From positions 1 to 55,140 of IMG/VR virus record IMGVR_UViG_3300009488_000001: DNA of 55,140 nt; one strand, written 5' to 3'. The position numbers and the translations under genes were made by a program. Positions 1 through 55,140 of the stretch are shown here, piece by piece. Within the stretch, counting starts at the first letter, position 1; each line of letters starts with the position of its first letter. Below the pieces are notes generated by a model that worked only from the letters and a program-made list of their open reading frames with translations, did no database searches and was not told the origin of the DNA. The DNA comes from a virus.

Positions 1-123
1 AGAAGGAAAGAGCGAAGTAGAAAGAGCCGGGAATGTTGCCAGAACGTTAAAGAATTTAGCCAAAGAACTAAACATACCTATAATTGCATTAGCTCAGTTA
101 GTTAAAAATGCAGAACGAACATC
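1..123. repeat. Terminal direct repeat, left copy (circular overlap)
   Basis: Bases 1-123 are identical to 55018-55140, and the helicase frame continues through the duplicated segment. This is seen directly. The simplest reading is an assembly overlap of a circular or circularly permuted genome of 55,017 bp. A true short terminal repeat cannot be excluded from sequence alone. Confidence 0.95.
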
Positions 124-484
124 ACCACCGCAAATAAAAGACATTTTATGGTCTGCCGAGATAGAGCAGGCATCCGATAATGTTATTTCATTATGGCAAC
201 CTGCCAGATGGCTACCTAATGGATCAACCTGGGAATATTCAGACTCATTACATTTTAACTTTGCAAATAGCGAAAACAGAGGTATTACATTTGTTTCATT
301 TCTTAAAGGGCGTAATATTGGATTAATAGAATTTCTATTAACGTTTAAACAAAATACTACAAAGTTTTTAGATTACATTGGGGATATGGTAGAAGAACAA
401 AATCAAGACATTGAAGATGTGGAGCCTGTTACGAATTTTTATGAAAAAGAAGAAAAGGAAGAAAACAAAACACCTCCATTCTAA
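1..484 (+). CDS. dnaB: Replicative DNA helicase, DnaB family (C-terminal part)
   Basis: This frame is the continuation of the helicase that begins at 54008 and runs off the right end. Through the 123-bp overlap the joined protein is 497 residues, a normal DnaB length. The fragment contains the end of the RecA-like motor: a LAKELNIPIIALAQL strand (sensor region with the Q-L of helicase motif H3), then AERTSPPQIKDILWSAEIEQASD, which matches the usual DnaB 'R-P-x-x-S-D-L-R-x-S-G-x-I-E-Q-D-A-D' segment, and FLKGRN near the usual K-x-R-x-G site. It ends in an acidic tail. It would unwind DNA ahead of the phage fork. The frame is open at base 1, so no start lies here. Confidence 0.9.
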   Translation, partial: EGKSEVERAGNVARTLKNLAKELNIPIIALAQLVKNAERTSPPQIKDILWSAEIEQASDNVISLWQPARWLPNGSTWEYSDSLHFNFANSENRGITFVSFLKGRNIGLIEFLLTFKQNTTKFLDYIGDMVEEQNQDIEDVEPVTNFYEKEEKEENKTPPF

Positions 485-560
485 CAATAGAACCAGACAA
501 TAATTTTTACAAACAAACAGATATTAATGATGTGCCTTTTTAATAACTAAAAACAATATT

Positions 561-1094
561 ATGAAAACAAACGAAATCGCAGATATAATAATGAGGTCAT
601 TGCAAGAAAGAAATTTTATGATTTATGCTACCTCTATATCTGTTGATGGATTGGCTGAGATGGACGTTGTAGGGATAAATAGAAATGAATATACCTATGA
701 GTTTGAAATAAAAAGAAGCCGTTCTGATTTTAAGGCAGATTTCAAAAAAACATACAAGCATTATAAGCTACAAAATAAACTACACACAAAGAATTATAAC
801 AAATGGATTAAGGGCAAAAAAACAGACATAATCGAACGTTCAATACAGATACCAAATAGATTTTATTATGTGTGCGAAGAAGGGCTCATAAAATTAGATG
901 AAATCCCAAAATATGCAGGATTGATATATATAAAAAACAAACGGGATTATGTAGAAATAAAAAATGCTCCATTGTTGCACAGAGAGAAAGTTACGAAAGC
1001 CATGTACAAAGGGATTTCGGGAATATTTAGTCAAAGATTTGTTTATGGATGTAGTTACTTAAATTATATTAACAATCAAAAATTGAAATTATGA
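561..1094 (+). CDS. Putative PD-(D/E)XK-fold nuclease-like protein
   Basis: A 177-residue protein. Residues 33-52 carry a pattern typical of the PD-(D/E)XK nuclease core: an acidic residue before a hydrophobic strand (E-M-D-V-V), then Y-E-F-E-I-K with the E-x-K pair, followed by a basic helix (SRSDF, KKTYKHYKLQNK). This resembles small MmcB/VSR-like repair nucleases, but I cannot name a family. It follows the helicase and overlaps the next gene by 4 bases (ATGA), so translation is probably coupled. Function is inferred from fold motifs only. Confidence 0.6.
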   Translation: MKTNEIADIIMRSLQERNFMIYATSISVDGLAEMDVVGINRNEYTYEFEIKRSRSDFKADFKKTYKHYKLQNKLHTKNYNKWIKGKKTDIIERSIQIPNRFYYVCEEGLIKLDEIPKYAGLIYIKNKRDYVEIKNAPLLHREKVTKAMYKGISGIFSQRFVYGCSYLNYINNQKLKL

Positions 1095-1501
1095 AAAGAA
1101 ACATTTTATTTCGCGGTAAAAGAATTGATGGCCGCAATAATTGGGCTTATGGTTCATTAATAACCAATGGCGAAAAATGTTATCTTATTAATCCTGATAA
1201 TCTGGAAATAGGATGCAATAATACTATCGGCAATACATCAGTACAGCCAGTTATCCCCGAAACAGTCGGACAATTTACCGGATTAAAAGATAAAAATGGA
1301 GTTAACATATTTGAGGGGGATAAAATCAATGTTGGGGAAATATGGCACGGAGATATGGTGGAATCTTCATATATTGGTGTTGTTAGCTTTTGTGATGGCT
1401 GTTGGTGGGTAGCTGACAAGGAAGTAATTGGATCAGAATTAGATTCAATTAGTATCATAAATGGTAATATGAAAGTAATTGGGAACACATATACTAATTA
1501 A
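1091..1501 (+). CDS. YopX-family protein
   Basis: A 136-residue protein with the YopX layout. N-terminal I-L-F-R-G-K-R-I-D and W-A-Y-G-S-L are followed by V-G-Q-F-T-G-L-K-D-K-N-G and I-F-E-G-D-K-I, then a beta-rich C-terminal half with CDGCWW. YopX proteins are common small phage proteins of unknown role. The start overlaps the end of the preceding gene (ATGA). Confidence 0.85.
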   Translation: MKRNILFRGKRIDGRNNWAYGSLITNGEKCYLINPDNLEIGCNNTIGNTSVQPVIPETVGQFTGLKDKNGVNIFEGDKINVGEIWHGDMVESSYIGVVSFCDGCWWVADKEVIGSELDSISIINGNMKVIGNTYTN

Positions 1502-1507
1502 AAAGCC

Positions 1508-1984
1508 ATGACAGAACAACAATTTAACAACCAATTCTTCCGTAAAGGAATGAACGTAAAACTAAACAATGGCGAAATTAAGCCGATTATAGCCGTTGAT
1601 TTTGAAAATGGGGACATAGATATAGGTAATAACGTTTGGGTTCCTTATTCGAAGTGTGAGGTGTATTATGATGAACTTTTAGACTTGTTTAGAGATATCG
1701 TATGTACGTATTTCAATCTCGATATTGAGAAATTGAAAGTTAGATACAAAAAAGGCGATTACGCTCCTGCACGTACTTTAATTATGATATTAGCTATTGA
1801 TTGTAGAAAATATACTCAATTTCAAATAGCTCAATACTTAGGATTAAAGCAGCCATCTTCTATCTCGATTACAAACAGAACTTTAAGGGGGTATCATCAC
1901 ATTAAACATCATTTAAGAGAAATCAAAATTGAATACGGTCACCTAATTAAAAACATCGAAAAGTATAAATGTTTCAAAACCTGA
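1508..1984 (+). CDS. DnaA domain IV-like DNA-binding protein
   Basis: A 158-residue protein. Residues 60-130 look like the DNA-binding domain IV of DnaA: a helix ending V-C-T-Y-F-N-L, then ARTLIMILAIDCRKYTQFQI and A-Q-Y-L-G-L-K-Q-P-S-S-I-S. That is the helix-turn-helix that in DnaA reads DnaA boxes (usual signature A-R-x-x-x-M-Y-L, then H-x-T, then A). No AAA+ domain is present, so this is the DNA-reading part alone behind a small N-terminal beta domain. It may mark an origin or act as a regulator or DnaA competitor; that role is inference. Confidence 0.7.
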   Translation: MTEQQFNNQFFRKGMNVKLNNGEIKPIIAVDFENGDIDIGNNVWVPYSKCEVYYDELLDLFRDIVCTYFNLDIEKLKVRYKKGDYAPARTLIMILAIDCRKYTQFQIAQYLGLKQPSSISITNRTLRGYHHIKHHLREIKIEYGHLIKNIEKYKCFKT

Positions 1985-2024
1985 TAAAAGTCATTGTTTT
2001 GTGTATTATTAATATTTAATTTTG
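1982..2024 (+). promoter_or_regulatory. Palindrome-type promoter P1
   Basis: TGATAAAAGTCA (1982-1993), a 23-base spacer, then TAATTTTG (2017-2024), a match to the Bacteroidota -7 box. The next ATG is only 4 bases after the box (TTTGAAATATG), so the mRNA is probably leaderless. One of ten promoters here with the same geometry. Confidence 0.75.
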
Positions 2025-2028
2025 AAAT

Positions 2029-2244
2029 ATGACAAGGACAAAAAAAATATACGGATTTCGATTAGGTGAAAATATTCCTAAATGGAAAGATAGACGCGGA
2101 AGAAATGGAGGTAAAATTATAAAATTTATTAGACTTAAACATTGTAATAAATTTCAATTACTTATTAGTAATGGAGATATTTTAACCAGCGAATATTTAT
2201 TGCAGGATGATTTTTATAGTCGCGGACTGGCAAATGAATATTAA
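2029..2244 (+). CDS. Small basic protein of unknown function
   Basis: A 71-residue, Lys/Arg-rich protein (MTRTKKIYGFRLGE, KDRRGRNGGKIIKF). It sits alone between two palindrome-type promoters, so it forms its own transcription unit. I do not recognise a family. The start is fixed by the promoter, whose -7 box ends 4 bases before the ATG. Confidence 0.75.
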   Translation: MTRTKKIYGFRLGENIPKWKDRRGRNGGKIIKFIRLKHCNKFQLLISNGDILTSEYLLQDDFYSRGLANEY

Positions 2245-2246
2245 CC

Positions 2247-2289
2247 TGACAAAAGTCATATTTATTAACAAATGATATAGCGATATTTG
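2247..2289 (+). promoter_or_regulatory. Palindrome-type promoter P2
   Basis: TGACAAAAGTCA (2247-2258), the most symmetric copy, a 23-base spacer, then GATATTTG (2282-2289). It precedes the recombination pair at 2312-3941 with a leader of roughly 17 bases. Confidence 0.75.
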
Positions 2290-2311
2290 TATAAACTAAT
2301 AAATTGAAATT

Positions 2312-3337
2312 ATGAAAATTTACAAAAGCACAGACACAATTGAAAACTCAGCACTGATAACGTTGATTTACGGTGAGCCAGGGATAGGCAAAACCTCATT
2401 AAGCTATACGACTAACAAGCCGTTTTTATTCTCTTGCGAAGGTGGCGCAAATAGAGCCATTAGGAACGGGGATAGCGGAATGGTTGAACGGTTTGAGGAC
2501 ATATCTACCTTTTTAGATTCTGGACAATCTGACAATTACGACACTTTTGTACTCGATCCGGTAGATCATATATTAACAGTTCACGGCGCAGATTACGTGG
2601 GGCGAATGGATAAAAAAGCAGTAAGGCGTGGCGGTCAATTAACATTGCAGGGATACGGCGCATTAAAGAGCGCATTTGAGGCACTTGTAAACAAAATGCG
2701 AAGCAAAGGTAAAAACCTTGTACTGATTGCACACAGTAAGCAGATTACCAATAACGATGATACTATTAAGTATATTCCAAAGGTTACCGGGAGTAGCTAT
2801 GATATGTTAATGGAGATTTGCGATCTTGTTGGCTATATTAAAAGTGTCAACAATGAACGGACAATAGACTTTAATCCCTCGGATGAACATATAGGCAAAA
2901 ATACCGGGGAGCATAAAATATTAAAGATTCCGCACTACACGGATGATAGCTTCCAGATGTTTTTACAGGGCATTATTGACACTACCAATAACAAGATAAG
3001 CTCACTTTCAGAATTACAAAAGAAAACTATTGAGGCTATCAAAGTAGCTAAAAAAGAGGTTGACAGTATGGATTTCGAAGAGTTGCAAAAAGCAGGGTTT
3101 GACGAGTCGATATCTGTACAAATGAGCCTCTATAAAGATAAGCAGTTGGGGAATCATATTTTAGACATATTGGAGCAAAAAGAAGCGGCAGAAGATTTCA
3201 ATAATGCAATATCAAGTGTTTCTGGCTTGAAAAAACCATTTATAGGCGTATGGAGGGAAGTTCAAGAGATGGCAAAACGCAAATCCCTTACTTATGACAA
3301 GAATACTAAACAATTTAGTGATGTTATCAGTAAGTAA
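2312..3337 (+). CDS. Sak4-like phage ATPase (RecA-fold, AAA_24 type)
   Basis: A 341-residue P-loop protein. Walker A is GEPGIGKTS at residues 21-29 and Walker B is T-F-V-L-D-P near residue 82, followed by V-L-I-A-H-S-K (sensor strand). This arrangement is typical of phage nucleotide-binding proteins related to Sak4 single-strand annealing recombinases. The partner gene at 3321, which overlaps it, encodes a RecB-like exonuclease, so the pair may form a recombination unit; that is inference from context. The C-terminal 100 residues are helical and not recognised. Confidence 0.8.
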   Translation: MKIYKSTDTIENSALITLIYGEPGIGKTSLSYTTNKPFLFSCEGGANRAIRNGDSGMVERFEDISTFLDSGQSDNYDTFVLDPVDHILTVHGADYVGRMDKKAVRRGGQLTLQGYGALKSAFEALVNKMRSKGKNLVLIAHSKQITNNDDTIKYIPKVTGSSYDMLMEICDLVGYIKSVNNERTIDFNPSDEHIGKNTGEHKILKIPHYTDDSFQMFLQGIIDTTNNKISSLSELQKKTIEAIKVAKKEVDSMDFEELQKAGFDESISVQMSLYKDKQLGNHILDILEQKEAAEDFNNAISSVSGLKKPFIGVWREVQEMAKRKSLTYDKNTKQFSDVISK

Positions 3338-3941
3338 AATAGAGAGTTATAGGATGTATAGGTCTCTGGATATAGATGTTGATGGGTGGGAGATATCTAT
3401 AGAAGACATTATCCAGAGACTAAGAGGACAAGATGACCATAGAACTGTCGAAGAGATAGATCGGATGCAGTTTGGGTCAGACTGTCACTATATACTTGAA
3501 ACTGGATGTATCCCTGAAGGATGGGGGGATTTATCTCCCGATGATAATAGGTCTTTTTATCTGAATGAGCTATTAAAAGATAGTGTGAACTACGATGATT
3601 GCATTAAGGAGGCCTATACAAATACGGATATATCTGGGATAACCGTTTCCCTTAAAATAGATGCCATTGATGGAATCATTGCATATGATCATAAATTCAG
3701 CGCAAAGCCACAAAAGAGAAGTAAGTTTGAGGATTCGATGCAATGGAGATTGTATTTATTGGCTACCGGACTAGACATATTTATTTATAACACATATCAT
3801 TATGGTAAGGATAGACAGAAAAGCCCGTACATAAGAAATAATAAATTTACTTTCAACTCTTATAATGGAATGAAAAATGATTGTGAATACTGGGTTTTCG
3901 AATGTGCCTCATTTATGAATTTACATGGAATAAAAACATAA
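3321..3941 (+). CDS. PD-(D/E)XK exonuclease, RecB/Cas4-like
   Basis: 206 residues from the ATG at 3321; an upstream in-frame ATG at 3294 lies deeper inside the previous gene and is less likely. Core motifs are F-G-S-D-C-H near residue 57, K-I-D-A-I-D-G near residue 115 and I-A-Y-D-H-K shortly after, which give the G-x-x-H/D/D-x-K pattern of PDDEXK_1 nucleases. Next is Q-W-R-L-Y (Q-x-x-x-Y), another hallmark of RecB/lambda-exo-like enzymes. It probably resects DNA ends for the ATPase encoded upstream. The 17-base overlap points to coupled translation. Confidence 0.8.
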   Translation: MLSVSKIESYRMYRSLDIDVDGWEISIEDIIQRLRGQDDHRTVEEIDRMQFGSDCHYILETGCIPEGWGDLSPDDNRSFYLNELLKDSVNYDDCIKEAYTNTDISGITVSLKIDAIDGIIAYDHKFSAKPQKRSKFEDSMQWRLYLLATGLDIFIYNTYHYGKDRQKSPYIRNNKFTFNSYNGMKNDCEYWVFECASFMNLHGIKT

Positions 3942-4053
3942 GGAGCAACCAAGGAAATTGATTTTTTACAGAACTTAAAAATAGCATAATTAAAATAATT
4001 ATTGTAACTTGTTAATTCATAATTAGATTTAGTTTATTAGGTAATAATTTAGA

Positions 4054-4079
4054 GGAGCCACGATGGTGGCTCCTTTTTT
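4054..4079 (+). terminator. Rho-independent terminator after recombination operon
   Basis: A perfect 8-bp stem GGAGCCAC/GTGGCTCC with a 4-base loop, followed by six T. It closes the operon that ends at 3941. The rest of 3942-4181 contains no gene, only this terminator and the promoter at 4119. Confidence 0.9.
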
Positions 4080-4118
4080 GTGTTATAAAACATTTATTTG
4101 CATTTTTATGCGTTTTTA

Positions 4119-4150
4119 TTTGGTGTTTAGCTTTTTTGTGCTTATCTTTA
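4119..4150 (+). promoter_or_regulatory. Bacteroidota-type promoter
   Basis: TTTG (4119-4122), 20 bases, TATCTTTA (4143-4150): a near match to TTTG-N19-TAnnTTTG. It lies between the terminator at 4054 and the gene at 4182 and lacks the palindrome found at other promoters. Confidence 0.55.
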
Positions 4151-4181
4151 AATTATATTAATAATTTAAAACTTTGCAATT

Positions 4182-4490
4182 ATGAAAACTTCGACTTTCG
4201 AAAACAGAACAAAAGACATTAACAAATCAACAGTAGGGTATCAATTAGCCAAAACATTACTTTCTGGTGGCTCATATTTAAAAGGTAAGCCAATGGTAAG
4301 ACCTTGTTATACTTCTGGTCGTGGACGTTTCACGTCAAACCAAAATCATACGGTTGATACGATAATGTGTCTACAAATAGCTGGGCTAAAAAGAGATATT
4401 GATTTTAAATTAACAAACGATGCACCGAGAGGCAGCGCAACGGGCAACCTAATCACTTTAATCAATCGCAATAAAATGATAAAAAATTAA
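4182..4490 (+). CDS. Protein of unknown function
   Basis: A 102-residue protein with central basic and Gly/Ser stretches (KGKPMVRPCYTSGRGRF) and no membrane segment. No family recognised. It is the first gene after its own promoter and is followed by a 180-base structured gap, so it may be regulated apart from its neighbours. Confidence 0.75.
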   Translation: MKTSTFENRTKDINKSTVGYQLAKTLLSGGSYLKGKPMVRPCYTSGRGRFTSNQNHTVDTIMCLQIAGLKRDIDFKLTNDAPRGSATGNLITLINRNKMIKN

Positions 4491-4500
4491 TCCTCCGAGT

Positions 4501-4563
4501 TCCTGCAAAGTCTCGCAGGATTTGCCGACCCGATACCTGCCAGAGGATCGGGTTTTGGTGGTA
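4501..4563 (+). ncRNA. Two-hairpin RNA element A with TTTTGGTGGTA tail
   Basis: Hairpin 1 TCCTGC/GCAGGA (4501-4520), hairpin 2 CCCGAT/ATCGGG (4529-4552), then TTTTGGTGGTA (4553-4563). It could act as a terminator for the gene at 4182, but the GGTGGTA tail recurs after hairpins at three other loci, two of them lacking a clean U-tract. That suggests a conserved cis element. Confidence 0.55.
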
Positions 4564-4575
4564 TATAACATTGAG

Positions 4576-4648
4576 AATATGCGTTGACAGGGGAACGATT
4601 GACCCCTGAAAGTATGTGATAAACTTACAAGCCCTGTTTGCGCATATT
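4576..4648 (+). ncRNA. Branched RNA structure in leader of 4671 gene
   Basis: An 8-bp closing stem AATATGCG (4576-4583)/CGCATATT (4641-4648) encloses hairpin CAGGGG/CCCCTG (4588-4608) and a smaller AAGT/ACTT hairpin. A competing pairing GCCCT/AGGGC links this region to bases just upstream of the start codon at 4671. A multiway junction directly upstream of a gene resembles a leader switch; a ligand or role is unknown. Confidence 0.45.
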
Positions 4649-4670
4649 TATTTTATAGGGCGTCTTTATC

Positions 4671-4874
4671 ATGGGAAATAACAGAATATTAACAAAACGA
4701 GAGATTAGGAACGAGTTATTTGGCATTCTATCTATGTGTGATGCTTTTTTAGAAGAAGGCAGCATGGTTGGAGGTAAACGAAAAGAAGAAATGATTAAGT
4801 ACTTGCCGAAGCAAATCGCATCACAAATAATGCAACTTCAAGACTTAATTGATGAATGTATTTTGGGTGGTTAA
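4671..4874 (+). CDS. Small helical protein, unknown function
   Basis: A 67-residue protein, predominantly helical and amphipathic (REIRNELFGIL, KQIASQIMQLQDLIDECI), no Cys cluster and no membrane segment. No family recognised. It lies downstream of the branched RNA leader at 4576-4648. Confidence 0.7.
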   Translation: MGNNRILTKREIRNELFGILSMCDAFLEEGSMVGGKRKEEMIKYLPKQIASQIMQLQDLIDECILGG

Positions 4875-4898
4875 ATGCTCAATGATTGGTAAATAAAG

Positions 4899-4936
4899 CC
4901 ACCTCGCGCTGAAATAAACGTGGGGTTTTGGTAGTA
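4899..4936 (+). ncRNA. Hairpin element C with TTTTGGTAGTA tail
   Basis: CCAC (4899-4902) pairs with GTGG (4920-4923), followed by GGTTTTGGTAGTA, whose last base is the A of the ATG at 4936. This is the same hairpin plus GGTTTTGGTRGTA pattern as at 4501 and at 42224 on the other strand. Here the tail abuts the start codon, which argues for a translational rather than a terminator role. Confidence 0.45.
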
Positions 4937-5091
4937 TGAAGCATTTACTAAAATGGAGGTCAATAAGCAAATTGCTAGCCGGTAATGCTACCTCAATAAG
5001 AAAAGAAGCAATACCTAACAAGTATCGATATAAACTAAATCGTTTATTCAGTCTTTTAGAGGCGTGGGATAAATGGCAAAAAACTGTTTGA
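4936..5091 (+). CDS. Small basic protein, 51 residues
   Basis: An open frame with an ATG at 4936 and a TGA at 5091, then one base before the ATG of the next gene at 5093. Product begins MKHLLKWRSISKLLAG and ends EAWDKWQKTV; it is Lys/Arg rich and helical. No family recognised. Tight spacing on the right supports a real gene. The G-rich hairpin tail just upstream of the start is unusual. Confidence 0.6.
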   Translation: MKHLLKWRSISKLLAGNATSIRKEAIPNKYRYKLNRLFSLLEAWDKWQKTV

Positions 5092-5092
5092 T

Positions 5093-5350
5093 ATGGATTA
5101 TCAAAAAGAAACACCAAAAGAAATTATTGATATACTGGAAAGAGCAAAAGTAAAATATTTCGGAATAGACTATTATGCATTTCCAGAAACTTTTGCATCA
5201 ACAACAGGCCCTCATGGAGGTATTGGCGGCGCTTCAATATCAACCTTTACCGTAGAGGCTTATGTGTGTGATGGTGTTGGCCCGACAGTTTATGTGTGTG
5301 ATGGCAAATATAGGTTTACAAAAGGTAAATATAAATCACGTTGGCATTAA
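5093..5350 (+). CDS. Protein of unknown function
   Basis: An 85-residue protein with a Gly-rich middle (PHGGIGGASIS) and a near-repeat Y-V-C-D-G in its second half (YVCDGVGPT, YVCDGKYRF), suggesting a small beta-sheet domain. No family recognised. It starts one base after the 4936 gene. Confidence 0.7.
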   Translation: MDYQKETPKEIIDILERAKVKYFGIDYYAFPETFASTTGPHGGIGGASISTFTVEAYVCDGVGPTVYVCDGKYRFTKGKYKSRWH

Positions 5351-5355
5351 TTAAT

Positions 5356-5541
5356 ATGGACTTAACAAAAATAGACAATATTGAATTTGGAGAAGTTACA
5401 GAAAACGACTCCCCCGACTTCGCAGATGCTTTTATTTCAATCGCTGATTACAATGGCGAAGAAATGACAGAACCACAATTGAACGAGATAAACAAAAACA
5501 CAGAATTTGTGCATGAAAAGTTAATTGAACATTTATATTGA
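5356..5541 (+). CDS. Small acidic protein, unknown function
   Basis: 61 residues from the ATG at 5356; a TTG at 5341 would add five residues and overlap the previous gene. Strongly acidic (EFGEVTENDSPDFADAF). Small acidic phage proteins are often DNA mimics or inhibitors, but nothing specific is recognisable. Confidence 0.65.
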   Translation: MDLTKIDNIEFGEVTENDSPDFADAFISIADYNGEEMTEPQLNEINKNTEFVHEKLIEHLY

Positions 5542-5545
5542 TAAT

Positions 5546-5761
5546 ATGAAACCACAAGATTTAAAATTAGCCCAATTAAAGGCTATTCCATTAGAGGAAT
5601 ATAATAATAGTGGATGGCATAAAAAAGGAGGTACGATATGTGATATTATATATGAACGTGATTGCTACGAACCCACTTGTCATAAATGCATTTTAGATAC
5701 TCCCGATTCAGTAAAAGATCGTATTTCAGAATTAGAACAAAATAAAAATAAAAACCCATGA
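5546..5761 (+). CDS. Small Cys-rich protein, possible zinc binder
   Basis: 71 residues from the ATG at 5546. Residues 32-48 hold C-D-I-I-Y-E-R-D-C-Y-E-P-T-C-H-K-C, four cysteines and a histidine, consistent with a metal-binding knuckle. Its stop overlaps the next start (ATGA). No family recognised. Confidence 0.65.
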   Translation: MKPQDLKLAQLKAIPLEEYNNSGWHKKGGTICDIIYERDCYEPTCHKCILDTPDSVKDRISELEQNKNKNP

Positions 5762-5979
5762 ACTTTCACATAACCAAAATAGAATCAAACTATCTCTTCC
5801 ATACTCTTCAAATTCAGAGATTGAATAATATTGAGGAAGCTAAAAAAAGAATTGACGTTGCTCTTGATAATTGGATACATGAAGATATTATGGTTTTTGC
5901 CAGCCGCGAAGAATTAATGAGGGATGTTAAATTGGCTTATTTGATATATGCGGAGGCTGTTAGGGATTATGATTGTTAA
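5758..5979 (+). CDS. Small helical protein, unknown function
   Basis: A 73-residue mostly helical protein (NIEEAKKRIDVALDNWI, REELMRDVKLAYLIYAEAV). It overlaps the preceding gene by 4 bases. No family recognised. Confidence 0.65.
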   Translation: MNFHITKIESNYLFHTLQIQRLNNIEEAKKRIDVALDNWIHEDIMVFASREELMRDVKLAYLIYAEAVRDYDC

Positions 5980-6025
5980 TGGCTTGGATATGGCGCATTG
6001 TCACACTAAATTAAATTGAAATATA

Positions 6026-6247
6026 ATGAATTGGATTAATAAATTATTTAGTAAAAAGAACGATAAACAGTGTAATATACACAATGTTGTACATAGCATT
6101 ACTTGCGGTGAACGTGATGAAAATGGATTTGCAGATACTTATGTGAATGGCAAAAAAACTAATGTGAAGCTATTACTTTGGAACAAAAAAGAAGTAGAAC
6201 GATTACAGAAAATAAGTGAAGAAATACACAATAAAAATAACGAGTAG
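6026..6247 (+). CDS. Small protein, unknown function
   Basis: A 73-residue protein with an amphipathic N-terminus (MNWINKLFSKKND), a likely beta segment with two Cys and two His in the middle, and a charged C-terminal helix (KKEVERLQKISEEIHN). No family recognised. Confidence 0.65.
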   Translation: MNWINKLFSKKNDKQCNIHNVVHSITCGERDENGFADTYVNGKKTNVKLLLWNKKEVERLQKISEEIHNKNNE

Positions 6248-6314
6248 CATTACACACAATTAGTAAATAAACCACCATCTAAATGAGATACACCCTAAAA
6301 AATATAGTTGATAT

Positions 6315-6725
6315 ATGAAAATCTACGTTAAAAAAACAATCTCCGGTTTAGTTCCTGCATCAAGAAATGAATTTGATAAACTCCAGGATGCTAAATTAAA
6401 AATGGGTGAATTTTATGAAGTTGAAATTAAGAAAAAAAGAAACGTAAAATTTCACAGAAAGCTGTTCGCTCTTTTTAATATCTGCTTTGAGAATCAAGAA
6501 CAATTTGAAACATTGGAAGATTTAAGAGCATGGATAACTATTAAGGCCGGATATTATAAAGAAATTAAAACGCCTACCGGAGTCTTTTATATGCCAAAAT
6601 CTATTAGCTTTTCAAAGATGGATGATATAGAGTTTGAAGAGTATTATAACAAATGTATCATTGTTGTTATGAAATTTATTGGAGTTGAAAGAATGGAACT
6701 AATAGAAGAAATAAATCAATTTTGA
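6315..6725 (+). CDS. DUF1367-family phage protein
   Basis: A 136-residue protein with the DUF1367 layout: L-V-P-A-S near residue 13, K-L-K-M-G-E-F-Y-E-V-E-I-K, then R-N-V-K-F-H-R-K-L-F-A-L-F-N (residues 42-55), the most conserved block, and an aromatic-rich C-terminal half ending in the family's Y-x-x-C helix. DUF1367 proteins are common in early regions of lambdoid and other phages near recombination genes; their role is not established. Confidence 0.8.
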   Translation: MKIYVKKTISGLVPASRNEFDKLQDAKLKMGEFYEVEIKKKRNVKFHRKLFALFNICFENQEQFETLEDLRAWITIKAGYYKEIKTPTGVFYMPKSISFSKMDDIEFEEYYNKCIIVVMKFIGVERMELIEEINQF

Positions 6726-6726
6726 T

Positions 6727-6972
6727 ATGGAAAACCTAAAGCAAATAATCATAAGAGGCATCAAAGCCCGGCGAAAACTAATCCAAAAGAAGTTATCAAA
6801 ATGTGACTTGCCAGGAATTGACCAATTAATGATTAATTTAGAATATTGCCTGAGTAAATCGGATTGTGATTATTCCGCTATGATAATTAAATTTGGTGAT
6901 GCTATTAAAAAGATGTTACCGCCAAACTTTCGCAAACGATATTTGAATGAGGTTAAACTTTTAAATTTATAG
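6727..6972 (+). CDS. Small helical protein, unknown function
   Basis: An 81-residue basic helical protein (IIIRGIKARRKLIQKKL, NFRKRYLNEVKLLNL). It starts one base after the DUF1367 gene stop and is likely co-translated with it. No family recognised. Confidence 0.65.
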   Translation: MENLKQIIIRGIKARRKLIQKKLSKCDLPGIDQLMINLEYCLSKSDCDYSAMIIKFGDAIKKMLPPNFRKRYLNEVKLLNL

Positions 6973-6974
6973 AT

Positions 6975-7172
6975 ATGGAATACGAAGTTTTTTATAATGA
7001 CGAGGTAATAGAAAGTATAGAATCCGATATAGGGATATTGATTGGAGATTTTGTGCATACAGACAGGGAAGGGTGTTTACAAATATCCAGTAGGGAATTT
7101 ATAAAACGTAAAATTACTAATGAATATAGCTGTTATGAATTTAAAATATATTGTAGATTGGTTTGTGAATAA
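6975..7172 (+). CDS. Small protein, unknown function
   Basis: A 65-residue protein with an acidic N-terminal half (FYNDEVIESIESDIG) and a basic centre. It begins two bases after the previous stop. The next gene overlaps its 3' end in another frame. Confidence 0.55.
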   Translation: MEYEVFYNDEVIESIESDIGILIGDFVHTDREGCLQISSREFIKRKITNEYSCYEFKIYCRLVCE

Positions 7173-7305
7173 ATTTTATTTTATATATACAATGCTATAT
7201 GCTTTTAAAAATTTAGACAGACACAGTAAAATAGATGCTATATTTATGACACTGCTTGGATGTTGTTATTTATATATGTTTATTGAATTTTTAACTACAC
7301 TATAA
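7135..7305 (+). CDS. Small membrane protein
   Basis: 56 residues from the ATG at 7135; an in-frame ATG at 7120 gives 61. It has a hydrophobic N-terminal half (VDWFVNKFYFIYTML) and a clear C-terminal membrane segment (FMTLLGCCYLYMFIEF). It overlaps the 6975 gene by about 40 bases. Role unknown. Confidence 0.5.
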   Translation: MNLKYIVDWFVNKFYFIYTMLYAFKNLDRHSKIDAIFMTLLGCCYLYMFIEFLTTL

Positions 7306-7353
7306 TTAACAAATAACGATTGTGAATTTTGTTTATATTTTAAATTTATAGAT

Positions 7354-7491
7354 ATGAAAACTTTTAAAACAAAATGTATAGATGTAACGGTAAGCATTAC
7401 CAATAAAGAACATTTTCTTACATTAAAACAAACGCCTGAAAACACCGGAATGTTTGGAAGCAAAATAGTGATTGAGCAATTTGAAAAATAG
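7354..7491 (+). CDS. Small protein, 45 residues
   Basis: An open frame after TAAATTTATAGATATG, the same style of start region as its neighbours. The product (MKTFKTKCIDVTVSITN, ending GSKIVIEQFEK) looks like a small beta-hairpin protein. No family recognised. Confidence 0.55.
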   Translation: MKTFKTKCIDVTVSITNKEHFLTLKQTPENTGMFGSKIVIEQFEK

Positions 7492-7579
7492 AAAGCGTTT
7501 TAAGCAAACGATATATTAAGCTGCCATTTAGAATTAGGATTCTTATTTAATTCTAATTAACAAAAGAACTTGAAATAAA

Positions 7580-7717
7580 ATGAAACCAAGTAAATACAAA
7601 TGCGTCCGTTGCAATAAAATAGTAGAGCGATTAAGTAGTAATAAATGGATTAAAAGTTATTGCGAAAAGACAGGTAAAAATGTTAGACTTCAATTAATCG
7701 TAAATGAAACCTTCTAA
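7580..7717 (+). CDS. Small protein with zinc-knuckle start
   Basis: A 45-residue open frame beginning MKPSKYKCVRCNKIV. It has C-x-x-C at residues 8-11 and a third Cys near residue 28; it is Lys-rich. A half zinc ribbon is likely. It fills the gap before the HNH gene. Confidence 0.55.
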   Translation: MKPSKYKCVRCNKIVERLSSNKWIKSYCEKTGKNVRLQLIVNETF

Positions 7718-7728
7718 ATGTTCATATA

Positions 7729-8073
7729 ATGATAAAGCACAAAAAAATATATTGTGATTTCTTTGGATACACTGAAGCTGATTTCATTCCGTGTGAGTGC
7801 TGTAATATGGGTGTTATTACAGATGTTCACCATCTAAGCAAAAGGGGAATGGGAGGAAGCAAACATAAAGATATTATATATAATTTAGTAGGTGTTACCC
7901 GTGGATGCCATGTCATCATGGACAACAATTATGAACTAAATGAAAAATTAAGAATCAAGCACAAAAATCTTGTAGACAGTTTTGCGACAACTCATCCAAA
8001 ACAATTAGAAACATTTCTTAAAAAATATCCCAATGAAAGGAAAAACTTTGAATGGTTAAAACTACAAGAATAG
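7729..8073 (+). CDS. HNH-type zinc-binding protein
   Basis: A 114-residue protein with P-C-E-C-C near residues 21-25, D-V-H-H-L-S-K at 32-38, then N-L-V-G-V-T-R-G-C-H near 52-61. The D-x-H-H pair and later Asn and C-H residues fit a beta-beta-alpha-metal (HNH-like) core such as in NinG-type or Ref-like phage nucleases. It sits directly upstream of, and overlaps, a RusA-like resolvase. An active nuclease is probable but not certain. Confidence 0.65.
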   Translation: MIKHKKIYCDFFGYTEADFIPCECCNMGVITDVHHLSKRGMGGSKHKDIIYNLVGVTRGCHVIMDNNYELNEKLRIKHKNLVDSFATTHPKQLETFLKKYPNERKNFEWLKLQE

Positions 8074-8396
8074 AACTAAAAGGATTACCAAAAATAAGCC
8101 TTAACGAATGGTACGCCGGAACTCATTGGAATAAGCGAAAGACTACTAAGGATAATTATAAATGGATAGTAAAGAGCCAATTTAAAGGAGTCTTTCCAAA
8201 AACTAAACAATATGATTGTGAGTACTATTTTGAGTTCAGAATACGGCCCCTAGATGTCACAAACACGGTATCTATGATCAAGATGATTGAGGATATTATT
8301 TTTGAAGATGATAATTACAAAATTGTCAACTCAATAAGCATCAATTCACAAAAAGGAAAAGAAGATAAAGTAACAATTATAGTAAATGAATTATGA
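8052..8396 (+). CDS. rusA: RusA-like Holliday junction resolvase
   Basis: A 114-residue protein, RusA size. It shows N-terminal S-L-N-E-W-Y, then R-P-L-D-V-T-N near residue 71, K-M-I-E-D-I-I-F-E-D-D near residues 78-88 and a basic C-terminal strand. The conserved acidic residues of RusA (D-x-D-N, then E-D-x-L-x-x-x-x-D-D-S) are largely kept, with D-V-T-N in place of D-x-D-N. It would cut branched DNA before packaging. It overlaps the HNH gene by 22 bases. Confidence 0.8.
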   Translation: MVKTTRIELKGLPKISLNEWYAGTHWNKRKTTKDNYKWIVKSQFKGVFPKTKQYDCEYYFEFRIRPLDVTNTVSMIKMIEDIIFEDDNYKIVNSISINSQKGKEDKVTIIVNEL

Positions 8397-8467
8397 AAAA
8401 CGAATACAGCGAATACGATTTAATTATTTACCCAGATGACCCGGACACTGTAATATTTAACAGATGA
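8393..8467 (+). CDS. Very short acidic ORF, 24 residues
   Basis: An ATG overlaps the RusA stop (ATGA), and the TGA overlaps the next ATG at 8464. The product (MKNEYSEYDLIIYPDDPDT and a few more) is acidic. Coupled overlaps on both sides are the only support. Confidence 0.4.
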   Translation: MKNEYSEYDLIIYPDDPDTVIFNR

Positions 8468-8613
8468 AAGACTTTTGTAAAAAACATAAACCCAGATCCA
8501 AAACAATGAGATACATTGAACATTCTAATTGGCTGGATAGGATGGATGCCCGAGGAAGTAAACAAACTCAATGCCCTAAATGTGAGCGGTGGCTGTTTCC
8601 TTGTGAAATTTAA
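8464..8613 (+). CDS. Small zinc-binding protein, 49 residues
   Basis: An open frame starting in an ATGA overlap. C-terminal C-P-K-C-E-R-W-x-x-x-P-C gives three Cys of a zinc ribbon, with another Cys and His at the N-terminus (DFCKKH). Small phage zinc proteins of this type often follow RusA genes. Role unknown. Confidence 0.6.
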   Translation: MKDFCKKHKPRSKTMRYIEHSNWLDRMDARGSKQTQCPKCERWLFPCEI

Positions 8614-8634
8614 TTTGAAAATAATCCGGGAACC

Positions 8635-8677
8635 TGATAAATATCATATTTTTTATAAATTAGTAGTTGTAATTTAG
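8635..8677 (+). promoter_or_regulatory. Palindrome-type promoter P3
   Basis: TGATAAATATCA (8635-8646), a perfect TGATA/TATCA-type variant of the palindrome, a 23-base spacer, then TAATTTAG (8670-8677). Drives the gene at 8708 and probably the following modification genes. Confidence 0.65.
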
Positions 8678-8707
8678 TGGCATATTAATAATTAAAAATT
8701 TAGCGGT

Positions 8708-9082
8708 ATGAAAACTTTACAAATAACCGAAGGCTTTAAGGTAGAGGTAGACTCACGCATCGAAGATGTAGAAGCTAAATATATTGTGCCAACAAAAGAT
8801 AGGCCAGTATTTAAAGCGTGCTGTGATTATATTGGGAATATAGGTGGAATTTATAAGGATCATCTCGTGGGGAATTGCTGTAGCGACACCTTTGGATTAA
8901 ACTACAAAGACTCAATTAATGGATTACACGAATGGATTTTAGATAATAAAAGTATAATAGAAGAGTATCCTAAATGCAAATTTGATCTTTATTTAATTGA
9001 CGGCACTATTGAACACGAACAGGCAAAAGAAGTAAAAGTGTATTCGATTAGTGCAAGGAAAGCAAAAAAATTGTTATTATGA
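8708..9082 (+). CDS. Protein of unknown function
   Basis: A 124-residue protein with two Cys pairs (ACCDYIG near residue 38 and NCCSDTF near 57) and no membrane segment. First gene after promoter P3. Its stop overlaps the next start. No family recognised. Confidence 0.75.
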   Translation: MKTLQITEGFKVEVDSRIEDVEAKYIVPTKDRPVFKACCDYIGNIGGIYKDHLVGNCCSDTFGLNYKDSINGLHEWILDNKSIIEEYPKCKFDLYLIDGTIEHEQAKEVKVYSISARKAKKLLL

Positions 9083-9213
9083 AAAAATATAAACGATATG
9101 AATATTGGGAAGCACTGGTTATCGTGCGGTTATATCAATTATTTTGTTTTCCATATTACGAATATATGTGGTGGGATAAAAGATTGAAGTTAATTATAAC
9201 AGACGAAATATAA
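9079..9213 (+). CDS. Small aromatic-rich protein, 44 residues
   Basis: Starts within an ATGA overlap. Product begins MKKYKRYEYWEALVIV and contains FCFPYYEYMWW; very rich in Tyr and Trp. It may associate with the membrane. No family recognised. Confidence 0.55.
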   Translation: MKKYKRYEYWEALVIVRLYQLFCFPYYEYMWWDKRLKLIITDEI

Positions 9214-9216
9214 TTA

Positions 9217-9288
9217 ATCCGCAAGTTTCCGCTAAATTCTTGCGGATAGCCGGATGCTTTACGAGGTGTCCGTCTTTGTGGGTGAAGG
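9217..9288 (+). ncRNA. Two-hairpin RNA element B with TTTGTGGGTGAAGG tail
   Basis: Hairpin 1 ATCCGCAAG (9217-9225)/CTTGCGGAT (9239-9247), hairpin 2 CGGA/TCCG (9251-9272), then CTTTGTGGGTGAAGG. There is no U-tract, so this is not a standard terminator. The layout matches element D at 9632, which has the same TTTGTGGGTGAA tail. Confidence 0.55.
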
Positions 9289-9313
9289 ACATTAATAACT
9301 TAAATTTATAATT

Positions 9314-9448
9314 ATGGTACACAAAGGACAGCGAAGAGTAAAACCAACTATATGGAATAGTAATAACCGCAAATCTACACGAGGCAGAAGGCGACAATTT
9401 ATTCTATTGAATAACGGCAAAACAATAATGATACAACATTCTGCATGA
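9314..9448 (+). CDS. Small very basic protein, 44 residues
   Basis: An open frame starting MVHKGQRRVKPT with an Arg-rich centre (KSTRGRRRQF). It is preceded by element B. Its TGA overlaps the next ATG. It probably binds nucleic acid; no family recognised. Confidence 0.55.
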   Translation: MVHKGQRRVKPTIWNSNNRKSTRGRRRQFILLNNGKTIMIQHSA

Positions 9449-9627
9449 TATTGCTTTATAATCACATATTAGGAGTTATTGGATATATTGTCTCAATATT
9501 TACACTAGATACTACAAGGAAGGCAGTATTTGAAACTCCAAAAAAGATCCATATTTTCGGGGACAACCTTAAATATTGGATGCAGTATGATGATTATGAA
9601 TACATGCTGCCGGAAGCGGCTGCATAA
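9445..9627 (+). CDS. Small protein with hydrophobic N-terminus
   Basis: A 60-residue protein; residues 2-20 (ILLYNHILGVIGYIVSIF) form a likely membrane segment, followed by a polar tail. Starts in an ATGA overlap. Role unknown. Confidence 0.5.
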   Translation: MILLYNHILGVIGYIVSIFTLDTTRKAVFETPKKIHIFGDNLKYWMQYDDYEYMLPEAAA

Positions 9628-9631
9628 TACG

Positions 9632-9718
9632 CTTTGGATTCTAAAAAAATAAAAACATCCAAAGGAACCGTATAAGAAAACCCCACACTGAGATAAATGT
9701 GGGGTTTGTGGGTGAAAG
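9632..9718 (+). ncRNA. Two-hairpin RNA element D with TTTGTGGGTGAAAG tail
   Basis: Hairpin 1 CTTTGGAT (9632-9639)/ATCCAAAG (9657-9664), hairpin 2 AACCCCACA (9679-9687)/TGTGGGGTT (9698-9706), then TGTGGGTGAAAG. Strong stems with no U-tract. It sits in the leader of the Mom-like gene (ATG 9756), so it may control that gene. Confidence 0.6.
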
Positions 9719-9755
9719 ATTGTTGGGAATGGGGTTTAATTAGATGTTTTGATAT

Positions 9756-10448
9756 ATGGAAAAAGGTTTTATAACAAATCAAACCTTATTTGGGAAGCCT
9801 GAAATAATAGGTTTTGGATCGTCAGATTTTTATGTACAAGAGGTAGGTCGCAATTTTGCGAATGAAACTATTGTAAAGAATCATTATAGTAATAAAGTGT
9901 ATAATGGCACGTATATACATTTGGGCATTTATATTAAATCTGAATTGTTAGGAATATTACAATATGGATATGCTATGAATCCGTCGAGTTGTGACAGTGT
10001 AGTAAAGGGGACGGAGCAGGATCAATATCTTGAATTAAATAGAATGTGGCTTGATGATAAGGCAGCGCGCAATAGTGAAAGTAAGGCAATAAGTTATTCA
10101 ATTAAATATATAAAGGGTAAATTGCCACGAATAAAATGGATACAGTCATTTGCAGATGAAAGGTGTGGTTTTTTTGGAATTGTTTACCAAGCCTGCAGTT
10201 TTAATTTTTATGGTGAACATGAATCTGTGTTTTGGGAGCTTGAGGGTGAAATTTTCCATAATTCAATAAAAACTAGCAGAAAGGCGGGTAAAAGAGGATA
10301 TGATTTATTAAACAATCCCATAAATAAAGATAAAATTAAAAGTGAGAAACTCCGCCAATTTAGATATATTAAATTTATTGATTCCCGATGGAAAAAGAAA
10401 TGTTTATTAAAAGAAAAACCATATTTAAAATATTATAATGGTGATTAA
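9756..10448 (+). CDS. Mom-like DNA adenine modification protein (GNAT fold)
   Basis: A 230-residue protein resembling phage Mu Mom. N-H-Y-S near residue 42 and H-L-G-I-Y near residue 55 are followed by G-I-L-Q-Y-G, A-M-N-P, L-E-L-N-R-M-W-L-D-D near residue 93, R-N-S-E-S-K-A-I-S, then W-I-Q-S-F-A-D-E-R-C-G with V-Y-Q-A-C-S-F. This is the Mom/GNAT core. Mom converts adenine to a methylcarbamoyl form and so protects phage DNA from restriction. The adjacent Dam- and Dcm-like genes support a DNA-modification island. Mu mom is toxic and tightly controlled; element D in the leader could serve that purpose. Confidence 0.8.
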   Translation: MEKGFITNQTLFGKPEIIGFGSSDFYVQEVGRNFANETIVKNHYSNKVYNGTYIHLGIYIKSELLGILQYGYAMNPSSCDSVVKGTEQDQYLELNRMWLDDKAARNSESKAISYSIKYIKGKLPRIKWIQSFADERCGFFGIVYQACSFNFYGEHESVFWELEGEIFHNSIKTSRKAGKRGYDLLNNPINKDKIKSEKLRQFRYIKFIDSRWKKKCLLKEKPYLKYYNGD

Positions 10449-10487
10449 TGCATAACTCAAACCACGGTCTACCATTAAAAACATAAG

Positions 10488-11087
10488 ATGAAAAACAGAA
10501 ATATAAAACATTCAGATCATTGGCTAACTCCCAGGATATTTTTCGACAAGTTAAATGAAAAATACAATTTCAATCTCGATCCATGTCCTGCTTATCATGA
10601 TATTAGAGAATGGGACGGATTAAAAATTGACTGGGATAGCCGTAATTTTATCAATCCTCCATATTCACAGAAATCAAAAGAGGCATTTGTAATTAAAGCC
10701 ATACACGAAAGTAAAAAAGGTAAATTATGTGTGATGCTTTTACCTGTAAGCACTTCGACTAAATTGTTTCATGAAATCATCCTGCCAGAGAAGCCAAAAG
10801 TAAAATTCATAAAAGGCAGATTGCCATTTATCGGACAAAATGAAAAGGGGCAAATTGTTAATAGCGAAAAGCCAACACAGGAATTAATAGAATGGACGGA
10901 TGAAGAGGGAGAAATTACGCTGATTTCCAAACATGTTAAGAACTCGGGACAACACGATTCTATGCTAGTTGTGTTCGATGGTCGCAGCGCCTCAGATAAG
11001 GCAAAATTTCTTATAGATAGATTTATAAAAAGAGATGTAAGGGGCTGGATTGTGGCTATTCAAAATAAGCAGGGTAAATTATTTTAA
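10488..11087 (+). CDS. dam: Phage N6-adenine DNA methyltransferase (Dam family)
   Basis: A 199-residue protein. It has W-L-T-P-R near residue 12, F-N-L-D-P-C near residue 29 and F-I-N-P-P-Y at residues 54-59; N-P-P-Y is the catalytic motif IV of amino-methyltransferases. V-M-L-L-P and the C-terminal V-V-F strand fit the phage Dam family (usual length 150-200). It would methylate adenine in phage DNA, probably against restriction or to compete with the Mom-like enzyme for sites. Confidence 0.85.
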   Translation: MKNRNIKHSDHWLTPRIFFDKLNEKYNFNLDPCPAYHDIREWDGLKIDWDSRNFINPPYSQKSKEAFVIKAIHESKKGKLCVMLLPVSTSTKLFHEIILPEKPKVKFIKGRLPFIGQNEKGQIVNSEKPTQELIEWTDEEGEITLISKHVKNSGQHDSMLVVFDGRSASDKAKFLIDRFIKRDVRGWIVAIQNKQGKLF

Positions 11088-11088
11088 G

Positions 11089-11256
11089 ATGAAAAGCAAA
11101 CTACATAACGATATCGAGCGGTGCAGATTCAATATTGCATTAAGCAAAAGAGAAGAAAGACAAGCAGACATGTTTATGGTCAGATTGTGGAATAATCCTG
11201 AAGATATGAAAATAGTCTTTTGGGTTAATATGATGGTTTGTAATCGGGGGAATTAA
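11089..11256 (+). CDS. Small helical protein, unknown function
   Basis: 55 residues from the ATG at 11089; a longer frame needs a TTG inside the Dam gene. Basic N-terminal helix (LHNDIERCRFNIALSKREERQ). It starts one base after the Dam stop (TAAGATG) and is probably co-translated. No family recognised. Confidence 0.55.
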   Translation: MKSKLHNDIERCRFNIALSKREERQADMFMVRLWNNPEDMKIVFWVNMMVCNRGN

Positions 11257-11266
11257 ATTTATAGCT

Positions 11267-11866
11267 ATGAAAATATTAGTCGGATTCGAAGAAAGCCAAG
11301 CGATAACAATTGAGTTAAGAAAATTAGGTCACGAGGCTTTTAGTTGCGATTTAAAAGAATGCTCCGGAGGGTATCCGGAGTGGCATTTTAAAGACGATAT
11401 TTATAATGTGATTGGTATGGGTTGGGATATTATAATAATGCATCCACCTTGTACTGCGATAGCCGTTTCAGGTAATGGCACATATGCTAAAGGTAAAGCA
11501 AAACACCATTTAAGGCTAGCCGCTATTAAATGGACTCAAAAATTATGGCATGACTGCACAGAAGTGTGTAGTAAAGTTTGTCTTGAAAATCCACAAGGAG
11601 TACTTGCGACAAATACAGATTTGCCAAAACCTCAGTATATACAACCGTGGCAATTTGGGCATACAGAAACTAAAAAAACAGCTTTATTTTTATATGGGCT
11701 ACCGCCACTTAAAGAGACTAACAATGTGAAAATAGAAATGGATAAATTACCTGATAAAGATAAGCATAAAATATGGTATGCTTCTCCAGGGAATGACAGA
11801 TCAGAGTTAAGGTCAAAAACCTATATTGGAATTGCAAAAGCAATAGCAGAACAATGGACTAAATAA
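11267..11866 (+). CDS. C5-cytosine methyltransferase-like protein
   Basis: A 199-residue protein with a Rossmann start (I-L-V-G-F-E-E-S-Q, motif I-like), I-I-M-H-P-P-C-T near residue 60 (motif IV P-C with catalytic Cys) and C-L-E-N-P near residue 106 (motif VI E-N). This is much shorter than full Dcm enzymes (over 300), because the target-recognition domain is reduced. Similar short Dcm-like proteins are common in phages. It is the last gene of the rightward block, before a bidirectional terminator. Activity is likely but not certain. Confidence 0.7.
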   Translation: MKILVGFEESQAITIELRKLGHEAFSCDLKECSGGYPEWHFKDDIYNVIGMGWDIIIMHPPCTAIAVSGNGTYAKGKAKHHLRLAAIKWTQKLWHDCTEVCSKVCLENPQGVLATNTDLPKPQYIQPWQFGHTETKKTALFLYGLPPLKETNNVKIEMDKLPDKDKHKIWYASPGNDRSELRSKTYIGIAKAIAEQWTK

Positions 11867-11886
11867 TATTGTAATGTGTAATTAAA

Positions 11887-11923
11887 AGCGGTTAATATGC
11901 GTATAGTGTATTAACTGCTTTTT
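11887..11923. terminator. Bidirectional terminator between convergent operons
   Basis: An 11-bp stem AGCGGTTAATA (11887-11897)/TATTAACTGCT (11909-11919) with one G-U pair, flanked by A4 on the left and T6 on the right. It ends the rightward block at 11866 and the leftward operon at 11928. Confidence 0.85.
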
Positions 11924-11927
11924 TATT

Positions 11928-12197
11928 TTACAACCATTGTATTTTATTGTTAGTTATATAATAATGCGCGTGGTATGGTCTTTCGCCTACCCAATTGCCA
12001 ATCGAGGGTCTTAATGTTATTTTGCCATTCTGTTCCGTCATTTTCCATTCATCGAGAGGTGTTACAGTCTTGCCGCCACAGCCACATGCACATAAATGAA
12101 TAGCAATCTTATACTCCTTTGAAATATATAGGATTCCCTGCTTTAGCTCTTCCGGGATGTGCTGATGGTGTTCTATACTTAATTTGTGTGTTTTCAT
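11928..12197 (-). CDS. DUF6527-like zinc-binding protein
   Basis: An 89-residue protein with H-L-C-A-C-G-C-G-G-K near residue 33, then W near 52, L-R-P-S-I-G-N-W near 62-69 and H-A-H-Y-Y-I near 76-81. This Cys/Gly cluster with P-S-I-G-N and H-Y-x-I matches what I recall of DUF6527. The cysteines and histidines likely hold zinc. Related proteins occur, as I recall, in bacterial operons with ubiquitin-like components, so a link to defence or counter-defence is possible but speculative. Confidence 0.6.
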   Translation of the reverse strand: MKTHKLSIEHHQHIPEELKQGILYISKEYKIAIHLCACGCGGKTVTPLDEWKMTEQNGKITLRPSIGNWVGERPYHAHYYITNNKIQWL

Positions 12198-12211
12198 GTC
12201 TTAGTTATTAT

Positions 12212-12451
12212 TTAAAATAAGTAATCATAAGCATCTGGCCTGTCTCTTTTAATATCTTCAGGTGAAATTATTTCAAACTTTCCATCCTTATCTTTTTGTT
12301 TTCGGTCATATTTATATGGACTGCACCCTTTGCAACTACACGGCTTTCCCTGTGCTTTATAACAATAATGTTCCTCTTTCTTTAATCCCATAGCCTTGCA
12401 TCTCTTTTTGTGCTTTAGGTTTGTTATTTTTTGTCTCCTGGCTTTGTTCAT
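12212..12451 (-). CDS. Small basic Cys-rich protein
   Basis: A 79-residue protein with a Lys/Arg-rich N-terminus (MNKARRQKITNLKHKKRC) and H-Y-C-Y-K-A-Q-G-K-P-C-S-C-K-G-C, a likely metal-binding knuckle. Its start overlaps the stop of the upstream gene by 4 bases. No family recognised. Confidence 0.65.
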   Translation of the reverse strand: MNKARRQKITNLKHKKRCKAMGLKKEEHYCYKAQGKPCSCKGCSPYKYDRKQKDKDGKFEIISPEDIKRDRPDAYDYLF

Positions 12452-12957
12452 ATCTTAATTGGTTCAATTAAATATACCTTGACAATACCATTATATTTTA
12501 ATAACGATGTTAAAGGATATTGGATTATATCTTCATATCCTTTATTGGGATCGTGAACTATATTATAATCTTTATCTATTACTACTGCATGTTGTTTTAA
12601 GAATCCATCACTCAAATTAAAATAATTGGGACTAAGAACTGATGCAAAAAATAATCCATTCACGCCCTTCTTTTTATATAACTTTCTTGGTGTCATGATA
12701 GCTGGGAAATGCCACCCTTCTTTTTTTCTACATTCTGCAATCGGACACGATAGCCTTGTGTAATTTTTATTGTGTAGCAATCCTCGATATTTATATCCAT
12801 TTTCAAATAAAAAATCAAATAATATTTTCCACCATTTATCTCCATATTCTAAAAAATGAGGAACGGCATGTAATTTTAGATTAAACATTGTTGCGATAGA
12901 TGCTCTCATAGAATCGCCATTATCTTTATCTATTATTTCCTGATAAACTTTGTTCAT
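12448..12957 (-). CDS. Papain-like peptidase-fold protein with Ser in place of Cys
   Basis: A 169-residue protein resembling a phage family with G-D-C-x-R-A-C near the N-terminus and H-A-V-V followed by H-D-P near the C-terminus. Here the first motif is N-G-D-S-M-R-A-S (residues 13-20), so the expected nucleophilic Cys is Ser. H-A-V-V-I-D near residue 123 and V-H-D-P-N near 133 are kept. The fold is likely conserved, while catalysis is lost or changed. A transcript probably begins at the TAACTTTG box at 12978-12985. Confidence 0.55.
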   Translation of the reverse strand: MNKVYQEIIDKDNGDSMRASIATMFNLKLHAVPHFLEYGDKWWKILFDFLFENGYKYRGLLHNKNYTRLSCPIAECRKKEGWHFPAIMTPRKLYKKKGVNGLFFASVLSPNYFNLSDGFLKQHAVVIDKDYNIVHDPNKGYEDIIQYPLTSLLKYNGIVKVYLIEPIKI

Positions 12958-12977
12958 ATCTTATATTATTATTTATC

Positions 12978-12985
12978 CAAAGTTA
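12978..12985 (-). promoter_or_regulatory. Possible -7 box upstream of 12957 gene
   Basis: TAACTTTG on the minus strand, 20 bases before the start at 12957. No good -33 TTTG is seen. An imperfect palindrome TGACAATTGTAT (13006-13017) lies 20, not 23, bases upstream, so this is kept apart from the main promoter family. Nothing else is visible in 12958-13072. Confidence 0.4.
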
Positions 12986-13072
12986 ATGAATTTATCTCTA
13001 CTGCATGACAATTGTATCTCCCATTATTTAATGAAAGTTAACACAGGTTTTAAATGAATGTTAGGAATTAAC

Positions 13073-13375
13073 CTAAAAACATCTATTCCATTTCTGCATT
13101 TTACCCAACATATACGACCAAAGGCATCTCCAACCAATCATTTGTAGCCTATAAATATGGGATCGTCCGTTGTCATGTCGGGACAGAGCGGACACTAAAA
13201 TTCGGCTTATGATAGTCGTGTGGGTTCCTATCTTTTTAAATTGTCTGGATACAATTAAGGCTTGACTTCGAACATAACCCATTAAACAAGAAAAACCCGA
13301 CCTATATAGAACTGCCCCACAAAGATTGGCAAAGGTCGGATTCGTTATGTAATAATAGAAATGTTCAATAATCAT
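13073..13375 (-). CDS. Doubtful ORF, 100 residues
   Basis: An open frame with a good promoter at 13421-13452. Its early part contains the terminator-like hairpin 13290-13339, and its composition (many Arg, Cys, Ser and Trp) differs from neighbours. It may be a real small protein or an accidental frame over a regulatory RNA. If it is not a gene, 13073-13420 holds only the promoter-proximal RNA and hairpin described here. Confidence 0.3.
   Translation of the reverse strand: MIIEHFYYYITNPTFANLCGAVLYRSGFSCLMGYVRSQALIVSRQFKKIGTHTTIISRILVSALSRHDNGRSHIYRLQMIGWRCLWSYMLGKMQKWNRCF
13290..13339 (-). terminator. Terminator or attenuator, long-loop hairpin
   Basis: On the minus strand CCGACCT (13339-13333) pairs with AGGTCGG (13303-13297), followed by GTTTTTC. 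The 29-base loop is long for a terminator. It lies about 80 bases downstream of the promoter at 13421, so it could attenuate that transcript or end the operon that finishes at 13467. Confidence 0.5.
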
Positions 13376-13420
13376 CTTTATGGCTCTTTAAGGTGCGTTC
13401 TACTTCACCTGCATTAACCA

Positions 13421-13452
13421 CAAAGATAGTCAATGATTAGTTTAAATGCAAA
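13421..13452 (-). promoter_or_regulatory. Bacteroidota-type promoter
   Basis: On the minus strand TTTG (13452-13449), 20 bases, TATCTTTG (13428-13421): an almost ideal consensus. No palindrome upstream. Its transcript begins near 13415 and contains an AGGTG/CACCT hairpin before the ATG at 13375. Confidence 0.6.
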
Positions 13453-13466
13453 TTACATATACATAC

Positions 13467-13715
13467 TTAAAAGTCCTCCATTAAAATAGGAAACCCTTTG
13501 TCATATACTTTTTCCAGATTTTCGATAGGCGCAGAGGCTTCGCTTTCTGGGAAACAAATATTTTCCCCCAATTCAGGATCGGCATAATGATTTTCTGAAA
13601 GCGTCTCGGCTTCAATTTTATTAATAGCCTCATCTTCTCTCCACATAATTACTTTGTTTTCTAATTGCTGTTCGCTCAATGAGTTGCAAAACTTTTTTAA
13701 ATCACTCCAGTTCAT
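13467..13715 (-). CDS. Acidic protein of unknown function
   Basis: 82 residues from the ATG at 13715; the longer frame to 13784 overlaps the upstream gene and is unlikely. Begins MNWSDLKKFCNSLSEQQL and is strongly acidic in the second half (EDEAINKIEAETLSEN, FPESEAS). Last gene of the leftward operon starting near 15589. No family recognised. Confidence 0.65.
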   Translation of the reverse strand: MNWSDLKKFCNSLSEQQLENKVIMWREDEAINKIEAETLSENHYADPELGENICFPESEASAPIENLEKVYDKGFPILMEDF

Positions 13716-13725
13716 AATTTTTATT

Positions 13726-13911
13726 TTAAGATTCAACAATTTCAATATCTTCAACATCGAACACCATAAAATCGGCATCGCCAATAATAACTAATCCTGG
13801 CTTTTCGCAACCTTCAGGATGTTTAATTTCTACGGCTGCGCCATATTTACCTTTATGGGGATGATCCCCGATTACTTTTACTTTCTTTCCTATGAAGTCT
13901 TTTAGTTGCAT
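13726..13911 (-). CDS. Small KOW-like beta-barrel protein
   Basis: A 61-residue protein beginning MQLKDFIGKKVKVIGDHPHK, with a G-K-Y-G-A-A-V-E-I segment. The pattern of a short basic strand, Gly turn and beta strands is KOW/SH3-like. Such mini-barrels often bind nucleic acid. No specific role is visible. Confidence 0.6.
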   Translation of the reverse strand: MQLKDFIGKKVKVIGDHPHKGKYGAAVEIKHPEGCEKPGLVIIGDADFMVFDVEDIEIVES

Positions 13912-13939
13912 GATTTTAATTTTTATTATTGATTAATAT

Positions 13940-14332
13940 CTATATATCTAAATTTTGCATTGACAATTCGCCTTTGGTTGCTATCGCTAAATCCAAGAAT
14001 GTTTTTATACTTGTCTCTTTGTTAGATTGCTTATTGTACAGATATATACCACTTTCAGTAAACCCAATATTATAATTATTTGATAAATTATATGAGCTTG
14101 GATATTTATCTTTCTTTACGTTCTCAAATATTACTTTCTTTTCTGCTTCCTCGATAGCTTTATATTTATTCCAAACCATATACTTTAATACTTGCTGATT
14201 CAGAAAATTATTGCATCTGATAATGGCATTAAAACATAGTCCTTTAAATATTATTCTCTCAGTACTTTCATTGACTTTAGGTATTAAGCTTTCAACAAAT
14301 TGACTTAATGTTTGTAATTTTTCTATTTTCAT
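13940..14332 (-). CDS. Protein of unknown function
   Basis: A 130-residue protein, helical, with a KAIEEAEKKVIFENVKK segment and no membrane segment or Cys motif. It starts three bases after the membrane gene at 14335 begins its stop. No family recognised. Confidence 0.65.
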   Translation of the reverse strand: MKIEKLQTLSQFVESLIPKVNESTERIIFKGLCFNAIIRCNNFLNQQVLKYMVWNKYKAIEEAEKKVIFENVKKDKYPSSYNLSNNYNIGFTESGIYLYNKQSNKETSIKTFLDLAIATKGELSMQNLDI

Positions 14333-14334
14333 GG

Positions 14335-14520
14335 CTAATTATTTTTATCATTTGCCGACCCAATAATGAATAACATCAGTATTGAACATGCTAATGATAA
14401 CTGACTTATCAAAGCTATAATTGCAACATAATTGAATATCGAGATAATTAAACATATTATACCGGTACTAATAAATATTAAAAATAATATTGCCGCTATT
14501 ATGAATATTGTATTTTTCAT
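14335..14520 (-). CDS. Small membrane protein, two segments
   Basis: 61 residues from the ATG at 14520. Hydrophobic stretches at residues 4-28 (TIFIIAAILFLIFISTGII and on) and 33-56 make two likely membrane helices, with a short charged tail. It is one of three consecutive small membrane proteins (14335-14893). Confidence 0.6.
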   Translation of the reverse strand: MKNTIFIIAAILFLIFISTGIICLIISIFNYVAIIALISQLSLACSILMLFIIGSANDKNN

Positions 14521-14539
14521 TTTAATAGTTTTATAAAGT

Positions 14540-14695
14540 TTAATCATGCCTTGCCATTTTAAGTAGAGCAGCGCATCCAAATCCTGCAACAAAAGCGTTG
14601 CAATAATTTATAATAGAATTTTCAATAATTATATACCCAACTATATTCACTACTATCAATACAATTAATATAATTATTCTAATTTCCTTTTTCAT
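14540..14695 (-). CDS. Small membrane protein, 51 residues
   Basis: An open frame from the ATG at 14695. Product begins MKKEIRIIILIVLIVVNIVG with a strong N-terminal membrane helix, and has a second Ala/Cys-rich segment near the end. Role unknown. Confidence 0.6.
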   Translation of the reverse strand: MKKEIRIIILIVLIVVNIVGYIIIENSIINYCNAFVAGFGCAALLKMARHD

Positions 14696-14725
14696 AACTC
14701 AATTTTTATTAATTAATCAATAGAC

Positions 14726-14893
14726 TCATCTAAAGTCAGCATATAAATAAAGTAGTGTTCCAATTATGGCAGCAGATAAGCATCCTATTGCAGAACATTT
14801 ATTTACAATGAAGCTCTGTTTTTCCCCACTTACCCAATAGATCGTATTCATTGCACCAATAAAATAATTAAGTATAATTAAAAATATAACCAT
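14726..14893 (-). CDS. Small membrane protein, 55 residues
   Basis: From the ATG at 14893; a TTG at 14911 would add six residues and overlap the upstream gene. Two hydrophobic segments (VIFLIILNYFIGAM; AIGCLSAAIIGTLLYLY) separated by a short polar loop. Role unknown. Confidence 0.6.
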   Translation of the reverse strand: MVIFLIILNYFIGAMNTIYWVSGEKQSFIVNKCSAIGCLSAAIIGTLLYLYADFR

Positions 14894-14897
14894 GTCT

Positions 14898-15071
14898 TTA
14901 ATTTTTATCAATTAATATTAGATTATTAAGCCCATATACAAGAGCTTTCTTTTTCTTGGACACAACTACTATAATCATCTTTTCAGGTGAATTATAGTTG
15001 CCTATGCTTGTTATAATCCCGGATTTGTTTGTGTTTGGGATTAGTGCTTTTTGGTTTAGTAGGTTTTTCAT
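14898..15071 (-). CDS. Small basic protein, 57 residues
   Basis: An open frame beginning MKNLLNQKALIPNTNKS, with a beta-rich middle (MIIVVVS) and a KKKK patch. It ends four bases before the next gene. The rightward frame spanning this region is a shadow of five leftward genes. Confidence 0.6.
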   Translation of the reverse strand: MKNLLNQKALIPNTNKSGIITSIGNYNSPEKMIIVVVSKKKKALVYGLNNLILIDKN

Positions 15072-15080
15072 GTTATTAAT

Positions 15081-15245
15081 TTATGTTGTTGCTTTTTTGA
15101 TTAATCTTATTGCGTTTGTAATCGCTTCTTTTATCTGGAATTCAACATATTGCTTTTGTATGTCTGATAGTGGCGTTCTTTTATTTATCCACCCAACTCT
15201 TCGCCCTGCATCTTCTGTTATGCTAAAATCTTTAATTTTTTTCAT
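15081..15245 (-). CDS. Small helical protein, 54 residues
   Basis: An open frame beginning MKKIKDFSITEDAGRRVG with a C-terminal amphipathic helix (YVEFQIKEAITNAIRLIKK). Tight spacing to both neighbours supports a gene. No family recognised. Confidence 0.6.
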   Translation of the reverse strand: MKKIKDFSITEDAGRRVGWINKRTPLSDIQKQYVEFQIKEAITNAIRLIKKATT

Positions 15246-15248
15246 AAT

Positions 15249-15428
15249 CTATATTTCTATGGGTTCATCGTCCCAGGTTAATGTTTTACCTGTTAGTTTT
15301 TTGATTGATCTGGAAAGTAGCGCTAAACATCTACCTTCATTTTCTATACTCCACCAGAAATCTTCTCTTTCTGGACATGTAGTTGATATAATTTCTTTTC
15401 CGTCTTTATCTACTGCTAGCCATGCCAT
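15249..15428 (-). CDS. Small protein, 59 residues
   Basis: An open frame beginning MAWLAVDKDGKEIISTTCPE, with W-W near residue 27 and a LALLSRSIKKLTGKTLTW helix. It ends three bases before the next gene. No family recognised. Confidence 0.6.
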   Translation of the reverse strand: MAWLAVDKDGKEIISTTCPEREDFWWSIENEGRCLALLSRSIKKLTGKTLTWDDEPIEI

Positions 15429-15430
15429 AA

Positions 15431-15589
15431 TTAATAAGGTATTGGTTTGTAATATTCATCTTCACTTAATGTATCCACGCACGTATTACATGCATTTAGA
15501 TTGTTTTCGACCTGATATCGGCATAAACTACATACATCTATTACATCGGCGCTATTTCTGATTATTTCTCCATACTTATTCTTTGCCAT
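15431..15589 (-). CDS. Small zinc-ribbon-like protein, 52 residues
   Basis: An open frame beginning MAKNKYGEIIRNSADVIDV. C-S-L-C and C-N-T-C, 12 residues apart, give a full C-x2-C/C-x2-C zinc knuckle. First gene of the leftward operon from the divergent promoter at 15618. Confidence 0.65.
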   Translation of the reverse strand: MAKNKYGEIIRNSADVIDVCSLCRYQVENNLNACNTCVDTLSEDEYYKPIPY

Positions 15590-15617
15590 AACTTCATTAT
15601 TTTAATTAAACATACCC

Positions 15618-15691
15618 CAAAGTTCAGAATAATCTTTTTACGGAACTATGATAAAAGTCATGTTTTGGTAGTTTTTATTGTTGTAGGTTTG
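15618..15691. promoter_or_regulatory. Divergent palindrome-type promoter pair P4
   Basis: One palindrome TGATAAAAGTCA (15649-15660) serves both strands. Rightward: 23 bases, then TAGGTTTG (15684-15691), reading into 15719. Leftward: 23 bases, then GAACTTTG on the minus strand (15625-15618), reading into 15589. Identical spacing on both sides is strong evidence of one regulator bound at a shared site. Confidence 0.8.
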
Positions 15692-15718
15692 AAGTATAAA
15701 TGAATTAAATTATATATT

Positions 15719-16063
15719 ATGAAAAAGATTTTAGGAATTATTGTAATGGTGCTTTTATGTAACACTATTGCACAATCGCTATTTTTTGGAGGGATACCAT
15801 ACACATGGACTCTCGGCGGTAATGCCATACGTGATGGTAAAGAACAGTACTATCAAGTAAATGACTCTATTAAGATAGCTATTATCAAAGAGACAGTAGG
15901 GGGAGCTAATTACGATAGATATGTTATATTTGAATGTCAAAATGGCGAATATAAACAGACAAGCGCAGACTCTTTTGTATCCATGTTTAGCAATAAATTA
16001 GGGATGTTAATGTATATGCGAAAGGAGTATAATCGATACAGATACAATAAACCAGTTTTTTGA
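15719..16063 (+). CDS. Exported protein of unknown function
   Basis: A 114-residue protein with a signal peptide (MKKILGIIVMVLLCNTIA, then Q): basic start, hydrophobic core and Ala before Gln, which fits the Bacteroidota Q-rule. The mature part is beta-rich with Tyr near the end. It is the only protein gene under the rightward arm of P4. It may act in the periplasm or envelope during infection; that is inference. Confidence 0.7.
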   Translation: MKKILGIIVMVLLCNTIAQSLFFGGIPYTWTLGGNAIRDGKEQYYQVNDSIKIAIIKETVGGANYDRYVIFECQNGEYKQTSADSFVSMFSNKLGMLMYMRKEYNRYRYNKPVF

Positions 16064-16086
16064 GAGGAGGTGTTTATTTATAAGCA

Positions 16087-16129
16087 TGGCAAAAGTCATT
16101 GTTTTCAATCAAAATTAGAATTAACTTAG
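16087..16129 (+). promoter_or_regulatory. Palindrome-type promoter P5
   Basis: TGGCAAAAGTCA (16087-16098, one mismatch in the left arm), a 23-base spacer, TAACTTAG (16122-16129). No protein gene follows before the terminator at 16241. Confidence 0.65.
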
Positions 16130-16135
16130 TACTTT

Positions 16136-16270
16136 AAAATTAGGATAATCTACAAAATCACAACGGAGTTAAGAGACTCAGCAAAAGAAGGGAGTTATTA
16201 TGAAATAGCTATTAAGTAAAATGTAAAAACTTTTCGAAAAAAGCCCGGTCTAACACTGCCGGGCTTTTCT
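16136..16270 (+). ncRNA. Candidate phage small RNA (promoter-to-terminator unit)
   Basis: A transcript from P5 would start near 16136 and end at the terminator 16241-16268, about 135 bases. The only ATG frames inside are two to three codons long (ATGAAATAG, for example). A GAGT/ACTC hairpin lies near 16163. A dedicated regulated promoter plus a strong terminator with no ORF is the classic layout of a small RNA gene. Targets are unknown. Confidence 0.6.
16241..16268. terminator. Strong bidirectional terminator
   Basis: A perfect 8-bp stem AAGCCCGG/CCGGGCTT with a 10-base loop, preceded by A-rich and followed by T-rich sequence. It ends the candidate small RNA and the leftward lysis operon whose last gene stops at 16283. 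Confidence 0.9.
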
Positions 16271-16282
16271 ATTTATATATTA

Positions 16283-16420
16283 TTAAATTGGAGTTACAAA
16301 TACTATCCCTCGATCCTTTACCCCTTGTTCAAATTCTTCTTTTGATATTTCGCCCCTTATTCCTTTGTGTATGAATACTTGATTATCCGCTATCCTTTTA
16401 CATGTCTTTGCGTCTAACAT
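16283..16420 (-). CDS. Small protein, 45 residues
   Basis: An open frame beginning MLDAKTCKRIADNQVF with an acidic helix (GEISKEEFEQGVKDRG). Overlaps the 3' end of the 16398 gene. Last gene of the leftward lysis/membrane operon. No family recognised. Confidence 0.55.
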   Translation of the reverse strand: MLDAKTCKRIADNQVFIHKGIRGEISKEEFEQGVKDRGIVFVTPI

Positions 16421-16502
16421 TGCGTATCAAATTTATTAATTTTTTTGTGACCCACTCAATCAGCATAATTACTAATAATATAGGTATGATTACAATTTGC
16501 AT
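16398..16502 (-). CDS. Membrane micro-protein, 34 residues
   Basis: An open frame beginning MQIVIIPILLVIMLIEWV and ending in a basic tail (NVRRKDM). A single membrane helix with a positive C-terminus is seen in many lysis accessory peptides. Role unknown. Confidence 0.5.
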   Translation of the reverse strand: MQIVIIPILLVIMLIEWVTKKLINLIRNVRRKDM

Positions 16503-16506
16503 ATTT

Positions 16507-16842
16507 TTATTTCACAACTTTATTATGTGATTTAATAGCCCGTTTGTTTTGTTTAATATGGCGATCTAGATCTTCTATAACCTTATCTATTGCAGTGTCT
16601 CTCACGGTATATCCGTCAACATAGGCGTTAAAATAACTGGATAAGAATATCTCTGATGTTATCAGGAACGTATCGCCTTCTAAATTATTTAAAATAGAGT
16701 CCAGTTTTAATCCAGCCTTTTTGAAAGATTCTGCATATCTATTTTTAGGCTTATATTTTGCATGTACAAAACAAGACCCAGCCCACATCAATAGGAAAGT
16801 AAATAATATTATCAATCCTCTATTTGCTATTGTATTTTTCAT
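16507..16842 (-). CDS. Membrane-anchored or exported protein, possible spanin component
   Basis: A 111-residue protein with one N-terminal hydrophobic segment (GLIILFTFLLMWAGSCFV) and a polar helical remainder. The Cys at the end of the hydrophobic stretch (G-S-C) could be a lipobox. Its position two genes from the endolysin makes an envelope role such as spanin subunit possible, but this is context only. Confidence 0.55.
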   Translation of the reverse strand: MKNTIANRGLIILFTFLLMWAGSCFVHAKYKPKNRYAESFKKAGLKLDSILNNLEGDTFLITSEIFLSSYFNAYVDGYTVRDTAIDKVIEDLDRHIKQNKRAIKSHNKVVK

Positions 16843-16889
16843 AATATATAATCTACTGATTAGAATATCACTTACAGATGATTAAATTA

Positions 16890-17189
16890 CTACTTTTTCT
16901 TTAGCCATCCAAATAAGCTTTTACGCTTCTTTTCCGGTTGTATAGAATCATTATCCTGTATTGTTCCATCCCCGGTGAAATTTATTACATTATTTTTTTT
17001 CCCAGGATTGACAGTGTTGTTTATGCTGTTTTTTGGGACTTTAGCAATAGTCTCATACGCAACTATCAATTTGTCATATCTCTTGTTCATTGGGACTAAA
17101 ACAATGAAGTAAAATAGGAGTATATAAAATACGTCCTTTACCATTTCCTTACTGAATATCCAGTTTAATAAATCCTTTATGAGTTTCAT
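16890..17189 (-). CDS. Single-pass membrane protein, lysis region
   Basis: A 99-residue protein with an N-terminal membrane helix (VFYILLFYFIVLVPM, residues 20-34), a flexible Asn/Gly-rich middle and a very basic end (KKRKSLFGWLKKK). It lies in the lysis/membrane cassette. An inner-membrane spanin or holin partner is possible; not recognised. The gap 17190-17295 holds no gene. Confidence 0.55.
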   Translation of the reverse strand: MKLIKDLLNWIFSKEMVKDVFYILLFYFIVLVPMNKRYDKLIVAYETIAKVPKNSINNTVNPGKKNNVINFTGDGTIQDNDSIQPEKKRKSLFGWLKKK

Positions 17190-17295
17190 ATTATTGTAAC
17201 TTTATTAACTAATTGTGATTAAATGTTAACCGTTTTATTTTGTGTTTGTTGATCTCCAATACTTTATGCTTTTTATGTTTAACAAATGTTTACTT

Positions 17296-17379
17296 TTATA
17301 AAAACTTTGTTAATATAATTATCGCAATTGTTCCCGATAGTACTATAAATAGCCACCATTGAACGTCATGTTTTCTCAT
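17296..17379 (-). CDS. Membrane micro-protein, 27 residues
   Basis: Product MRKHDVQWWLFIVLSGTIA plus a short hydrophobic end: one membrane helix with a basic start. It overlaps the 3' end of the upstream holin candidate by 14 bases. Size and position fit a lysis-cassette peptide. Confidence 0.45.
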   Translation of the reverse strand: MRKHDVQWWLFIVLSGTIAIIILTKFL

Positions 17380-17581
17380 TACTCCCCAATTTACTTTCGG
17401 CAATGTTTTGTATCTGCTTTGGGGCAAATGCCGCAACTAACAATAAGAATGCTATTGTGTAATCTATCTGGTTTTGATAAATCATAAACCCAATTGCGGC
17501 AAATGCAAATAGCAGTGTTAAAAATGACTGCAACCTGATACTTGACTTATTCCCTTTGTTATCTTCAAAATATCCACTCAT
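17366..17581 (-). CDS. Holin candidate
   Basis: A 71-residue protein with two hydrophobic segments (FLTLLFAFAAIGFMIY at 19-34; TIAFLLLVAAFAP at 42-54) separated by a short polar turn, with charged ends. This is class II holin topology. It directly follows the endolysin gene. Holin is inferred from topology and position, not sequence family. Confidence 0.6.
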   Translation of the reverse strand: MSGYFEDNKGNKSSIRLQSFLTLLFAFAAIGFMIYQNQIDYTIAFLLLVAAFAPKQIQNIAESKLGSNEKT

Positions 17582-17592
17582 AATATCAAATT

Positions 17593-18048
17593 TTAAATTG
17601 CGTATTTATTATATTTTTGAATTGCTTTTTCTACTGTCCCGGCACCCAAGTAAGTATTGTAATGTTTTTTCCAGTACTCCGCCCATCCTTCAACATTTTG
17701 AGGTATTGCTCCGGGCTTTCTGAGATAATGAATGCGGGTGAGACAAATAGCAAATTTCGTATTATAGATAAGTGATTCGGTAGTAAAGTTTTCAATATTA
17801 CATGCTTTTGATAATCGGTCAACGTTTAATTGCATATCTCTTTTCAGATACCAATTCAAGTTATCCTCAAAAGTCAATGGCTCCATTTGAAATATTCCTA
17901 ATGCCGGGCCTTTGACTTGTTTTATATAATGTCCTAAATTTGATTCAACAGCGCATGTTAACATTATCAATTCGGTAGCTTCTTTTGAGTAGCACCCAAA
18001 CTCTTTTAATGTATCAGATATTAATTCTCTTAATTGATTTGCTTTCAT
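17593..18048 (-). CDS. Endolysin, lysozyme/transglycosylase-like
   Basis: A 151-residue soluble protein. The segment C-A-V-E-S-N-L-G-H (residues 32-40) followed by G-P-A-L-G-I-F-Q-M-E-P (47-57) matches the E-S-x and G-x-x-Q motifs of the lysozyme-like SLT fold, with Glu35 the likely catalytic acid. No signal peptide, so holin-dependent release is expected. It would cleave host peptidoglycan at lysis. Confidence 0.8.
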   Translation of the reverse strand: MKANQLRELISDTLKEFGCYSKEATELIMLTCAVESNLGHYIKQVKGPALGIFQMEPLTFEDNLNWYLKRDMQLNVDRLSKACNIENFTTESLIYNTKFAICLTRIHYLRKPGAIPQNVEGWAEYWKKHYNTYLGAGTVEKAIQKYNKYAI

Positions 18049-18383
18049 TACTTATGTAGTTCTGTGATTCTCTTAAGTATTTCCTTCTGATCCTCTCTCC
18101 ACTCTAATCTCATTGTCTCTACTTTTGCATCCTGCTTGGTATTTGTTTCTTTATTTTCAGCTTTCAATTCACGTAATGATTTATGTAATTCATCATCTTT
18201 ACTATCAACATAGGTTATATCTGCTTTGTTTTTAAGCTGATTTTCTGAAGATATCTTCTTACTAGCGTTAATATCAAGTCCTAACAATATCCATCCAATG
18301 AATAATGTTAATGTTGCTGTTAGTAGGCTGCCGATTACTCTGGACAAAATCGGCTTCCCCTGTATAAAACTATCGCTGACCAT
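18048..18383 (-). CDS. Membrane-anchored coiled-coil protein
   Basis: 111 residues from the ATG at 18383. One membrane segment near residues 13-35 (SRVIGSLLTATLTLFIGWIL), then a long charged coiled coil to the C-terminus (LHKSLRELKAENKETNTKQ). This resembles an inner-membrane spanin layout and sits just upstream of the endolysin, whose start overlaps its stop (TAATG). Spanin-like role is inferred. Confidence 0.6.
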   Translation of the reverse strand: MVSDSFIQGKPILSRVIGSLLTATLTLFIGWILLGLDINASKKISSENQLKNKADITYVDSKDDELHKSLRELKAENKETNTKQDAKVETMRLEWREDQKEILKRITELHK

Positions 18384-18724
18384 ACAAGCATAATTAATTG
18401 TGAAATAATAATTGTATAATCCCAAAAAACTAGACCCCATTTCATCCCGAAACTATAACAAATATCGTGAATGACTACTACTACATAATAGGAGATTGGA
18501 ACGTATATAAATATTTTAATGTATTTAACGGTAATTAATCTTTGGATTATGTACAATAACCCTATTCTAAACAATCCTTCTTTTAAAAAATATAATGCTT
18601 TCATTGCCTTATACAATTCATCAGGTAATGTCTTTTTATAAAACAATACCCAAAAAACCGTTACCAGGGACATTGCCCCGATAACGTAAATAAGAATCAT
18701 TAATGTTTTTCTATTCCTTAACAT
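18335..18724 (-). CDS. Multi-pass membrane protein
   Basis: 129 residues from the ATG at 18724 (MLRNRKTLMILIYVIGAMSL). Four hydrophobic segments separated by short basic loops. It overlaps both neighbours. It could be a holin or antiholin, or alter the host membrane; no family recognised. Confidence 0.55.
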   Translation of the reverse strand: MLRNRKTLMILIYVIGAMSLVTVFWVLFYKKTLPDELYKAMKALYFLKEGLFRIGLLYIIQRLITVKYIKIFIYVPISYYVVVVIHDICYSFGMKWGLVFWDYTIIISQLIMLVWSAIVLYRGSRFCPE

Positions 18725-18809
18725 CTTTTTCTTTCTCCTCTTTTTTTTCATCGTCACCAATGACTGTTACTTTTGGCCCGTCTTTTGGTGGATCTTCTGG
18801 ATGTGGCAT
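18711..18809 (-). CDS. Small highly charged protein, 32 residues
   Basis: Product begins MPHPEDPPKDGPKVTVIGDD and ends in mixed Glu/Lys repeats. Its stop overlaps the start of the membrane protein at 18724, so it may act as a coupled leader gene. Confidence 0.45.
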   Translation of the reverse strand: MPHPEDPPKDGPKVTVIGDDEKKEEKEKDVKE

Positions 18810-18855
18810 AATCTAATAATTTAAAATTAATAATCACCTATCAACGTAAAGATAA

Positions 18856-18966
18856 CTATTTTTTTGACACTTTCTTATCGTAAATAAAAGCCTTCCAAAC
18901 ACAAAAACCTATTAGCATAACAAATCCTGTTATTGTCTGAATCCAAAATAATGATTGTGCTTCCAT
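18856..18966 (-). CDS. Membrane micro-protein, 36 residues
   Basis: Product begins MEAQSLFWIQTITGFVMLIG with one membrane helix and a basic tail (KKVSKK). First gene of the lysis/membrane cassette after the fibre gene. Role unknown. Confidence 0.5.
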   Translation of the reverse strand: MEAQSLFWIQTITGFVMLIGFCVWKAFIYDKKVSKK

Positions 18967-19005
18967 AACTTTTTATCACAAGTTAAGATAATTTACATTA
19001 ATATG

Positions 19006-20802
19006 CTATTGTGCTAATAACAATTCAATTGCTGTTATCCTATCACTCAATGCTTTGTTCTCTTCGACCTGCATCCAATAATCAACTTCTAATATATCAA
19101 TTCTCTGCTCCAAGCTATATGTCCTTTCTTTTTCCTCCTGTAAATCCTTCCATAATAACGCAATAATAGTAGATGTAACAACGTGGTCCTTTAGTTCTCC
19201 TGTTTTTACGGGTTTCTTAATTACTGCTTCAGGAAATTGTGATTTTACTTCCTGCGCATTAAATCCATGATGTTTGCCTTCTCCATCTTGATTTTTATAC
19301 TTGAACTTAATTGGCTTGATGCATTTAGTTTTGTCACCTACTTCTCCAAGTAGTTCAATCTCTTCTTTCATGGTTGTATCTGACAGCGCTACCAGCTCAT
19401 TATAAAATACAGTATCGGCACTTACGCTTTCTTGTATAATTACATTCCCTATATTACCACTTGTTCCTTCAATCGTAAAGTATGGAAAGCTAGTGGTCTG
19501 AGTCAGACTGATAACAAAATCTTTGCTTGTTGCATCATTAAGATTTCCATTCTTAATAAACCAAGATTGTTCTGTTGTGGTTAATTCAATAGCCGCAAAG
19601 TTATCTGCTGCTGAATTATCTTCAATTTTCAATATTGGATCTTCATCTTTTATATGTAACAATTCATCAGGCGTAGTTTTAACCCCAAAATCTTCATACA
19701 CTGAAATATTAGCATTGTCATTAAACGTCATTGCTAGATTAGTAGCCGCCGTTGCTCCTGTCTTTATATCAGTTACTCCTTCGCCAGTATTTACTATCTC
19801 CCAATAATTATCAATGTCATTATCTACTCTTATATTACCTGTTACGTGGACGTTCCCATTTACTTCTAACTTTTCATCAGCAGCAAGTTCGTCTATTCCC
19901 AAATTACCAGCAATAGAACTGGGGTCTGTTCCTGATACTTCTAAATCTCCACTAACATCCAAATCATTACCAATAGTAGTAGTACCACCACTAGAGGTTA
20001 TGGTGCTGTTTACTTCTAGATCTGCTGACAATGTTAGTTTGTCTGTTGAGTAATCTATGCTAAACGGAATAGATTTAACTGCAACAGGAATATCTAGGCT
20101 CCGTATTAAAAATTGAGTTTCATCGCCTAATACATCCCATCCTGCTATGTTATTAGTAAATCTTATGGCTTGCGACCCAGAAACTATCGGCCTATCTAAA
20201 ATAAGGGGAACGAAGTTTGAATTAGTCAACTCAAGCTCAGAGGTGGTTATTTTGCCGCTTGTTACATCCAAATCATTCCCGATATTAACAGTGCTAGACC
20301 CAGAGCCTATATTGATATCAGTTGCATTTGATGTGTATAGGCTTGCTGTTGTTGCGGTGGTTGTTATATCGCCTCCATTAACAGCAATATCCCCGATAGT
20401 CATATTTTGAGCAGAAGTATTTCCATTAGTTAAGACATTGTCTATAGTTGGATTCCTTGCAGCCGTGTTTGCTGCAACATCTGTATTGTTGCCTACTTCA
20501 ACATCAAAATTGGTGATTTGTGTGGCATCATAATCACCACTTTGTGCCGTAACCACACCAGCGCGACCAAAAACACTAGTTACTAATTGATCTATCCAAT
20601 TAATTTGAGATCCAGTACTTGACAATACCTGTCCAGACGTTCCTTTATCTCCGTCCTTATCTTCAATTGCACCGTCAATCCCGGCATCATCCAAAACCCT
20701 AAGCCCATACACTACCTTACTGTACACAGTCGTAGAATCGGGTTGAGCTGTGCTAAAAAATGGCATACTGGCCAGTAATAAAATAAATAATAATTTTTTC
20801 AT
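19006..20802 (-). CDS. Tail fibre/spike with C-terminal S74 auto-chaperone
   Basis: A 598-residue protein. Residues 1-19 form a signal peptide (MKKLLFILLLASMPFFSTA, then Q). A long Thr/Asn/Asp-rich beta region follows, with repeats of the type T-I-G-N-D-L-D-V-S. From about residue 473 comes a Peptidase_S74 intramolecular chaperone domain: L-S-D-T-T-M-K with the Ser/Lys dyad, I-K-P-I-K-F-K-Y, H-G-F-N-A-Q-E-V and P-E-A-V, ending in a coiled coil. S74 domains trimerise fibres and cut themselves off. Its likely role is receptor binding. The signal peptide on a virion protein is odd. Confidence 0.8.
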   Translation of the reverse strand: MKKLLFILLLASMPFFSTAQPDSTTVYSKVVYGLRVLDDAGIDGAIEDKDGDKGTSGQVLSSTGSQINWIDQLVTSVFGRAGVVTAQSGDYDATQITNFDVEVGNNTDVAANTAARNPTIDNVLTNGNTSAQNMTIGDIAVNGGDITTTATTASLYTSNATDINIGSGSSTVNIGNDLDVTSGKITTSELELTNSNFVPLILDRPIVSGSQAIRFTNNIAGWDVLGDETQFLIRSLDIPVAVKSIPFSIDYSTDKLTLSADLEVNSTITSSGGTTTIGNDLDVSGDLEVSGTDPSSIAGNLGIDELAADEKLEVNGNVHVTGNIRVDNDIDNYWEIVNTGEGVTDIKTGATAATNLAMTFNDNANISVYEDFGVKTTPDELLHIKDEDPILKIEDNSAADNFAAIELTTTEQSWFIKNGNLNDATSKDFVISLTQTTSFPYFTIEGTSGNIGNVIIQESVSADTVFYNELVALSDTTMKEEIELLGEVGDKTKCIKPIKFKYKNQDGEGKHHGFNAQEVKSQFPEAVIKKPVKTGELKDHVVTSTIIALLWKDLQEEKERTYSLEQRIDILEVDYWMQVEENKALSDRITAIELLLAQ

Positions 20803-20825
20803 ATTTGTTTTTTTAAATGTTTTTG

Positions 20826-20833
20826 CAAAGATA
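20826..20833 (-). promoter_or_regulatory. -7 promoter box for S74 fibre gene
   Basis: TATCTTTG on the minus strand (20833-20826), 24 bases before the ATG at 20802. A TTTA lies about 20 bases upstream as a weak -33 match. No palindrome. It would give the last virion gene its own transcript. Confidence 0.5.
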
Positions 20834-20855
20834 ATATTATGTTAGATATAAACTA

Positions 20856-22196
20856 TTAAAATTGTTTATATGTTTCTTGAATATTGATATTTCCTCCGCT
20901 AATTGTGAAGTACAATGTTCCGCTTGAATTTATCTCGAATGGTCTTACATCTGATACACTTGACAATATAATATTATCAAACAATTCATTACCTGAAACA
21001 GTCGTGCCTATATCAACTATGACGGTCGCCCCGGATACCCATTCTAAAATAACATCATCTGAAAAAGCATCGGAAGGAATAGCGATTGATTGTGCACCCG
21101 TTACGTTTGTTAACGTTGATAATAAATCTTGCACAATGATAGTTCCGTTTTGTTTATAGTCGCCCTCAATATCTAAGTCGCCGTTTCCATCTAATTCAAA
21201 AGTTGTTGTTCCGGCATTATTTTTACCTTCAATAAGATTATCTGTATCTGTTCCTGATTGATTTTGAACCGTTAACAATCCAGATGTTTGATTATGGGTT
21301 AACCCGTCAGTAAATTCTAATCCTAATTCACCACTTCCAACTTGAGTTAATTTATTAGCTGCTCCTGCATATGTTCCGGGTGTATCTGTCATTCCCAGAA
21401 ATGTTCCAGTACCGCCACCTGTACCACCACCGCCAAATATTTGAAATCTCCAATCTATATAATCAACTAAATTACCAAAAGCATCCTCTGCCAATCGTGT
21501 TTTTGCTTGTACCGCATTAGTATAATTATCAGCAGTTTGAAATATTACCGTTGCGATAGCTGCAAATTCTTTAATTGGCAAAGGACTTAAAAGTAATTCT
21601 CCCAGTTCCGATCTTGCTCCAACTCTTGCATTCGTAATGCTTGAGTAATTATTTTGACCAACAATTATGCCAGACTTAATTCCAAGCGTATTAGATACAA
21701 GCAAATGAGCCAATACATAAGTATTATTTGTTGCTTCCGTTAACGACCATGAACCGCCAGACTCTTCATTCCATGCCACACGGCCTGTTCCAGTTGTAAG
21801 TACTGGAAATCCCGGATTTGTATCGCTCCTCCACGCTGACACACCATCACGATAAAATATCGTATATCCCGTTGTAGATGCAATTGCTGGAATAGAGGTC
21901 AATATATCTTGATTTCTTATAAGACCAGAATCATGCCCAAATTGTGCATCTGCATCTACATTACCCGATCCCTCTGTTTGTATATCAACAATATCTAATC
22001 CTTCAAGTATTTGACATTTATGAAAATCCCAAAGAGCAGCCCACGTATTCCCATTTTGATCGAATGTATGCCGCATATCATTGATATATATTATCGTATC
22101 ATTAACTGCATCCCAATACATTCTACCAATACCAGGGTAATTGGTATAAATATCTCTAACCTGAGCTTCTGTCAAATTAATTCCATCGGTTAACAC
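20856..22196 (-). CDS. Tail fibre, C-terminal part (apparently frameshifted from 22244 gene)
   Basis: 446 residues as an independent frame, but it has no ATG (GTG at 22196), and the same frame stays open upstream past 22260. There it reads N-Y-S-D-G-D-T-L-I-W-D-G, which fits directly after F-Y-N-Y-Q-D-G-L-K of the 22244 gene. I therefore read it as the rest of one fibre of about 770 residues. It contains W-D-F-H-K-C, Gly-rich G-G-G-G-T-G-G-G-T near residue 255 and Asp/Thr-rich beta repeats. It is read as a fibre or receptor-binding protein. The break is a single base in an A5 run (minus strand, 22271-22267). Confidence 0.65.
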   Translation of the reverse strand: MLTDGINLTEAQVRDIYTNYPGIGRMYWDAVNDTIIYINDMRHTFDQNGNTWAALWDFHKCQILEGLDIVDIQTEGSGNVDADAQFGHDSGLIRNQDILTSIPAIASTTGYTIFYRDGVSAWRSDTNPGFPVLTTGTGRVAWNEESGGSWSLTEATNNTYVLAHLLVSNTLGIKSGIIVGQNNYSSITNARVGARSELGELLLSPLPIKEFAAIATVIFQTADNYTNAVQAKTRLAEDAFGNLVDYIDWRFQIFGGGGTGGGTGTFLGMTDTPGTYAGAANKLTQVGSGELGLEFTDGLTHNQTSGLLTVQNQSGTDTDNLIEGKNNAGTTTFELDGNGDLDIEGDYKQNGTIIVQDLLSTLTNVTGAQSIAIPSDAFSDDVILEWVSGATVIVDIGTTVSGNELFDNIILSSVSDVRPFEINSSGTLYFTISGGNINIQETYKQF

Positions 22197-22243
22197 TCCG
22201 TCTAAATAATAAAAATCATGTGTCCCTTCAATGCCATCCCAGA

Positions 22244-23173
22244 TTAACGTATCTCCATCAGAATAGTTTTTAATCCATCTTGATAATTATAAAAACTATT
22301 ACCAGAAGCTGGAATGACTTTCATTGTTCGATTAAATGAAGTTGGGAAAATAATTGTATTGGTTGGGTCAGACCATCCTCTTACTGCATTTATTTCTGTA
22401 GTTATTTCTGATGGTACTATATCAACTATAATAGAACCAGAATCATTGTCTATTGTTTTTACTGCTCCAATTATTACAGCAAATTCTCCATTGTCAGGTC
22501 TTGTATTTGTTAATGTCCCAGGTATATCTGGTGAAAGATACAACAATAAATCAGGATCATATGTATCTGTATTTAATTCTTTTACTTCGCCGGATTTCGT
22601 AACATATCCTATTTCACCTATGCCGATATCATGAGTCACTACACCAACGAGGGTGCTCTTACGCCTTTCTTTTGCATCTGCTAATCCTATTGTAACTTTT
22701 CCATCTTCTACACCAGTAGGATATACTACAGAGCCATTAGTAATTGGATTACTTGTATTATTTTTAACTTGAATCCAACTTTCAAATCCTATGCTCAAAG
22801 CAATATCTGATTCCTCATTATGGAAAATTAAACTTCCATCTATTGAATCATAATAAAGTTTACCCTCATCCCATGTTAGATTGGATATATCTGTACTAAA
22901 CAATAGCGAATCTATTGGTACTCCTAATAAAAGAGCATTGTTTTCCAAATATTGCAAACTTACCACATCAGAGCCATTTATGGGATCAGTAGCGTTCATG
23001 TATTTATGAAGCCCCGGATTATCTAAATCTGGAACTATCATAGTATCTGGACTTGATAAACTGCCGGAATGCAGAAGGCTATCAACTCTCAGATATTCGA
23101 TTTTATCAAATTTTTGAGAATATCCAAAAACAGTTATAAGCAACAATAATGCTATTAATTTTAATTTTTTCAT
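22244..23173 (-). CDS. Tail fibre, N-terminal part with signal peptide
   Basis: A 309-residue frame with a signal peptide (MKKLKLIALLLLITVFGYS, then Q). V-S-L-Q-Y-L-E-N near residue 70 and W-I-Q-V-K-N-N-T near residue 132 resemble tail-fibre attachment modules. It stops just after F-Y-N-Y-Q-D-G-L-K, where a -1 shift on TTA-AAA would enter the downstream frame. It overlaps the upstream gene by 4 bases (ATGA). Either a programmed frameshift, a mutation or a sequencing error is possible. Confidence 0.65.
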   Translation of the reverse strand: MKKLKLIALLLLITVFGYSQKFDKIEYLRVDSLLHSGSLSSPDTMIVPDLDNPGLHKYMNATDPINGSDVVSLQYLENNALLLGVPIDSLLFSTDISNLTWDEGKLYYDSIDGSLIFHNEESDIALSIGFESWIQVKNNTSNPITNGSVVYPTGVEDGKVTIGLADAKERRKSTLVGVVTHDIGIGEIGYVTKSGEVKELNTDTYDPDLLLYLSPDIPGTLTNTRPDNGEFAVIIGAVKTIDNDSGSIIVDIVPSEITTEINAVRGWSDPTNTIIFPTSFNRTMKVIPASGNSFYNYQDGLKTILMEIR

Positions 23174-24336
23174 GATATATCGTTTAATTGAAACAGTACT
23201 TTTACTCTTAAAACAAATCCCGGATCTCCCGAAAATGTGAAATATATTCTACCCGAAGCGTCAAAACTATTACGGGTATTACTCATAATAGGAATTGGAA
23301 TTGTTGCGCTTTTATATATAATTGCCTCCCCTATTTCATCGCCTCCAATAGTATATCCCACTTTAACAATTGTCTGATCCGGTATTGATGAACCGGCGGC
23401 TAAAAATTGGATATTACTTGTTAGATACCCGGCAGGTTCTGCTATGTCAAAATTTGCCGAAATCGTATTGCTGTTAAATTCGTCATGCCATGCCATATCG
23501 TCTGTGCTTTCGATTCCTAAATTATCAACATTTATACCTATTGTGTTTTTTTCTGTTAATCCTATTGATACCTGAACAGATGTGCTACCCCCCACTATCT
23601 CCATTTCTGCACCATCTGGCTTGATATATTGAATATCGTTAATAGTAAATATATCAAGGCTGCTGGCAATGCCTAATTTTGTCGCTAAATAATCCGGGAT
23701 GACATCAGTTTGGAAAGTTCTACCACTAAAATAAGAGGCGGCAATAGTTGTTAAACTTTGTGAGCCTTCCAATATTTCATTATCATCAGTATCATTAGGC
23801 AATCTATCAACTGCCTCGATAAAGAAATCCATGAACTTACCAACGCTTGTCAATGCTGCCCAATCTATAAACCTATCGTCTAGGTCTGAATTATTTCTAT
23901 CTAAATTTGTGTATTTTACATATACTATCCGGCCTTTTTCTATGTCCTCGCTTATATCAGATGTAAAGATAGGCTCGCTTGTAAGTTCATCGGCTCCCTG
24001 TGTGGCTGTAAAATACACTGATTTATCCTGATAGGCTGCTGTTAATGTTACGACAAAATTAAACCAGTATCTTGTAGTATCTCCCACCACGCTCGATACA
24101 AAAGATGATACTATAGTTTGAATTAATGCCGGATCGAAAGCCTTTAATGTTACATCTGATGAATCTTCACTTGAGAACTGCAAATACACAACATGACTAT
24201 TAGGGTATTTTTGACAATACTCTTTAGTCGTAAATGCACCCTGAAATCTGTCTTTATGCAGCCGGTTATGTTTATTGGGATAAACTCCCGATAAATCTTT
24301 AAATGTTACACTATTTAATTTTGAATTAGCTAACAT
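23170..24336 (-). CDS. Tail tip/receptor-binding region protein
   Basis: A 388-residue beta-rich protein with no signal peptide. Located between the large tail protein (24326) and the fibres, with short overlaps at both ends, so it is part of the distal tail operon. Its C-terminal region (residues 300-388) resembles the C-terminal module of the fibre at 20856 (G-R-I-Y-F-T-F-S versus G-T-L-Y-F-T-I-S). Role is inferred from position. Confidence 0.6.
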   Translation of the reverse strand: MLANSKLNSVTFKDLSGVYPNKHNRLHKDRFQGAFTTKEYCQKYPNSHVVYLQFSSEDSSDVTLKAFDPALIQTIVSSFVSSVVGDTTRYWFNFVVTLTAAYQDKSVYFTATQGADELTSEPIFTSDISEDIEKGRIVYVKYTNLDRNNSDLDDRFIDWAALTSVGKFMDFFIEAVDRLPNDTDDNEILEGSQSLTTIAASYFSGRTFQTDVIPDYLATKLGIASSLDIFTINDIQYIKPDGAEMEIVGGSTSVQVSIGLTEKNTIGINVDNLGIESTDDMAWHDEFNSNTISANFDIAEPAGYLTSNIQFLAAGSSIPDQTIVKVGYTIGGDEIGEAIIYKSATIPIPIMSNTRNSFDASGRIYFTFSGDPGFVLRVKVLFQLNDIS

Positions 24337-26461
24337 GTTTTTGAATTATAGTTATTACTGCTTCATCTTTTTTATTCTGTTTTTTAATATCTAAAACCCA
24401 TCCTATTGCATCATCTGATAGCTTTATGAGTCCAAGAGGATTAGTATTAAATGTTTCTATGTCCTCAAAATCAAATCTAACAGATACTGTGTGTTTTTCT
24501 GGAAGATAGATAGGGTCGTTTAAATCTGCCGCTATTATATCATCATTTTCAGTTATAGTATATCCTTCACCTGTTGTTTTTAATGTTTGCAATTTCCCTG
24601 AATTTTGAAATCTCAGCTTACTGGATTGAAATTTCTGAAATGCGCCTGAAAATCTATTACTTCCCCTTATTAAATTCCTAGATCCAGTGTTAAATAAATT
24701 TAAACTTCCCTCCTGGAACAAACTAGAGTTATCCTCGATTGTTATATTCTCATCTGTCTCAGCTTTCCAATCCTCGTTAGGCTCTGCACTTCTTTGTGAT
24801 TTGATTACAAAAATACTATTATCTTCTTTTTCGTCTTTTGTTCCGTCGCTTTTTATTGATCGTTCTAATTGAAGTGTGATGCCTCTAGTATCGCCCCTTA
24901 ATTTATCTACATTATTTAGTTTTGCATCTGTCTGTATTATGCTTGTTCGTAGATTTTTAGAATTGTATTCCCCTCTTCCGTTTATTGATTCATATGAAAA
25001 CTCCTCATATCCAGACTCTAAACTTAGATATGCCAATTCAGGCATTAATTCTGATTCAATGTCGTATTTATTAATTCTGTCAGATAAGTCTAAAACAATA
25101 TTGTTATCAAAGAAAAATGAGTATTCTTCAAATCTTATTCTTTCAAATCCTCCTATTGTTTCAAGTGTATATCCAGCATTCCACCGAACCCTTAAAGACC
25201 TTACATAATCTTCAAAACTTAAAGCTAAAGGGTTATTAGTATTTGCAAGCTCATCCCCGCGCAAATTTAGCCCCGACATAACAGATGCAAATTGTTTTTG
25301 ATCTTCTGATAGGTATACATCTCCATTTTGATTGTATGGGGTATCAAGCCTCCCAAAGTATTCTGAGTAAAACGGAAATTGAACGTCTAATATGTGCTGT
25401 GCCAATCTTTCTCCAATTTCATATATAGGGAATGCCTCAATGGTCACAGGTGTAGACGTTACAATAGCCTCTTGATATGTAATATTGACTCTTGTTATTT
25501 CAATATCATGCACCCCCGGAGGCGTGTCCTCATGCGCGCTCCCATATAATACTATTGATTGCCCAGATAATATATTTGTTGTTCTTGCAAATGTAATATT
25601 GATAATCCCTGAGCTATCTCTGTCGTCAATTCTTTGTATCCTAATATCAGAATCAACACTGTCATTATCGTTCAGAATTGCATATCTGAATTCAAACCAG
25701 CCATCATTTAGTTGCTCAGGTATATTTATATCTATCTCAATGCTTACAGTCAATGTCCGATCTTCTGTAGAGCTTAAAAAGAAACCCATCTCTTTGTGCA
25801 ATACTTGATTTGTATTGAAAACAGTTGAATGTGACTGTATACCAAAATCACTCAATATAACACTTTGATTTATTTCAAAAATCTCATCTGTGTCATTTAC
25901 CACCCATGTATTAGTATCTGAATGTTCCGCAGAAGCAAATGCATTTATTTCACCAAAGCGAAAATCTTTTAACAGGTTAGGATAATCAACAATATTATAT
26001 CCTCCTATTGAAAATAATTTAGTTATATCTATTGAATCTTTTTTCCTGTTATTTAGTTTAGTCTGAGTCGAACTATTAATCGCTTTAATCTGAACACCGA
26101 ATGCAAAATTTAAAACTTTGACTATCTTAAAGAAACTAAAATTAACTTTAAATCGGCTTGGCATTTCTATATACGCCCGTGTAGATTCTTTATACCATGA
26201 TATAACAAGTGTACATTCAGCATTAAAGCTAGATGATTCTTTCAATTCTTTTAATAGTTCTGCCCCATTACCTACGAATGTTAAACTATCAGATACAAAT
26301 GAACTAAACACACCCCCTATTTCTAATGATCGTTTAATACTTATTGAACCTTCTGCCCATTCCAACGGTTCCGGCTCACAAATTATATTGCGAGATTGAC
26401 TAAGCAGCTTAAATTGATACTTAGGCGGTGTGTTGCTCTGTATGTCTGAAGGCCATGTCAT
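24326..26461 (-). CDS. Large distal tail/baseplate protein
   Basis: A 711-residue protein following the tape measure gene with a 4-base overlap. It opens with P-P-K-Y-Q-F-K-L-L-S and L-E-W-A-E-G-S-I-S-I-K-R, similar in style to distal-tail proteins that start with a beta sandwich. Beta segments alternate with an SLNLFNTGSRNLIRGSNRFSG region near residue 595. By gene order it should be the distal tail or tail-associated hub protein. No peptidase motif seen. Confidence 0.6.
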   Translation of the reverse strand: MTWPSDIQSNTPPKYQFKLLSQSRNIICEPEPLEWAEGSISIKRSLEIGGVFSSFVSDSLTFVGNGAELLKELKESSSFNAECTLVISWYKESTRAYIEMPSRFKVNFSFFKIVKVLNFAFGVQIKAINSSTQTKLNNRKKDSIDITKLFSIGGYNIVDYPNLLKDFRFGEINAFASAEHSDTNTWVVNDTDEIFEINQSVILSDFGIQSHSTVFNTNQVLHKEMGFFLSSTEDRTLTVSIEIDINIPEQLNDGWFEFRYAILNDNDSVDSDIRIQRIDDRDSSGIINITFARTTNILSGQSIVLYGSAHEDTPPGVHDIEITRVNITYQEAIVTSTPVTIEAFPIYEIGERLAQHILDVQFPFYSEYFGRLDTPYNQNGDVYLSEDQKQFASVMSGLNLRGDELANTNNPLALSFEDYVRSLRVRWNAGYTLETIGGFERIRFEEYSFFFDNNIVLDLSDRINKYDIESELMPELAYLSLESGYEEFSYESINGRGEYNSKNLRTSIIQTDAKLNNVDKLRGDTRGITLQLERSIKSDGTKDEKEDNSIFVIKSQRSAEPNEDWKAETDENITIEDNSSLFQEGSLNLFNTGSRNLIRGSNRFSGAFQKFQSSKLRFQNSGKLQTLKTTGEGYTITENDDIIAADLNDPIYLPEKHTVSVRFDFEDIETFNTNPLGLIKLSDDAIGWVLDIKKQNKKDEAVITIIQKHVS

Positions 26462-29391
26462 TGTAATCTATTTGCGTAATTTTGTGAATAATTGCTGTCT
26501 CTACTTATTAGAGAAGGGTTCTGTCTTTTGTTCCTATTTATCGCCCTTTCTATTCTTTTTAATCCTTTTGCATTTGATTTTTGAAGAGCTAATGTATCAA
26601 AGTTGATAATATTTACATTATTCCCTCCTGACGCTCTCATTATTGCCTCTGTTTCTTTGTTGTTGTGAACAGTTGCGCCTTTGAATTTATTTCCTGAGAA
26701 CAACGTATCGGTTTCTGCCATATATGATTCCCCACCTTTTGTTATTACTAATTCCCTCGCTGCCATTCCTGTTGGTGAATCTCCTGCTATAAAGGTATCG
26801 GGTGTTCCTTTTTTACCTTTATGAAATTTAGGTACTTTTTGTGCTACAACCAATGCCGCCTGAACAGCCGCCGAGCCAATAACAAAGGGTATTTGAGCCA
26901 ATGCAAGTGGAGCCAATGCCGCCGTAAGAGGATTAGCTAATAAAACCGCCGCAGTTGCTTTTATTTTAAATACGGCTTCTGCCGCCTTTATTGCAATTCC
27001 TAGCAACGAACTTGTCTTTTCTGCTTTTGCCTGCTTAACTCTTAAATCGTTTTCCTTTTTTGCAAATTCTGCCTCTATTTTTGCCCTTTTGTCGGCATCA
27101 TCTCCGGCTATTGCTAGTTTTTTGTTTTTTTCTTCTTCTAATGCTATTAATTCATTCTCTCGACTAACCGCCCCAAATTCTGCGATTGCTTCAATTCCTC
27201 CTATTATCGCATCTCTCCGTGTATCTTGTAAATCCTGTTCTAATTCTTTTTTTGTCTCTGCCACTTCTTCTGCCAACTTAATACTTTCATCGGCAGCCTC
27301 TTTTTCTTCTTTCCCCTTCTCGTCCAGAAACTTTCTAGTTTGCTCTAAACTTTTTGCATCATCCTTAACTTGCTGTTCAAATTTTAAAGTATCAAGATCG
27401 GCGGCGGCGTTTAGTTCATCTTCTGCGAAATCTGCACTTTCCTTAAGAAATTCATCTGAGGCTTTTTTCTCCTCTTTTAATCTTTTATTTATTGATATTT
27501 TATCCCTTGCTTCTTTTTCTATTCTGACTTTATCGGCTGCGTCTATTTCTGCGTTGGCTGCCGCCTCTGCTGACAGTAGAAGTTGATCGTTTTGGTCTTT
27601 TCTTCTACTTACATATTCATCCCATAATGCAACGGACGATTTTAAATTAAACCCTAAATCCTGAAACTGTTTAAGTATTGTTTTTTCAAGGTCAATATCA
27701 AATTCCTCAAAATCAAATAAATCAAGCGTATCAAATACTTTTTTTGCCTCAGCTCCTAATTTTACAACATTAGCGGTAAATACCTGTGTTATGATATCCC
27801 CTCCACCTCTTATTTTATCTAAAAGACTTCCCGCTTTGTTTTCTACGGCAGTCATAGACGTGACAGTGTCCTTGAGTCCTTGTATTATCGCCCTGGCAAA
27901 TCCTGTTTCTCCAATAGAAAGTACAAAACCATCCCATGCACTTGCTAACAATACCATGTCGCCCGCCAAATTATCTAATTGTATGTCTACAATTCCCTGT
28001 AATTCATCTTCTACTCCGATTAATCCGTCCCTTAGCTTCTCCGCACTTTCAGCACCTTCTAAGAATCTATTAAAGGCGGCTACACTTCTCTTGTCTGTTA
28101 ATTCTAAAGTCTCATTAAGTGATATCCCGTCCTCTCTGAGTTTTATTAAGGCTGGAATTAATTCTTCAAAGCTACTTACACTACCGCCCAATGCCTTAGC
28201 TAATGTACCGCCTGAGTCGGCAAGATTTAATAGTATATTTCTGGTTGCTACGGATGCCTTATTTGCTTCAAATCCTGCATCTCTTAAATTGCCTAATAAT
28301 GCGACTGTTTCTTCAATTGAGAATCCAAACGCTTTGGCTACTGGGGCAACATTTGATAATGCCGCTTCATAATCCTGAAAGGTTAATGCACTTTTCGTGG
28401 TAGCTACTGCGAGAACCGAGGCCACTCGTCCTGATTCTGTTGCGTCTAATCCAAATGCCCTCAGTGCAGATCCTGCAACCTTTGCGGCGGTTGCTAAATC
28501 GCTTTCTGTTGCTGCCGCTAAGTCCAATATTGCCTCTGTAGATGCAAGTATTTCTGATTGCTCAAATCCTAATTTAGCTAATTCTTTTTGCAGTCCTGAA
28601 ACTTCTGAGGCCGTAAATTTGGTTACTCTTCCATATTCTAAAGATGCTTTTGTTAAATCTTTTATTCCTTCAACATTGGTTCTTAGTATTGCGGCGGTTT
28701 CTGATTGTGCTTTCTCAAATTTAACAATAGTACTAAATGAACTTTTTAATACTGCTGCGAGTGCTGCAACTCCACCCACCAATCCAAGAGCACCTAATAA
28801 TGATTTTGCACTTTGTTTGATGGCTCCACCATAATCTCCTACTTTGCGCTGACTCCTGCCCGTCTGTGCATCGAGCTTTTTTAACGCAGCATCTTGGCGT
28901 TTGATGGTTGCTGTTAATTCTTTTCCTCTTTTACTTGTCTCTCTCTCTGTTTCGCTTAATGCTTTAAACTTGGCTATATTCTTACTTAGAGATAGACTAA
29001 TGGCATTATATGAGCCTTTAAGTGCGCTATTTGCCAATACCTCCTGCCTTGTAGCTTTTGTAGATGCTTTCGCCGCCTCCGTTTTGGCAATAGTAGCCTT
29101 CTGTACTTGCTTGTATGCTGCTGTCACCTTTATTTCGGCGGCTTCCATTTGCTTATCTAGCTTGATAAGCTCCCGTGTTGTTGCGTCAAGTTTTTTAGCA
29201 GATTTATTATTTTCGGTTTGTGCTTTTTTAACGGTATCTATTGTTACACTAATTGACTTTAGGGACTCTACGAATTTCTGAGTCGTTACCAGCATCCCAT
29301 CGAGAATTTTGTCGGTAGTCTGGAGGGTTGTGTTAAACTTCTCTAGCTTAGTTATCTCCTTATCGCTCAGTATTTCGTTAATCTCCGGCAT
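26458..29391 (-). CDS. Tail tape measure protein (TP901 type)
   Basis: A 977-residue protein. An N-terminal coiled coil runs to about residue 190. The TP901 core then spans about residues 215-480 with F-E-K-A-Q-S-E-T-A-A-I-L, K-F-T-A-S-E-V, A-A-T-E-S-D-L-A-T-A-A-K and L-A-V-A-T-T-K-S-A-L. A second coiled coil follows (600-800), then a hydrophobic segment (AVLLANPLTAALAPLALA). It sets tail length, and the size predicts a tail of roughly 140-150 nm at about 1.5 angstrom per residue. Confidence 0.9.
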   Translation of the reverse strand: MPEINEILSDKEITKLEKFNTTLQTTDKILDGMLVTTQKFVESLKSISVTIDTVKKAQTENNKSAKKLDATTRELIKLDKQMEAAEIKVTAAYKQVQKATIAKTEAAKASTKATRQEVLANSALKGSYNAISLSLSKNIAKFKALSETERETSKRGKELTATIKRQDAALKKLDAQTGRSQRKVGDYGGAIKQSAKSLLGALGLVGGVAALAAVLKSSFSTIVKFEKAQSETAAILRTNVEGIKDLTKASLEYGRVTKFTASEVSGLQKELAKLGFEQSEILASTEAILDLAAATESDLATAAKVAGSALRAFGLDATESGRVASVLAVATTKSALTFQDYEAALSNVAPVAKAFGFSIEETVALLGNLRDAGFEANKASVATRNILLNLADSGGTLAKALGGSVSSFEELIPALIKLREDGISLNETLELTDKRSVAAFNRFLEGAESAEKLRDGLIGVEDELQGIVDIQLDNLAGDMVLLASAWDGFVLSIGETGFARAIIQGLKDTVTSMTAVENKAGSLLDKIRGGGDIITQVFTANVVKLGAEAKKVFDTLDLFDFEEFDIDLEKTILKQFQDLGFNLKSSVALWDEYVSRRKDQNDQLLLSAEAAANAEIDAADKVRIEKEARDKISINKRLKEEKKASDEFLKESADFAEDELNAAADLDTLKFEQQVKDDAKSLEQTRKFLDEKGKEEKEAADESIKLAEEVAETKKELEQDLQDTRRDAIIGGIEAIAEFGAVSRENELIALEEEKNKKLAIAGDDADKRAKIEAEFAKKENDLRVKQAKAEKTSSLLGIAIKAAEAVFKIKATAAVLLANPLTAALAPLALAQIPFVIGSAAVQAALVVAQKVPKFHKGKKGTPDTFIAGDSPTGMAARELVITKGGESYMAETDTLFSGNKFKGATVHNNKETEAIMRASGGNNVNIINFDTLALQKSNAKGLKRIERAINRNKRQNPSLISRDSNYSQNYANRLQ

Positions 29392-30025
29392 CTTCTTTGG
29401 GTTTTTTAGTGTGTGCCTCGATTAAATTCTTTTCGAGGTTTAAAAAATATAATAATTTTACCCTCTCGCTGTATTGTTGCGGTGTCTGCAAATAAACACG
29501 ATTAACTTTATCTAAGAATGTATATTCCTTTTGTGGCTCAGGCGTTTTGTTATTTGGGTTTTCCTCTGGGAATATCTCTATAAACTTGTCATACCTTCTC
29601 TCTATCTCTTTATCTAATCGCTTGACATCTCCAGCGGTTTTTATTTCATGTCCCGTAAGCTTTTTAACTGATTCCAGATATTTATCCAATCGGTTATTAT
29701 GTTTTTTATATTTTCTATTGGCCCAATTTAATAACGATATTGAGCGAGGAATAAAACTCATATTAACAGCTATTCCAGCTCTTGCAATTTTTAATTCTAA
29801 GTTTTTGCCCCTTATTATCTCCTTCTCTTTTTCATGTCTCAGATTATCGCTGCTATCACCACCATTAATTTTATCAACTATTTCCCTCGTCAATTTTTCT
29901 CTTTCTTCCGCCCACCATTTAATAGGAAATGGATTGTACCATTTTTTCAAATGACTGGCACTGTCTTTTTTTTCTTCGAGCTTGAAGACATTTAATAGCC
30001 TAATATCATAAATGGTTTTTATCAT
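29378..30025 (-). CDS. Tail assembly protein candidate, upstream of tape measure
   Basis: A 215-residue charged, helical protein with W-Y-N-P-F-P-I-K-W-W near residue 29. It overlaps the tape measure start by 14 bases and the upstream gene by 4. In siphoviruses this slot normally holds tail assembly chaperones. No slippery-site fusion is evident. Role inferred from position. Confidence 0.55.
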   Translation of the reverse strand: MIKTIYDIRLLNVFKLEEKKDSASHLKKWYNPFPIKWWAEEREKLTREIVDKINGGDSSDNLRHEKEKEIIRGKNLELKIARAGIAVNMSFIPRSISLLNWANRKYKKHNNRLDKYLESVKKLTGHEIKTAGDVKRLDKEIERRYDKFIEIFPEENPNNKTPEPQKEYTFLDKVNRVYLQTPQQYSERVKLLYFLNLEKNLIEAHTKKPKEDAGD

Positions 30026-30459
30026 CTGAAAACTGCTCTTTTATAACTTTGTCCTATTACTTTGTTTGTTAATCCTCTCGCCTCTAGTTGGTCTTTTTTG
30101 GGTATTCCAAAAATCGGTTTCCCATAATCATCCTGTAATATGTTTGTTTTCTCGTCATCGCTACCTATCAAATATTTAGGAAAATTAATATCTAAAAACA
30201 TGCTCCTTTGAAACTCCCCACTTAAAAATAAGTCTGGTTTTGGTTTATTTTGTGCTTTTGCATATGCCGGTGTTAATAATATTGATTTTGTTGATTGATG
30301 CACCAGCGCATTATCTTTAGAATCTCGACTAAGCAACATTTGTTCCCGGTTAATATCAATAATCTGATTATCTACCGACATTATCGCCTTTTCAACATTT
30401 ACAGCGATATTATTAACCCACTGTTGCGATCTTTTTGCTATGTTCTTTATCTGTCCCAT
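30022..30459 (-). CDS. Tail/virion morphogenesis protein
   Basis: A 145-residue protein with M-L-L-S-R-D-S-K-D near residue 40, L-F-L-S-G-E-F-Q-R-S-M near residue 78 and Y-G-K-P-I-F-G-I near 112. This resembles small phage morphogenesis proteins common in Bacteroidota phages. Overlaps its upstream neighbour by 47 bases. Structural role inferred from context. Confidence 0.55.
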   Translation of the reverse strand: MGQIKNIAKRSQQWVNNIAVNVEKAIMSVDNQIIDINREQMLLSRDSKDNALVHQSTKSILLTPAYAKAQNKPKPDLFLSGEFQRSMFLDINFPKYLIGSDDEKTNILQDDYGKPIFGIPKKDQLEARGLTNKVIGQSYKRAVFR

Positions 30460-30835
30460 TAAACTTTTTAATCAATTTTCCAATAAATGATTCAGGTTTG
30501 TTTTTAACCTGGTTAATTCTGTCTGCCTCTTTCATAAACTTACTCAACATCTTATTAATAGTCATCCCTTTTTCTACATAGCTTTTCCCGGTCTTATTAA
30601 CAAGTTGTTCTATTTCATCAAGAGTAACAGAACTATTCATTGATGCTCTTAATATTTTTAATTCAAGTACTCCTTTGTCAAACGGCTGTTTAAATATTCG
30701 TTTAATTTTAACGGATATCTTCACTAATTGCCTTCTGACTTTTCGCGGCACAATATTAAGGGATGCCATTGTATCTGACTTTTCACGTTCTTTTAAACGT
30801 GATTCTATTCCTAATACTATTTCTGTGTTTGCCAT
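30413..30835 (-). CDS. Tail module protein, unknown
   Basis: 140 residues from the ATG at 30835 (MANTEIVLGIESRLKEREKS); the frame extends to 30898, but that start would cover the terminator hairpin. Basic and helical. Position between tail tube and tape measure suggests tail assembly. Confidence 0.55.
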   Translation of the reverse strand: MANTEIVLGIESRLKEREKSDTMASLNIVPRKVRRQLVKISVKIKRIFKQPFDKGVLELKILRASMNSSVTLDEIEQLVNKTGKSYVEKGMTINKMLSKFMKEADRINQVKNKPESFIGKLIKKFNGTDKEHSKKIATVG

Positions 30836-30840
30836 ATGAT

Positions 30841-30867
30841 AAAAATAAAGGGGGTTATTCGCCCCCT
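30841..30867 (-). terminator. Terminator or attenuator after tail tube operon
   Basis: On the minus strand GGGGG, seven bases, CCCCC, then TTTATTTTT. It lies just downstream of the 30873 gene stop. It probably reduces transcription into the tape measure region, giving more tail tube than tape measure protein. Confidence 0.65.
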
Positions 30868-30872
30868 CTGTT

Positions 30873-31040
30873 TTATTTTGTAGAAGGTAGCTCGCCACCT
30901 ATTTTTACAAAAACATCTTCGGGCTTTCTTTTATCCCCTAATTTAACTAAATGCTTTTTAAATTTATCAAAAGGCATTTTAGCGCAACATTGACCAATAC
31001 TGATCTTGTTTTTGTCTTTAATTCTCTTTATTTTCTCCAT
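30873..31040 (-). CDS. Small basic protein, 55 residues
   Basis: An open frame beginning MEKIKRIKDKNKISIG, Lys-rich, whose start overlaps the tail tube stop (TAATG). Followed by a terminator. No family recognised; probably a tail cofactor. Confidence 0.6.
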   Translation of the reverse strand: MEKIKRIKDKNKISIGQCCAKMPFDKFKKHLVKLGDKRKPEDVFVKIGGELPSTK

Positions 31041-31933
31041 TATGGCTGTGCTTTAATTAAATTAGAAGCATAAATATAATAAGTCACATCGTCATCAGTT
31101 GCCTGAATATCCGCATATTCAAGTAATACAAAAGGTACCGGAGTAGTGCCGATATCTTTTTCAACGGTTAAATCATATTCTCCAAATCCTATCTCTGTAG
31201 CTGCGGTTACGCCTGGGTCGCTGGCATTAGTTTTGATGATAGTAAAATCTGTTGCGGTGAGTCCCAATAGAGGCGTTCCGCTTCCTCTTTTCAATACCTT
31301 AACGCGAATTATTCCTGTTCCTATAATATATGGAACTGTAATTGTTTGAGATAATCCCACAGGAACAAGCATTCGTATATCATCAACGCTTTGCTCTGAG
31401 TCCGCAGATACAAGGTTTTCAAATTCCCTAATTGAAGAGAAGAACACAAATATTTTATAAGACTGCTGTTTGGTATCTGCCATCGGCAAATTGCGTCTTA
31501 TATAAATCTTACCTCTCAATCCCTTGATGGTTCCATCTGATTTCATCGTTCCGATACGGGTACCGTCTTTTAACTGTAAGGGAAAATCAAATGATTGAGC
31601 ATCAATTTGAAGTAGTGCTTGTTGTTCTGCAAGCGAAACTTGCAAATATCCTACTAATTGAGGAAGTGGATTATCGGTTATTTCACTGATACCTAAATTG
31701 CTTTCCTCAACAACTGGATCGGCGGTATTGTTTTCATAGCCTCTTCGAATATCAAGAACATTTCCTGACATTCCAGTTGCTATGGCTGCGAGTATTTCAT
31801 GTAATTTTGTCTCTGAAATAAATTCAGCATCCGTAAATACTGTACCGATATCGGTAGCAATAAGAGCGGCGACCTTATCCCATAATTTCTCGCATGAGTC
31901 GAGTCCTGTCCAGACTACTGGTTTGCATCCCAT
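31040..31933 (-). CDS. Major tail tube protein candidate
   Basis: A 297-residue beta-rich protein with no signal peptide, located after the connector genes and followed by a terminator, as expected for an abundant tail tube subunit. R-I-G-T-M-K-S-D-G-T-I-K-G-L near residue 125 precedes a long beta region, and the C-terminal third looks like an added Ig-like domain. Identification rests on size, composition and gene order. Confidence 0.6.
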   Translation of the reverse strand: MGCKPVVWTGLDSCEKLWDKVAALIATDIGTVFTDAEFISETKLHEILAAIATGMSGNVLDIRRGYENNTADPVVEESNLGISEITDNPLPQLVGYLQVSLAEQQALLQIDAQSFDFPLQLKDGTRIGTMKSDGTIKGLRGKIYIRRNLPMADTKQQSYKIFVFFSSIREFENLVSADSEQSVDDIRMLVPVGLSQTITVPYIIGTGIIRVKVLKRGSGTPLLGLTATDFTIIKTNASDPGVTAATEIGFGEYDLTVEKDIGTTPVPFVLLEYADIQATDDDVTYYIYASNLIKAQP

Positions 31934-31937
31934 AATA

Positions 31938-32474
31938 TTAACATTTTACTATATTTATCAATAAATCATTTACTTTAAATTTAAGAGCGTCCAAAGGATC
32001 ATTTAATACCTGTTTTTGTGAGCCTTGAACCGATTGCGTTCCCCAATAAGGAAATAATTCAGATCGTGGATTAACCTCTTGTATGCCGAGGCTGCTGACA
32101 AATTTAGAGTTTATAATCTCTTTTTTTAAGAGACTATAAATAGGATAAATAATACCTTTAAACTTCTGATCAAATCGATCCTGTGTTGACATTGTTTTAG
32201 TAGTCTTTCCAACTATCCAAATATTAGCCGATACAGAATATTGCTGATCGTTTACGGTTGTTTCTGAGTATTCAGGGTCAATTCCAAGTATTACCAATGG
32301 GTATTTTTCAAATTTTCCTGCTGGTGATTTATCCCGGCTCATTAGTTCGTCGGCTATTGCCTGGTAGTGACCGTAACGATAATAAGGTTCCTTATTATTC
32401 GCTGTGTCATATAAGGCTCTGACCTTAGCAACTATACCACCAAAAACTTCGGCAAAAATCTCTGAATCAATCAT
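31938..32474 (-). CDS. Tail terminator/completion protein candidate
   Basis: A 178-residue protein ahead of the tail tube gene. It has K-Y-P-L-V-I-L-G and a strand-helix layout typical of tail completion proteins (alpha/beta, about 150-180 residues). Overlaps the upstream connector by 4 bases. Inferred from order and size. Confidence 0.55.
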   Translation of the reverse strand: MIDSEIFAEVFGGIVAKVRALYDTANNKEPYYRYGHYQAIADELMSRDKSPAGKFEKYPLVILGIDPEYSETTVNDQQYSVSANIWIVGKTTKTMSTQDRFDQKFKGIIYPIYSLLKKEIINSKFVSSLGIQEVNPRSELFPYWGTQSVQGSQKQVLNDPLDALKFKVNDLLINIVKC

Positions 32475-33049
32475 ATTCCCATAAAATTTACTTGTTCTTT
32501 AATCTGAAACACCCATTCTGGATATGTGTCTTTATGTTCATACATGAAATTATAACAGCTTGGAATATTGCCCGGCTGTGAAACTTGTCCATATAATTTA
32601 ATCATATCAAAATAGGCTTTATATGCTTTTGCCCCGAAACCAACATTTTTAGCGTTTTCCATATTGGAGGCTGCGCCCCCTACATTTGTAACTGTTGATT
32701 CATTTTCACGACAAAACCAATAAAACACCCAGTAAGCGTTCAGTGATTTTTTTTCAGCATTAATAAGACCATTCCATTTTACCGCGATATCATTCCCTGA
32801 TGGATTTATAAACCCACAATTTGAGCCATCTACTGTGTATTCTTTTCCCACTACTATATCCTGGATTCTTTGCGTAGAACTTCCGGGATTTTCAGTATCA
32901 AATGCCAATACTTCAGTGCCTAGCTCATAACCAAACAAATCAAATACAACATCAGGCTCGTATCTATCAATATAAGACTGTATTGTATCATCATCATTTG
33001 CAGGGATGTTAATCTCCTTAATAAGATATGAATCGTCTATCAAACTCAT
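32471..33049 (-). CDS. Head-tail connector candidate
   Basis: A 192-residue protein with W-V-F-Y-W-F-C-R near residue 106 and a C-terminal W-V-F-Q-I-K-E. It follows the capsid cluster and is the first soluble protein after it, where adaptor proteins sit. Overlaps both neighbours. Similar proteins are frequent in Bacteroidota phages (DUF6712-like in appearance, not confirmed). Confidence 0.5.
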   Translation of the reverse strand: MSLIDDSYLIKEINIPANDDDTIQSYIDRYEPDVVFDLFGYELGTEVLAFDTENPGSSTQRIQDIVVGKEYTVDGSNCGFINPSGNDIAVKWNGLINAEKKSLNAYWVFYWFCRENESTVTNVGGAASNMENAKNVGFGAKAYKAYFDMIKLYGQVSQPGNIPSCYNFMYEHKDTYPEWVFQIKEQVNFMGI

Positions 33050-33312
33050 TATTCAAGTTCTTTTAACTTCTTGTTATATGCCTTAACAACTGTTTTTCTT
33101 TCATCGTCTTTAAATTTCTCTAAAGATTCAATTGTTGTACATAGTTGTATTTCCTCGATAACCTTTCCGGCTGTCGGAATAACAGGGACGGGATTAACCG
33201 CCTCCTGTTTATCTTCAATAAAAGCATCTAATTCCTCGTTGGTAATTTCCAGCTTTTTGCAAATTAACTCAACAGCTTTTCGATGCCTTCTTTCTTTTTT
33301 AATATTTATCAT
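33049..33312 (-). CDS. Small helical capsid-region protein
   Basis: 87 residues from the ATG at 33312, which overlaps the upstream stop (ATGA). Basic N-terminus (INIKKERRHRKAVELI), then a short L-E-I-T-N-E-E-L-D-A-F-I helix pair that looks like a HeH/LEM-type motif, then a helical end. Possibly a connector accessory. Confidence 0.55.
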   Translation of the reverse strand: MINIKKERRHRKAVELICKKLEITNEELDAFIEDKQEAVNPVPVIPTAGKVIEEIQLCTTIESLEKFKDDERKTVVKAYNKKLKELE

Positions 33313-33743
33313 TCGTTCCAAACTTTAAACTTTTGAAAATCGATAGTAGTAGTCCCCGTTCCGGTTCCTGTAAGCTCAGTTTTATAAAACCGATACCTGT
33401 TTAGAATAATATTACTAATCGTTTCTGTCGCTGTCCCATCGGTAGAATTAACTGTAGAACCGATTTGCGTCCACGAATCATCAGAAAATTTTTTCCCGAA
33501 AAGTTTAATAGCAATGTTAGTATGATTTCCTGCAAGAGAATCAAGGCTGACCTGATAATCCTGTGTTGCCGGAATTCCCCTCGCAGCATCCCATTGGAAC
33601 CACATTACCGTTGTATTGGTTAATATATAATTAGTATTAATTGTTTTAAAGTTTTTACTCGCTTTAATTCCAAACGTTGCTTGTTGTCCACTGGCTGCAA
33701 ATGCTACAAATGCTATAACCAGAATTAATAGAAACTTTTTCAT
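33309..33743 (-). CDS. Exported protein in capsid cluster
   Basis: A 144-residue protein with a signal peptide (MKKFLLILVIAFVAFAASG, then Q). The mature part is a beta sandwich: V-M-W-F-Q-W-D, S-D-D-S-W-T-Q-I-G, N-R-Y-R-F-Y-K-T-E-L-T-G. The same layout appears in the middle of the neighbouring 33745 protein (F-A-D-D-T-Y-A-D-I-G, K-E-Y-R-F-I-K-I-L-F), so the two share a domain. Decoration protein or surface-displayed binding protein are both possible. Confidence 0.65.
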   Translation of the reverse strand: MKKFLLILVIAFVAFAASGQQATFGIKASKNFKTINTNYILTNTTVMWFQWDAARGIPATQDYQVSLDSLAGNHTNIAIKLFGKKFSDDSWTQIGSTVNSTDGTATETISNIILNRYRFYKTELTGTGTGTTTIDFQKFKVWNE

Positions 33744-33744
33744 A

Positions 33745-34740
33745 TTAGTTTCCTATTGGTGACATTATTACCCAAAGAGCACCATCATAAACAACAGTCA
33801 CAACTTGCGCTGAACGTATATCATTTGCCGAAATAGCTCCTTTTGCTCCATTGTATTTATTAATGGCTAAAGCACCGGCACCATCTACATCTAATGTAGC
33901 TGCACCTGTATTTGCCGATTCTGCAATAAATGTAACCATCGTACCTTCAGATACTGTCACGTCAGTAGTAAAGTCAATCGTTATAGCATCGGCAGTTCCA
34001 GCTACGGCAGTGGCATCAGCAAAGTTATATGTTGATGATTGCGCTAATCCTGTTACATTAAGTGTACCAGCAACAACAGTATTACCAGTAGCGCCAGCAA
34101 CCGTAAACTTATCAGTGTTTATGGTTATATCTGAAGTAGCACTACCGATCAAATCATCACCAGCACCGAGCGTTACGCCTCCGTTTGCTGTAATTAGTCC
34201 CGAGGCTGTAATAGCGGCAGCAGTTGTCGTCCCGGTCACTCCGAGAGTTCCACCAACTGTAACATTTCCACTATAAGCAGCACTGCCGGCAGCAAATTCA
34301 CCCCCGGTATTCCACGTTTTAATTTCAATTCCGGATACTAATGTCTGTTGGGTAGTCCCTGAAGCTGTAAATAAGATTTTTATAAATCTATACTCCTTTA
34401 CAGTATCAACTGGATAATTAAAATCCGTAGCTGTCCATGTTGCTGCAGCACCAATATCAGCATAAGTATCATCGGCAAACTTTTTACCTGAAACCTGAAC
34501 TACTACACTAGGTGTACCACTAACATCCGTTAGGTCAATCCAAATATCGTAAACCTGAGAATTAGGCTGTTTATTGGTTATCTCTATCCAATAAGTCTCA
34601 CTCTCATTTATCGTATCCGAGGCGTCAAGCGTAACATCTACATAATTTTTGTCCGGCTTGATTATCTCCGATCTATTCTGCGCAAGCCCTGTTACTCCGA
34701 ACAGGAACATTGCAAATAAAATATAAATATATCTCATCAT
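33745..34740 (-). CDS. Exported fibre-like protein in capsid cluster
   Basis: 331 residues from the ATG at 34740, one base after the capsid stop; the longer frame would lie inside the capsid gene. A signal peptide (MMRYIYILFAMFLFGVTGLA, then Q) is followed by a beta-sandwich domain (residues 30-150) shared with the 33309 protein. Next comes a Gly/Thr-rich repeat region (V-T-V-G-G-T-L-G-V-T-G, then G-L-I-T-A-N-G-G-V-T-L) and a C-terminal module typical of phage fibre ends. A head fibre or decoration is likely, but the signal peptide is unusual. Confidence 0.65.
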   Translation of the reverse strand: MMRYIYILFAMFLFGVTGLAQNRSEIIKPDKNYVDVTLDASDTINESETYWIEITNKQPNSQVYDIWIDLTDVSGTPSVVVQVSGKKFADDTYADIGAAATWTATDFNYPVDTVKEYRFIKILFTASGTTQQTLVSGIEIKTWNTGGEFAAGSAAYSGNVTVGGTLGVTGTTTAAAITASGLITANGGVTLGAGDDLIGSATSDITINTDKFTVAGATGNTVVAGTLNVTGLAQSSTYNFADATAVAGTADAITIDFTTDVTVSEGTMVTFIAESANTGAATLDVDGAGALAINKYNGAKGAISANDIRSAQVVTVVYDGALWVIMSPIGN

Positions 34741-34741
34741 C

Positions 34742-36097
34742 TTATTGTCCAGAATCATTAATTGCTTCAACATCGGTAGCGATATCATCGGAATAAATAA
34801 TTGCTGCCTTATCCCTAACACCAAATGCCAAACGAATTTTAATAACAACAGTTTTTTGACCTTCTGTTAAATCAGTTCCGTTAAACCCAATCTCCATAGT
34901 CATATCCTTACGGCTACCTATGATTAATTGCTTTTGTTCTGATACTGAAAGGGTATTCACTGCCTGAGCAGTTGAGGGGATTATGCGCATTCCAAAAACA
35001 AATGCAGGATTTCCCAATGTATCCCACTTAACGCGGCGATCCAATACCGAATTATCGTTAGCATCTTTCAAAGAAGCCATATTATCAATATCGGTTGGAT
35101 GCATAGATACAACATTGGGACGGTATTTGTTCGCCTCACATTGTAATTTAGCCTTTGAAATAAGATCGATAATATTTGCGCCTTCAACAGTATCGGTAAA
35201 CGTAGCTGTTGCAAAATCGGTGTGATTATTGGCAGTATAAAGACCTGCAATATCAGTAGTTCCGTTTCCGGTAGTGCCTAATATTTTAGTATCTATCTGA
35301 TCCAATATCTTATCCGGTGCGGTGATTGCGATTTCATCCATTACCTCGTCGAGGTCGTCCAATGTTTCATCAGAAAGGGTGAAATAAGTTGCAAGATAAA
35401 ACGCTTTGTATTCGATTGTCTTAAGTAAGAAACTTGACTTACTTGAGGCTGCACCTTCTGTTTTTGTTCCTGCACCATCTTCGTAACTGTAAACAACCAA
35501 TACAGACATGTTGGCTTTCTTAATGCCTTTCTTAGGCATCCAGTCCATTACATGTGGATAAATTGTCAAAGGAATACCAACGCGGTTAGGATCAAGTTCA
35601 GTAAGGCGAACTAAATTCACCTCACTCTGTACAATATTCGACTGAAGCATATCAACAGCCGCCTTGATTGTAAATGTTGGCGATTTTTGATTTCCTTTGT
35701 TAAACCACTCGATCAGCGATAACCTTTTACCGCAATCATCATCTTTCTCAGTTAAGAAAGTTTCTGATTTTTCCATGATGGAAGCACGAACCGCATCCTT
35801 GAAAGATAATGGCTTTTCATCTTGTTTTTTGCCATTCTCCTTCATCGCAGCAAGTTCAGTTCCCTGTGTATCCAGTGCTTTATTTGCCTCTGTAAGATCT
35901 GTTTTTAAAGTATCAACAACGTCTTTCAGCGCTTTCATTTCGTCATTGGAAAGATTGTCGGCTATCGTTTTATTGATATCTGCTATCTCCTTATCCAAAT
36001 CAGCTTTTGTAATAACCCCTTTCGTAGAGTTGTCAACTAATGCCTTAATTCTGGGTTCGAGTCCTTCTATTAACTCTTTTCTTTCTTTCTCGTCCAT
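34742..36097 (-). CDS. Major capsid protein, HK97 fold
   Basis: A 451-residue protein. Residues 1-100 form a charged coiled coil (delta/scaffold-like), cut off by the prohead protease in this family. The mature HK97 core follows from about residue 110: Y-L-A-T-Y-F-T-L-S-D-E-T-L-D-D near 235, I-D-T-K-I-L-G near 265, V-S-M-H-P-T-D near 325 and a C-terminal R-L-A-F-G-V-R-D-K-A-A-I. It forms the icosahedral head. Confidence 0.9.
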   Translation of the reverse strand: MDEKERKELIEGLEPRIKALVDNSTKGVITKADLDKEIADINKTIADNLSNDEMKALKDVVDTLKTDLTEANKALDTQGTELAAMKENGKKQDEKPLSFKDAVRASIMEKSETFLTEKDDDCGKRLSLIEWFNKGNQKSPTFTIKAAVDMLQSNIVQSEVNLVRLTELDPNRVGIPLTIYPHVMDWMPKKGIKKANMSVLVVYSYEDGAGTKTEGAASSKSSFLLKTIEYKAFYLATYFTLSDETLDDLDEVMDEIAITAPDKILDQIDTKILGTTGNGTTDIAGLYTANNHTDFATATFTDTVEGANIIDLISKAKLQCEANKYRPNVVSMHPTDIDNMASLKDANDNSVLDRRVKWDTLGNPAFVFGMRIIPSTAQAVNTLSVSEQKQLIIGSRKDMTMEIGFNGTDLTEGQKTVVIKIRLAFGVRDKAAIIYSDDIATDVEAINDSGQ

Positions 36098-36100
36098 AAT

Positions 36101-37075
36101 TTACGAATTTAAAAAATTTGTTTCGTTTAATAATTCATTCCATGTTTTTTGAGTGCCTTCGGGCGGCTCATTATCTTTCCCAGTGCCTTCGGGCGGCTGG
36201 TGTTTCATTTGCTGTGTAACAATGGCTTTACATCCAGGGCATTCTACATATCCCATCCCCGATTCCTTGACAGATAAATAGTCAAATTCATTACTGCATT
36301 GCTGACATATTACATCATTTGATTTTGATTCATTGTCAAGTTGCCCGGTTGCGTGATTACTTCCAAATAAGACTAAACTGCTTTCGAACACGTTTTTGGC
36401 CTGTTTTATTCCCCAGAAATATAATATATCATTTTCAAAATCATCTTTGTTGGCTATGAGCTTTATAAGTTCGTCATAATTATCTTTATATTTAACATCT
36501 TCTTTTTCTTCACTATCCAATGCAAAAACGATATCAACATATTGCATCCTAACACTCGCCTCTATAGCGTCTCCACTGTCTAGCCATGCTTTTGCCTCTA
36601 CATTTATAATTTTATCTTTTCTAACCTTATATATCAAAACTTCAGTATCGCCATCGTAAGGCTTTCCTATCAAACTAAATGGCACAATGGCAGTAAACAT
36701 TTGTACGTGTTCTTTTCTTGCAATTGTTGCAAGCAATTCTAGTCGGTGATCTGCTACTAGGTAATTTTTACCCTGCCTGTCTGTTATGGTTTTATTCCAC
36801 AATCCATCAATGTGCAAATCAGAATGCGCATCTAGTATTCTAGTTGAATTTACGGCTATATAATAGTAATTATCATCAAAAGTTATCCCTTTTGTTTGAG
36901 TGCTTAACTTTGAATAGTCAAGGGATTTTGCTGTTATGCCTAATCCTTTCTTGCAGGATTTTAATATACTAGCTTTCTTTTCGGCTATTATGATATCCTT
37001 ATTATCTCGCAGGGCTTTGAACATCTCTGGCTTAGAGGTGAACGTCCGATTTAATTCTTTGCAAAAATATTTCAT
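36101..37075 (-). CDS. Prohead protease with C-terminal zinc ribbon
   Basis: A 324-residue protein. Residues 70-200 carry a protease core: V-A-D-H-R-L near residue 108 (candidate catalytic His) and I-E-A-S-V-R-M near residue 172 (candidate catalytic Ser), with V-N-S-T-R at residue 75. It lies between portal and capsid, the normal position. The extra C-terminal part has a zinc ribbon (C-Q-Q-C near 257 and C-P-G-C near 279) and a tandem P-P-E-G-T repeat. The zinc ribbon is not usual in prohead proteases. Confidence 0.7.
   Translation of the reverse strand: MKYFCKELNRTFTSKPEMFKALRDNKDIIIAEKKASILKSCKKGLGITAKSLDYSKLSTQTKGITFDDNYYYIAVNSTRILDAHSDLHIDGLWNKTITDRQGKNYLVADHRLELLATIARKEHVQMFTAIVPFSLIGKPYDGDTEVLIYKVRKDKIINVEAKAWLDSGDAIEASVRMQYVDIVFALDSEEKEDVKYKDNYDELIKLIANKDDFENDILYFWGIKQAKNVFESSLVLFGSNHATGQLDNESKSNDVICQQCSNEFDYLSVKESGMGYVECPGCKAIVTQQMKHQPPEGTGKDNEPPEGTQKTWNELLNETNFLNS
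36152..36198 (-). repeat. Short direct repeat within protease gene
   Basis: The 17-base sequence AGTGCCTTCGGGCGGCT occurs at 36152-36168 and 36182-36198, 30 bases apart, and encodes two P-P-E-G-T units in the protease tail. In-frame spacing suggests a linker repeat. Confidence 0.8.
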
Positions 37076-37080
37076 AGCCT

Positions 37081-37182
37081 TTATTTTAAAACAATATCCC
37101 TATTGTTGACTTTCTTTAATTTATCTCTTCTCAACTTTTCAATCTCTTTTTTTGTCAACTTCTTTTTATTCTTCGCCTCCAT
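37081..37182 (-). CDS. Very small Lys-rich protein, 33 residues
   Basis: An open frame (MEAKNKKKLTKKEIEKLRRD and on) overlapping the portal gene end by 17 bases and ending just before the protease gene. Extremely basic. May be a head assembly factor or a spurious frame. Confidence 0.45.
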   Translation of the reverse strand: MEAKNKKKLTKKEIEKLRRDKLKKVNNRDIVLK

Positions 37183-38536
37183 TTTGATTGATTTTATTTG
37201 TTTTTTCCCACTGAAATTTATAAACATCGCCATTATCGACTGATGGCTGCTCTATCAATGATAAATATGTATTTAACCATATTACATTATTGTTATATGC
37301 AGCCTCGGCAGTTCTCCCATTCAGTCCTAATGCAATAGCTTTGTCTTTGAATGCATCAGCAAGAGCCGGGATATGATCCCATTTGGTCTTAACCTGAAAC
37401 CCGTATTTGAAAGTATCCAATCTAAATGACCAATAATCATCCTCGTCACTTGTCATTGGGATTGTGGTATCTTGATATAGCCGCCTTACTGATTGGATTT
37501 GGTTTTCATAGGTTGCGCCCTCTATATGAGTTTTAATTAGTTCTGGAGGCACCCCCATTTCATTACCTACCAATATTGAGTTATTGCTGAACTCTTTGTA
37601 TATGCCTATTTTGCCACTATCCAGTGCGGTGTTATGCACTTCTAATGGAAGCTCCGATAGAAGAAATGGTTTTTGTCCTCTGGCTAATCCATAATTTTTC
37701 TTATATGCCGCATCCATCTCGCCCTTTTCGGTCGGGGTTAATCGCACTTGGCCTGTTCCATCTTTTTTGCCAGATGAAATAATTATCTGAGTCCCCCTAG
37801 TTGCCAATATGGTATTCATCGCCTCGAAGCATAATTGAATATTGCTTATAGGCTTCTTGAGTACCTCCAACTTAGATATCCCCATTATTGTCGGCGAATC
37901 ACTTGAAAAGTTTACTTCGTTAAAATGGAGTATGATATTTGGATCGAAATGGGCAACCGGGTTACGATCGGTTAATGCGTAGTCGCTTATAATTCCTTCG
38001 ACGGTTGTTTGGCTATATAATTTACCTGTTTGCTTTACGCTTATGAATTGTGACGGGAGATTGTATAATGCCTGGATATTAAGTAAGTCTATTTTTTTAT
38101 CCTTCCCAATTGGCAGAACTGCCTTTACGTAGCTATTCCCAAATACTTTTAAATAAAATGTCTTTTGAAAATAAAATTCTTTTGCTGATTGAAGGGGATT
38201 TGGTCTTAATGCCAGTAGCTCGTATGCTTTTTGTATTCCGGGTTTATTCTCAGTCCACGGTATTTCTTCACCTGTATTAACGTCGATTGCCACCTTTCGT
38301 CCATTACTTGATGAACTTGCTAATAAGTTAATGGCGGCTTTAACGACTGGATTTTCACGCGCAGCCTTTTCAAAGTGCTCAGGCTTACTTAATGCTATCC
38401 ATGCGGGTTTATCTGCGTAGAATTGAGGATTACCGAACGCATCCGTAGTATTATAGTTGAAAGAACTAGCACTTTGAGCGGCTTTTAACCGTACAAGCCC
38501 AACATATGATAATGTATTATCTAGCCATGTCGACAT
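37166..38536 (-). CDS. Portal protein
   Basis: A 456-residue protein with the HK97-type portal layout: A-I-N-L-L-A-S-S near residue 65, L-A-L-R-P-N-P near 110, Y-F-Q-K-T-F-Y-L-K-V-F-G-N-S-Y near 122, a wing domain, then G-V-P-P-E-L-I near 328 and a C-terminal crown helix. It forms the dodecameric DNA entry ring and docks TerL. It starts the main virion transcript after the promoter at 38559. Confidence 0.85.
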   Translation of the reverse strand: MSTWLDNTLSYVGLVRLKAAQSASSFNYNTTDAFGNPQFYADKPAWIALSKPEHFEKAARENPVVKAAINLLASSSSNGRKVAIDVNTGEEIPWTENKPGIQKAYELLALRPNPLQSAKEFYFQKTFYLKVFGNSYVKAVLPIGKDKKIDLLNIQALYNLPSQFISVKQTGKLYSQTTVEGIISDYALTDRNPVAHFDPNIILHFNEVNFSSDSPTIMGISKLEVLKKPISNIQLCFEAMNTILATRGTQIIISSGKKDGTGQVRLTPTEKGEMDAAYKKNYGLARGQKPFLLSELPLEVHNTALDSGKIGIYKEFSNNSILVGNEMGVPPELIKTHIEGATYENQIQSVRRLYQDTTIPMTSDEDDYWSFRLDTFKYGFQVKTKWDHIPALADAFKDKAIALGLNGRTAEAAYNNNVIWLNTYLSLIEQPSVDNGDVYKFQWEKTNKINQNGGEE

Positions 38537-38558
38537 ATATTTGCAAATATATTTATTA

Positions 38559-38595
38559 CAAATATATAATAAATTTAATTATATGACAAATATCA
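38559..38595 (-). promoter_or_regulatory. Portal/virion operon promoter with offset palindrome
   Basis: On the minus strand TATATTTG (38566-38559) lies 23 bases before the portal start. Upstream is a palindrome on the plus strand, TGACAAATATCA (38584-38595), related to the main regulatory palindrome, but 17 rather than 23 bases from the -7 box. A second ATATTTG lies closer to the ATG. The site may bind the same factor with a different outcome. Confidence 0.5.
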
Positions 38596-38637
38596 TTGTT
38601 TTTATGAATTATTTTTTGATAGAATATTGGAGTGCAT

Positions 38638-38663
38638 AAAAACCCGACTATTTTAGAGCCGGG
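38638..38663 (-). terminator. Terminator between 38687 gene and portal
   Basis: On the minus strand CCCGGCT pairs with AGTCGGG (one mismatch), followed by TTTTT. It separates the packaging transcript from the virion transcript. Confidence 0.7.
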
Positions 38664-38686
38664 CCTGTTGGAATGATTTGTTTAAA

Positions 38687-38941
38687 TTACTTTATTGGGG
38701 CAGATCCACAAGCACCTTTTTTCTTTCCCTTAACGTCCTCTGGCGTTAGATTAGGTTTAATTATCTCAATTCGACCCTCATCGAACCATCGTCCTTCTTT
38801 GAAATCGTAATCTTTATTGTTCTCGCAGCTGGGCTGCAATAAGTATTGATCACATCCTGTTAGGTATTCAGAATAGCCAGTTATTACGCCTCTAAACCCA
38901 GTGATTTTGTCTTTTGCTTCATTCCCTAATGTAAATTGCAT
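38687..38941 (-). CDS. Small KOW-like phage protein
   Basis: An 84-residue protein: F-T-L-G-N-E-A-K-D-K-I-T-G-F-R-G-V-I-T-G near the start, then E-Y-L-T-G-C-D-Q-Y and W-F-D-E-G-R near residue 53. This layout is familiar from small phage proteins of unknown role in many tailed phages. The barrel start resembles KOW/SH3 domains. Located after TerL. Confidence 0.7.
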   Translation of the reverse strand: MQFTLGNEAKDKITGFRGVITGYSEYLTGCDQYLLQPSCENNKDYDFKEGRWFDEGRIEIIKPNLTPEDVKGKKKGACGSAPIK

Positions 38942-38977
38942 AATTAATAATTTTATATTAGTGCATAATTGCCATTT

Positions 38978-40165
38978 TTACCAAACTCGGTCTTTTGCTG
39001 CTAAAACATATCTCATGACAACCAGATCGTCAGGTTCATGACCATCCGGTTCAGGGATTATTTTCCCATTTGGATCAACTTTCCAAAACCACATCTCACA
39101 ACCATTTCTAAATGTTGTACTGCGAGGTGTGCAAAATAGATTATATCCTTTTACTAATTTAATACCTTCTTTTTGTCCTCCTGGTTTCTTTGTTATTCCG
39201 TAGATATTATACCCGTACTTTCTCAGGTCTAATATTTCTTTTCGCCCGGCACTGTCCGCAATGATTAAATGACCTTTTGGGAATTCTACTTCTTCCATTT
39301 TGTCAACAATACTCATTCGCTCGGTTCCTTCTAGTTTTTCAGGCAACAGATTATTTTCCGAAAATACAGTATCAATATATAGATTTGCACCATCCATCCA
39401 CATATTAACTAAATTGGTCGGATCTGGACTTAATCCATAATCCTGGCCTGAAGGGATGCGGCTAGCCGTTTCTGGCAAGTCCTCCATATTAAACATATCA
39501 TAACTATAAATAGCCCGCTCTGAATATGTTCCAGTCTGTCCAAGTCCATAAACATTATACCATTGAGTGTCATGTTTACGGCTCTCAATCATATTTATTT
39601 CAGATTGAGGACACGCTTCATTGTCTCGGTATGTAGTAATAATTAGTTCTGATTCCTGGATGCCATTTTCATCTCTGAGTTTGGGAATTTCAGTGTGTGC
39701 CCAAAATTCATAATCGGGGTTGAAATCTATATAAACATCTTCGTGTGTTCGCCCTATGTATGTACTTGCAACCGTCCAACCTACTTTGTTAGCCTCGTTA
39801 ATATATAAAATATCCCTTCTTTTACTTTTCCCGGAATTACTACCTTTTTTTGGATTGTCTTTTATATATCTGAATTGTATGGTAGATTGTCCCCATTTGA
39901 AATACTTGTCTTTTTGGTTATAGTAGTCTGCCATAAAATCCATTCCGTTCATGGCAAACATATCCGTATAATCTTTTATTACTCCATCCAATAAGTTGTC
40001 GTAAGTATCGGACATTATTGTAATTAACCGGCGTTTTTCTAAGGCTTTTTCGAGTAAGATTAATGCTACTGCCCAGTTTTTCCCTGACCCGGATCCCCCC
40101 TGAAGTACTTTAATCCGCTTCTTTACATTTTGAATTTTCCAGTATGTAGAAGTCTTTAGTATCAT
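38978..40165 (-). CDS. terL: Terminase large subunit
   Basis: A 395-residue protein. ATPase domain: Walker A G-G-S-G-S-G-K-N at residues 23-30, Walker B D-I-L-Y-I-N-E-A near residue 119. Nuclease domain: G-Q-D-Y-G-L near residue 229, I-I-A-D-S-A near residue 295 and a late D-D near 383. This fits a phage terminase of the Terminase_6/PBSX-like type, at the short end of the usual 400-500. The last Walker A residue is Asn instead of Ser/Thr, which is unusual. Confidence 0.88.
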   Translation of the reverse strand: MILKTSTYWKIQNVKKRIKVLQGGSGSGKNWAVALILLEKALEKRRLITIMSDTYDNLLDGVIKDYTDMFAMNGMDFMADYYNQKDKYFKWGQSTIQFRYIKDNPKKGSNSGKSKRRDILYINEANKVGWTVASTYIGRTHEDVYIDFNPDYEFWAHTEIPKLRDENGIQESELIITTYRDNEACPQSEINMIESRKHDTQWYNVYGLGQTGTYSERAIYSYDMFNMEDLPETASRIPSGQDYGLSPDPTNLVNMWMDGANLYIDTVFSENNLLPEKLEGTERMSIVDKMEEVEFPKGHLIIADSAGRKEILDLRKYGYNIYGITKKPGGQKEGIKLVKGYNLFCTPRSTTFRNGCEMWFWKVDPNGKIIPEPDGHEPDDLVVMRYVLAAKDRVW

Positions 40166-40168
40166 ATA

Positions 40169-40339
40169 TTAATCCATCCAGTCCATTATCGTTTTATTAT
40201 CCATAGAACTATCATATACACAATATTTAGTTGCGGATGGATGCATGTTTGCAATGTTTCTTTTATCGGCATCGCTTAACACAATCATTATGGGATGATC
40301 TTCACTGTCGTAATATGTGTCTCCTATTTTTACTTTCAT
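40169..40339 (-). CDS. Small protein, 56 residues
   Basis: An open frame beginning MKVKIGDTYYDSEDHPIMIV with L-S-D-A-D-K-R-N near residue 22 and an acidic end. It ends four bases before TerL begins. Similar short proteins accompany terminases in many phages. Role unknown. Confidence 0.65.
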   Translation of the reverse strand: MKVKIGDTYYDSEDHPIMIVLSDADKRNIANMHPSATKYCVYDSSMDNKTIMDWMD

Positions 40340-40400
40340 GGCCTTATGATTTATGTGCGGTTTGTTTTCTGGGTTTGGAATGAAGCTAATCGCAACTAGC

Positions 40401-40712
40401 CTATGAACTTGAAATCTCCTTGTCCATTTTATTAAATTCTGCTTTAGTTATTTGCTCTCTGGTTATATCTAAAACATCCCCCACATTGCCTTGTATTTCT
40501 TCGCCTTTGTGATTGTAATATTTATCATTCTCTGAGAAAATGCATATTCCAAGCATTGCACTCTTTAAATCGGTATAGACATGAGGTAAATTCTGCCATT
40601 CGGATACTTCTGCTTTCCACCACAAATGCCCTTTAGTGTATGTGCCTAACCTTTGTATAGTTATATGCCCACACGATTCTTTTATCCGGTAATCTGATTT
40701 TTGTTTAGTCAT
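40401..40712 (-). CDS. Protein of unknown function
   Basis: A 103-residue protein with W-W-K-A-E-V-S-E-W-Q near residue 32 and a charged C-terminal helix. Part of a run of unknown small genes between TerS and TerL. No family recognised. Confidence 0.65.
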   Translation of the reverse strand: MTKQKSDYRIKESCGHITIQRLGTYTKGHLWWKAEVSEWQNLPHVYTDLKSAMLGICIFSENDKYYNHKGEEIQGNVGDVLDITREQITKAEFNKMDKEISSS

Positions 40713-40752
40713 GGCTCTATAGTTAGTTTTATTGTTGTTTTGTTTTTTGACA

Positions 40753-41127
40753 TTACAAAATACATTTAGTTTTTAATGCTAATTGCGGTAAAGATGCATA
40801 ACCTACCTGTATTGTATCGAAAAGATATTGTTTTATTGATAGCTCTATATTTGTATAATGCTTTCGTTTTGGTACTCCCAAAATATACAATCCGTTGTAA
40901 TCATACGTACTATCGCAATAATGAATTGGCAATGGATTTCTATTCCGCGATATATTAAAGTCAGAAAGATTCATATCCCGATGTGGCACTCTTCCGCATA
41001 ATTGGTCAGGCATAAACGACTTTCCCATCTTGGAAACCCAAATATGTATTTCGCCGGGCTTTCTTTTCACCCTCTCTATGGTCAATAAAACGGGGGTATC
41101 TATTTTTAATTCATAATCCGATTTCAT
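40753..41127 (-). CDS. Protein of unknown function
   Basis: 124 residues from the ATG at 41127; a TTG at 41160 would add 11. N-terminal beta segment (SDYELKIDTPVLLTIERV) and a C-P-H-rich middle. No family recognised. Confidence 0.6.
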   Translation of the reverse strand: MKSDYELKIDTPVLLTIERVKRKPGEIHIWVSKMGKSFMPDQLCGRVPHRDMNLSDFNISRNRNPLPIHYCDSTYDYNGLYILGVPKRKHYTNIELSIKQYLFDTIQVGYASLPQLALKTKCIL

Positions 41128-41178
41128 AATCTCAATTGTTATAGTTAAATTTATATTCAAAGATGTTTCCTTTGTTAT

Positions 41179-41493
41179 TTAATTAAGTGGTATTAATTCA
41201 GATTGAGTATCATAAACAAATCTATATTTATGAACAATTGAATGAGTTAAATACGGATTTGTAAATACATTGCCTTTGATTATGCAACATTTTATATCTT
41301 CCATTTTAGCTGATCCGAAGTCGTGTGAATCGCCGTAAAAAGTAAAAATATTGGCTTTAAGATTATACCATCCTCCTCCTTTTACCCTGTCTTTGTCAAT
41401 TACTAAATCTTTATGGTAAGTGCATTTTGATAGTATTAAACAGTCGCCAAGTTCGCTATCGGTTTCTATTATAAATTTTGGAAATTTGTCCAT
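41179..41493 (-). CDS. Protein of unknown function
   Basis: A 104-residue beta-rich protein with Cys residues at 18, 24 and a C-C pair near 69 (IKCCIIKG). No family recognised. Its start lies five bases before the upstream gene stop. Confidence 0.6.
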   Translation of the reverse strand: MDKFPKFIIETDSELGDCLILSKCTYHKDLVIDKDRVKGGGWYNLKANIFTFYGDSHDFGSAKMEDIKCCIIKGNVFTNPYLTHSIVHKYRFVYDTQSELIPLN

Positions 41494-41497
41494 AACT

Positions 41498-41791
41498 TTA
41501 CTTTCTTTTATTAATGATAGTTTTCATTACTGATTCATCAATATGACTTGCTTCATCAATACATATTTTAGAAGCATGATGTCCGTTATCCCTGGCGATA
41601 TCACTACAATCCACCTCCCCCTTGATCCGCTTAATAAATTTACATCCCATATATTCAAACGGGAATTTTCGCCTTTTGAGTGCGTTAAATGGGAAATGAT
41701 GTGCTTTGCAGATATCTGTTAAGGCTCCCCAAATTTCATAGAGATTTTTTTCGGGGTTGTGGAGTATTATTCTTTTTTGTTTTTGCGGCAT
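41498..41791 (-). CDS. Small DNA-binding-like protein
   Basis: A 97-residue basic protein: Y-E-I-W-G-A-L-T-D-I-C-K-A-H near residue 18, then F-N-A-L-K-R-R-K-F-P-F near residue 35. That resembles a short helix-turn-helix or endonuclease-associated repeat, with an aromatic beta hairpin after it. No family firmly recognised. Confidence 0.55.
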   Translation of the reverse strand: MPQKQKRIILHNPEKNLYEIWGALTDICKAHHFPFNALKRRKFPFEYMGCKFIKRIKGEVDCSDIARDNGHHASKICIDEASHIDESVMKTIINKRK

Positions 41792-41793
41792 GA

Positions 41794-41982
41794 TTATTTA
41801 TTTTTAATTACTCCCGTACACTTAACCCACTTCCAGAATCTATTTACTTTTCTAAAATGCTTGCATTTAATGCAGCCATCAGCCCCTATTTGTTGTCCCG
41901 TATTCAAAACCATGCATTGAGTTAAGCATCGGTATCCTACATCTAGATTACGCGTTTTGTATTTATATTTATTTAACTTCAT
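41794..41982 (-). CDS. Small basic Cys-rich protein
   Basis: A 62-residue protein with five Cys (R-C-L-T-Q-C, C-I-K-C-K-H, V-K-C-T), a probable zinc knuckle, and many Lys/Arg. Role unknown. Confidence 0.6.
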   Translation of the reverse strand: MKLNKYKYKTRNLDVGYRCLTQCMVLNTGQQIGADGCIKCKHFRKVNRFWKWVKCTGVIKNK

Positions 41983-41994
41983 TGTATTGTAATT

Positions 41995-42192
41995 TTAACT
42001 ATTAGCAGTCTCCCAATTTTCACCATCATTACCAGTTACCTGTTCTTTTGTACATCTACTACACTTTATCTTGCGATGTGATGGATAAATGGGGTTTTGA
42101 TTTGTTATTATATAATCATGTATATTAAATATCACACACAATAATACGTGAAGCAAATTTGTTCTTTTTTTTGTGTTGCTTTTTGTATTCAT
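41995..42192 (-). CDS. Small protein with zinc knuckle
   Basis: A 65-residue protein with a hydrophobic stretch near residues 14-30 and I-K-C-S-R-C-T-K near residue 43. Preceded by the hairpin-G/T element E (42224-42260). Role unknown. Confidence 0.55.
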   Translation of the reverse strand: MNTKSNTKKRTNLLHVLLCVIFNIHDYIITNQNPIYPSHRKIKCSRCTKEQVTGNDGENWETANS

Positions 42193-42223
42193 ATTTTAAA
42201 ATTAATGCCACTTTATTTTCTTT

Positions 42224-42260
42224 TACCACCAAAACCGGAAACCTCGAAAGGAACCCGGTT
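42224..42260 (-). ncRNA. Hairpin element E with TTTTGGTGGTA tail
   Basis: On the minus strand AACCGG (42260-42255) pairs with CCGGTT (42238-42233), and the tail TTTTGGTGGTA follows at 42234-42224. The tail is identical over 11 bases to element A at 4553. There is no U-tract beyond the four T of the motif. It lies 32 bases upstream of the gene at 42192. Confidence 0.55.
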
Positions 42261-42281
42261 GGATTATCCGCAGAACTTAGA

Positions 42282-42482
42282 TTAAAATTCTATCTCTATA
42301 TCGTTATCACTTGTATGATTAATCCAATGTACTGAATTGCATCCCTCTCCGTTTTTATCCCATACATTAAATGAGCTATATTCTTCATGTCCTGGTTTGT
42401 GCATTCCTATTTCATACATTAATGACTGCAACTCTTTGCCGAGCTCTGCTATTCGTTGTTTTTTTTCTTTAATGGTTTTCAT
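42282..42482 (-). CDS. Small helical protein
   Basis: A 66-residue protein with an N-terminal coiled coil (IKEKKQRIAELGKELQSLM) and a W-I-N-H-T acidic end. No family recognised. The gap 42483-42666 upstream holds no gene; it is AT-rich with short G-rich and C-rich runs. Confidence 0.6.
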   Translation of the reverse strand: MKTIKEKKQRIAELGKELQSLMYEIGMHKPGHEEYSSFNVWDKNGEGCNSVHWINHTSDNDIEIEF

Positions 42483-42666
42483 ATTGAATTTTTAATATGA
42501 CACTAATATAATGTGTTTATATTTAATATCCTACTTAAATAATGAAAATAATGCAATAATATTTATTATTTGGGTGGGTTTTTGGTAGGCGGCCAATGGT
42601 TCTATTCCACATTGGAGTGGCTTTTCTTTGTTTCACCCGTGGTAGGTGGTCATTATTCCATTAGAT

Positions 42667-43158
42667 TTATTCTTTTTCATCGCCATTCAACGGCTTTCCG
42701 TTGTCATCAAATTGTTTTGAGCCGTTTTGGAATACTATCTGAGGGGTTTTATTATCAACTTCTTGCTTGTCTATTAATCCTAAATCGCGGGCTATAATGT
42801 TGTCTTTTAATAATCCAGCAGCGGCTCCCTCAAACTTCTGAGTCCTTATTACATCACGTATGCGTGTAGCGATTGCAAAATAGTCTTTATACGATTCATT
42901 CTTATCTGAGCAATAATTATCATACGTTTGTCTTTCTACATTCAAAAATATATACAACCCTGTCATGGTCATTGCGCGCATTTTTGGAACTGAGAATTTT
43001 TTTCCGCCTTGCACTATTAGCTCTAATAGTGGATTATCGAGACACCATTTGAAATACTGGCACGCTGCATCCCATAAGATTTCCGGAGTTTCAAATATTT
43101 TCCCTCTTCCATGTGTCGATCTAGCTTCCCAGAAATTATTATACAGTGGAGCTGCCAT
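42667..43158 (-). CDS. terS: Terminase small subunit
   Basis: A 163-residue protein: N-F-W-E-A-R near residue 8, F-E-T-P-E-I-L-W-D-A-A near residue 22, then M-T-M-T-G-L-Y-I-F-L near residue 63 with W/Y-rich helices and F-E-G-A-A-A-G-L-L-K near residue 109. This matches small terminases of Bacteroidota phages. It recognises phage DNA for packaging with TerL. It overlaps the upstream gene by 20 bases. Confidence 0.75.
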   Translation of the reverse strand: MAAPLYNNFWEARSTHGRGKIFETPEILWDAACQYFKWCLDNPLLELIVQGGKKFSVPKMRAMTMTGLYIFLNVERQTYDNYCSDKNESYKDYFAIATRIRDVIRTQKFEGAAAGLLKDNIIARDLGLIDKQEVDNKTPQIVFQNGSKQFDDNGKPLNGDEKE

Positions 43159-43774
43159 GATTTTTAATTAATTCAGTCATCCAATTTTTATGAAACGTGT
43201 ATGTTTGCTTATTGTTTTCATATAAATACTGTTCAATCCTTGCGTTATCACTCATGTTTCCCGATCCTTCAAATACATAATACCCCCTGTTTGTTTTTAC
43301 TGCCAATACTTTAGCGTGGTTATGAGCGTATATATGAGAGGTATTTTTATTACTATCTGCAAAATCTTTTAACATTATAGCCCATTCTTCAGGTTTTTTA
43401 GTTTGATTAAAAAATGATGAAATTACAAAATGAGCTTTTTTGATCCTTCCTGTGATTATGAGATCAATTAGGCTAGTTACAGTTGGCTTATTAATTCTAT
43501 AAACAGCCAAATATAAGTCCTCAATTATTTCTGTTTCTAATAAATGCAGGATTAATGCGTATGCATTGAATTGCTTTTCTGTAATTATCCGATATTGCTC
43601 GTTGGGCAACGGCTTAATACATAAGTCCGATAACTTTTTGGCTTTTAATAGATGGACTTCATTGTTTTTTATTATGCGCTTTTCTGCTTTCGATTTGACC
43701 AAAGTTTCATCCATCCATATCTCTTCTTTATCGTCCAAATCGCTAATACTTATATTTTGATCCCATCCATCCAT
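43139..43774 (-). CDS. PLD-like phosphodiesterase-domain protein
   Basis: A 211-residue protein. H-A-K-V-L-A-V near residue 153 followed by F-E-G-S-G-N-M-S near residue 168 matches one H-x-K-x4-x6-G-S/N motif of the phospholipase D superfamily. Only one such motif is present, as in dimeric Nuc-type nucleases. Such a gene often sits just upstream of TerS in Bacteroidota phages. It may be a packaging-related nuclease; inference. Confidence 0.65.
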   Translation of the reverse strand: MDGWDQNISISDLDDKEEIWMDETLVKSKAEKRIIKNNEVHLLKAKKLSDLCIKPLPNEQYRIITEKQFNAYALILHLLETEIIEDLYLAVYRINKPTVTSLIDLIITGRIKKAHFVISSFFNQTKKPEEWAIMLKDFADSNKNTSHIYAHNHAKVLAVKTNRGYYVFEGSGNMSDNARIEQYLYENNKQTYTFHKNWMTELIKNHGSSTV

Positions 43775-43778
43775 ATTT

Positions 43779-43786
43779 CAAAGATA
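43779..43786 (-). promoter_or_regulatory. -7 promoter box, probably leaderless start
   Basis: TATCTTTG on the minus strand (43786-43779), then AAAT and the ATG at 43774. The context TTTGAAATATG is identical to that before genes 2029 and 50683. An ATTG about 20 bases upstream could serve as -33. No palindrome. Confidence 0.6.
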
Positions 43787-43789
43787 CGC

Positions 43790-43824
43790 AAAAAAGCCGG
43801 ATAACGCAATTAAGGTTATCCGGC
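43790..43824 (-). terminator. Terminator after 43857 gene
   Basis: A perfect 10-bp stem GCCGGATAAC/GTTATCCGGC with a 9-base loop and six T on the minus strand. It ends the accessory transcript directly ahead of the packaging promoter at 43779. Confidence 0.9.
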
Positions 43825-43856
43825 ATAATATCACAGAATCACGACAAACTGCAATA

Positions 43857-44288
43857 CTAAAAAGTTAATTCCCCTAACATATGAGATTTTACCATCTCCC
43901 CATAAACCACCATATTAATAATATAATCCTGCATGTGGCTCGAAGTTGTTCTTTTGCTTCCGTATTTTTTGAAATCTTCCCACTTGCAAAAACCGACTGT
44001 ATTTTTGTCTGATTCTTTGCTATCTAGTAACCATACACAGCTTGCTGTTTTTGGCATCCAATGGTCAGCCATCCTGTAAACTCCCTCGGATGTGTACATA
44101 TACTGGCTGCCTGATTCTGATTTGTGGTCAACTTTGAAATTAATACCAGAAACATCCACCCAACTAGCAACTGTACAATCAAAAAAATTAGACTCGTTGA
44201 CTTTGCTTTTAGATATCAACTCGCTAATACTTGCATTGACTGTCTGCTGTTCTTGTCCGATGATGTTTTTTGTAGTTGAAATTTTCAT
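43857..44288 (-). CDS. Protein of unknown function
   Basis: A 143-residue protein: C-T-V-A-S-W-V-D-V near residue 38, Y-M-Y-T-S-E-G-V-Y near 63 and W-L-L-D near 85. Preceded by its own promoter (44325) and a real AAAGGAG Shine-Dalgarno-like run 20 bases before the ATG, and followed by a terminator, so it is a single-gene unit. No family recognised. Confidence 0.7.
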   Translation of the reverse strand: MKISTTKNIIGQEQQTVNASISELISKSKVNESNFFDCTVASWVDVSGINFKVDHKSESGSQYMYTSEGVYRMADHWMPKTASCVWLLDSKESDKNTVGFCKWEDFKKYGSKRTTSSHMQDYIINMVVYGEMVKSHMLGELTF

Positions 44289-44324
44289 TGTCGTGATTTT
44301 TAATTTATCTCCTTTATTGTAATA

Positions 44325-44332
44325 TAAAGATA
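44325..44332 (-). promoter_or_regulatory. -7 promoter box for 43857 gene
   Basis: TATCTTTA on the minus strand (44332-44325), 36 bases before the ATG at 44288. The inverted repeat at 44363-44400 lies about 30 bases upstream and could be an operator or the end of the previous transcript. Confidence 0.5.
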
Positions 44333-44362
44333 CAACTATTTTTTGGACATTGCACTATGATT

Positions 44363-44400
44363 CACGGAATAAAGGCTGTTTTTTACGATATTATTCCGTG
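44363..44400. repeat. Perfect 10-bp inverted repeat
   Basis: CACGGAATAA (44363-44372) and TTATTCCGTG (44391-44400) with an 18-base spacer. No U-tract on the minus strand. It covers the stop of the 44391 gene, so it may be a weak terminator or an operator for the promoter at 44325. Confidence 0.6.
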
Positions 44401-44669
44401 CTCCCTTCAATATCCTTTGAACTATATTTTATTCCGTTAATTGTTATCGGCATTTTAGATTCTATTTTTTCTAATCTTAATATCGTTTCGCCATATTTCC
44501 TATTTATTAAACACTCTAATAGCGTATCTCCAGGAACTTTGTAATATTCTCCATTGATACAAATAGCATCACTCAATAAGGCGTTTAGCATTGTTTTTTT
44601 ATCTAATCTGACAGAACATTCAAGTACGATTTTTGTTTCTTGTAATTCTATATTATCTGTTAAATCCAT
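44391..44669 (-). CDS. Protein of unknown function
   Basis: A 92-residue protein, beta-rich, with short repeats of acidic and hydrophobic residues (IELQETKIVLECSVRL). Starts three bases after the 44673 gene stop. No family recognised. Confidence 0.6.
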   Translation of the reverse strand: MDLTDNIELQETKIVLECSVRLDKKTMLNALLSDAICINGEYYKVPGDTLLECLINRKYGETILRLEKIESKMPITINGIKYSSKDIEGSTE

Positions 44670-44672
44670 TAT

Positions 44673-44936
44673 CTACTTTATTAACTTCGTAAACATAGCC
44701 TTTGGCAACCCTATCTCTTGACCATCTACGGATATTTTTATAAATATTGTGTCTTTATCTTCTCTCGTGCTTAATATCTCATGCGATTGTTCGCCGAGCT
44801 GAGCTATGATAGTGGCCAAGTCTCCTTCCTCTATTTCTTCGCCTGTATTAAATTTGGCCTTGTCTATCCTTAATCCGGTAATTCTCGGAAATGAGGCTTG
44901 GCATTCTGTTGGTTTATGTTTTATATTACAACACAT
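44673..44936 (-). CDS. Protein of unknown function
   Basis: An 87-residue protein with a Cys-rich start (MCCNIKHKPTEC) and a beta-rich C-terminal half (IFIKISVDGQEI). The N-terminal Cys pair with His could bind metal. No family recognised. Confidence 0.55.
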   Translation of the reverse strand: MCCNIKHKPTECQASFPRITGLRIDKAKFNTGEEIEEGDLATIIAQLGEQSHEILSTREDKDTIFIKISVDGQEIGLPKAMFTKLIK

Positions 44937-44960
44937 ATCTACTTTATTGATTCGTAAGCC

Positions 44961-45095
44961 TTAACTAATATATCGAAATCGGTTTTTATTCTTTTGCCAT
45001 ATAAATAAAAGCATTAAATTCTCAACTTTGTTAATTTTATCAGCATTATCTAGGCAATGGAATGGTATCCCGTTTTTTAATGCCAATTCCTCCAA
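44961..45095 (-). CDS. Small ORF lacking ATG, 44 codons
   Basis: The frame L-E-E-L-A-L-K-N-G-I-P-F-H-C and on is open from the TAA of the 45099 gene, in the same frame, to the TAA at 44961. The only start candidates are TTG codons (45095). Either a TTG-started gene, a readthrough extension, or the decayed 3' part of a once longer 45099 gene. Confidence 0.35.
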   Translation of the reverse strand: MEELALKNGIPFHCLDNADKINKVENLMLLFIWQKNKNRFRYIS

Positions 45096-45098
45096 TAC

Positions 45099-45293
45099 TT
45101 ATCTGAATGATTTTCCTTTGGGTTCGGCTAATTCTTTTTTTAACCATTCCGGTAAACTATCAGCGGCTTTAGCTAATTCAATGTTTGCATTTCTGGCTTT
45201 TGTTGTGTAGTATTCAAATTTTTGTAATGCCTTGCAAACTTTACCTAAATCTGCTATTACTTTGGAGTCTATTATTTCTTTGACTGGTTCCAT
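45099..45293 (-). CDS. Small helical protein
   Basis: A 64-residue protein: V-K-E-I-I-D-S-K, then a basic helix (KALQKFEYYTTKARNANIEL) and W-L-K-K-E-L. It starts one base after the 45295 gene. Its reading frame continues after the stop (see 44961). Confidence 0.55.
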   Translation of the reverse strand: MEPVKEIIDSKVIADLGKVCKALQKFEYYTTKARNANIELAKAADSLPEWLKKELAEPKGKSFR

Positions 45294-45294
45294 A

Positions 45295-45456
45295 TCAATT
45301 CATTTTAAACAATTCCATTTTAATGCAAGAAAAATAAAACACATCAGGACACAAATTCTTTATCAAATGTCTTTTGATATCCCATTCGTTAAACTCCTTC
45401 ATCTCTACATCTAACCATGAAGGGGATATGTCTAATATTGATTCTACTCTTTGCAT
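45295..45456 (-). CDS. Small protein, 53 residues
   Basis: An open frame beginning MQRVESILDISPSWLDVEM with tight spacing to the next gene (TGATATGG). Acidic N-terminal half and a C-terminal FYFSCIK segment. No family recognised. Confidence 0.55.
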   Translation of the reverse strand: MQRVESILDISPSWLDVEMKEFNEWDIKRHLIKNLCPDVFYFSCIKMELFKMN

Positions 45457-45471
45457 AATTTAAAATTAAAT

Positions 45472-45515
45472 GCAGGGAGGTACTTTCTTCGCTCCCTGCG
45501 TAGCTTTTAGGCTAC
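45472..45515. terminator. Double hairpin, possible terminator/processing site
   Basis: GCAGGGAG (45472-45479)/CTCCCTGC (45492-45499), then GTAGC (45500-45504)/GCTAC (45511-45515). On the minus strand the larger hairpin is followed by ATTTAATTTTA. It lies between the HNH gene and the 45456 gene; 45516-45625 holds no gene. Confidence 0.5.
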
Positions 45516-45625
45516 CATTTTTAAGTTGTTGTTTACTTTTACCTTAGCTCTCTATTATCCCAATTATCATCTGTCGATCCCAATTCAGCCCCATTTATTT
45601 GACTTGCAGGGACGGCGATCGTTAA

Positions 45626-46129
45626 TCACTCCGCCCCCACTAATGTTTTCAATATCCTTCCACATGATATATCCCTGACGTATTGGTATGGCACGTTAAG
45701 ATCTATTGACACCTGTTTTAATGTCCTCGATTCTCTATTAAATACAGCGGCTTTAACCTCAATTGCTTTGGTCTTGGGAATTTTGGTATTTAATGGGTAA
45801 TGATTTATTTCAAACCCCCTACCTTTAGGTATAATTAATCTGCCCTTATTAAAAGCATCCTTCATATTATCAGAATGACTTCCTATAAATAAATGATCTG
45901 GATTTACACATTTAGGATTATCACATTTGTGACAAACATATAATCCCTCTGGCATGTCTCCATTGTAAATCATCCAAGATAGTCGGTGAGCACCAAGTGA
46001 TTTACCTTCAACTTTAATTATACCATATCCCGTCCTGAGACCTGCTTGCCATTCCCAGCATCCTGTTTTTTGTTTTTTAATCTTAGAAAGGAATCTACCC
46101 TTAACTTTCTCGTCTATCATATAATTCAT
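45626..46129 (-). CDS. HNH homing endonuclease
   Basis: A 167-residue protein. C-W-E-W-Q-A near residue 18, G-A-H-R-L-S-W near residue 46, then C-H-K-C-D-N-P-K-C-V-N-P-D-H-L-F near residues 62-77: the zinc-bound HNH core of HNH_3 endonucleases. The C-terminal half has an HTH-like region (LKQVSIDLNVPYQYVRDI). Such genes are mobile and often insert beside tRNA-like sequence; here a tmRNA-like end lies 45 bases upstream. Confidence 0.85.
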   Translation of the reverse strand: MNYMIDEKVKGRFLSKIKKQKTGCWEWQAGLRTGYGIIKVEGKSLGAHRLSWMIYNGDMPEGLYVCHKCDNPKCVNPDHLFIGSHSDNMKDAFNKGRLIIPKGRGFEINHYPLNTKIPKTKAIEVKAAVFNRESRTLKQVSIDLNVPYQYVRDISCGRILKTLVGAE

Positions 46130-46173
46130 TTTGTGTAAATATATGAACCTTTTTTACAAAAGCAAGTATTTTC

Positions 46174-46205
46174 GGGAGCTAGCGGGAGTCGAACCCGCGT
46201 CCAAA
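46174..46205 (-). other. tmRNA-like 3' end fragment (possible att core)
   Basis: On the minus strand: TTTGGACGCGGGTTCGACTC and then CCGCTAGCTCC. That is a GGAC lead, a perfect T-arm GCGGG/CCCGC with loop TTCGACT, and a 3' acceptor strand, as in the 3' end of bacterial ssrA. No credible 5' acceptor partner with a tag frame is found nearby. Phages that integrate in ssrA carry such a segment in attP, but no integrase is visible here. Confidence 0.5.
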
Positions 46206-46239
46206 CAATATCGCAAATAATTTCAACGAACTAAAATAG

Positions 46240-46313
46240 AGCCTAATAAGGGATTCGAACCCCTGCCCCGATCATTACAAGTGAGCTGCTCTAACCAACT
46301 GAGCTAATCAGGC
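46240..46313 (-). tRNA. tRNA-Thr (TGT)
   Basis: 74 bases folding as a full cloverleaf: acceptor GCCTGAT/ATTAGGC (one G-U), D-arm GCTC/GAGC, anticodon arm GCTCA/TGATC with one mismatch and loop CTTGTAA (anticodon TGT), T-arm AGGGG/CCCTT with TTCGAAT, discriminator T. CCA is not encoded. It is likely transcribed from promoter P6. Confidence 0.9.
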
Positions 46314-46387
46314 TGTTTTGATTTATAAAGATAATCAATTAATACTAAATTATGAAATTGACAAAATCTGACCATCTGCCAGGATGG

Positions 46388-46434
46388 GATAAAATGCTGC
46401 TTTCTTTACGTGGCACAGCAACCTTTATTTTATC
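46388..46434 (-). ncRNA. Stem-loop in RNA cluster
   Basis: GATAAAAT/ATTTTATC (8 bp, perfect) encloses an internal loop and GCTG/CAGC. It lies between the tRNA-like RNA and tRNA-Thr on the same presumed transcript. The remaining bases of 46314-46611 hold no ORF. Confidence 0.4.
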
Positions 46435-46611
46435 TCTCCACCAAGCACGCCACTGGCAATGGCTAAAATAGATATTTGTAAAAATGCAAATCAAATGATA
46501 ATCATACGTACTCAAATCATTATTTTTACACCTTCCAAAAATAGGAGTAGCCTGTTTTATCGGTTCGCTCCGCTATTTTTGTTCAGTTTCGACCAGATTA
46601 TATTTAAAGAA

Positions 46612-46724
46612 TAGAGAGGGTAGGATTTGATACCTACAACAAGTTCCTGCGATCGTAGCCAACTTAGAGCCTAGCCTGCATTTAGGCAGCTTCCAACAGG
46701 TATGTGTATTTCCACCACCCCTCT
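46612..46724 (-). ncRNA. tRNA-like RNA, class II-sized but non-canonical
   Basis: 113 bases. The ends pair as a 7-bp acceptor, AGAGGGG with CCTCTCT (one G-U). A T-arm-like GTAGG/CCTAC has an 8-base loop TATCAAAT, one more than normal. Inside are a TGGTGG start like that of tRNA-Leu, a hairpin AGC-TGC/GCA-GCT with loop CTAAAT, and AAGTT/AACTT as a long variable-arm-like stem. It is too long, with unclear D and anticodon arms, for a normal tRNA-Leu. First element after promoter P6. Confidence 0.5.
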
Positions 46725-46749
46725 ATTCTATATTTTCAAAGAACTAATT

Positions 46750-46792
46750 CAAAGATAAGGACTAACAACACACAAAACAATGACTTTTGTCA
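46750..46792 (-). promoter_or_regulatory. Palindrome-type promoter P6 (leftward)
   Basis: On the minus strand TGACAAAAGTCA (46792-46781), a 23-base spacer, TATCTTTG (46757-46750), with TTGTTTTGTG after the palindrome as in P1. It drives the RNA cluster at 46174-46724 and perhaps the HNH gene. Confidence 0.75.
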
Positions 46793-46813
46793 TGTTTTGA
46801 AAAATATTTCAAA

Positions 46814-47221
46814 TTAATGTAATCTGAAATTAAACCCAACTGTATATGATAGTTTAGATGTTGAATTATACATAACTCCCAAACTAATCACCTTTACTCT
46901 AATCGCTGCTAACACCCCTAATTGCAGCCCTCTTTTGTTATATCTGGACTTCCCGTAACCCAACATCGGAACAATTGAAATACAGTCCTTAAACTGCTTT
47001 CCTACCATGTAATAACCACACCATCCTAGCTCTTCGTCTTTTGTATTTTCTCCAGTTATTCCAACTATGAGATTGTTTGTGCTGCCATATATTATTACGG
47101 TGCTTGTTTCTAGCCTTGGGGTATATTGGGTTATTACTGATACTCTATCTTTTGATTGAGATATTAGGGCGAAGAGTAATAGGATGAAGAGTAATATGGT
47201 GATTGTTAGTAGTGTTTTCAT
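46814..47221 (-). CDS. Exported beta-barrel-like protein
   Basis: A 135-residue protein with an N-terminal signal (hydrophobic LLTITILLFILLLFALIS, then Q). The mature part has alternating beta strands and ends G-F-N-F-R-L, like outer-membrane barrel proteins that end in an aromatic-rich strand. An outer-membrane protein encoded by a phage could change the host surface or block superinfection; this role is inference. Confidence 0.6.
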   Translation of the reverse strand: MKTLLTITILLFILLLFALISQSKDRVSVITQYTPRLETSTVIIYGSTNNLIVGITGENTKDEELGWCGYYMVGKQFKDCISIVPMLGYGKSRYNKRGLQLGVLAAIRVKVISLGVMYNSTSKLSYTVGFNFRLH

Positions 47222-47224
47222 AAG

Positions 47225-47422
47225 TTAATTTTTTAATTCTTTTATTAGCTCAATTTGGGCTAATTGAACAATGTTGTTATATTTTATCAATGCCTCTTTT
47301 TGGTATGGATACATACTATCTGACGAGTCCCTACTCTTATCTTTAAGTATTGTCCATTGCAAACAATTAAGTAACCTATTACTTAATCTCACAATTCTAT
47401 ACAACCTTCTATTATTTTTCAT
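47225..47422 (-). CDS. Small basic protein
   Basis: A 65-residue Arg-rich protein (NNRRLYRIVRLSNRLLN) with a helical end. It starts one base before the stop of the exported 47424 gene's region and is probably part of the P7 leftward operon. No family recognised. Confidence 0.55.
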   Translation of the reverse strand: MKNNRRLYRIVRLSNRLLNCLQWTILKDKSRDSSDSMYPYQKEALIKYNNIVQLAQIELIKELKN

Positions 47423-47423
47423 G

Positions 47424-47837
47424 TTAATTTATTTTATATTTAGTTTTTAGCCAAGTTATGAATCCTTTGAATGTAGGCTCAGTGTGTATCCACTCTTCTT
47501 TTATGCGACAAACAGCATCAGTCCATGTTGGTTGTGTTAAATCTATGCTGCCATTTACAGCTTTTATACGCAGTACTGAATTATCAAATGACTTGACAAA
47601 AATACTATCATTATAACACTCCTGCTCATAGACTAAAAACAATCCCAAAGGCACACTTTCCCCCATCTTCCATTCGTCCTTTTCTTTTGTATTTTCCGGA
47701 GTTGCATCTATGATTATATATTCAGGATTAAGAGCGAGCGCAAACTGAATATTACTTGAATCAATATTTAATGGCTCCATTGTTTGCCCCATCACTCCCA
47801 ACGAGCAAATTAATAATAGTATTGTTGTTTTTTTCAT
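47424..47837 (-). CDS. Exported protein of unknown function
   Basis: A 137-residue protein with a signal peptide (MKKTTILLLICSLGVMG, then Q) and a mature part with W near residues 56, 103 and 114 and two Cys. D-A-T-P-E-N-T-K-E-K-D-E-W near residue 44 resembles T-G-E-N-T-K-D-E-E-L-G-W of the neighbouring 46814 protein, so the two may be paralogous in part. Confidence 0.6.
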   Translation of the reverse strand: MKKTTILLLICSLGVMGQTMEPLNIDSSNIQFALALNPEYIIIDATPENTKEKDEWKMGESVPLGLFLVYEQECYNDSIFVKSFDNSVLRIKAVNGSIDLTQPTWTDAVCRIKEEWIHTEPTFKGFITWLKTKYKIN

Positions 47838-48013
47838 TTTGATTCAGTTTTAGGATTAATTGATTTCAGCCATTGTATCACCTCGTTTATATCAGACATA
47901 TGACTTCTTAGTGCTGTATAATATTCGGTGCTTCTGCCTTTTTTACTTTGGTATTCCTCCAATAAATCAGAATGCTTATTTTGCCACTTGGCTATTTGCT
48001 TATCTCTTTTCAT
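47834..48013 (-). CDS. Small helical protein, 59 residues
   Basis: An open frame beginning MKRDKQIAKWQNKHSDLLEE; its TGA overlaps the ATG of the 47424 gene. Charged coiled-coil-like helices. No family recognised. Confidence 0.6.
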   Translation of the reverse strand: MKRDKQIAKWQNKHSDLLEEYQSKKGRSTEYYTALRSHMSDINEVIQWLKSINPKTESK

Positions 48014-48018
48014 TTCTA

Positions 48019-48417
48019 TTAACTTTTAAGTGAATTAATATCAATTATTTCGCCTGTTTTAAATAGGGACTGATCGTATATCCAATAGTGGTTTTTCACT
48101 AATACCTTGACAGCATTGTATGAAATGGCTCCTACTATAGTTCCACATCCACCAAAACCTCCTAAAAACAATTCATTATTAATTATTTCCAGTTCATAAT
48201 CTGATAGCTCGTCTCTTATTTCTTGGTCTGCATTTTCTCCGAACAATTTAATTAGTGGGCGAAAGGCTAATTTTGACTTAGTTATATTATTAACAAATGA
48301 CATGATATTATTTGTTGTTAAATATTTACGCATTGGTCTCCCCTTAAATACTCTTAGTGTGTTATATGAAGTCAAACTATAAGGCAAATATATTGCCAGT
48401 TGTTCAAGTGTTGTCAT
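48019..48417 (-). CDS. Protein of unknown function
   Basis: A 132-residue protein with F-L-G-G-F-G-G-C-G-T-I near residue 84 and several aromatic residues. No membrane segment of clear length. Part of the leftward operon from P7. No family recognised. Confidence 0.6.
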   Translation of the reverse strand: MTTLEQLAIYLPYSLTSYNTLRVFKGRPMRKYLTTNNIMSFVNNITKSKLAFRPLIKLFGENADQEIRDELSDYELEIINNELFLGGFGGCGTIVGAISYNAVKVLVKNHYWIYDQSLFKTGEIIDINSLKS

Positions 48418-48429
48418 ATCTCAATATTT

Positions 48430-48702
48430 TTAATAATTAGTTCTCCGTTTGTTGCTTCTGTATTTGACTGAATGTTTCCTATATCGCTGCCTGATTGTAC
48501 CGATATTATTTTTTAAATAGATTCTCGCAGCTAGGTTTAAAACTTCATCTTCAGTATCCCCATAATAAAATAGCTCACTGTACGCATCTTCACTATATCC
48601 CATGCCCATTCCAGCTACAACTCCATTTGTTTTCGTGACTGAATGAATTGATATTTGACTTCTTCCTCTCTGCCTTAATTTTTTTAAAAGTTTTACTTTC
48701 AT
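48430..48702 (-). CDS. Small basic protein
   Basis: A 90-residue protein with basic ends (KLLKKLRQRGRSQ; RQRYRKHSVKYRSNKRR) and an acidic middle. Possibly nucleic-acid binding. No family recognised. Confidence 0.6.
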   Translation of the reverse strand: MKVKLLKKLRQRGRSQISIHSVTKTNGVVAGMGMGYSEDAYSELFYYGDTEDEVLNLAARIYLKNNIGTIRQRYRKHSVKYRSNKRRTNY

Positions 48703-48737
48703 CTCTTTTATTGTTATATACCTTTAGGATAGAGAGG

Positions 48738-48920
48738 TTAAATATTCTTATTGTAAGCTATATTTCTACGCTTAACAAGGTTTTTCATGTATCTTTTTTT
48801 CTCATCCTTATTCAAGTTGACGAGTAGATCAATATCAATATCCAAGGATTTATGAAATTCATCTTTTCTAATATATGATTTATACCAGGAATGACGTATT
48901 TTTGCAATTAATTTATTCAT
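48738..48920 (-). CDS. Small basic protein
   Basis: A 60-residue protein with a basic start (NKLIAKIRHSWYKSYIRK) and a K-K-R-Y-M-K-N-L-V-K-R-R end. Same operon. No family recognised. Confidence 0.55.
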   Translation of the reverse strand: MNKLIAKIRHSWYKSYIRKDEFHKSLDIDIDLLVNLNKDEKKRYMKNLVKRRNIAYNKNI

Positions 48921-48933
48921 AATCTTCTATATT

Positions 48934-49905
48934 TTACTTATATTTCTCTATATCCCAGTAAAAGCCGTTTTTAATCTCTGCTTTTACTAGTTTTTTGATT
49001 TGCTTTTTGGAGGCGGTCTTAATATATTTTATGGTTTCATCATTGCATATGTAGCGATCGCTATCATTGTAACCATACCAACATCCACTTTTTTTTGCAA
49101 GCGATGAATTAGATGATGTTTTGTATATCCCACCAGTGTATCTATATATCCAAAACAGACCACCGGTACTTTCCATTTCATATACATCTCCCTTAATCAA
49201 TTCAACTTTCTCTTCCCTTCTCTCCCTCTCTTCTTTTACCCAGTCCTTCGCAGATTTAGGAGTTAAAAAGTACTTGAAGTTTTTTTCATTGTACTCTTTA
49301 ATAATCGTTTCCGAGTGAATTTCGAGGTTACTTAACTCTACCGGGATGCACTTATCCCCCTCACAAATATCCACCCCATCTTCAATCTTAAATAGTGGGG
49401 TTAGTTTTTCTGCCCATTTGCCGTTCCAGTTTACCATCCATCCGCCAATACATATGTCTCCATGTTCGTTATATGCCGCATTGCCGTTTCTTATGGTGCG
49501 GATGCTTCCACGGCTCATTCCATTAATTCTCGTCCCCGCTGGATATTCCCTCTCCGCTTTCGCTAATCGGAATTTATTGTATTTATCCTGTAAATTTTGT
49601 TGTTTTAGATATTCTTGGAATTGGAGGATTTGAAACCCTCTGCTCTCATAGAAAACACGATCTGTATACCCTGATATTTTATCACAGTTGAAATAATATC
49701 CTTTTATGTAACCCCACGTAGCACCAAACAAATCTTTTATAAAATCAAATTCATCCTCACTATTGGGTGAAACGGCCTGTTTAACTTCTTTTTTAGGCTC
49801 TTCCAATGTGTTAATAAATATCTCTGTCGATTTCTTTAAACAAGATGCAAATTCCTCTAAATGCTCCTGTATTTCGTTTCGATAATCTTCGATAATCTTT
49901 TCCAT
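48934..49905 (-). CDS. Large protein of unknown function
   Basis: A 323-residue protein, the largest in the accessory block. Helical N-terminus (residues 1-45), an aromatic region W-G-Y-I-K-G-Y-Y-F near 64, and G-D-I-C-I-G-G-W-M-V-N-W near 148. A C-terminal beta-type module has two similar blocks (F-W-I-Y-R-Y-T-G-G-I-Y; C-W-Y-G-Y-N-D-S-D). No family recognised. Confidence 0.65.
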   Translation of the reverse strand: MEKIIEDYRNEIQEHLEEFASCLKKSTEIFINTLEEPKKEVKQAVSPNSEDEFDFIKDLFGATWGYIKGYYFNCDKISGYTDRVFYESRGFQILQFQEYLKQQNLQDKYNKFRLAKAEREYPAGTRINGMSRGSIRTIRNGNAAYNEHGDICIGGWMVNWNGKWAEKLTPLFKIEDGVDICEGDKCIPVELSNLEIHSETIIKEYNEKNFKYFLTPKSAKDWVKEERERREEKVELIKGDVYEMESTGGLFWIYRYTGGIYKTSSNSSLAKKSGCWYGYNDSDRYICNDETIKYIKTASKKQIKKLVKAEIKNGFYWDIEKYK

Positions 49906-49907
49906 AA

Positions 49908-50147
49908 CTAATTTAAGTTTACCATTAATTCCAATTCAACAATAAATTCATCAGGTTCTAATTCCTGGGATTTTTCAAACAATTTATCAAAGTCTGATTC
50001 TTTATTTTTAGGCTTGTAATCTTGTACTAAGTTAATGAATGTCAAGAAGATAAGCAAGCCAATTGTATAAAATAACGCTTTGGTTTTTAGCCAGATTATT
50101 AAGGCATGACCAAATATTTTGATGTAATCTTTTGCCGGAATAGCCAT
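49908..50147 (-). CDS. Single-pass membrane protein
   Basis: A 79-residue protein with one membrane helix (LFYTIGLLIFLTFINLV, residues 25-41) and an acidic cytoplasmic or periplasmic tail (FEKSQELEPDEFIVELEL). First gene leftward from the divergent promoter P7. Confidence 0.65.
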   Translation of the reverse strand: MAIPAKDYIKIFGHALIIWLKTKALFYTIGLLIFLTFINLVQDYKPKNKESDFDKLFEKSQELEPDEFIVELELMVNLN

Positions 50148-50169
50148 GTTTTAGTTTTAGTTTGAATTG

Positions 50170-50243
50170 TAAAGGTCGGAACTATTTTTTTATTAAAACA
50201 TGATAAAAGTCATAGTTTGTGAATTTTTTTATTGTGACCTTTG
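50170..50243. promoter_or_regulatory. Divergent palindrome-type promoter pair P7
   Basis: Palindrome TGATAAAAGTCA (50201-50212). Rightward: 23 bases to GACCTTTG (50236-50243), reading into 50301. Leftward: 23 bases to GACCTTTA on the minus strand (50177-50170), reading into 50147. Both sides share AGT-rich spacers. Confidence 0.8.
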
Positions 50244-50300
50244 CTTTATTGAACGGTTTGGGTATGGTTTGATTTTTAACGAATAAATAACTAAAACATT

Positions 50301-50594
50301 ATGAGTTATCCAGTATTATTATTAAATGAGCAAATTGATTTACTCGCAGAAGAAATGAGATTTGCTGAAGGAGAAGAATACCAAGACACCCAGAGGAGAT
50401 TGGATGAATGTGCAGCCGCAGTTAAAAAATTAACTATACCTGATGCTAGGAAGCGTTATTTGATTGAAAAAAATAACGGCGAATTATGTTGCCCAAAGTG
50501 CAATATAATATGTGCACTAACGTACAGTGAAGATGATAAACATGGCGACATTATGCATTGTAATACCTGTGGCGAGGATTATGAGATACCTTAA
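50301..50594 (+). CDS. Coiled-coil protein with C-terminal zinc ribbon
   Basis: A 97-residue protein. The N-terminal helix (residues 8-50) is acidic and coiled; the C-terminal part has C-C-P-K-C near 63-66 and C-N-T-C near 88-91, a full zinc ribbon. First gene of the rightward early block. Possibly a regulator; role unknown. Confidence 0.7.
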   Translation: MSYPVLLLNEQIDLLAEEMRFAEGEEYQDTQRRLDECAAAVKKLTIPDARKRYLIEKNNGELCCPKCNIICALTYSEDDKHGDIMHCNTCGEDYEIP

Positions 50595-50635
50595 TGCTTC
50601 CTAACATAGAAATAAAAACACCTTTTACTATTATA

Positions 50636-50678
50636 TGATAAAAATCATATTTATCTAATTATTTTATCCCGACCTTTG
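50636..50678 (+). promoter_or_regulatory. Palindrome-type promoter P8
   Basis: TGATAAAAATCA (50636-50647), a 23-base spacer, GACCTTTG (50671-50678), then AAAT and the ATG at 50683, so the transcript is probably leaderless. Confidence 0.75.
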
Positions 50679-50682
50679 AAAT

Positions 50683-51216
50683 ATGGAAAAACAAAAAAGA
50701 CAATTCGATGTTTACCATTTACAATTTATGCAGGATTGTGAATATTTCGGCATTGATATAAATATGCACGTTCAATATCAATACTATATAAATGAATTTG
50801 AGCATAGAGCTTTTTTAAATAGACATAAACATTCGACTATACAATCAGCTAAAAGATTAAAGTTTATGCTCGATAATTTGCCCGATAAGCTATTTAATGC
50901 AACATCATACGCAAAAAGATTTATCAAAAGATATATCAAGACTCATGAACTTAATCTGAGCGGAGAAAATGGAATAGAGGTTTGTTGTGAATTAATATAT
51001 GGCGCAGAGTTGAGGGGTGTTGTAACCATAACAATTGATTCACTCGAAGATAAAATTTGTTTGCTTTCATCAATAGGTCACTTCATTCACTATGATAAAG
51101 ACGATAAAGAAAGGGATTGTCTATTTGATGGAAAAGCAATAAATGAACTTATTATAAACGATGGATATTATGATATTGCCGAGAGTTGCGATTTAGAATT
51201 AGTTCCCAATGAATGA
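50683..51216 (+). CDS. Protein of unknown function
   Basis: A 177-residue protein with F-E-H-R-A-F-L-N-R-H-K-H near residue 45, a helical middle and an acidic end. Preceded by a palindrome-type promoter and followed, in overlap, by a membrane micro-protein. No family recognised. Confidence 0.7.
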   Translation: MEKQKRQFDVYHLQFMQDCEYFGIDINMHVQYQYYINEFEHRAFLNRHKHSTIQSAKRLKFMLDNLPDKLFNATSYAKRFIKRYIKTHELNLSGENGIEVCCELIYGAELRGVVTITIDSLEDKICLLSSIGHFIHYDKDDKERDCLFDGKAINELIINDGYYDIAESCDLELVPNE

Positions 51217-51304
51217 TAATAAAATAAAATATAGAATACAGGCGACCTATTTTTTGGCTGCCCTTCTGATAATATTTTGTATCTGTTTAATAATTGCACA
51301 ATGA
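51209..51304 (+). CDS. Membrane micro-protein, 31 residues
   Basis: Product begins MNDNKIKYRIQATYFLAALL, a single membrane helix. It overlaps the 50683 gene by 8 bases, and its TGA overlaps the next ATG. Role unknown. Confidence 0.5.
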   Translation: MNDNKIKYRIQATYFLAALLIIFCICLIIAQ

Positions 51305-51612
51305 AAACAAAAACATACATATCCGATAAAATCTCAGGACTTCCAAAAAGTGAATATAAGGATAAATTTTGGGATGCCTATATGTACTTAATCCGAAGGG
51401 GCGACGATCCGCAATGCCCGATTTATTTTAAACCTTTATTTGGTAAAAAAAATTGGTTCTGTTTTATGGTTGTCTGTATTTGCAAATTGTGTCATTGTCA
51501 GAAAATATTGATGTTGGACAATTGGAAAGAGAGCAAAGGAGCCAGGATTGAACATTTTATTGCTAAATTAATGAGAATTGAAATAGAACATTACACACCT
51601 AAAGAGTTATGA
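51301..51612 (+). CDS. DUF4406-like protein
   Basis: 103 residues from the ATG at 51301 (ATGA overlap). K-T-Y-I-S-D-K-I-S-G-L-P near the start and W-K-E-S-K-G-A-R-I-E-H near residue 76 match the two blocks of DUF4406 proteins, which are related to nucleoside deoxyribosyltransferases. The middle, including F-K-P-L-F and V-C-I-C-K-L-C-H-C, differs from the usual form. A nucleotide-related role is possible. Confidence 0.65.
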   Translation: MKTKTYISDKISGLPKSEYKDKFWDAYMYLIRRGDDPQCPIYFKPLFGKKNWFCFMVVCICKLCHCQKILMLDNWKESKGARIEHFIAKLMRIEIEHYTPKEL

Positions 51613-51794
51613 CACATTACGGCAAATGTCCCAGATGCAAAAGTAAAAATTATGGACACATATTTACAAATGGAAATCTTATTCCCGAGAACGCTACAGT
51701 TATGTGTTTTCATGGATATTGTGATTTTACTATGAATATTTTAGAATGGAATGCACTTTACCCGCATCTTAAATTTAGTCTTAAAGGATATTAA
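51609..51794 (+). CDS. Small zinc-binding protein
   Basis: A 61-residue protein with Y-G-K-C-P-R-C near residues 4-10 and C-F-H-G-Y-C near 33-38, a C-x2-C/C-x4-C zinc ribbon. Starts in an ATGA overlap. Role unknown. Confidence 0.65.
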   Translation: MTHYGKCPRCKSKNYGHIFTNGNLIPENATVMCFHGYCDFTMNILEWNALYPHLKFSLKGY

Positions 51795-51817
51795 TTATAA
51801 ACCTAAAAAGTGAAGTT

Positions 51818-52012
51818 ATGAAAATTAAAGCAAAATGGGAAATTAGTTATACTAATGGTTTTGTAGAATTTGATCTAGAAGATATGAATTGTCAAACAGA
51901 AGAAGAGTGGAACGCACTTACAGAAAGTGAGAGAGAAGAAAAAATACAGGAGGCTATTTTTGATATGGCTGATTCGCCAAGTATGATACTTGAGCGATAT
52001 AGGACTGAATAA
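51818..52012 (+). CDS. Small acidic protein
   Basis: A 64-residue acidic protein (TEEEWNALTESEREEKIQEA) with an N-terminal beta hairpin. No family recognised. Confidence 0.6.
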   Translation: MKIKAKWEISYTNGFVEFDLEDMNCQTEEEWNALTESEREEKIQEAIFDMADSPSMILERYRTE

Positions 52013-52021
52013 TATTTATAA

Positions 52022-52052
52022 TTTGCATTCCACCAAATAATGACTATCTTTG
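52022..52052 (+). promoter_or_regulatory. Consensus Bacteroidota promoter
   Basis: TTTG (52022-52025), 19 bases, TATCTTTG (52045-52052): a perfect match to TTTG-N19-TAnnTTTG. A small CCC-GAAA-GGG hairpin lies at the 5' end of the transcript. No palindrome. It drives the HTH gene at 52093. Confidence 0.75.
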
Positions 52053-52092
52053 ATTACCCGAAAGGGATTATTTTTTGAATTGAAATTTGAAT

Positions 52093-52239
52093 ATGATTAC
52101 AATAGGAGATAAAAAATATTTAACGCCACAAGAGAAAGCCAACATAGAGGGCGTTACACTTCAGACTATTTATAACTGGATTAAGGATGGTAAATTAACC
52201 ACCCGGAAAATGATGGATAAGACTATCATACAAATATAA
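52093..52239 (+). CDS. Small helix-turn-helix DNA-binding protein
   Basis: A 48-residue protein: Y-L-T-P-Q-E-K-A-N-I-E-G-V-T-L-Q-T-I-Y-N-W-I-K-D-G-K-L. This is the excisionase/MerR-like HTH_17 pattern (H-T-H followed by a G-x-L wing start). Its own consensus promoter and position make it the best visible candidate for a phage transcription regulator. Too short for the track, but the motif is clear. Confidence 0.75.
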   Translation: MITIGDKKYLTPQEKANIEGVTLQTIYNWIKDGKLTTRKMMDKTIIQI

Positions 52240-52273
52240 TTTCTTTGGCTAAAAACTTTTAAAATCGTTTAAA

Positions 52274-52633
52274 ATGATAATATTAAATGACACAAAACCA
52301 AAAGCACGGAAAACTCATATATGTAATTTCTGTGATGGAACTATAATTAAGGGGGAAATATACGGAAGTCAGACAAATGTATATGATGGAGATATCTACA
52401 CTTGGAAAGTTCATATAATGTGTGCTGAGATAGCGCACATGTTGCGTATGTATGATGAATGCGATGAAGGATTGGATGAAGATACGTTTAGGGAGTGTAT
52501 TGATGAAGAATTTAACGGGGCATGGATAAAGATAAACAGATACTTTTACGAGAGTAGCGATTTTGTTATTCCAGAGTTTAAAGAGAAATTGAATTTTGTA
52601 ATTAATTATCATTTATTAAATTTCAATAATTAA
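52274..52633 (+). CDS. Zinc-binding phage protein
   Basis: A 119-residue protein: T-H-I-C-N-F-C-D-G-T-I near residue 14, V-Y-D-G-D-I-Y-T-W near 36, H-I-M-C near 47, then an acidic helix (M-Y-D-E-C-D-E-G-L). C-x2-C and H/C form a zinc site. Similar proteins recur in Bacteroidota phages; role unknown. Confidence 0.65.
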   Translation: MIILNDTKPKARKTHICNFCDGTIIKGEIYGSQTNVYDGDIYTWKVHIMCAEIAHMLRMYDECDEGLDEDTFRECIDEEFNGAWIKINRYFYESSDFVIPEFKEKLNFVINYHLLNFNN

Positions 52634-52670
52634 TCACACCAACAATAAAACAACCCATAAAACAAAAACA

Positions 52671-52940
52671 ATGAAAAAGGAAACTTTAGAAAAAGCAAAT
52701 GAGCTTGTAGATAGAATACAACAACTACAACAATCATTTGAATGTTTTGAATACATACATGATGATGGCAACGGTGATATTTCTGAACCAATATCTTTAA
52801 TAATCGCATATGATGATGCCGATGATGGACGTTGTCAGCAACATATTCCAATAGATCTTAACGACGAATTTATTGGAATATTAAAAGGTCGAATAATACA
52901 AGGCATTGAAAGAGCATCTGCTGAATTGGAGGCCCTTTAG
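52671..52940 (+). CDS. Small acidic protein
   Basis: An 89-residue acidic protein with a helical start (LEKANELVDRIQQLQQSFE) and a Y-D-D-A-D-D-G centre. No family recognised. Confidence 0.6.
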   Translation: MKKETLEKANELVDRIQQLQQSFECFEYIHDDGNGDISEPISLIIAYDDADDGRCQQHIPIDLNDEFIGILKGRIIQGIERASAELEAL

Positions 52941-52997
52941 CCCTGCGAGATACTAACAATAAAACAACCCCACTAAGCAACGGTAAACTATTTTGAT

Positions 52998-53258
52998 ATG
53001 GCGAAAGATAAAAAAGTATATGAAACAACTGCCGGACTAGGATATAGGCAAAAGGCATATGTGATAAAAATAAATTATAGTCTGAAAGATTTGTGCACTG
53101 TATTATGCATTGGCGGTGAAAACTTAAATGATGGCGACAGCTTCTATATTGGGCAGGTATCTGATTTAGAAGATTTTTATATGGAGGAATCGGATTTTAG
53201 CATAAGGCAGTCCCCTTTATATAATGAAGTATTCTATGATTTTTTAATAAATGATTAA
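52998..53258 (+). CDS. Protein of unknown function
   Basis: An 86-residue protein, basic start then acidic (GQVSDLEDFYMEESDF). Its stop overlaps the region where the initiator gene begins. No family recognised. Confidence 0.6.
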   Translation: MAKDKKVYETTAGLGYRQKAYVIKINYSLKDLCTVLCIGGENLNDGDSFYIGQVSDLEDFYMEESDFSIRQSPLYNEVFYDFLIND

Positions 53259-53259
53259 T

Positions 53260-54024
53260 ATGAGTGGGTATTTTAAAATACACAGACAGATATTTAATAG
53301 TTGGATTTTTGCGGATGATAAGGCGTTTAAAATATGGGTGTGGATTATTGGTAAGGCTCGACATACCCCTGGCAATGTTCCATTAAAATGCGGCAAAGGA
53401 ATGATGACAGTTAAGCTAAAAACAGGTCAATTTATATTTGGCAGACATAAAGCTGAAGATGTTTTGTTTTTAGATGGTAGTTTGATTTATCGTAAGATGC
53501 AAAAGATGCAGGATGATAAAATGATAAAAATAGAATCGAACAACCAATATAGCATTGTAACTGTCTGTAACTATGCAGAATACCAAGTTAGTGAAGATGA
53601 CAATCGAACAACCGATGAACAACTAACGAACAACCGATGCACAACCGATGCACAACCGTCGAACACAAACAAGAATGATAATAAATTAAAAGAAGGAAAA
53701 GAAAAGAAAAAGAATTACCCTCCTTATAAAAAAATAGTTGATTATTTTAACGATAAATGCAAATTATTACCAACAGTAAAAACTATAACAGAGGCGAGAA
53801 AAACAGCATTACGTGCCAGGTGGAATAATAACGGTAACGACCAAATAAAAAAAGTTATAGATACTGTTTCGTCAAATAGTTTTTTTTCAGGGGAGAATGA
53901 TCGAAACTGGAAAGCTAATTTTGATTGGATAATGAAAGAGGGTAATTTTATAAAGATATTAGAGGGCAACTATTCAGATGTCACTAACAAGCCTAAAACA
54001 TTTAAACATGAGTCAAGGGTTTAA
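53260..54024 (+). CDS. Replication initiator / helicase loader
   Basis: 254 residues from the ATG at 53260 (M-S-G-Y-F-K-I-H-R); an ATG at 53251 would add three. The N-terminal 110 residues form a winged-helix domain: W-I-F-A-D-D-K-A-F-K-I-W near residue 15 and G-Q-F-I-F-G-R near 60. A low-complexity linker (117-150) is encoded by five 11-bp iterons. The C-terminal domain ends W-K-A-N-F-D-W-I-M-K and I-L-E-G-N-Y, typical of phage initiator or helicase-loader C-termini. It overlaps DnaB, so it probably opens the origin and loads the helicase. Confidence 0.8.
   Translation: MSGYFKIHRQIFNSWIFADDKAFKIWVWIIGKARHTPGNVPLKCGKGMMTVKLKTGQFIFGRHKAEDVLFLDGSLIYRKMQKMQDDKMIKIESNNQYSIVTVCNYAEYQVSEDDNRTTDEQLTNNRCTTDAQPSNTNKNDNKLKEGKEKKKNYPPYKKIVDYFNDKCKLLPTVKTITEARKTALRARWNNNGNDQIKKVIDTVSSNSFFSGENDRNWKANFDWIMKEGNFIKILEGNYSDVTNKPKTFKHESRV
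53608..53662 (+). repeat. Five 11-bp iterons, candidate origin of replication
   Basis: Units at 53608, 53619, 53630, 53641 and 53652, all 11 bp apart: ACAACCGATGA, ACAACTAACGA, ACAACCGATGC, ACAACCGATGC, ACAACCGTCGA. Eleven is not a multiple of three, so the repeat is conserved as DNA and not as protein. It is followed by an A-rich stretch (53663-53720), a plausible unwinding element. Layout matches lambda, whose origin lies inside the O initiator gene. Confidence 0.75.
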
Positions 54025-55140
54025 TAAAGATAAAAAAATATCTATAGATTTTATCAACGAACAATACGGTAAAATACCACCACAGGCTGTTGATATTGAA
54101 GAATGCGTCTTAGCTGCTTACCTCCTCGAAAGTATGGCATACGCTTTAAATCCAATAAACCCAGAATGTTTTTATAAAAAGGAACATCAGATTATTTGTG
54201 AAGCAATAAAAGAATTAAACGATAGTAATAAGCCTATTGATTTAATGCTGACAACCAGACAACTGAGAGACAATGAACGTTTAGACGAAGCAGGAGGAAT
54301 AATGTATATAACCGAGATAACAAGCAAAATATCAACGGCTATGCATTTGTCTTTTCATGTAGCTATAGTAAAACGAGAATTTATAAGGAGGGAAATAATA
54401 AGAAAATCATCAGAGATACAAAATGCCGCATTTGATAGCAGTGTAGAAATTGAGGACTTAGTAAAAGCATGTGAGGATCTGGCATTAACCGCAATGGATG
54501 AAGCCCAAAACTCCACTATTTCATTCACGGACACACTGCCAATGTTAGCCGAAAGAATTGAAATAAATCAGTTTGATAATAAAAAACTAACTGGAATACC
54601 TACCGGATTAATAAAGATTGACGAACATACAGGAGGACACCAGAATCAGGACTTTACTATAATAATCGCTTTTGCCTCCGATGGGAAAACAGCACTTGCC
54701 GTTCAGTTGGCAAAAGAGGCCGCATTAAAAAACTTTCCTGTAAAAATATGTTCACTTGAAATGTCTGCAATTCAACTTTCATCCAGAATAATATCACAAG
54801 AATCCGGGGTATCTTCCAAATCAATATTAAGTAAAAAATTAACTGGGACAGAAATACAGGACGTAAACAAGGCAATGAAGGATATGGAGGATTTGCCAAT
54901 ATTTTATGAAGATAGGATTTCGAATAAAATAGCCGTGATTTGCAATTCAATACGGCGTTCAGTAATCAGGGATGGTGTTAAATTGGCTATTGTTGATTAC
55001 TTACAGCTATGTGAAGGAGAAGGAAAGAGCGAAGTAGAAAGAGCCGGGAATGTTGCCAGAACGTTAAAGAATTTAGCCAAAGAACTAAACATACCTATAA
55101 TTGCATTAGCTCAGTTAGTTAAAAATGCAGAACGAACATC
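54008..55140 (+). CDS. dnaB: Replicative DNA helicase, DnaB family (N-terminal and central part)
   Basis: Begins at the ATG 54008 (or 54001-overlapping in-frame ATG 53978) and continues through the join to 484. N-terminal domain: P-P-Q-A-V-D-I-E-E-C-V-L-A-A near residue 25. The RecA-like motor begins near residue 198 (T-G-I-P-T-G-L), with Walker A F-A-S-D-G-K-T near residue 220, S-L-E-M-S near residue 245 and Walker B A-I-V-D-Y-L near residue 330. The Walker A lacks the usual R-P-S-M. Overlaps the initiator by 17 bases. Confidence 0.9.
   Translation, partial: MSQGFNKDKKISIDFINEQYGKIPPQAVDIEECVLAAYLLESMAYALNPINPECFYKKEHQIICEAIKELNDSNKPIDLMLTTRQLRDNERLDEAGGIMYITEITSKISTAMHLSFHVAIVKREFIRREIIRKSSEIQNAAFDSSVEIEDLVKACEDLALTAMDEAQNSTISFTDTLPMLAERIEINQFDNKKLTGIPTGLIKIDEHTGGHQNQDFTIIIAFASDGKTALAVQLAKEAALKNFPVKICSLEMSAIQLSSRIISQESGVSSKSILSKKLTGTEIQDVNKAMKDMEDLPIFYEDRISNKIAVICNSIRRSVIRDGVKLAIVDYLQLCEGEGKSEVERAGNVARTLKNLAKELNIPIIALAQLVKNAERT
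55018..55140. repeat. Terminal direct repeat, right copy
   Basis: Identical to bases 1-123; see the left copy. Genes should be counted once across the join. Confidence 0.95.

Follow-up and report, generated by a model that had tools for sequence, protein, structure and literature searches.

The window analysed here is the whole of a 55,140-base virus record, which carries a 123-base repeat at both ends and is therefore probably a complete genome; the repeat indicates that this genome is either free circular or terminally redundant. Its terminase shares 43% identity with those of Polaribacter phages and its promoters take the Bacteroidota form TTG...TAnnTTTG, which together make a Bacteroidota host likely (not proven). 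At 9756-11087, a Mom-like DNA modification gene adjoins a Dam-type methyltransferase gene.

A block of noncoding RNA elements, all on the minus strand, runs in the order promoter, boxA-like site 1, RNA-A, boxA-like site 2, RNA-B, tRNA-Thr and the acceptor half of a tmRNA (Table 1). An earlier sequence-only reading had correctly recognized a noncoding RNA block with a promoter leading into it, and the promoter proves to be of the Bacteroidota type; a second, similar copy is located at 1979-2029 on the plus strand. The elements listed in that reading all exist, including a stem-loop (here RNA-B) and a normal tRNA-Thr(TGT), but what it described as a tmRNA-like 3′ end is a cut-off part of a larger tmRNA.

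The RNA block is present in two other phages, L004 and L007. The protein encoded upstream of the block has 83% identity in L004, while L007 is a 77.8-kb phage otherwise largely unlike the window. Pattern scans of DNA for RNA-A, RNA-B and the linker TATAATCTGGTCGAAA returned only L004/L008 and L007 as true relatives, and the remaining matches were rejected as chance matches in coding sequence. When the L004 block was compared with 395 Bacteroidota genomes, only short fragments were returned, which we judged to be chance.

Table 1. Elements of the RNA block and the adjoining tmRNA gene in the window
Feature	Position	Strand	Basis or description
Promoter TTG-N20-TATCTTTG	46780-46750	-	Bacteroidota -33/-7 type
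boxA-like site 1, GTTCTTTGAAAATATA	46729-46744	-	Motif as in Bacteroidota 16S leaders
RNA-A (113-nt RNA of the sequence-only reading)	46727-46610	-	10-bp closing stem, T-arm-like hairpin, without tRNA fold
boxA-like site 2 (ATTCTTTAAATATA) and conserved ATCTGGTCGAAAC	46585-46612	-	Common to L004 and L007
RNA-B	46464-46367	-	Two conserved arms of ~29 nt around a variable middle
tRNA-Thr(TGT)	46313-46239	-	ARAGORN; Rfam 62.5 bits
tmRNA acceptor (3′) half	46238-46175	-	P2 3′ strand, T arm GCGGG-TTCGACT-CCCGC, acceptor strand TAGCTCC
HNH endonuclease gene (167 aa)	45626-46129	-	Pfam HNH_3, E 1.1e-12
tmRNA coding (5′) half	45592-45472	-	GGGGCTGAATTGGGATCGACAG, P2 5′ strand, tag, 3′ hairpins
Predicted tag frame	45507-45536	-	Sequence and alignment to Rfam permuted model

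A probable permuted tmRNA with an HNH gene between its halves

The coding half was located by seeking the partner of the acceptor strand TAGCTCC, which was found as GGGGCTGAATTGGGATCGACAG at 45592, behind the HNH gene and outside the region covered by the sequence-only reading, in which the tmRNA-like element had consisted of a 3′ end only. The acceptor half lies upstream of the coding half on the same strand, and the HNH gene sits inside the 582-nt spacer (46174-45593) between them. The two halves pair in a 7-bp acceptor stem (GGGGCTG/TAGCTCC) that includes G3-U70, and in a P2 helix of ~30 bp with an energy of -19.9 kcal/mol (shuffle mean -9.8). Only 1 of 2000 shuffles and 10 of 4410 genomic 36-mers pair as well, and the z score of -4.4 compares with -1.5 to -3.8 for eight phage or prophage permuted tmRNAs used as positive controls. 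Across nine phage and prophage tmRNAs, every cell (100%) of the acceptor and T arm is paired, G3-U70 is invariant and five pairs have changed on both sides, a covariation score reached by none of 500 shuffles.

The candidate tag frame, GTA AAC AAC AAC TTA AAA ATG GTA GCC TAA (VNNNLKMVA), lines up with the place where the tag begins in the Rfam permuted model, and its stop falls within the loop of the hairpin GUAGC-CUAAAA-GCUAC; tagging is a prediction. The one-piece tmRNA of phage contig L053, which scores 86.7 bits with Rfam tmRNA, begins with the same 21 nt as the coding half. This L053 tmRNA (856-1282) was missed by ARAGORN and has a long candidate tag reading frame.

The window tmRNA is unusually small and escapes the standard tools. 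ARAGORN made no tmRNA call, even with the halves joined; the Rfam permuted-tmRNA model, with a cut-off of 47, gave 24.8 and 14.9 bits, the acceptor half being a weak match. Such thresholds serve detection and do not define the class. A blastn search of phages with the 5′ half gave no match. The base after the acceptor stem, usually A, is C, CCA is not encoded and the pseudoknot PK1 is not visible. This combination might be read to mean that a tandem tmRNA-HNH-tmRNA duplication has decayed, leaving the two halves as remnants and no working tmRNA, the more so as another phage contig (L060, below) has an HNH gene behind a tmRNA. We regard such decay as unlikely, because the acceptor, T arm and long P2 are intact, the halves pair with each other better than those of known phage permuted tmRNAs, and a short in-frame tag with its stop in a hairpin loop has been kept, features that decay would break first. 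Capture of the 3′ end as an attachment site from host ssrA by an integrating phage, which we dropped once the 5′ half was found, is very improbable: ssrA 3′ ends often serve as attachment sites, but here the 3′ half is paired with a 5′ half that matches it and comes after it, in the permuted arrangement, no integrase was found among the part of the proteins scanned, and the end repeat speaks for a free circular or terminally redundant genome.

The sequence itself shows both halves, how they are ordered and paired, the HNH gene and the recurrence of the arrangement in other phages, and a permuted tmRNA is well supported by sequence and pairing, with a predicted function in ribosome rescue. In the close relative L004, the next gene comes directly after tRNA-Thr, without a tmRNA at the site. 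The tmRNA with its HNH gene is thus an extra unit in the window phage, and the tmRNA is dispensable.

Similar associations of tmRNA and endonuclease genes occur elsewhere. In L060, a homologue of the window HNH protein (54% identity) is encoded directly downstream of a one-piece phage tmRNA (L060:1574-2423), which has a long predicted tag of 33 aa. The permuted order was found in the crAss-like phages cr60_1, cr50_1, cr114_1, cr115_1, cr125_1, cr52_1 and cr53_1; cr60_1, cr50_1 and cr114_1 are annotated SsrA, while cr56_1 and cr113_1 are not annotated as tmRNA. In cr56_1, cr113_1 and MT835588 a 602-nt spacer carries an endonuclease gene, and in the closely related cr109_1 the spacer is 151 nt long without one. 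The permuted tmRNAs of L136 (541-1440; cr56_1), L138 and L147 have an altered 8-base T loop, TATCGTAT, as do those of L139/L141 (cr109_1), where the endonuclease gene is absent. Permuted tmRNAs are already known from crAss-like phages, three of them with an endonuclease gene in the spacer.

Group I introns with endonuclease genes were also observed in L140, L146 and L148 (cr6_1, cr4_1 and cr128_1; Rfam 97, 75 and 86 bits), sitting just before the apparent 3′ side of a tmRNA-like T arm and acceptor end. A coding half lies downstream in cr6_1 and cr4_1, giving a permuted tmRNA, and was not located in cr128_1; none of these loci is annotated as tmRNA. RAGATH-type motifs (RAGATH-7-associated at L140:589-710, RAGATH-20 at L136:216-313) are found just upstream of crAss-like tmRNA genes. 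The permuted tmRNA model, run over 247 Bacteroidota genomes, gave one match above the cut-off, in a phage-like region (L130:1410-2067, minus strand) that holds tRNA-Ile, tRNA-Met and a permuted tmRNA with the tag GKVIQMNNAPVRLAA; that genome also has its own normal one-piece tmRNA.

On the evidence of these cases, HNH-type endonucleases repeatedly target or inhabit phage tmRNA genes. The spacer arrangement is seen in two phage groups, each with its own endonuclease type, and in one case a close relative lacks the gene, which makes homing into tmRNA genes testable. In the searchable literature, which covered few subscription papers, we found no description of an endonuclease gene lying in the spacer of a permuted tmRNA. 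Since standard tools and GenBank annotations miss several such tmRNAs, phages with their own ribosome-rescue RNA are undercounted.

boxA-like sites, RNA-A and RNA-B

The boxA-like motif of the window is of the type found in rRNA leaders of the host group. A strict pattern, GTTC[N]TTGA[AC], matches 13 of 28 Bacteroidota 16S leaders; one leader carries GTTCATTGAAAATATTG, and several outside the strict pattern hold close variants such as GTTCTTTGATA. From the motif, NusB binding is predicted. In E. coli, boxA is both required and enough for the rRNA antitermination complex, and the sequences on either side of the rRNA close it by base pairing (PMC10250234). The first boxA-like site directly precedes RNA-A and the second lies 3′ of it. 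The phage block copies the order of an rRNA leader on a small scale, and may work in the same way.

Our readings of boxA, RNA-A and RNA-B are based on three phages. In each, a stem closes the RNA-A slot, which lies between GTTC[AT]TTGAAAATATA and [AG]TTCTTTAAA, with ATCTGGTCGAAA after the latter. The stem is AAUAGAGGGG/CCUCUCUAUU in the window, and GACAGAGAG/CUCUCUGUU and AACAGAGAGU/GCUCCCUGUU in the others, the last with one mismatch. The window stem spans 10 bp (46727-46718 with 46619-46610), bearing out the sequence-only claim that the ends of this RNA pair. Covariation in the stem is weak, with two pairs changed on both sides among four sequences and 57 of 500 shuffles as good. The stem type is the same in L004 and L007, but the interiors of their slots are unrelated to that of the window; the L004 interior recurs with 94% identity in L007, where it forms a stem-closed unit of its own farther downstream. 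RNA-B, whose middle varies in length, forms three helices that pair in all three phages, with one-sided changes only and no pair changed on both sides. RNA-B as a 5S rRNA or a ribozyme was rejected, Rfam giving no support, and cmscan at E up to 5 returned nothing here beyond a snoRNA match at chance level, located between the two RNAs.

The same motifs could serve another end, with RNA-A and RNA-B acting as decoys for host Nus factors or as copies of rRNA leaders that lower host rRNA synthesis or shield phage transcription. The boxA is of the kind found in host-group rRNA leaders, and it is directly followed by a closing stem, which resembles the boxC-trailer pairing of those leaders (PMC10250234). 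The boxA is equally accounted for if the phage simply antiterminates its own RNA operon, and we think a decoy role improbable.

A hairpin adjoining the closing stem (GUAGG-UAUCAAAU-CCUAC, loop of 8 nt) was rightly described in the sequence-only reading as T-arm-like, and it is the feature that would make RNA-A a degenerate class II tRNA (tRNA-Leu or tRNA-Ser) or a tRNA decoy. It equals a real tRNA-Ser T arm except for a 1-nt loop insertion and one substitution, a likeness equalled by 1 of 100 shuffles. Neither ARAGORN nor Rfam (E up to 5) calls a tRNA in RNA-A, cmscan at the same threshold gave no match to curated families (RAGATH and others), and the closing stem extends three pairs beyond a tRNA acceptor. 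The single-sequence folding of RNA-A is ordinary, not above chance (126-nt stretch, z -1.72; 11 of 200 shuffles match). In a blastn search of phage and plasmid records at E up to 10, no tRNA gene was matched and only short matches appeared; one of 21-22 nt, located upstream of tRNA-Thr in phi92-like phages, does not correspond to a tRNA T arm, and another, a weak one, is to a protein gene. The relatives carry unrelated sequence in the slot, keeping the closing stem and the flanking boxA and not the T-like hairpin or other tRNA features, so the tRNA likeness is not a conserved feature. We consider a class II tRNA or decoy distinctly unlikely.

The "tRNA-like RNA" of the sequence-only reading therefore holds for its pairing elements but not for a tRNA call or for a fold beyond chance. 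Of the identities it had offered, a degenerate tRNA-Leu fails on these searches, and a decoy for anticodon nucleases is unsupported, with no placeable anticodon loop and no such nuclease found among the part of the window proteins scanned; a novel RNA is the option that survives. As far as sequence comparison goes, what the phages conserve is the boxA-like motifs, the closing stem and RNA-B, and not a tRNA fold. RNA-A is probably no tRNA and instead a hairpin-closed RNA that follows an antitermination signal of the ribosomal type, and RNA-A and RNA-B look like members of a boxA-led stable-RNA operon. L007 also contains, at 4425-4530 on the minus strand, a tRNA-like RNA (GGGGAAG...CGAGG-TTCGAGT-CCTTG-CTTCTCCA) with G3-U70, which is without a D or anticodon arm and is not called by ARAGORN or Rfam.

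A model for the block and its relation to known systems

We consider it likely that the block is a single phage operon of stable RNAs, comprising the boxA-led RNA-A and RNA-B, tRNA-Thr and a permuted two-piece tmRNA, and we infer its transcription, processing, charging and tagging as follows. The host-type promoter would start the transcript at or just before the first boxA site, which would recruit the host NusB/S10 antitermination complex, as in rRNA operons, and several hundred untranslated nucleotides may thereby escape Rho. The closing stem of RNA-A can act like a small leader-trailer helix. RNA-A and RNA-B would be followed by tRNA-Thr and then by the permuted tmRNA, whose acceptor half starts right at the 3′ end of tRNA-Thr, so that 3′ processing of the tRNA could free its 5′ end. 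Removal of the spacer with the HNH gene would leave two RNAs that pair via the acceptor stem and P2 to form one tmRNA, which could accept alanine, given G3-U70, and would append the short tag VNNNLKMVA. Because the spacer is discarded from the product, a homing endonuclease gene may reside there without harm.

Placed between the two halves of a permuted tmRNA, such a gene would have a way to live within an essential-type RNA gene that needs no intron, and the boxA-led block suggests that some phages use the host ribosomal-RNA transcription machinery for small RNAs. A broader proposal, which we put forward only tentatively and hold to be somewhat doubtful, is that Bacteroidota phages carry a modular boxA-driven stable-RNA operon, in which RNA-B and the stem-closed RNA-A slots form a novel phage RNA class that makes use of or imitates rRNA antitermination and processing, and that the permuted-tmRNA spacer is a recurrent niche for homing endonucleases.

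Like boxA-led rRNA operons, the block has boxA at its start and again between its RNAs, and complementary sequences close the RNA that follows (PMC10250234). It differs in holding small RNAs rather than rRNA and in a closing stem of only ~10 bp, and its function is putative.

The tmRNA resembles the permuted tmRNAs of Alpha- and Betaproteobacteria, Cyanobacteria and marine phages (RF04321, tmRNA_permuted; PMC11915505, PMC9004378), of which two-piece forms have been described in marine phages (PMC9004378). In all of these the acceptor half comes first and the coding half second, the acceptor stem and P2 are paired, and the tag frame lies in the second piece. The window tmRNA is set apart by its probable Bacteroidota phage origin, its 582-nt spacer with an HNH gene, a very small coding piece without visible PK1, and scores below the Rfam and ARAGORN thresholds. 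The crAss-like permuted tmRNAs have the same order and pairing, and those of cr56_1, cr113_1 and MT835588 likewise have an endonuclease gene in the spacer. Their tags and flanks differ from those of the window, and, unlike the window, their spacer endonuclease is of another type and on the opposite strand and the T loop is altered (TATCGTAT).

LAGLIDADG genes have been reported in group I introns of one-piece tmRNA genes (PMC11915505). In both that system and the window, a mobile endonuclease gene occupies a place that the mature tmRNA excludes. In contrast to those genes, the window has no Intron_gpI match at the gathering threshold and an uninterrupted T loop, and its endonuclease gene is located between the two parts of a permuted gene, in the spacer.
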